Below are positions 1 to 37,071 of a stretch of 37,071 nt of DNA, in pieces. A program made the position numbers and the translations under genes. Source of the DNA: Mycoplasmataceae bacterium (lineage in GTDB: Bacteria; Bacillota_I; Bacilli_A; Mycoplasmatales; Mycoplasmoidaceae); the NCBI GenBank assembly GCA_031281465.1, contig JAITFH010000017.1, forward strand, positions 1 through 37,071, in the 5' to 3' direction. Positions within the stretch are counted from its first letter, which is position 1. Each line of letters begins with the position of its first letter. The notes under the pieces were generated by a model, which was not told where the DNA came from, did not search any database, and saw only the letters and a program-made list of their open reading frames with translations.

Positions 1-154
1 GGGTTATAATTTGTTTGTTCCATTGTTTCTGTAGTTTCTGTGTTACAACTAAAATTATAAGTTCCGCAATGGAACATAATTTTATTCCAGGGGTGGGAAC
101 TTTGGGCTTAATTTCAGCAATTTAAGCACTTGTCGGGAGGGGTAAAACCAAACT
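1..154. other. Non-coding or unassigned left-end segment
   Basis: No convincing gene is seen here. A TATAAT occurs at 5-10 and a TATAAG near 56-61, both on the plus strand. A 19-codon frame (ATG at 69, stop ending at 125) begins 7 bases after the second hexamer and runs toward the terminator at 155-190. A small hairpin, GTTCC-gcaat-GGAAC, overlaps that ATG. This may be the tail of a gene outside the window, a small RNA, or nothing. No tmRNA, SRP RNA or RNase P signature was recognised. Confidence 0.2.
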
Positions 155-190
155 AAAAGCACCAGAGTCACTAACTGGTGCTTTTTATTT
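155..190. terminator. Strong intrinsic terminator, probably bidirectional
   Basis: An 11-bp perfect stem (AAAAGCACCAG at 155-165 with its complement at 175-185) encloses a 9-base loop and is followed by a T run on the plus strand. Read on the minus strand the stem is followed by TTTTAGTTT, so it could also end the transcript of the UPF0154 gene that stops at 256. It is the only classical hairpin terminator I found in the window. Confidence 0.85.
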
Positions 191-255
191 TCCTAACTTA
201 TTTAGGTAAAACGACAAATCTATCCAGGTTTCGCCAGGTTTAAACACTTAACTTA

Positions 256-486
256 TTATTTAGTAGCATTTTTTTTGTAACTATTCATAACTTTTCTAAC
301 TTGTTCTTCAGTAGGTTTTCTTCCCATTTGTGCATACATTGCTCTAATTTGTGCTTCACTAATAGGCGGGTTATTTTTTATTTGTTTTTTTATAATCTTT
401 TTAGCTATAGTAAAACCAATAAAAGCTCCTACTAATAAAGCTCCTAATATTCCAAAAACTATTCCAACAATTGCTCCAGTTGTCAT
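256..486 (-). CDS. UPF0154 (YneF-like) small membrane protein
   Basis: A 76-residue protein with one N-terminal membrane helix (about residues 4-28), a lysine-rich stretch (KKIIKKQ), then the family block NPPISEAQIRAMYAQMGRKP followed by a short charged tail. This block is diagnostic of UPF0154/YneF, a family of small single-pass proteins common in Firmicutes and mollicutes and of unknown function. I chose the ATG at 486 and not the one seven codons upstream, because the upstream one overlaps a perfect TATAAT (496-501); the chosen ATG lies 9 bases after it, as in many genes of this window. It is followed by the terminator at 155-190. Confidence 0.9.
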   Translation of the reverse strand: MTTGAIVGIVFGILGALLVGAFIGFTIAKKIIKKQIKNNPPISEAQIRAMYAQMGRKPTEEQVRKVMNSYKKNATK

Positions 487-495
487 CTTGTAATA

Positions 496-501
496 ATTAT
501 A
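496..501 (-). promoter_or_regulatory. -10 hexamer TATAAT for the UPF0154 gene
   Basis: A perfect TATAAT on the minus strand ends 9 bases before the ATG at 486. The predicted start of transcription falls within two or three bases of the start codon. Confidence 0.65.
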
Positions 502-544
502 CCCCACATTGTACTATGTACAATTGTGAATTGAGCCTTATCAG

Positions 545-1843
545 CTAGTCTTCTGAGTTATCAAATGTTATTGTTTCTAATTCGCCTTTTACATCATTAA
601 TTTTTTTCTTTTCTAATTTAAGTGCTTCCTTTTCAGATTTATTGTCTAAAATTCCAATTCCAATATCTAAAACATATTTGTATTTGTTTAAGAAATCTTT
701 AAATCCTTTTGTTAAAGAATTCCATTTTTTTACAAGTGAAACCAATTCATCGGAACTATCTTTAAATGTTTTTATATATTCTCTTAATTCTTTTAATTTT
801 TGTTCATATTCAGCAGTTAGTTTATGACCATCATTATCGATTAATAGTTGGTTAAGCACTAACCATAAAGTAGTTGGAGAAGTTAATAAAATGTGAGATT
901 CGTATGCGGTTTTTTTTATTTCAGGTAGCGATTCATCAATTTCAGCTAATATTTTGTCAGAAGGAATAAACATAATGACAACTTTATTTTTATTGTTATC
1001 CGATATGTACTTTGTCAAATCGTCTATCATACTTACAACATCAGCTTTAAACTTCTTTAATAAATCAGGTTTCTTCTCAGGCTCTTCACATTCAACATAA
1101 TGTAAATAATTATCTTTTGGGAATTTAGCGTCTACAATATATTTTTCTTCTCCGATTGTAATAACACAATCTGGACGTAATTTACCTATTGTAGCTTGCA
1201 TTTCAAACATCTCTGACGGTAATATTGAACCAATAATCATTTCTAGTTGCTTTTCACCAATATTTCCTCTTAGTTTAGAGTTGTCAAAAAGTCCGGTAAG
1301 TTTTTTAATCTCACCAACTGCACTCGGAACATTAGCTACATCGTTAGAAAATCTATTAAGAATTTCGGTTATTTTTGTTTGAGCTTCTTGCAATGTTTTT
1401 TGACTTGTATTAACTTCGTTAATTAGGGTTGAACTAGTGACGAAAGTTTCGGTATTTGCGGTTGTAACTTTCGCAATGTTATCTATTTTTGTTTGTAGTT
1501 TGGTGTTTTCTTCTTTTAATGTTTTTTGACTATTATTAACTTCGTTAATTAAAGTTGAATTAGAAACAGAAGCTTTAGCGTTTGCACTTGTAGTTTCAGC
1601 GATGCTTTCTAACTTTGCTTGTAGCGTTGCATTGTCATATTGCAACTTTTCGTTTTTTTGTTTTATTTCATTTAATTGTTCTTTCAATAGTAAAACAGCA
1701 TTGTTAACAGAGTTTTTAATCACTTCTTCTATTACGGCGGTATTTTGTACTACTGGTTGAGAAGAACAGCTTGTAAAGAATAGACAAGTTAGAAGCAATA
1801 GAACAAGAATAAAAAATGGTAATAAATATTTTTTATTTAACAT
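545..1843 (-). CDS. rmuC: RmuC-family protein with lipoprotein-type N-terminus
   Basis: 432 residues. The N-terminus is a signal-like hydrophobic segment ending in FFTSCSS, so Cys26 could be lipidated, although it may simply be a membrane anchor. Residues about 45-170 are a long coiled coil containing two copies of a 42-residue unit (STLINEVN-SQKTL at about 96-110 and 138-152). Residues about 185-370 are the RmuC domain, including RGNIGEKQLE, LRPDCVI and the conserved DAKFP motif. RmuC proteins are nuclease-fold proteins that limit DNA rearrangement in E. coli; the biochemical role is uncertain. The gene has its own TATAAT 9 bases before the ATG. The lipobox is an oddity: RmuC proteins are normally anchored by a plain transmembrane helix. 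Confidence 0.85.
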   Translation of the reverse strand: MLNKKYLLPFFILVLLLLTCLFFTSCSSQPVVQNTAVIEEVIKNSVNNAVLLLKEQLNEIKQKNEKLQYDNATLQAKLESIAETTSANAKASVSNSTLINEVNNSQKTLKEENTKLQTKIDNIAKVTTANTETFVTSSTLINEVNTSQKTLQEAQTKITEILNRFSNDVANVPSAVGEIKKLTGLFDNSKLRGNIGEKQLEMIIGSILPSEMFEMQATIGKLRPDCVITIGEEKYIVDAKFPKDNYLHYVECEEPEKKPDLLKKFKADVVSMIDDLTKYISDNNKNKVVIMFIPSDKILAEIDESLPEIKKTAYESHILLTSPTTLWLVLNQLLIDNDGHKLTAEYEQKLKELREYIKTFKDSSDELVSLVKKWNSLTKGFKDFLNKYKYVLDIGIGILDNKSEKEALKLEKKKINDVKGELETITFDNSED

Positions 1844-1852
1844 ATTGTTAAA

Positions 1853-1858
1853 ATTATA
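1853..1858 (-). promoter_or_regulatory. -10 hexamer TATAAT for rmuC
   Basis: A perfect TATAAT on the minus strand ends exactly 9 bases before the rmuC ATG, leaving no room for a normal leader. Confidence 0.65.
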
Positions 1859-1886
1859 ACTTTTAAGAACCTACATTAGGTTCAAT

Positions 1887-3164
1887 CTAATCAGCTTTAA
1901 TTTTTAAAGTCGAGTTGTTTTGAACATTGTATTTACGAGCACATGGTTTTTTTTCTTTCAGAACTTGAAAACTACTAAAAATTTCTGTAATTAGTTTTTC
2001 AGGGATATGAGATGTTTCTGAAGCTTCGTTTAATTGGATAGTTGTTAATCCATCAGCTTGTTTAAATTTCTTTTTAGAAACGCTACCTAATGTGATGGAA
2101 GTTTTTTTAAGAGAACAATGTCCTTTGTCTCCAAAACTATACCCAATCTCAACATAGTATCTTTTAAAATATTTACCATCCTCTTCTTTAACAACTCTTC
2201 GGTCTCCAGAAGAACCTTTTGTTTTTAATTTTTCTACATGTTTTAATCAACTATCATATTCTTCTTTTTTAATCTCATCTCAGTAAGTATAAAAATTATT
2301 ACATATTAGTTTTTTCTCATTTTCAGTTTTGTACGCCAACCCTTTTGAAGCATAGACAAAATTCCTTTTTTCTTTCTTGTCGAACTTTGCAATTAGTTCT
2401 TCTAATGTGTAACTATTTAAAATATAAACTTTTTCGTTTTTAAATATGTGTTCGTTGAAGTCTGGTTTGAACTTACTATTATTTAAATTCATTTTAACAT
2501 TAGATAAGAAACAACCATATTTAGCGATAGGATATCCATATGCTCCCAAACTAGCTTTATTTAAATAACCATCGACTCCAAGATTGTTTACTAAATAGAA
2601 TCAAAGCAAAGAAGAAGCTGGATTTTCGATATATCAAAATTTTGGTTTAAAATGATTGATAAGTTTGACTGTATTAATAGCACATTGTTCACCTAGTCTT
2701 TTAATAAATAATTGTTTATCTGCTTTTAGGTTTTTAGTAAAACCGGCTAGCTTTAATTTTTCAAACTCTGGAATGCTTCTTTCTACTAGTTTAGTACCAC
2801 TTTCGATTGTTCCATATCTTTGTTCTTTTTTTCAAAAACAAGTTCCTCCACCAACTAAACTTAAAACATTTGAAAATGATTGACAAAGTGTAGAACTAAC
2901 AATGATGTCTGGTTTAGGTATATTTAAAGATTTAAAGAGTTCGACAATATTTTCAAAACCATTTACTTTATGAATTGAACCATCTAGCTTTTTCATTCCG
3001 CAAGCTAAATCTAGTTCGTAATAATGGTAGTTAGGACTTTTGTAGTCATTACTCTTTTTCGGTACTACATCGAAAGTATATATTTCGTACATTCCGTTAT
3101 CTATCGCTTTTGCGACAGAATTACAACCTCCACCGAACAAATCCCAAACTATTAGTTTCTTCAT
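1887..3164 (-). CDS. DNA cytosine-5 methyltransferase (phage Dcm-like) of a restriction-modification pair
   Basis: 425 residues when several in-frame TGA codons are read as Trp. Motif I is WDLFGGG (about 7-13) and an acidic motif II is TFDVVP. The catalytic-loop equivalent is STLCQSFS with Cys94, and motif VI is KPKFWYIENP, where the Glu would protonate the target base. A segment like the phage family's YCQYG..(K)pT region follows (GAYGYPIAKYGC). The usual proline before the catalytic Cys is Leu here, which is odd but does not abolish the nucleophile. The gene is divergent from a probable endonuclease gene (3232-3891), so it most likely protects the host site. I start at MKKLIVWDLF because the TATAAT in the shared palindrome lies 12 bases upstream; a TTG start at 3224 or an ATG at 3176 would lie upstream of or inside that promoter. 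Confidence 0.75.
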
Positions 3165-3166
3165 TT

Positions 3167-3194
3167 TCTTATTCATATTATAATATGAATAAGA
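3167..3194. promoter_or_regulatory. 28-bp perfect palindrome with overlapping divergent -10 elements
   Basis: Each half is TCTTATTCATATTA and its exact reverse complement, with no spacer. The centre holds TATAAT on both strands (plus 3179-3184, minus 3182-3177), so one symmetric element can drive both the methyltransferase and the endonuclease. The symmetry extends well beyond the two hexamers, which fits a dimeric operator as well. No C (controller) gene is visible. Which protein binds it, if any, is unknown. Confidence 0.75.
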
Positions 3195-3231
3195 TAACAT
3201 GTCTGATAATTTTTTAAACTTCAAAGAATTG

Positions 3232-3891
3232 ATGTCTATTGAACAGCATAAGTTTTACTTTACCAAAAAAGCTGTCAATTGAGTTGTGGAAAATCTTAAA
3301 GATGCTTTTGGCTATTGCTGCAGAAATGAATTAAGTCTGGATGAATATTTACCTCCTGAAAGATTTGGTAATTTACAAAATCAGATTACTGTTTTTATTT
3401 CGGTAAGACTATCTGAATTGTGAGAAAATGCTATTTACGAATCGATAAAAGAAATGTTCGGACAGTTAGAAATTAAAATCGATAACGTTAAAAGATGAAC
3501 AACAGCAGACGGAGATATTTCAATATTAGGGAAAACATGAGAAATAAAAACTTCTCAAGCTAAAGATTCTTGAACTGGTGCTACACATTCTTCACACAAA
3601 GTTCCTAGATATATTTTGGTTCATTACCAAATTGATAGAAAGAAAAGATTAGAGTTAGTGAACAATAACGAATTGTTTCCTAGTTTAAGTATTTATTTGA
3701 TTGATGATATTGAAGAAGACACAAGAGAAATTTGAAATGGGGAACCTAAGGAAAATTCTTCTTTCACTACTTTCCGTATTAAAAAAGAATGAGTAGAACA
3801 AAATAAAGTTCTTTGCATTTGAGGGGATTTGGATATTTCTAAAGGGAAGTATGCAAAAATAATTCACGAAAAGAACCCTAATTTAAATTAG
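3232..3891 (+). CDS. Probable type II restriction endonuclease, PD-(D/E)XK fold
   Basis: 219 residues, with eight in-frame TGA codons read as Trp. The core shows TTADGDISILGKTWEIKTSQ, an Asp followed by E-I-K, which fits the catalytic D...(E/D)XK of PD-(D/E)XK nucleases. This is followed by W-x-G-x-x-HSSHK-V, a pattern I associate with ScaI-like endonucleases (tentative). It lies head to head with the cytosine methyltransferase and shares its palindromic promoter; the ATG is 47 bases from the plus-strand TATAAT, so unlike its partner this mRNA has a leader of about 40 bases. That asymmetry could delay endonuclease relative to methylase. The stop lies 27 bases from the convergent end of argH. 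The recognition site cannot be read from the sequence. Confidence 0.7.
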
Positions 3892-3918
3892 TTTCAGTTT
3901 TGCAAAAACACAAAATTT

Positions 3919-5331
3919 CTATTTTACACTTTTTAGTTTAGCTAATAAATCAGCTATTTCTTTTTTCACAGCAGCTTTACTTGGACCACCAGGAACTTTC
4001 CTATTTTCTACTAATGTTTTTAGATCTATTTTTTTGTATACATCTTTTTCAAATAGTTTTGAGAATTTTTTATATTCTTCAAGTTTTAATTCATTTAAAG
4101 TTTTGTTATTTTCTAAACAATAACGAACTAAACTTCCTGAAATTTCATGCGCATCTCTAAATGGTACATTTTTTCCTACTAGATAATCAGCAACATCGGT
4201 AGCTGCCATATGTCCACCATTTGCACTTTGTAACATTCTTTCTTTGTCTCAAACTAAGGTTGGCAACATTAGGGTAAAAACTTCTAAACATATTTTAATT
4301 GTATCATAACAATCAAAGATACATTCTTTATCCTCCTGCATATCTTTGTTGTAAGCTAATGGCAATCCTTTCATGGTAGTTAATAATGAAATTAAGTCTC
4401 CATAAACTCTTCCAGTTTTCCCTCTAACAAGTTCGTTAATATCTGGGTTTTTCTTTTGAGGCATAATTGAACTTCCAGTACTAAATTGATCGCTTAATTT
4501 AGCATAACGATAATCATTAGAAACAAAAATAATAATTTCTTCGTTAAATCTAGATAAATGCATCATAGTTGTTGAACTATTAAATAAAAATTCAAGTAGA
4601 TAGTCACGATCGCTTACACCATCTAGAGAGTTAGGTGTTAGGTTAGCAAATCCAAGATATTTTTTTGTATACTCTCGGTCAATGTTGTAAGTTGTTCCGC
4701 ATAATGCTCCATTACCTAATGGCATATAATCAGTTCTTTTATAGTTTTCTACAAATCTTTCTAAATCACGAGTAAACATTTCAGCGTAAGCCATTAAATA
4801 GTGAGCTAATGTTGTTGGTTGTGCTTTTTGTAAGTGGGTGAAAGCTGGCATGATAGTTTCAAGATTTTCTTTAGCTATTTTTACTAATTCATTTATTAAG
4901 TTCTTTAATAATTCACGAACTTCATTGATTGCTCTTTTAATATACATTCTTGTATCTAAAGCTACTTGATCATTACGTGAACGTCCCGTATGTAGTTTTT
5001 TTCCAACATCTCCAATTCTATCGGTTAATACTTGTTCAACAAACATGTGAATATCTTCCCCATTTTGAACTTTAATTTTGTTCTTTTCAATATCACTTAA
5101 AATATTCTTTAGTTCATCGGTTATTTTTTTTACATCAGCCAATGGTAAAATTTTTTGTTTACCTAGCATTTCACAATGAGCAATACTGCCTGTAATATCT
5201 TCTTGGTACATTCGTTTGTCAAATCTTAGTGAACTATTAAAATCATCTGCTTGAGGATTTAATGTTCCGACAAAAGCTCCAGATCACATTTTTTTGTTTG
5301 GTTGTTTGGGGTTAGATTTTTTTGTTGCCAT
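3919..5331 (-). CDS. argH: Argininosuccinate lyase
   Basis: 470 residues, close to the family's usual length. It cleaves argininosuccinate to arginine and fumarate in the cytoplasm as a homotetramer. The fumarase/aspartase-superfamily motifs are intact: HTGRSRNDQ (about 114-122), HLQKAQP (about 166-172) and the signature GSSIMPQKKNPD (286-297) carrying the catalytic serine loop. TGA is read as Trp at KKMWSGAF near the N-terminus and at LVWDKER (4249-4251). The start ATG at 5331 has a TATAAT 9 bases upstream. The gene follows carA-carB on the same strand after 49 bases, so it may be read both from its own promoter and by read-through. No argG or argF is in the window. Confidence 0.95.
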
Positions 5332-5340
5332 AGTAATGAT

Positions 5341-5346
5341 ATTATA
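5341..5346 (-). promoter_or_regulatory. -10 hexamer TATAAT for argH
   Basis: A perfect TATAAT on the minus strand ends 9 bases before the argH ATG, in the 49-base gap after carB. Confidence 0.65.
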
Positions 5347-5380
5347 CTCATACACTATATTCTTTTTTAAAGAATAAGGA

Positions 5381-8300
5381 TTATTTCAGCTCAAATGGTG
5401 TTATTTTTTTGTTCTTAATTTGTTCGTTAGCTGTAAGAAAAAAATCTATCGTACTTAAAGAAGTAAATAATGGTAATTTATTCTCTGAAGATACTCTTCT
5501 TAAATTGTACCCAAATTTTTTCTCGTTTTTACCAACAGTTGAAGTATTGATAATAAAATTTATTTTATTATCAAATATGTTTTTATAAAGTTGTTCGCCA
5601 TCTTTATTAATTAGTTCAGAATTTATTCCATTGTTTTTTAAGAACTTTTGTGTTCCTGGAGTAGCATAAATTTGAACTTTATTTTTTACTAATAATTTAG
5701 CTGTGTTTAAAAATTCTTTTTTGTTTCTATCAGCAATAGAAACTAAACATTTAGGTTCGTTTTTTAAGTCTATATTCAAGCTTTGGAATGCTTTATAACA
5801 TGCTACATAAAAGTCTTTATCGATTCCTAAAACTTCACCTGTTGATTTCATTTCTGGTGAAAGAAAAACATCAGCACCTTTAATCTTTTCGTTAGAGAAT
5901 ATCGGCATTTTAACCGCATATGGAAAACCATTATTTTTTGCTATTCCTTTGTGTGGTAATTTTTTGCCAAGAATTACTTGAATAGCTATATTAACCGTTT
6001 CAATATTTGTAACTTTTGAAATATATGGAACAGTTCTACTAGCTCTCGGATTAACCTCGATAATATACAGTTCATTATCTTTGAAAATAAATTGTATATT
6101 CATTAAACCAATAATTTTTAACTCTTGGGCTATTTTTTTAGTAATTAAATAAATTTTATTTTGTATTTCTAATGATAAATTAGAAGGAAATAAGGAAATG
6201 CTATCTCCTGAGTGAATTCCTGTTGGTTCTACGTGTTGCATAACCCCAGGAATAAATACATCTTTACCATCGCATATTGCATCAATTTCTATTTCTGTTC
6301 CTTCTAAATATTTATCTACTAAAATAGGGTTTTCATCATTAATATAATCTTTGAAGTTTTTCAAATATGTTTTTAAAGTTTTTTCGTCATAAAAAATATT
6401 CATTCCTTGACCACCAATAACATAACTAGGTCTAACCAAAATTGGATAGCCAAGTTTGTTAGCACAAGTAATTACTTCTTCTATAGAATTAGCAATTAAA
6501 CTATCGGGTTTTTTAATCTTATTTTTGATTAATAAATTGTTAAAAATTTCTCTATCTTCGCACCCATCCATTCCTTTCTTATCTGTACCTAAAATTTTAA
6601 CACCCATTTTAATCAAATCATTCATTAAATTAATTGGAGTTTGTCCTCCGAATTGGATAAAAGTTTGAGTGATGTTTTCTTGAGCTACAATGTTAGAAAT
6701 ATCTTCTTTGTTTAATGGTTCAAAATATAGTTTTGAAGCAATGTCGAAATCGGTACTCAAAGTTTCTGGATTAGAATTTACAACAATCACTTCGTATCCT
6801 AGTTTTTTTAATACATTAATTGCATGCACTGTACAATAATCAAATTCTATTCCTTGCCCAATTCTAATCGGTCCAGAACCAAGTAAAAGAACTTTTTTTG
6901 AGTTATTGTTGCTTACAACTTCATTATCTTGAGAACCATAGATAGAATAGTAATAAAAAGCATTAGCATCAAACTCTCCTGCACAACTATCAATTCGTTT
7001 AAATACTGGTAGAATTTTGTGTTTTTTTCTTAACGCTAGAATTTCATTTTCTTTTTTGTTTGTAAGTTTAGCTATTGTTTTGTCAGTTAAACCGTTTTTC
7101 TTAGCTTGGAGCAAATTTTGAGGTGTTATTTTTTGTTTAATATCATTTTGGATATCATTTAGTTTTTTTAATTGGTTGATAAAAAATAAATTGATTTTTG
7201 TAACGTTAGAAATTTTTTCAGCACTAGTATTTCTTGCTAATAATTCCATTATTTCTAACAATCTAATATCAGTTGCTGTGGCAATATTTTTTAATAATGC
7301 ATTGTTTGTTTTATTTTTAACATTTTCGGTTGGTAGTAAATCTTGATACTTTTCTTCAAGACTTCTAACAGCTTTTAGCAAACTAGCATTAAAATTGTTG
7401 GAAATTGCCATTACTTCACCAGTAGCTTTCATCTGGGTAGTTAATTCACGATTGGTGGTTTGTAATTTTGTAAATGGCCATTTAGGTATTTTAACTACTA
7501 CATAATCAATAATCGGTTCATGACAACTTTTAATTGATTTCACTAACGGGTTATCGATTTCATTTAGTAAATATCCGATTGCTATTTTAGTAGCGATTCT
7601 AGCAATAGGATAACCAACCACTTTTGAAGCTAATGCAGAACTTCTGCTTACACGTGGATTAACTTCGATTACATAATAACTATTGTTCTCTGGGTGCAGA
7701 GCATACTGAACGTTACATCCTCCCTCTATTTTTAACTCATTAATGATATCAATACTTGCTGTACGTAACATTTGCAATTGACAATCATTTAAAGTTTGAC
7801 AAGGAGAAACAACTATAGAGTCGCCAGTATGAACTCCCACTGGATCAAAGTTTTCCATATTACAAACAGTGATACAGTTTCCGTTGCTATCTCTAATCAC
7901 TTCAAATTCTATTTCTTTGTATCCATAAACTGATTTTTCTACTAAAATTTGGTGAATTTTTGATAGTTGTAATCCGTTGGTAGCAATTTCTATTAGTTCC
8001 TCTTTATTGTTTGCAATTCCTCCACCTGCTCCACCCATTGTAAATGCTGGACGAATAATTATTGGATATCCAATATTTGTTGCTATTTGTATAGCCTCAT
8101 TAATCGTTGTAGCAATACTGCTAGGGATACAAGGTTGGTTAATTTTTAACATTGATTTTTTAAATAGTTCTCTGTCTTCTGCATTAATGATTGCTTCAGG
8201 GTTTACACCAATTAATTTGATGTTGTGTTTTTTTAAGAATCCGCTTTGGTATAGCTCTATCGCTAAGTTTAAAGCAATTTGTCCACCCATATTAGCAAGT

Positions 8301-8557
8301 ACACTATCTACTTTTTCTTTTAAACAAATTTGTTTAACATTCTCTAAAGTTAACGCTTCTATATAAACATGATCAGCAATAGTTTTATCAGTCATAATTG
8401 TTGCTGGATTGGAGTTGATTAAAACGGTTTCGATTTTAGCTTTTTTTAACTCCAAACAAGCTTGAGTTCCTGCATAATCAAATTCAGCTGCTTGTCCAAT
8501 GACAATTGGACCAGATCCGATGATTAATGTTTTCTTTATTTCTTTATTTAGTGGCAT
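5381..8557 (-). CDS. carB: Carbamoyl-phosphate synthetase large subunit
   Basis: 1058 residues, essentially full length (usual about 1070). It makes carbamoyl phosphate from bicarbonate, ammonia supplied by CarA, and two ATP. Two ATP-grasp halves are visible. The first begins IIGSGPIVIGQAAEFDYAGTQ with NSNPATIMTD; the second begins LLGSGPIRIGQGIEFDYCTVH with VNSNPETLSTD. Both have the IEVNPR(V/A)SRS/T loop, and a C-terminal allosteric (MGS-like) domain starts near VSIADRNKKEF. The start overlaps the end of carA by 14 bases, and AAAGGAG sits 5 bases before the ATG, a strong ribosome-binding site supporting translational coupling. The single Trp is TGG, so the frame is open in either genetic code. 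CPS is rare in mollicutes, which usually form carbamoyl phosphate only while degrading arginine. Confidence 0.97.
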   Translation of the reverse strand: MPLNKEIKKTLIIGSGPIVIGQAAEFDYAGTQACLELKKAKIETVLINSNPATIMTDKTIADHVYIEALTLENVKQICLKEKVDSVLANMGGQIALNLAIELYQSGFLKKHNIKLIGVNPEAIINAEDRELFKKSMLKINQPCIPSSIATTINEAIQIATNIGYPIIIRPAFTMGGAGGGIANNKEELIEIATNGLQLSKIHQILVEKSVYGYKEIEFEVIRDSNGNCITVCNMENFDPVGVHTGDSIVVSPCQTLNDCQLQMLRTASIDIINELKIEGGCNVQYALHPENNSYYVIEVNPRVSRSSALASKVVGYPIARIATKIAIGYLLNEIDNPLVKSIKSCHEPIIDYVVVKIPKWPFTKLQTTNRELTTQMKATGEVMAISNNFNASLLKAVRSLEEKYQDLLPTENVKNKTNNALLKNIATATDIRLLEIMELLARNTSAEKISNVTKINLFFINQLKKLNDIQNDIKQKITPQNLLQAKKNGLTDKTIAKLTNKKENEILALRKKHKILPVFKRIDSCAGEFDANAFYYYSIYGSQDNEVVSNNNSKKVLLLGSGPIRIGQGIEFDYCTVHAINVLKKLGYEVIVVNSNPETLSTDFDIASKLYFEPLNKEDISNIVAQENITQTFIQFGGQTPINLMNDLIKMGVKILGTDKKGMDGCEDREIFNNLLIKNKIKKPDSLIANSIEEVITCANKLGYPILVRPSYVIGGQGMNIFYDEKTLKTYLKNFKDYINDENPILVDKYLEGTEIEIDAICDGKDVFIPGVMQHVEPTGIHSGDSISLFPSNLSLEIQNKIYLITKKIAQELKIIGLMNIQFIFKDNELYIIEVNPRASRTVPYISKVTNIETVNIAIQVILGKKLPHKGIAKNNGFPYAVKMPIFSNEKIKGADVFLSPEMKSTGEVLGIDKDFYVACYKAFQSLNIDLKNEPKCLVSIADRNKKEFLNTAKLLVKNKVQIYATPGTQKFLKNNGINSELINKDGEQLYKNIFDNKINFIINTSTVGKNEKKFGYNLRRVSSENKLPLFTSLSTIDFFLTANEQIKNKKITPFELK

Positions 8558-9626
8558 AGTACTCCTTTACATTTTTTAAAAACAAATCAAAAAGAAATTT
8601 AGTATCATTAGGGCCAGCTGAAGCTTCAGGATGGAATTGGACAGAGAATACTGGTTTGTTTTTGTAAATTAGACCTTCATTTGAATCATCATCAATATTG
8701 GTAAAGAATTTACCAATATTTTTATTAGTATTATCTAGTTTGACATAATATCCATGGTTTTGGGCAGTAATAAAGATTTTGCCAGTAGTATTTTGCAAAA
8801 CTGGTTGATTTGGTCCACGGTGTCCGTGTCCTAATTTAGCTGTTTTATATCCACTAGCAATACCTAATATTTGATGTCCCATACATATTCCAAACAACGG
8901 AGTTTTAGTTTGCAATAAAGCTTTAACATTTTTGATTGCTACTACATTTTCTTCAGGATCTCCAGGACCTGGAGAAAGTAAAAAACCATCATACTTTTTA
9001 CCAATTAAAACCTTAGCATCAGTTTGAAATGGGTATAAGTGAACTTCACAATCTCGTTCTACTAAATTATCAATAATACTTTGTTTGATACCAAAATCGT
9101 AAGCAGCGATTTTGTATTTGTTTTTAAGTCCAAATTTTTTAACAGTTTTTGTAGTAATTAGTTCGATAGGAGTAGGATGATATTTCTCTTTCATTTCTTT
9201 GATTTGTTTAGAAATATTCTTATTGCTATTAGAAATTTTAGCAATTATCGTTCCATTTTTTCTTATTAGCTTAGCTAAGTATCTTGTATCGATACCTTGG
9301 ATTCCTGGAATGTTGTATTTTTCTAAAGCTTTTTGCAAGGTATCTTCGCTATCTTGTGAATTGCCTGTTGTTAGTTCGTTTACAATTATTCCAGAAGCAG
9401 CAAATCTATCTGACTCAAGTTTTTCGTTTTTATATCCATAATTTCCTATTTGTGGATAAGTAAAAACTATCCCCTGTCCATAATAAGAAGGATCGGAAAG
9501 AATAGCTGCATATCCGTTAGTGGAAACGTTATAAACAATTTCAAAAATACTCTCGGTTTGAGCACCAACTTCTGTTCCGGTAAAAACCATACCATTATCT
9601 AAAATTAAATACTTTGTATTAGGCAT
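8544..9626 (-). CDS. carA: Carbamoyl-phosphate synthetase small (glutaminase) subunit
   Basis: 360 residues, full length. It hydrolyses glutamine and channels ammonia to CarB. The N-terminal CPSase domain starts LILDNGMVFTGTEVGA. The class I glutamine amidotransferase domain has the nucleophile in FGICMGHQ (Cys248) and the His/Glu pair in FHPEASAGP (His332, Glu334), so the triad is complete. GHGHRGPNQPV replaces the more usual FGHHGANHPV, a mild divergence. The protein contains no tryptophan, so the open frame does not test the code. It is the first gene of the carA-carB(-argH) unit, with a TATAAT 9 bases before the ATG. Without pyr or argF genes nearby, its product could feed pyrimidines, citrulline, or both. 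Confidence 0.96.
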   Translation of the reverse strand: MPNTKYLILDNGMVFTGTEVGAQTESIFEIVYNVSTNGYAAILSDPSYYGQGIVFTYPQIGNYGYKNEKLESDRFAASGIIVNELTTGNSQDSEDTLQKALEKYNIPGIQGIDTRYLAKLIRKNGTIIAKISNSNKNISKQIKEMKEKYHPTPIELITTKTVKKFGLKNKYKIAAYDFGIKQSIIDNLVERDCEVHLYPFQTDAKVLIGKKYDGFLLSPGPGDPEENVVAIKNVKALLQTKTPLFGICMGHQILGIASGYKTAKLGHGHRGPNQPVLQNTTGKIFITAQNHGYYVKLDNTNKNIGKFFTNIDDDSNEGLIYKNKPVFSVQFHPEASAGPNDTKFLFDLFLKNVKEYYATK

Positions 9627-9635
9627 CTATAGTGA

Positions 9636-9641
9636 ATTATA
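9636..9641 (-). promoter_or_regulatory. -10 hexamer TATAAT for carA
   Basis: A perfect TATAAT on the minus strand ends 9 bases before the carA ATG. The rest of the 182-base gap to the divergent gene at 9809 holds a short inverted repeat (GTTAAGT...ACTTAAC, about 9683-9710) of unknown meaning. No palindrome like those at other divergent pairs is present. Confidence 0.6.
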
Positions 9642-9794
9642 AACTATGGGCGGTTTAGGACAGTTTTATAATAGCTAAATTATGGTTAAGTGACAAAAAA
9701 CCAGACTTAACAGGATACATAATTAGAAAATAGGGTTTAGACATTATTATCGAGTTTATCAACCTGAAGTTTTCTCCATATTTAGGATATATTT

Positions 9795-9800
9795 TATAAT
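9795..9800 (+). promoter_or_regulatory. -10 hexamer TATAAT for the 9809 gene
   Basis: A perfect TATAAT ends 8 bases before the ATG at 9809, again predicting an mRNA with almost no leader. Confidence 0.6.
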
Positions 9801-9808
9801 CTTATTTA

Positions 9809-10594
9809 ATGATTCATTTTACTAATATTTTTACCCATAACAAACATAAGAAAAATGCATTTAAAAGTTTTTTTGAAACTGATTCTGAAGGACGAGTAAT
9901 CATTCCTATCGGAGCAGAAAAAATAGAGAACTTTATGTCTCTTTTTAGTATTAATGAATATCGTGTGTTGTCAAACGATATATATGACAATGTTGGAAGA
10001 ATTGTTGACAATCTTCCAATCAATTCAAAAATAGCTGTTCATATCAAAACTAGTCTACCTGTTTCGGATGAAAAAAAACAGGAACTAGTAGAATCTTTTA
10101 AGCATAACTATTTAATGAAAAGTATTCAAACCGAAAATACTAAAAGATACAATTTGATAATTTCTTCAATTTGTTATGGTGCAGGTATCTTAGTATTTTT
10201 GCTTTTACTATTATTAAGTATTTTTGCTTACCACCCAGGAGGAGAGGAAAAATTTATTGGAGCAGAGGTTATTTGAGAAATTATTTCGATTGTTGGATGG
10301 GTATTTATTTGAGAAGCTACTGACCGTTTGTTTTTTTATATGCCAAGTTTAAGTTTAAGTCAATCTCATAGCTATTCTCTTTACCATGCTAAGTTTGTTT
10401 TCATCAAAGAAAAACCAACCGAAGTTTCTAAAGAAATTGTTCAAGCTAAAGAAATGAATAACAACTTATTTAACATTATTCCTGCACTAACTAAAATTAC
10501 TAATAAAGAAGAAAAAATTGCTGCAAAAATTGAATCAAAAAATAAAGTACTTGAGAAAAAATTAGAAGAGACAGAAAATAAATCTAAAACTTAA
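9809..10594 (+). CDS. Hypothetical two-helix membrane protein
   Basis: 261 residues; TGA at 10274 and 10310 are read as Trp. Residues 1-110 form a soluble N-terminal domain (IIPIGAEKIENFMSLF..., NLPINSKIAVHIK), followed by two hydrophobic helices at about 115-140 and 154-172. The second contains VGWVFIWEATDR, a Trp-rich helix, and is followed by a charged, probably coiled-coil tail rich in Lys/Glu. I do not recognise the family with certainty. The stop codon and the next start share a base (TAATG), so it is translationally coupled to trmK, and the two probably form one transcript from the TATAAT at 9795. Confidence 0.8.
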
Positions 10595-11268
10595 TGAAAA
10601 CAATAAAGAATAATAGACTTTTAACTACTGTTAAACTAATCAGTAAACCTAATGCAGTTATAGCTGATGTGGGTTGCGATCACTGTTACACTAGTATTCT
10701 TGCTTTCGAACATCATTTAGCTAGTTTTTGTTTTAACATTGATAACAAAAAGCTCCCTCTCCAATCAGGAATAGAAAATTTAAAAAAGTGTGGTTTCTTG
10801 GACAAAACTAAAAATATCTGTGCTGATGGTTTAAAAACTGATGAAGTTGACAAACCAATAGACTACTGTATTATTTCCGGTTTAGGTTCTAAAACTATTT
10901 TAGAGATTATTACAACGAAAAATCCGAATATTAAAATTGATAACTTCATTATTTGTGCAAATAATAATCCAATAAATATTAGAGAGTATGCTGTAGAAAA
11001 TAAAACATATGGAATAACTTACGAGTCAATTTTAAAAGAAAATGATGAGTTCTATTTTCTTTTAGTACTTTCTCTTAACATTGACAACAAACAGAATATT
11101 TTAAACGAAAGAGAAGTTTACATTGGGAAACAAAATATTGAGAATAACAGTACAGTTTTAAAAGAGTATTTAAAACTACGAAAAGAGTATATTACTAGCA
11201 TCCTTGCTTTAAATCCAAACCAAAAAAGTTTATCTCATGAATTAGAAATAATTAATAGTTTACTTTAA
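10594..11268 (+). CDS. trmK: tRNA (adenine(22)-N1)-methyltransferase TrmK
   Basis: 224 residues. The N-terminal half matches the COG2384 pattern: RLLTTVKLISKPNAVIADVGCDHCYTSI (SAM-binding motif I with the family's D-x-G-x-DH), a conserved NxxKCG region, ICADGLK (acidic loop), then CIISGLGSKTILEII in place of the usual GMGG. The C-terminal coiled coil (about 170-224) is typical of TrmK. It methylates A22 of tRNA in Gram-positive relatives. Its ATG overlaps the previous stop (TAATG), with no clear Shine-Dalgarno sequence. The 3' end overlaps the convergent rlmB by 9 bases. Confidence 0.88.
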   Translation: MKTIKNNRLLTTVKLISKPNAVIADVGCDHCYTSILAFEHHLASFCFNIDNKKLPLQSGIENLKKCGFLDKTKNICADGLKTDEVDKPIDYCIISGLGSKTILEIITTKNPNIKIDNFIICANNNPINIREYAVENKTYGITYESILKENDEFYFLLVLSLNIDNKQNILNEREVYIGKQNIENNSTVLKEYLKLRKEYITSILALNPNQKSLSHELEIINSLL

Positions 11269-11967
11269 TTGTTTAACAATCTCAGCAACCATTATCCCTG
11301 TAGATACACTAGCATTAAGTGATTGAACAGTTCCAAACATTGGAATTTTAATAATAAAGTCAGAGTTTTTTAATAACAATTGACTTATTCCAGATTGCTC
11401 GCTTCCAACAATTAAAACTGTTTTTTTGTCATATTTAATTTTTGCATAATCGATTGTTTTATCTTGTAGTGCTGAAGCGTATATTCAGTAATTGTGTTTT
11501 TTAAGCAATTCAACGGTAGATGATAAGTTTACTACGGGAAACATATTTACATTCTTAATCGCTCCCGTTGAAGCTTTTACTACTAAATCATTAACTTGGA
11601 CTTGACTATTTTTTTTATAAATAATTCCGTCAACTCCAAATGCCTCACAAGTTCTAATAATTGAACCAAAGTTTTGAGGATCTTGAATAGAATCTATTAT
11701 TAATAAAATTGAAACTTCGTTTTTGTTTTCATTTAGAAATTTTTCAATATCATCATACTTTTCGTTATTAACTACTTCCAAAACTACATTTTGGTGGTTT
11801 AATTTCTCGTCAAATTGTTTAAAGTAATTTTTGTCTTTAATATTAAATTTCACATTATGTTTCTGTAATAAGTTTTCTAAATTAATATCATGCAAAATAT
11901 TTACTACCACTATAGTTTGTGGTTTTTGTAAACTATCCATTAATGCTTTTTTTCCAAATAATTGCAT
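11260..11967 (-). CDS. rlmB: SpoU/TrmH-family 23S rRNA 2'-O-methyltransferase (RlmB-like)
   Basis: 235 residues; the TGA at 11485-11487 is read as Trp. It has an N-terminal substrate-binding L30e-like region (FGKKALMDSLQKPQTIVVVNI). The SPOUT knot motifs follow: motif 1 SIQDPQNFGSIIRTCEAFGVDGII, motif 2 VGSEQSGIS, and motif 3 IPMFGTVQSLNASVSTGIMVAEI. Members 2'-O-methylate G2251 of 23S rRNA, though some act on tRNA, so the exact target is inferred. The ATG shares a base with the stop of rnhA (TAATG), and AGGAGG lies about 10 bases upstream, inside rnhA. This is one of the best Shine-Dalgarno sequences in the window, as expected for an internal operon gene. Confidence 0.92.
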
Positions 11968-12584
11968 TATTTTTTTTCCTCCTGTTTTAATAAAGCATTT
12001 TTTGCATATTTATCTGCTAAATCGTTATACTTGTTATCTGAATGTCCTTTTACCTTTTCAAAAACAACTTGCAACTCTGGATTACTAGCAAGAAGTTTTT
12101 TATATTCTTGCACATAAAAAGTAGAAAGTTTTGTTGATGTTTTTCAGTTACCAATCACTCATTCTTTTAAACCAGCATAGTCATGATAAATAACAACAGA
12201 TAAATAGTTTTTTCTTAAACAATACTTGATTGCTTCTAATACACCAAAAATTTCTCCAGCTACATTATTTCCTTCATAAAGATTTTTTTTCTTTCCCCCG
12301 AATCTTGAAATAATCTTTCCCTCTTTTATTACTATTACTCCGTATCCTACTTCTTCCGGTTGTTCTTTAAAAAAAGAACCGTCACAATAAATTTCTACTG
12401 CATCGTCTTTATTTTTAAGAACTTTGTTTTCTGTTGCATTAAATCATTCATCAGCTTCTTCTTTTTTGTTAAAACCTTTGTACACTGCATTAGGGTAGCT
12501 TTTCACTAATTCCAAAACATTTGCTCACTCATCAAAAAACACCCCAGTCTTTTTCCCAACTTTTACTGCATAGTATTTTTTCAT
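11967..12584 (-). CDS. rnhA: Ribonuclease HI with N-terminal hybrid-binding (viroplasmin-like) domain
   Basis: 205 residues, several TGA read as Trp. Residues 3-50 (YYAVKVGKKTGVFFDEW...VYKGFNKKEEADEWF) are the viroplasmin-like domain that binds RNA/DNA hybrids. Residues 62-200 are the RNase H fold with the four catalytic acids: Asp68 (YCDGS), Glu111 (AGEIFG), Asp135 (HDYAG) and Asp191 (GHSDNKYNDLAD), plus the His181 loop. It degrades RNA in hybrids. It is the first gene of a two-gene unit with rlmB and is divergent from prmC across a long inverted repeat. Its TATAAT is 12 bases before the ATG. Confidence 0.93.
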
Positions 12585-12587
12585 CTC

Positions 12588-12622
12588 TACTCTAAAATTA
12601 TAAGTTTTATAATTTTAGAGTA
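12588..12622. promoter_or_regulatory. Inverted repeat with 16-bp arms carrying divergent -10 elements (rnhA / prmC)
   Basis: Arm TACTCTAAAATTATAA (12588-12603), spacer GTT, then the exact complementary arm (12607-12622). TATAAT occurs in each arm: plus 12608-12613, 9 bases before the prmC ATG, and minus 12602-12597, 12 bases before the rnhA ATG. The repeat fills the entire gap between the genes. It may act as a symmetric bidirectional promoter, an operator, or both. Confidence 0.75.
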
Positions 12623-13465
12623 ATGGTAACCTTCCTCCAATTGATGAACAATTATAAAAAAGAGCACGAGGAAGAAAATATCTTTTATGCAATCTTATTT
12701 TTTTTATCAAATTCTGTTAAAACTAAAGAGGAATTTCTTTTAAAGAGAAATAACCCAATAGATTTTAAAGTAACTAAATTTAATAAGTTAATCGATGATT
12801 ATTTTAAAGAAAACAAACCATTAGCTTATATTTTAGGACACACTTCGTTTTTAGGGCTAGACATTCAAGTAAAGGATAAAATTCTATACCCTAGGGCAGA
12901 AACAGAAATAGTAGTAACAAAATCGATTGAATATATAAGACAAAATGAAAATATTAAGTCTATATGTGATTTATGTTCGGGCAGTGGTAATATAGCTTTA
13001 GCTATAAAGAAAGAGTTTCCTAATATTTCTGCTTACGGAATCGATATAAATCCAAAAGCTACAAAACTCGCTAAACTAAACGCTAAAAATAATAATTTAG
13101 ATGTGACATTTTTAACTGGAGATTTTTTAAAAAAAGTTGTTAAAAATAATTTAAAATTTGACTGTATAATTTCTAATCCTCCTTATGTAGACAAAGCAGA
13201 ACTTAATGAGCAAATGACTAAATGAGAAAATAAAATATCTTTTTCTAATAGTGAAGATTCTTTATTTTTTTACAAGGAAATTATTACTAACTATAAGGTT
13301 TATGCCAAAGACGAAAATAACTTCTTAATGTGTTTTGAAATTGGGTATAACCAAAAGCAAAAATTATCTGATTTTCTAGAAGAAAAAAAACTATTAAAAT
13401 ATACGACTTTTTATGAAGATTTTTCCGGTTTAGATAGAATATTAATTATCGGTATTAAAAGATAG
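12623..13465 (+). CDS. prmC: Release-factor glutamine N5-methyltransferase
   Basis: 280 residues; the TGA at 13223 is read as Trp. It methylates the GGQ glutamine of peptide-chain release factors. The N-terminal helical substrate domain (1-85) contains the characteristic PLAYILGHTSFLGL and YPRAETE. The SAM-binding motif is DLCSGSGNIALAI (116-128), YGIDINPKA is the ribose-binding acid, and NPPY at 185-188 binds the glutamine amide. The ATG directly abuts the inverted repeat and lies 9 bases after a TATAAT. The gene ends 4 bases before the convergent SHOCT-protein gene. Confidence 0.95.
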
Positions 13466-13469
13466 TTAT

Positions 13470-14288
13470 TTAGCTTAACAACTCAGCTTTTTTCTTTGCA
13501 TATTCTTCTTCAGTAATTACTCCAGCCTTATGTAATTCGCTTCATTTTTTTAGTTTCTCGATTTTTCTTTCTTCATCATCTTCAAGGTGTTTATTTTTGT
13601 TTTCTTTATCACTTTCTACAGCTTTGTTTTCAACATGTTCAACATGTTGAACATTCTTAGTGTGGTTTAAAACTACATGGGAAGTATATACTTCGTTATT
13701 CATATGTTTTTTAAGATAGCTTCTAGATACACAAGTTAGCACTAGAAAAATAATCAAAAATATAAAGTTCGCATATCCTAAAGCAGACAGGGTAGAATAA
13801 GTGTGAGTGTAACTACCACCACCACTATATGATTCTGATATTTTGGAAATAGAATATATACCACACGAGTATGCACCATGGTTTGTTAATATATCTATTA
13901 ATATATCTACATTATTTGGAAGCACCGGAAACAAACAACCGCACAAAAGTCCAAAACTAATTATCGTAACCGCTAAAGTAAAAGCATTTAAAATATACTT
14001 TCTTTGAACAATCATACAAAACACCAAAGCACACACATTAAATAAAAAAGCAACCAACATCAACACAAAACAAATCACTCCAAACAACGACAACTTTGGT
14101 GATACCATATAACCCATATAATAAAATGCCGAATCAGAAATAGAATTGGAACCAAGAATGTCACCTACAAAAAAAGCCATAACAGAACAAGCAAAAGTGA
14201 AAGCTAGTGCAAAAGGCAAAATAATAATATTTGTTAGCATGAAGCCACTTGATAATGATTGTGTAATTTTTACGAATTTTTTATCCAT
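13470..14288 (-). CDS. Polytopic membrane protein with C-terminal SHOCT motif
   Basis: 272 residues. There are four hydrophobic helices (about 17-42, 66-92, 100-122, 172-190), a glycine/serine/tyrosine-rich loop (SESYSGGGSYTHTYS) and a charged cytoplasmic tail containing VQHVEHVE. The tail ends in EKLKKWSELHKAGVITEEEYAKKKAELL, a clear SHOCT motif (Trp from TGA at 13542), often found at the ends of bacterial membrane proteins. Function is unknown. Upstream lies a (TA)n run that contains the only good TATAAT (minus 14336-14331), giving a leader of about 42 bases with AGGAA. A closer TATAAA is only 4 bases from the ATG. Confidence 0.8.
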
Positions 14289-14332
14289 TTTCTTTATAAA
14301 GTTCCTAGTATTTTAAGGTTTTATAATTTCAT

Positions 14333-14353
14333 TATATATATATATATATATAT
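14333..14353. repeat. (TA)10 microsatellite upstream of the SHOCT-protein gene
   Basis: An uninterrupted alternating TA run of 21 bases abuts a minus-strand TATAAT (14336-14331). It lies in the 179-base gap between the start of the SHOCT gene and the end of gyrB; I see no gene or terminator in the rest of that gap. Dinucleotide runs at this position can change length by slippage. Confidence 0.8.
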
Positions 14354-14467
14354 GAGGATTTCGGGGAAAATTTTTGAAAAAACCGTATTTTTCTTGCAAA
14401 ATATATGTGTGGATCTAGTTTCGAGTCCTTTTCTTTATAGTCCTTTACCCAGCCCTAAACAATACTT

Positions 14468-16525
14468 TTAAGCATCAATATTTTTAACGAATTTAGCATT
14501 CTTAGTAATGAAGTCTTTTCTAGGTTCAACATCATCACCCATTAAGAATGTAAATTGTTGATCAGCTAAAACTGCATCTTCAATAGTAATTCTTTTAAGA
14601 GTTCTAGTTTCAGGATCCATAGTTGTAGATCAAAGTTGTTCAGGATCCATTTCTCCTAAACCTTTATAACGTTGGATGGAGAATTTTTTATCTTTAAATT
14701 GAGTTGCTTTTAAAGTTTCCAATTCTTCTTCTGTATAACATAAAGCAGATTCTTTACCAGTGAAGATTTTGAATAAAGGTGGAACAGCAGCATATACATG
14801 TCCTTCTTCTACTAGTTTTTTCATATATCTGAAGAAGAATGTTAATAATAAGATACGAATGTGAGCTCCATCGACATCGGCATCTGTCATAATAATAATT
14901 CGGTCATATCTAATTTTTGTAACATCAAATTCTGGATCAACACCTGCTCCAAAAGCATTAATCATTGCATTAATTTCAGCGTTCTCAAAAATCTTTTCTG
15001 TTCTTGCTTTTTCCACATTTAAGATTTTTCCACGTAAAGGTAATACAGCTTGGAAGAATGCGTTTCTACCCATTTTTGCTGAACCACCGGCTGAATCTCC
15101 CTCGACTATATATATTTCACTAATTGAAGAATCTTTTGAAACACAATCAGATAATTTTCCAGGTAAGCTACCAGAATCAAATGGAGATTTTCTTCTTGTA
15201 GCTTCACGAGCTTCTAAAGATTTAATACGAGCTTCTTTAGCAAATATTATTTTTTTAATAATAGTGTTAGCTTCTTCAGGGTTTTCTAATAAATATTTTT
15301 CGAAAATATTTGAAGTAACTTCATTAACAAAAGGACGAACTTCAGAATTTCCTAATTCACCTTTAGTTTGTCCTTTATATTGAGGGTTAGGGTGTTTAAT
15401 AGAAATAATTGCTGTTAAACCTTCTAAAATATCTTCTTTAGTTATTTTGCTGTCTTGTTCTTTAGCTAATTTTTTCTCTATTGCAAACTTATTAATTAAT
15501 CTTACTAAAGCTAGTTTAAATCCTTCTTCATGAGTTCCACCTTCAGTAGTATAAATGTTGTTACAGAAAGAATATAAAGATGAAGTATAAGTTTTAGTAT
15601 ATTGGAAAGCGATTTCCACTTTTACCATAAACTTTCTTCCAGATTCATCAGGAGCTTTTAATTCTTGTTCAGATTCACCATAAACTACAGTAGGTAATAG
15701 TTTTTCTTTTTCTTTATTAATTTCTAGAACGTATTCTTTAATCCCGCCTTCAAATAATCATGTATCAGTAGTTGGCTCATCTTTGTTAGTGTATTCATCA
15801 ATTAAAATAATTTTTACACCTTTGTTTAAATAAGCTAATTGTTTTAAACGAGCAGTAATGATTTCACGATCTCAATTGTATTTTTCCATAACATTATAGT
15901 TAGGGATAAATTCAATAATTGTACCGTGAGGTTTAACATCAGGTGTTTCTCCTGGAGTCGTAGTAACTTCTTGAAGAGCTAAAGCTTGAGGGTGAGAACC
16001 TTCTGGGTTGTGGTATCAGTCTTCGCTATTAAATTCTAAATAGTAAATTTTTTGATCACGGTTAACCCATACTTTCATTCATTTACTTAAAGCGTTAACA
16101 ACGGAAGCACCAACTCCATGTAATCCACCAGAAATCTTATACGCAGAACCATCGAATTTTCCTCCAGCATGTAATTCACATAATGCTAACTCCACACCTG
16201 TTCTTTTATATTCATCATCAGGGTTTACTTTTGTAGGAATTCCACGTCCATCATCGTCAACACGGATAGTGCCTTCTTTAGTCATAGTAACTATCACTCT
16301 TGTGGCATATCCAGCCATACATTCGTCGATAGAGTTATCTACGATTTCTCATATCATATGGTGTAGACCTTTAGTATTGGTGTCACCAATATACATACCT
16401 GGTCTAACAATAACTCCTTTAAGTCCTCTTAAAACTTTTATTCCAGAACCGCTGTTATAATCATCTACCTTAGGGGTTGTGCTTTCTTGTTGGTTTTCAG
16501 TCTTAATATTTTCTTGTTCGCTCAT
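14468..16525 (-). CDS. gyrB: DNA gyrase subunit B
   Basis: 685 residues when TGA codons are read as Trp. The GHKL ATPase domain shows [26 protein letters not shown] and [16 protein letters not shown]. The transducer follows ([12 protein letters not shown]), then the TOPRIM domain with [22 protein letters not shown] and [11 protein letters not shown], and a C-terminal [13 protein letters not shown]...TMDPETRTL. The TMDPETRTL and [13 protein letters not shown] wording fits GyrB better than ParE. It supercoils DNA together with GyrA, which is not in the window. The N-terminus has a roughly 25-residue Gln/Glu/Thr-rich extension. A TATAAT (16538-16533) lies 7 bases before the ATG. dnaN is 7 kb away, separated by the 2241-residue membrane-protein gene. 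Confidence 0.95.
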
Positions 16526-16532
16526 ATATATT

Positions 16533-16538
16533 ATTATA
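16533..16538 (-). promoter_or_regulatory. -10 hexamer TATAAT for gyrB
   Basis: A perfect TATAAT on the minus strand within an AT-alternating stretch, 7 bases before the gyrB ATG. Confidence 0.55.
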
Positions 16539-16630
16539 TATATGGTTAATTTTTTTGAAAAAAAGGACTAAAATAACTAAGAAAAATCGATACATATGTA
16601 TAGAGTTTTAGTGGTTGAAAAGGAATAAGT

Positions 16631-16984
16631 TTAAGCAAATAAGTTAGTCAATATAGGTTGTTGGTAAAAGATGATAGCACAATTGTTTTCTCCAGGAATT
16701 AATTTAACATCTTCATCAAAATAGATTTCGTAGGTTAAATCTTCATTTCCTGGGAAAAATTGTACATCACTATAAATATGATTGTTGTATTCAATATTTA
16801 ATTTTTGTTTACCATCCTCATTAATAATCTTATTAGTCTTTTCATCCACCACAAGAACATATTTATCGTCTTCGTTATAAACTACACAGAAGTTTTTTAC
16901 ATCTATCTTTAAATAGAATAAAAATAGAAAGCATAAAACTAACAACGTGATAAGTGCGAATCAGTATACTTTTAGTGATTTCAT
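16631..16984 (-). CDS. Small single-pass membrane protein, unknown
   Basis: 117 residues starting MKSLKVYWFALITLLVLCFLFLFYL, a signal-anchor helix; the Trp is a TGA codon. A hydrophilic outer domain of about 90 residues follows, rich in Asp/Glu/Asn with beta-strand-like spacing. There is no lipobox and no recognised family. A TATAAA (16996-16991) lies 6 bases before the ATG. It sits alone between gyrB and the giant gene, with tandem 11-base repeats upstream. It may be a secreted or anchored domain specific to this lineage. Confidence 0.7.
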
Positions 16985-17031
16985 ATCTCTTTTATATCAA
17001 TAAATTTTTAAAAAGTATCGTTTTTGCAGAT

Positions 17032-17080
17032 AATATGCACAAAATATGCACAAAACGTGTCGATTTTCTGTCGATTTTGA
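17032..17080. repeat. Two pairs of 11-bp tandem repeats
   Basis: AATATGCACAA occurs twice in tandem (17032-17042, 17043-17053), followed by TCGATTTTCTG and TCGATTTTGA (17060-17080), again 11 bases apart. The block lies between the 3' end of the giant gene and the promoter of the 16984 gene, roughly one helical turn per unit, which would suit cooperative protein binding. It could equally be chance in AT-rich DNA. Confidence 0.5.
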
Positions 17081-17085
17081 AAATC

Positions 17086-20000
17086 CTACTTCTTTCCTTT
17101 ACCAGCTAAACTTTGTGCAGCCGCACCTCTACCTTTTCTTAGCCCCATAGCTGTATTTGCTCGATCAATCACATTTACGAAATTACTACTAGGACTAATC
17201 TGTCCTTGGACAATACCTTCTGCGTTTTCCAAAGCTCATCATCCACAACTTCATCCATCGTTTTGTTCTCCATTAACTAACGAGTCAACTATCTGTACAT
17301 TAGTTATAGCGTTTGGTGGGATAGGAGGTGGGTTGTTTGGATCAACAATTTGTACAGCTTGAGCTGGATCAATTGTAATAACTGCTGTTCTAAAGTGATC
17401 TTGGCTAGTGAACGGTACAACAACTTTAATTGGTTCGATTGTTACAACTCTTCGAATATCTTGTGGTCTTATTCAAATGTTAGCTGCAGGAAACCTATTT
17501 ATTTGATTAACAACCGAATTAATATTTTGTGGATTACTAGCTTGATTAGCAATAGTATTTAAGTATACACCGTAAGAGTCAGAAACTTGGAAAGTGTTAG
17601 CAGGAGCATTATGTCCATGTACTGCTGGTGAAAGTGGAGCAAATATTTGTGTCATTTGATTAGGTGGAACCAACACTGCACGTTGAACGCTTACCACTCC
17701 ATTCACATTAGTAAATGTGTCAAACATATTAGTGTCAGGAGTCATTAGTGAACCATCATTTTGGTTAACTAATCCATGAGAAATAGTAGTTATTGCTGAA
17801 AATCTATTTTGTCCATTATTTTGAGCATTAGCATTGTTTACATCGTCAACAATAGCTTGGTAACCGTGAATAAAGACATCTGTATATGCAGCTTGAGTGG
17901 TAATATCTAATATTCTTCCAATATATGGAGACGGTGTATTTGTATTAAGATCAGGTGCTAATCTTCTCTGTACAAGGTTTGTTAATGCAGAGTCACTTTG
18001 AGGAGGCACGTTATTAGCTGCGAGAACTACTGGAAAAGTTGATTTGCCAGTGTTAACGGTAGCATTAGAATAAAGTGCATTTTGACTAATTATTGAACCA
18101 GGTTTAACGGGTGGTTTTCCATTGAAAGCAGATTTATTTTTTGGAAGTGGAGCGAAAGTTGATTTTATCAAACCTTTTGATTCTCTTACAAATCTATCTG
18201 GTTGTTTATTTTTCTCACTTGCAAATGATTTAGAGAATAAACCATACTCTTTTTTCTTAGCAGCATTTTCTTGGATGATTGTAATAGTATTACCCGCTCT
18301 AGTTCCTTGAGGAGTCGCCATATACATTCCTTGTACAGTATAAGATTCAGGGATGGTATCTTTAGGGTGCGATAAATTTTCGTATTTAAACTTATCCGCA
18401 TAGAACTCAGGGTTTTTAGCATCGACAAATGTTTTAGGTGCTTCTTCTTTACCAGGAACCGTTTTTACATCGGCATAGAATCTTTGTTTAGGATCAGAAA
18501 GACTATCTAATTTCTCATCAGTTAATTTAATTTTATCGCCTAGTCTTTCTGGATTTAAATTTTCTGGGTAAACGATGTATTCACCTGTTTCAGGAGAGAA
18601 AATCATTTTATGTCATTTATCTGGTTTAATAACAATTGGTGTACGATTAGCTTTTTCTGTTTTAGTGCTTTGGTTAGTTTCTACTTCGAATCCTTTTACT
18701 CGATATTTATCAGGGTGTGTGTTATCTTTGAATAATGGTACATTCACTTTTTCAAACATGTCGGTTTTAGCATTATAAACTTTTACTGGAATGACATTCT
18801 TTGCTTTTGGATCAGTATCGAGTTGTCAGTAGTATTTAGAATCATCTGGGTTAACAACCATGACACTATTTGGTGGAACATATTCTCCTGGTTTAGCTTG
18901 AACATATTTTAATGATTTTTTTGTTTGATCGTCATACATATCAACTGGAGTTGCTTTCTTATCAACGATGTCAATCTGATTATTATTTATAATTCGGTAT
19001 AAGATTTTTCCATTAGTGTTTACTACTACTTTATCAGGAGTACCTTTTAGTTCTGGAGCTCCATCAATTGTAGGGAACACTTCATCTCTTTTTACAAACA
19101 AAGGTTTTACTGAACCGTCAGGGAAAACAGGGTTTTTGTAAATAGTCTTTCCATCAGGTAGTTTTTCTTCTTCTAACACCCTTAATTGGTTCATTTTTTC
19201 TTTTTCATCTTCTACTTCTCCAATAAAGATTTTACCAGCAGGTGTTAAAATTCCTTCACTAGCGATTTGAGCAGGATTAACTCTTTTAATTTTATCTAAA
19301 GTAAAATATCTACCATCCCCAGAAGGAACATATTGACATCCATCGGGTGGGTTTTTTAATTTTTCTTGGCTCATGATATGGTAAGCATTATCTAATTTAT
19401 CGTATACAGTAACCGTACCTTCTTGAACTGGTTGGAAAGAGAATTGATCTGGGTTGTTTTTAAAAGAGAAAGCTTCTAAAGATTCTCCTATTTTTCCTGA
19501 TAATCCACCGGTTGGGGTAGCACCAAGTACAGGTGCTTTTTGTCCATCAATGTATGTAAGTGCTGGATTGACAACTAAACCAGCTACCCCACCCACATAG
19601 TATTTTGTTTTATCTCAAAGAGCTTTATAACTTTTGTCAACGGTTTTTTCCATTTCTTTTTCCGAATGGATTTTGAAAACATCCATTGGAGGAACTGTAA
19701 CATAACGCAATAAAGAATCTTCGGGTTTATTAATTCCTATTCGTCCAGTTTCGGAAGTTGCTGATAAATCTTCTAATTCAAAGCTTTCTTCATCATCCAC
19801 GCTGTGTGGTATTTCGTGTGGTGGAATATGTGGTGCTCCACCTGTATCTTTAAGATTTCCTTCTTTATCAATAGGTGCTGTTCAATCAACATAAGGTTGA
19901 CCATTTTCATCATATGTAAGTTTTCCTCTATAAAGTTTATTTTTAATTCCAAATGTTGTTGCAGAAACCATACCATTAGGATAGAAAACAATTCCATTTT

Positions 20001-23000
20001 TCAAATCTTTTACACTTCCATCTTTGTAATATTTGTAGTCTTCTATAAATCTAGGTTTAGAGAATCTGTCAAAGTTTCCAAGAATGAGATTTTCGTTATA
20101 TTTACTAGTTTCATAGTGTCCAACAATATAACTCTTGTCAGGGTTTTTCATTTTTACGAAAATTTCTTTTTCTCCATTTTCACTTTCCGGATCAGGGATA
20201 TATACTTTAACCGGTTCGCCTTTTGGTCCGAAGTTAGTCAATGTTCCATCTCCATTACGGACAACTAAATTACCTTGTTCTGCTCACATGGAGTTTCCAT
20301 AATCATCAACATGTTCTACATATCCAGCTGATTTTAATAAAGATTTTCCACTTCTTGTTATTAAAACATCAGGATTAGTTCGTACTTGTTTTAAAAGTTT
20401 ATCTGCACGTTTTTTAGTAAACTCTGGACCATTGTCAGTACCCATAACAATTGGGTTGATATCTTTTCCACCGTAGGCAAAGAAGTTTTGAATTTTTCTT
20501 ACAGTTCCATTAGTAGTGTTACTGAACATACTTCTAGTAGTTCAAATAGCTGTTCCTATTCCTAAGAAACTATTATTTGCTTTAAATGGACTTTGAACGA
20601 TATTTTCTTGTCATCTATCAGGTGAGAATGTTCTTCCATCAGTAATAATCTTCATTTGAGTATGATCAGCTGAAAGAACAACTTTGTAACCTTCTTTAGC
20701 TAGTTTAGTAGCTTGTAGTTCTACTTTTTGTACCAATTCGTTAACTCCTTTGGCTTGTTTTTCTCTACGCACACTTGGACTACCGATATGGGTTTTTAAA
20801 GCTGTAGTTGCTCCACCACTTAATACATGTCCGATTCCAGCACAGATAGCTTTAAAGATTTGTTTTTTAGAATTGCTTTTATTTGCTTCGCTAAACATTT
20901 TATAAGAGTCTTTGTTAAATTCTTCGAAAGATAGTTTTTTCTTGGATGCATCTTTTCTCTTTTGTTCTAACTCAGGAGCTATTTCGCCGTATGGGTTTTC
21001 GCTATAAGAGTCAGGGTATAAAAGTCCTTCACCTTCTTTAGAACCAAGTTCTAAGAATTTGTAAAGTAGTTTATTAGCTTTGGTTTTTACAGCGTCTTTA
21101 ACGTCACTAGTTTTTTGTGAGAACATATCTCCTAAGATTTGTGAACCACTTCTGTTTTTTCAATATGCAAAAGCGTCAGATTTAAGTTTCTCTGGATCGA
21201 TATCTTGCCCGTCAACTTTGTAGTGTCATGTGTTAGAATCGTTATTTTTTTCTCTAGTAATTTTCTTTCCGTCTAGAGTTGTAACTGCTTTATCTAAATC
21301 ATAAACTAACTTACCTTTAGCATCTAATCCTACTGGTTTTTTTCCTCCGGTAGCTATTTTAAACATAGTTTGAATAATCTTGTTTTTTAGTCTTTCAGGA
21401 ACTCCAAGAATCAAACCTTTCTTATATCCATTCGCTCATTCTTCTTGAGAAACATATTCTTTATTTTTGTAGTAGTTTTTAGCATTCTTTAAAGATTGAG
21501 CTATTTTTGGAAGATTTCAATATTTAGGTTTGTCATGTTTTCATCATTCAGATGGATCACTTTTCTTTCATTGTTTTTCATCTAATGCTCAGTCGAACGG
21601 TTTACCAGCAACTCTACCAAGTGCACTAAAGATATTGGTTTTTTTACGATTACCTTTTTTGAAATTTCAATCGTTGTTATCTCATAATGTTTGTTTGGCA
21701 AATCTTCCTATTTTTCCACCAAAACTTTTTTTGTTACCATATTCATCAGCTTCACCAAGTCTTAAAGTTGATTTTCAAGCATTTCTCATATGTCCAGAAA
21801 AGGATGTATTAGTAAGTTTTGTATAACCACGGTATTTTTCATACATACCTTGTCCGGTGTTCATAAACATTGTTTTTTCCTGTGAGAAACCACTTTCGCT
21901 TATTCCACCAAACTGAGTGTTTACTAAGTTGTTTTGAACATTATACATAACAACGAAAGCAGCTTCTACCACAAAGATTGCACCCACACTTCCGGTAATG
22001 TTTAAAAAGTTATCGAAATCTAAATCCCTGTTAGTCATATCAGTGCCTGTTCCTGGAATTTTAACTCCCTTTAATGCATCAAATACTGCGGGTGTAACTA
22101 AACTGATTGAGATTGAAGCAAACATATAAGCTAGGTAAACAGCGATTACACTCAACCATTTACCGATAAAAGCTTTAAACCATTTTTTAGCTGAACCTTC
22201 ATCATTAGCAATATTTCCTAAGAAAAAGAAACCAATTACTCAATACCCTACTAAGTAATAAGTTCGTTTAGTCATCGTTAGCATATATGTGAACACCACT
22301 GCCACCATATATCACGAACCTCACATAGTAAAGAATCACATTACCGGTGAACTGAAATAGTGAGTAGAAGTAACATTTTTTAAGAATGCATTTCAATCCA
22401 TTCAGTTGTCCCCGTTTCTATCACCTGTTAAAGCCATATACAAAGTTTTACATAAGTTACTTGAATTTAAAGAATTTTCATGACAACTAGCAACAAAATA
22501 TAAACCAACATAATCAGGCATTTCTGTGCTTCCAAATTCTAGATTGTAGATGATATCAGAATTTCCGCCCACTGTTCTCGAAAGAAAAGAATCAGGGTTA
22601 TCTAGATCGTATCCTAAAGACTTAAAAGGTCTAGTAATTACTTGACTTCCATCTTGATCAAAAGAACATCCAGCCTTTACTAACGCTGTACGAATCGTGT
22701 TATATTCATCAGGTTTAGATCAATCAATCAACGTTCCCCCTGAGATGAATTTATCTACGAATCCTCAAACTTTTTCATTGTTTCCGCTAAACGCTGAATC
22801 ATAGTTATTTTGCAGTTCTGTTCAGCAGTATTGAAAATCACCAACTGTATCTGCTATACTTTTAACAGTAGCAGAATCAGCTAAACTTAAAAATTCTCCA
22901 GGTTTTACCCCAGAGTTCATCACTGCTACATAGTTAAAAATCTCAGTTTGAAATTTTGTATCAAAAATTTGTAAAATACTTGCTACATTGTTTTGAACAC

Positions 23001-23811
23001 TAGTGAGGCATAAGTCTAAACCCATCAAACCACCGTACTCTTTTGATATGTTATCAAATCAGAACTGGACAGATAAGTTAATGGCGTCATCATCCCCTTC
23101 ATAATTAGACATTATTTCATAATTTTTATAAAACCTAGCTATTTCAGATTGTAATGTTGTCAATTGAGTATACAGATAAGTATGATCACTCAATTGAGAA
23201 TCCCTTACTGTATTTGCTAAATAGTTCAAATCGTTTACCGCATTAATCTTCATCATATCAATTTGGGAACCGGTTAAAAAATGTGATCTTTCATTACTCA
23301 AAAAAGATATTACTACTGAAATTATGTAATCGGAAAAGGCAAAAACAAAAGGGGTAACAAAAAACAAAATGATGATGTATATTAACCACCTGAGTTGAAG
23401 AAACCGGGAGGAGGGTGAAGCTTTATCTTTTTTGTTAAAAGAGAACAAAAACACTGCAAAAAACCAGACAAGACTTATGCAGAAAATTGCAATCATCATA
23501 TATCCTACGTTGGAATTAAAGTTAAAGTTAGGAATTGGTTGTCCAGCTTTTGCTCCAAACAACATTCCTAAAATATTCCCAGTGGCAAAGAATTTGAAGA
23601 TTAGTTCAAATACCATGATGATAAACAATGGGATAAAGAAAAAAATCCAATAAGCTGCAAACTTTAATGGGATTGATATTCAATCTCAAACTCAATCAAG
23701 TATAACTTCCACAAGGTAATCGAATGCAGTTTTAATTACACTTCAAAAGACATTGCTTATCCAATTAATAAACTTATCTCAAAGACTACCGTCGGCTAAA
23801 AATACCGTCAT
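17086..23811 (-). CDS. Giant polytopic membrane protein (2241 aa), VirB6/TrbL-like layout
   Basis: All the open segments on the minus strand between 23811 and 17086 lie in one frame interrupted only by TGA, so they form a single protein. The N-terminus is amphipathic and Trp-rich. Helices lie at about 50-75, 102-125 and 142-172. A loop of roughly 300 residues follows (about 175-480), then four more helices (about 482-510, 517-533, 548-575, 597-620). The remaining 1600 residues are hydrophilic. Many bipolar helices around one large loop with a long tail is the layout of VirB6/TrbL-type conjugation-channel proteins and of the multi-helix protein of mycoplasma ICEs, but no secretion ATPase or relaxase is nearby, so this is inference. 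The tail contains repeated short K/D/G-rich modules and ends with basic KGRGAAAQSLAGKGKK. A TATAAT lies 6 bases before the ATG. Confidence 0.8.
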
Positions 23812-23817
23812 ATTTTA

Positions 23818-23837
23818 ATTATATATTTATATATAAT
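23818..23837. promoter_or_regulatory. Divergent palindromic -10 pair (giant gene / dnaN)
   Basis: ATTATATAT, spacer TT, then its exact reverse complement. TATAAT occurs on both strands: minus 23823-23818, 6 bases before the giant gene's ATG, and plus 23832-23837, 17 bases before the dnaN ATG. The arms are AT-only and short, so some of the symmetry may be chance. Confidence 0.6.
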
Positions 23838-23854
23838 AAAATCGGTACACTACA

Positions 23855-24991
23855 ATGAAGTTCACGATTATAAAAAACAACCTTTCAGAATTGATTAAAA
23901 ATATTTCTCCATTTACTGGTGGGAGTTCTCTAGCTTTTTCTGATACAATTTTGTTTAATGTAGATGATTCATCTTTAACTGTTACAGTGTTTAACGACAC
24001 TACATCCGTTAAGTACAAAACTGATAAATTTACTTTCTCAAATTATGGTAGTTTTGTAATAAATTTTAATTTATTACAAAGTTTTATATCAAAATTTAAC
24101 GATAATGATGAAATTTCTTTAAGCATTTCTGACGACAGTATTTTGAGAATTCAATCAAAAAAAAGTATCAACGATATTAACCTTTTAGATGTAAAAAATT
24201 TTCCAGAAATCAACTTTAGTTTCCAACAAGAAAATAAGTTCTCAATTTCAACAGCATTTTTTAGAACCATTAACCAAAAACTATTGCCTTTAATTCGTAA
24301 CATTAAAACCAATAGTAGTCCACTATCGGGAGTGTATTTTAACACTACTAGATTGCAAGACACACTAGAAGTTTTTGCTACAGATGGTTTCCACTTAGCT
24401 TACCTAAAATCAAGTTATTCTGGATTACAAACAAGTTTTATTTTAAACCGTGATTCTATTCGTGGTATTTGCAGTGTACTAAAAGATGAAAAGGAATTAG
24501 AATGTTATGTAGAAAAAAATAGTGTTATTATTAAAAATAATAATGTTATCTACAAATGTCGAATAATTGAGGGAGTATACCAAACCGCTCCAGCTATTAA
24601 ACTATTCGAAGAGAATAAGTCTATTTATAGCTTATTAATCAAAAAGACAGACATTCTAAATATTCTTGAAAGATGTTTGGTACTAAAAGCTACTGATGAT
24701 TCACCAATCATCTCATTAGAGTTTTATAAAAACCAATTAACGGTAAAATGTCAGAGTTTAGAATATGGAAACACTTTTGATGAAATAGAAGTTGAAACCA
24801 ACATGGAAGAAAAGGTTAGTGTTAGACTAAATGTTAACTTCTTGGTTGATTTAATTAAAAACGTTAAAACAGAATCTTTACTACTTAATTTAGCATCTAT
24901 TGAGCAAGGAACAAAATCTTTAAAAATTATTTTTATTTCAGAAGAAAACAATCCTTCTTACAATTCTTTCGTTATTCTTTGTCGTGACTAG
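23855..24991 (+). CDS. dnaN: DNA polymerase III beta sliding clamp
   Basis: 378 residues, full length. It forms the dimeric ring that tethers the replicative polymerase. The three-domain clamp fold is supported by LSGVYFNTT...EVFATDGFHLAY (the family's TDGHRLA region, about 165-185), PLIRNIKT and the C-terminal FVILCRD, a weak form of the family's closing strand. No TGA codon is needed. It is plus-oriented between two minus-strand genes and is not next to dnaA here, unlike the usual dnaA-dnaN arrangement. Its 3' end overlaps the convergent lipoprotein gene by 20 bases. Confidence 0.9.
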   Translation: MKFTIIKNNLSELIKNISPFTGGSSLAFSDTILFNVDDSSLTVTVFNDTTSVKYKTDKFTFSNYGSFVINFNLLQSFISKFNDNDEISLSISDDSILRIQSKKSINDINLLDVKNFPEINFSFQQENKFSISTAFFRTINQKLLPLIRNIKTNSSPLSGVYFNTTRLQDTLEVFATDGFHLAYLKSSYSGLQTSFILNRDSIRGICSVLKDEKELECYVEKNSVIIKNNNVIYKCRIIEGVYQTAPAIKLFEENKSIYSLLIKKTDILNILERCLVLKATDDSPIISLEFYKNQLTVKCQSLEYGNTFDEIEVETNMEEKVSVRLNVNFLVDLIKNVKTESLLLNLASIEQGTKSLKIIFISEENNPSYNSFVILCRD

Positions 24992-25706
24992 CAGCATTCG
25001 AAATATTTTCGTTTCCGCACACAACATTTCATATAAGCTTCTTATCTTCATCTAAATGTTCCACGGTAGCTTGAGGATTTGGTCTTTCAGGCGCACCTTC
25101 ATCTTCTATTTCTCTTTCACCTGTTATTTTATAAATTGATACTCAGATGCTTATTTGTTTGCCGTTACCATCAAAGCCATCTTTTACTCTTTGTTCTCAT
25201 AAAGTATCAGAAAACTTAACATTTTTTGTACCATAACTTAAAATATCATATATTGCGTAAGTTAATAACCCGTTCCTGTTAAAATCACCAGCTTCTTCGC
25301 TTCCGTGTCACAATCAATGACTAAAAGTTCCTGGTTCGTCCCAATTTCCATAAGTTCCAGTTGCTTTTCCATCTCCATTGTAGATATAAAATATGTCATT
25401 TTCTATATCTTGCGGAATTAAACTGTCCTTAAGAAAGTCGACATATGTGAAAACAGCTGTATAAGTAACATCCGATGTAGGGATCATTTGTTCTTTAGTT
25501 GGCGCTTTTTTTATATATGTCTCTCTTCTTAGTTTATCAAAGCCATTTTTGTGTTCAGGATTTGTATCAATCCATTCTGGGGCAGATATATCAAAATCTT
25601 CAGCTGTAGGTGGAAGCAATTCAATAGGTGCTGAACAACTGTTTAATGAAAAAGCTAGAAAAAAAGAACCAAACAAAACAGAACTAGTTAATATTTTTTT
25701 ATACAT
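24972..25706 (-). CDS. Predicted surface lipoprotein, unknown
   Basis: 244 residues; TGA codons in SHWLWHGS and further on read as Trp. The N-terminus MYKKILTSSVLFGSFFLAFSLNSC has a lysine start, a hydrophobic core and a lipobox ending at Cys24, so export and lipid anchoring are likely. The mature part has a predicted beta-rich domain with FDKLRRETYIKKAP, YTAVFTYVDFLKDSLIPQDIENDIFYIYNGDGKATG, then WVSIYKITGEREIED and a Gly/Asp-rich WEQRVKDGFDGNGKQ. I do not recognise a family. A TATAAT (25718-25713) lies 6 bases before the ATG. The last 20 bases overlap the end of dnaN on the opposite strand. Confidence 0.8.
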
Positions 25707-25712
25707 AAAATA

Positions 25713-25718
25713 ATTATA
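25713..25718 (-). promoter_or_regulatory. -10 hexamer TATAAT for the lipoprotein gene
   Basis: A perfect minus-strand TATAAT, 6 bases before the ATG at 25706. Confidence 0.6.
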
Positions 25719-25834
25719 CCATAGGTTTTTTAGTTAATATTGACTCAGAAAAAAACTTAACGATGTGAAAAGAAAACAAATTTTAATGGAATTCGACACG
25801 TTCTAATATATTTTATATATTATGTACCAAAAAA

Positions 25835-27564
25835 CTAATTATTATCGTAAATATAGTTTCAGTTAACATCACCGTTATTTTTGTTACCATTATCAATTGG
25901 GACGTTTCCTATTCTAATATTAGAACCAACTGTTAAATGGATATTAACACTTGGGTTTCATTCTGTTTGTCAACTATTAGCACTGGTTGTTTTACCATCA
26001 AATAAGTATTGTTTAAACATCAGTGGTTTTGAATATTCAAACCCAAAGAAAGTAATATCAGTTATCCAACGGCGATCGGTTTTTGAAGCACTATAATTTG
26101 GTGCTAAACCGAAATCGTTGTAATTATCGGATATTAAAAATCCTTCGCTATTATCATTCAACCCTCTGTTGCTTCATAAATCAGAATTATAGTTTTTCGG
26201 AGAAGAAAAAACTATTTTGGCAAAACCTGAATTTTCGCCTACAAAAGCTTTAAGGTTAGGAGAATATAAATTGTTTAACCAAAGAGTATTTTCTGCTTTA
26301 TAAGACTTTGTGTTGTTTGAATTTATTCTCAAGAATTTAAGCTTATCGGTATATCCAGCAACTCCTATTAACTGATCAACTTTATCATCAGTTTTATTGT
26401 AGTCTTGCTTTGCTCATGTGCTTCTTAGTACACCTGCTGGAACAACACCAGCCGAAGCATTAGGGGTATACACCAAACTGGCATTTGAATCATTCTGAGT
26501 ATTATATCCATCCGAAATATCTCTTCAACCGTCAGCATCTGCATTGGGTAAGGTGTATGTCGCTTTTCCTTGAACAATGTCATCAAAACTAAACTTAACC
26601 AATAAAGTATCACTATTACAAGCTAATGCTTTCACTACCACTGTCTTCTGTGAAAAATAACTTTCAGAAGTTTGAATAGTGATAGTTTTGGTAAAATTGC
26701 TATTAGGACTTGCGGTTTGTATACTAAAGGTATTGATTAATTCATCAGATAAACTAGGATTGTATTCTTTAATATTTGGTATAAGCTGATTGATGCTAGT
26801 AAATTCACCTTTTTTAGCTCCAATATTAATAGAACCTAAATCGGTAGTACGGAAAAGATTAGATAGACTTAACCCGCTTCTCATAAATGAAAAAGATAAA
26901 TTATTTTCGTAAAGATTGGATGATATTCGTTTGTCTACCACAACTCGGTAAACAAACTCGTTTACTCTAACCACTTTTTCCGTATCTGTTGGCTCAGGAA
27001 TTATTAATTGGTTAACAAAAAAACCAGCATTTTTTGCACCATTAATAAAATCATCTCTCGTAGGAATTGGTTGTTCTGTTGTTCCACCAGAAAACGGAAT
27101 TAAACAACCAATAACGTTTTCTGGAGATAACTGATTTTTTCCCACATTTTTCCATTCTACTGAAACTGTGTTATTAACATTGTAATGTACACTATCTAAT
27201 CTCGGACAAATGGAAAAAAATTTATCTGTTTCGTGGATAAATTTAACTTCAATTTCACTTCCGTGATAATTTGCTTGTTGCTCAGTTTTAACATACTGAG
27301 GAAGTAATCTTAAAACCGTTTGTTCATCAAGAACATCGGCTATAAAATTCTCACGGTAATTTGTTTGCTCGTTTTTATATGCATAAATAGTGTTATTTTC
27401 GTCATCGTCAAATCGTTTAAAATCAAAAACATCAGCTAAATCTATTTTAGTTATTACCGTAGAGTTTTGTTTGCTAGTTAAGATATATGTAAGAGAGAGA
27501 GAGAGGCACTAGCTAGCAAAGCTATACCAGAAAACAAAGAAAGAAATGTGATTTTTTTAGACAT
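25835..27564 (-). CDS. Secreted/surface protein gene, out of frame at a (CT)7 tract (probable phase-OFF allele)
   Basis: From the ATG at 27564 the frame reads MSKKITFLSLFSGIALLASASLSL and then hits TAA right after a (CT)7 run. The rest of the gene (about 550 codons, to the TAG at 25835-25837) is open in the frame that would be reached by losing one CT unit. The repaired product is 575 residues: signal peptide, then ...TSKQNSTVITKIDLADVFDFKRF..., a hydrophilic secreted protein rich in Asn/Ser/Thr and ending NVNWNYIYDNN. No lipobox or domain is recognised. TGA codons downstream read as Trp. The intact TATAAT (6 bases before the ATG) and undamaged downstream frame argue for switching, not decay. 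Sequencing error in the tract is the main alternative. It lies between a lipoprotein and two large membrane-protein paralogs. Confidence 0.75.
27492..27505 (-). repeat. (CT)7 dinucleotide tract within the signal-peptide codons
   Basis: The plus strand shows (AG)7. With seven units the reading frame terminates at TAA within a few codons. With six (or any number differing from six by a multiple of three) it joins the long downstream frame. Tracts of this kind are typical slippage switches in surface genes. Confidence 0.85.
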
Positions 27565-27570
27565 GTAGAC

Positions 27571-27576
27571 ATTATA
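27571..27576 (-). promoter_or_regulatory. -10 hexamer TATAAT for the phase-variable gene
   Basis: A perfect minus-strand TATAAT, 6 bases before the in-frame signal-peptide ATG (27564). Another ATG at 27572 overlaps the hexamer and leads to a short frame. Confidence 0.6.
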
Positions 27577-27623
27577 TTCTTAGGTGCTTAAAGAAAGACA
27601 TTTTCAGTTATCAAAAAGAAATT

Positions 27624-37071: not shown

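Follow-up and report, generated by a model that had tools for sequence, protein, structure and literature searches.

A candidate phase-variable surface protein gene with a CT repeat in its signal-peptide codons, and its tract-bearing paralogs, in a Mycoplasmataceae bacterium

Organization of the tract-bearing locus

The window analysed here is a stretch of 37,071 nt that corresponds to contig C31 of a draft genome (1.25 Mb in 72 contigs, ca. 92 % complete, 30 % G+C), and its long genes are open only under genetic code 4, in which TGA encodes Trp. On the minus strand (Table 1), an ATG is followed by about 20 signal-peptide codons, a (CT)7 tract and a TAA, the product of this out-of-frame (OFF) reading being MSKKITFLSLFSGIALLASASLSLLHIS (28 aa). 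This confirms the order of elements described in the initial annotation, which had specified no strand, with the TAA lying a few bases beyond the interval it had delimited (27485–27576); the TATAAT promoter it had reported as intact is likewise present. The distance from the A of the ATG to the first tract codon of the frame used by the downstream coding sequence (hereafter, the body) is 59 nt, and therefore the loss of one CT unit puts the gene back in frame (ON); the 550 or so open codons said to be reached in this way were found to be 551, and the arithmetic is correct.

Table 1. Coordinates of the features of the tract-bearing gene in the window.
Feature	Position	Strand	Remarks
-10-like box TATAAT	27571..27576	-	First base 12 nt ahead of the A of the ATG
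OFF reading frame	27481..27564	-	ATG (27564-27562), signal-peptide codons and tract; 28 codons in total
(CT)7 tract	27492..27505	-	14 nt, within the signal-peptide codons
TAA closing the OFF frame	27478..27480	-	
ON-frame body	25835..27505	-	Covered by P0001; 551 codons past the tract; stop TAG at 25837-25835

Given the spacing between the TATAAT box and the ATG, the leader of the gene is very short or absent. A very short leader was considered as a special mark of switched genes and discarded, because an untracted neighbour starting at 25706 has a similar spacing. Directly upstream of the tract-bearing gene (27624–33699) there are two adjacent genes whose uncharacterised products (988 and 995 aa) share 67 % identity and have a hydrophobic N-terminal segment; neither gene has a tract.

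Coding capacity of the body and nature of its product

Neither the repeat nor the body is expected by chance: a first-order Markov model predicts 0.0045 occurrences of (CT)7 in 1.25 Mb, counting both strands, and the probability of 551 open codons, given the base composition, is ca. 1.7e-13. The codon usage of the body correlates with that of the other genes in the window with r = 0.86, versus 0.50 and 0.28 for the other two frames. The repeat is thus of the kind that distinguishes genes subject to translational phase variation mediated by simple sequence repeats (SSR), being in the coding region, with units whose length is not divisible by three, and exceeding by far the length expected by chance. 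The same is true of the body, intact in another frame and under selection (see below).

The product did not match any Pfam or NCBIfam profile, and a PDB search retrieved only weak matches to leucine-rich repeat (LRR) proteins (E values of 0.03–0.05). A scan of the genome contig collection with the protein as query gave no relative, and an AlphaFold model from the single sequence had a mean pLDDT of 31, with no usable structure. Inspection by eye found no lipobox Cys after the tract, and therefore we call the protein exported rather than a lipoprotein.

A family of genes with a repeat at one codon position

Tracts were located by pattern searches followed by inspection of the surrounding stretches. 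The genome contains 22 GA/CT tracts of at least 11 nt, 18 of which sit 50–66 nt after an ATG and belong to one family. In paralogs that were found with the window protein and lacked a CT tract, its place was taken by poly-C or (TG)n. A profile (A1) built from 17 members, to whose family the window body belongs, gave 36 matches in the genome, and the member list was completed by pattern searches for poly-C and GT/TG. In total, 31 members have a readable body and one tract each, situated 44–66 nt after the ATG: (CT)n in 18 (11–29 nt), poly-C in seven (8–11 nt) and (TG)n in six (16–30 nt). The account of a single locus was therefore an understatement, since the window gene is one of about 31 related tract-bearing genes spread over the genome.

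Nearly all members have a -10-like box 12–24 nt ahead of the ATG. By eye, 22 of the 31 have a Cys just after the tract (e.g., LSSC, LTSC or LTNC); visual inspection also underlies the assignment of an export signal and a surface location to the family proteins. LRR repeats, detected in a few paralogs by profile search, are the sole feature that could be assigned among the family bodies. One member, C16:4741, is tractless, its signal peptide being of the ordinary kind with a Cys at the end, and another, C39:18392, has a broken-looking body of 83 codons.

Distribution of ON and OFF states

Of the 31 members, 24 are OFF and seven ON (C11:50139, C17, C48, C53:13342, both C2 genes and C51); the ON and OFF genes seen side by side are paralogs within one assembly. 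The three phases are represented by 7, 9 and 15 tracts, a distribution not different from uniform (p = 0.19), and the ON fraction of the family does not differ from one third. Additionally, four modules that are 87–94 % identical bear tracts of 23, 23, 24 and 26 nt, so that lengths vary between similar flanks.

These data bear on two explanations that do not invoke switching. Repeats are error-prone in sequencing and assembly, and a mistake of one unit would suffice for a window gene that is really in frame to appear OFF. We find this highly improbable: a dinucleotide tract of 14 nt is well inside a read, it is unlikely that 24 of 31 tracts of three kinds are all wrong, and the tracts and their placement would be real even so. 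No more credible is that the repeat serves as a constitutive recoding site, at which slippage of the ribosome or the RNA polymerase allows partial expression of OFF alleles, even though steady recoding would also account for selection on OFF bodies. At a recoding site the phase should be fixed, whereas all three phases are occupied here, and we know of no recoding at CT or TG dinucleotides.

Selection on the bodies of OFF genes

Pairs of OFF genes gave dN/dS values of 0.24 (C7 pair), 0.32 (C33 pair), 0.20 (C53/C62), 0.31 (C16/C57), 0.32 (C29/C66) and 0.34 (the tandem C66 pair, one with CT and one with poly-C), and comparison of the window gene with its nearest paralog, C17, which is ON, gave 0.36; some dS values exceed 1 and those ratios are therefore rough. 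Because the ratios between OFF bodies lie at 0.20–0.34, the OFF genes are not dead, and the substitution patterns indicate that their bodies are under purifying selection.

It is accordingly very unlikely that the window gene is a plain frameshifted pseudogene, in which the CT tract slipped once and decay is now under way. Such an origin would agree with its being out of frame in the one assembly, and paralog C39:18392 does have a broken body; but the window gene combines its long stop-free body with normal codon usage and a dN/dS of 0.36, and decay would require that 24 of the 31 members had freshly died at the same codon position, where tract types have nevertheless been rebuilt.

Exchange of 5′ modules and turnover of tract types

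A tree of the post-tract bodies implies at least nine changes of tract type, counting the absence of a tract as a type, when the minimum possible is three. Well-supported sister pairs have unlike tracts, as occurs with C66:6462 (CT) and C66:8281 (poly-C), and with C70 (CT) and C7:209 (poly-C). Genes C29 and C33:7466 are 94 % identical over 150 nt from the promoter to the tract and their bodies are 30 % identical; the two C53 genes share 89 % identity over 91 nt in the same region and 19 % in their bodies. Genes C33:5453 and C66:6462 are 97 % identical across the signal-peptide codons, and similarity falls to background level by positions +25 to +125. Conversely, the tandem C66 genes have related bodies and dissimilar modules. 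Since stretches 89–94 % identical precede bodies that share 19–30 % of their residues, the switch module probably moves between bodies. Tract types could also turn over by local conversion of one repeat into another, a possible route alongside module exchange, because the same ATCCC precedes or opens several CT, TG and poly-C tracts.

These patterns could mean that the tracts are mainly recombination seams that serve to move promoter and signal-peptide modules between bodies, the loss of frame being a side effect. The near-identical modules on unrelated bodies, the related tandem bodies with unrelated modules and the drop of similarity to background soon past the tract all fit this idea. However, similarity extends ca. 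20 nt beyond the tract in C29/C33 and C33/C66, and therefore the seam and the repeat do not coincide exactly; moreover, a poly-C of 8–9 nt is a poor target for homology, and the idea gives no reason why the tracts should nearly always put the frame at risk. We thus regard it as unlikely, if less so than the other alternatives, and it can be compatible with a role of the tracts as contingency switches. A broader proposal, to which we give even chances, is that of a modular switch: a cassette of promoter, signal peptide and repeat, working with any of the three repeats (CT, TG or poly-C) at the single codon position, would move between unrelated bodies, about 31 surface proteins would switch independently, and new bodies would gain the switch by recombination near the tract.

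Proposed mechanism of switching

We conclude that the window gene is very probably a contingency gene, subject to phase variation at the level of translation, and that the assembly records it in an out-of-frame state. The encoded protein would be exported and probably placed at the surface. The proposal of a contingency locus in the OFF state is well supported by anatomy and sequence comparison: it agrees with the 31 paralogs, ON and OFF, whose repeats share one codon position, with the purifying selection acting on OFF bodies and with the variable tract lengths beside near-identical flanks. Further backing comes from the poly-C tracts of distant relatives in a second species (see below) and from the mismatch repair gene complement: MutS was not found in this genome and is present in 11 of 14 control genomes. 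Its absence is expected for mollicutes.

Slipped-strand mispairing during replication would add or remove CT units within the signal-peptide codons, assuming that slippage takes place in living cells. One of the three phases of the tract would join the start codon and the export signal to the body, and the other two would stop translation within a few codons. The ON product would presumably be secreted and displayed on the surface, where it might be of benefit against the host, phages or changes of niche, and around 31 such switches, probably independent, would coexist in one genome. Whatever the frame, the tracts are read as Leu-Ser for (CT)n, Val-Cys for (TG)n and Pro for poly-C, and therefore the signal peptide stays similar at all ON lengths, in agreement with the earlier suggestion that each ON allele alters this peptide slightly.

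If this is true, any clone of this wall-less bacterium, with no MutS detected, could display many ON/OFF combinations of surface proteins. That slippery tracts have been rebuilt time and again at one site, with three chemistries, would also constitute evidence for selection on mutability itself; this question has long been debated, and the present family allows it to be approached by counting.

Relatives in other genomes

The body family is almost confined to its own species: weak matches came from 4 of the 35 further genomes analysed for the genus, and none from 59 genomes belonging to other genera of the same taxonomic family. A second species (G011) contains four tandem distant relatives with tracts of C8 to C10 situated 104–127 nt after the ATG, one of them ON and three OFF. 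The nearest named relative by GyrB is Mycoplasmataceae bacterium Cf509_bin32, with 62 % identity.

CT tracts across the genus were considered as part of the same system and rejected, since most of those examined are intergenic and near hairpins. Two CT tracts of other genomes of the genus fall, by eye, within a probable DNA-methyltransferase gene. In contigs of a sister species (G007, L209–L220), CT tracts of 16–42 nt follow a conserved hairpin-like sequence (AAGCAAGAACTAGCAAATGCTAAATTCTTGCTTTT), several of them near contig ends; this combination of hairpin and CT tract is a repeated non-coding element.

Comparison with known phase-variable systems

In Helicobacter pylori, the outer membrane protein genes oipA and sabA have a CT tract near the 5′ end of the coding region, in the signal-peptide region in the case of oipA, whose number of units sets the ON or OFF state (PMC10564699, PMC2715451); 6, 7 and 8 CT units occur in sabA within one strain (PMC2715451). 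The tract described here is similar in length, position and frame-setting role, although the proteins and the phylum are unrelated and the present family is made up of 31 genes, in which three types of repeat share a single site and the 5′ modules are exchangeable. The type III mod gene of Mycoplasma mycoides subsp. capri is phase-variable through AG repeats and is a closer case in being from a mollicute and having an AG/CT tract in the coding region, with a stop just past the tract at the OFF length (PMC3498834). Unlike our family, it is a single DNA methyltransferase gene with the tract outside a signal peptide.

The TA repeats of the vmc and vmm genes sit in the promoter spacer and act on transcription, in contrast to the tracts in this work, which are in the coding region and set the frame. 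These genes of the M. mycoides cluster encode a family of surface lipoproteins with dinucleotide repeats and combinatorial expression (Wise et al., 2006, as cited in PMC3498834), and thus resemble ours as a mollicute surface-protein family with dinucleotide repeats. Related surface proteins of one species with differing repeat types are also found in Moraxella catarrhalis, where uspA1, uspA2 and uspA2H are switched by repeats of G, AGAT and A (PMC7302503); there, two or three genes carry the repeats at different places, upstream of or in the ORF, and here 31 genes carry them at one codon position. Our literature search, whose coverage excluded most subscription journals, yielded no description of a family in which one codon position is shared by three types of repeat. 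The switching mechanism is thus already known from oipA and sabA, and what is unusual is that the members of one family use three types of repeat at a single site and have exchangeable 5′ modules.

Other repeat tracts in the genome

Several other tracts were recorded. Three genes for large BspA-type leucine-rich repeat proteins (C57:39556, C60:4602 and C60:42507; L119, L113 and L114) carry poly-C tracts of 8–9 nt, 82–89 nt after the ATG and all out of frame, and are predicted to be a second switched set. At C68:1657, an ATG is followed at 53 nt by an out-of-frame TG tract of 51 nt, just ahead of a separate lipoprotein-like ORF. From C66:33374 to the contig end (L097), a poly-C switch module precedes a short sequence that contains GTGTTACTTTTGAGGGG-like repeats. 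Copies of this sequence open another contig (C3:1–156, L110) ahead of a family body without a module; possibly, both belong to one locus split by an inserted repeat. CT tracts also occur ahead of a family-2 glycosyltransferase (C21:8949, L034), 65 nt after an ATG and OFF, and ahead of a TMEM164-like membrane protein (C63:661, L024). Finally, a (TA)10.5 tract in the window (14333–14353; expected ca. 2e-5 times per genome) precedes by about 45 nt the ATG (14288, minus strand) of a gene for a SHOCT-domain protein; the tract overlaps a TATAAT-like box and is possibly a promoter-length switch.
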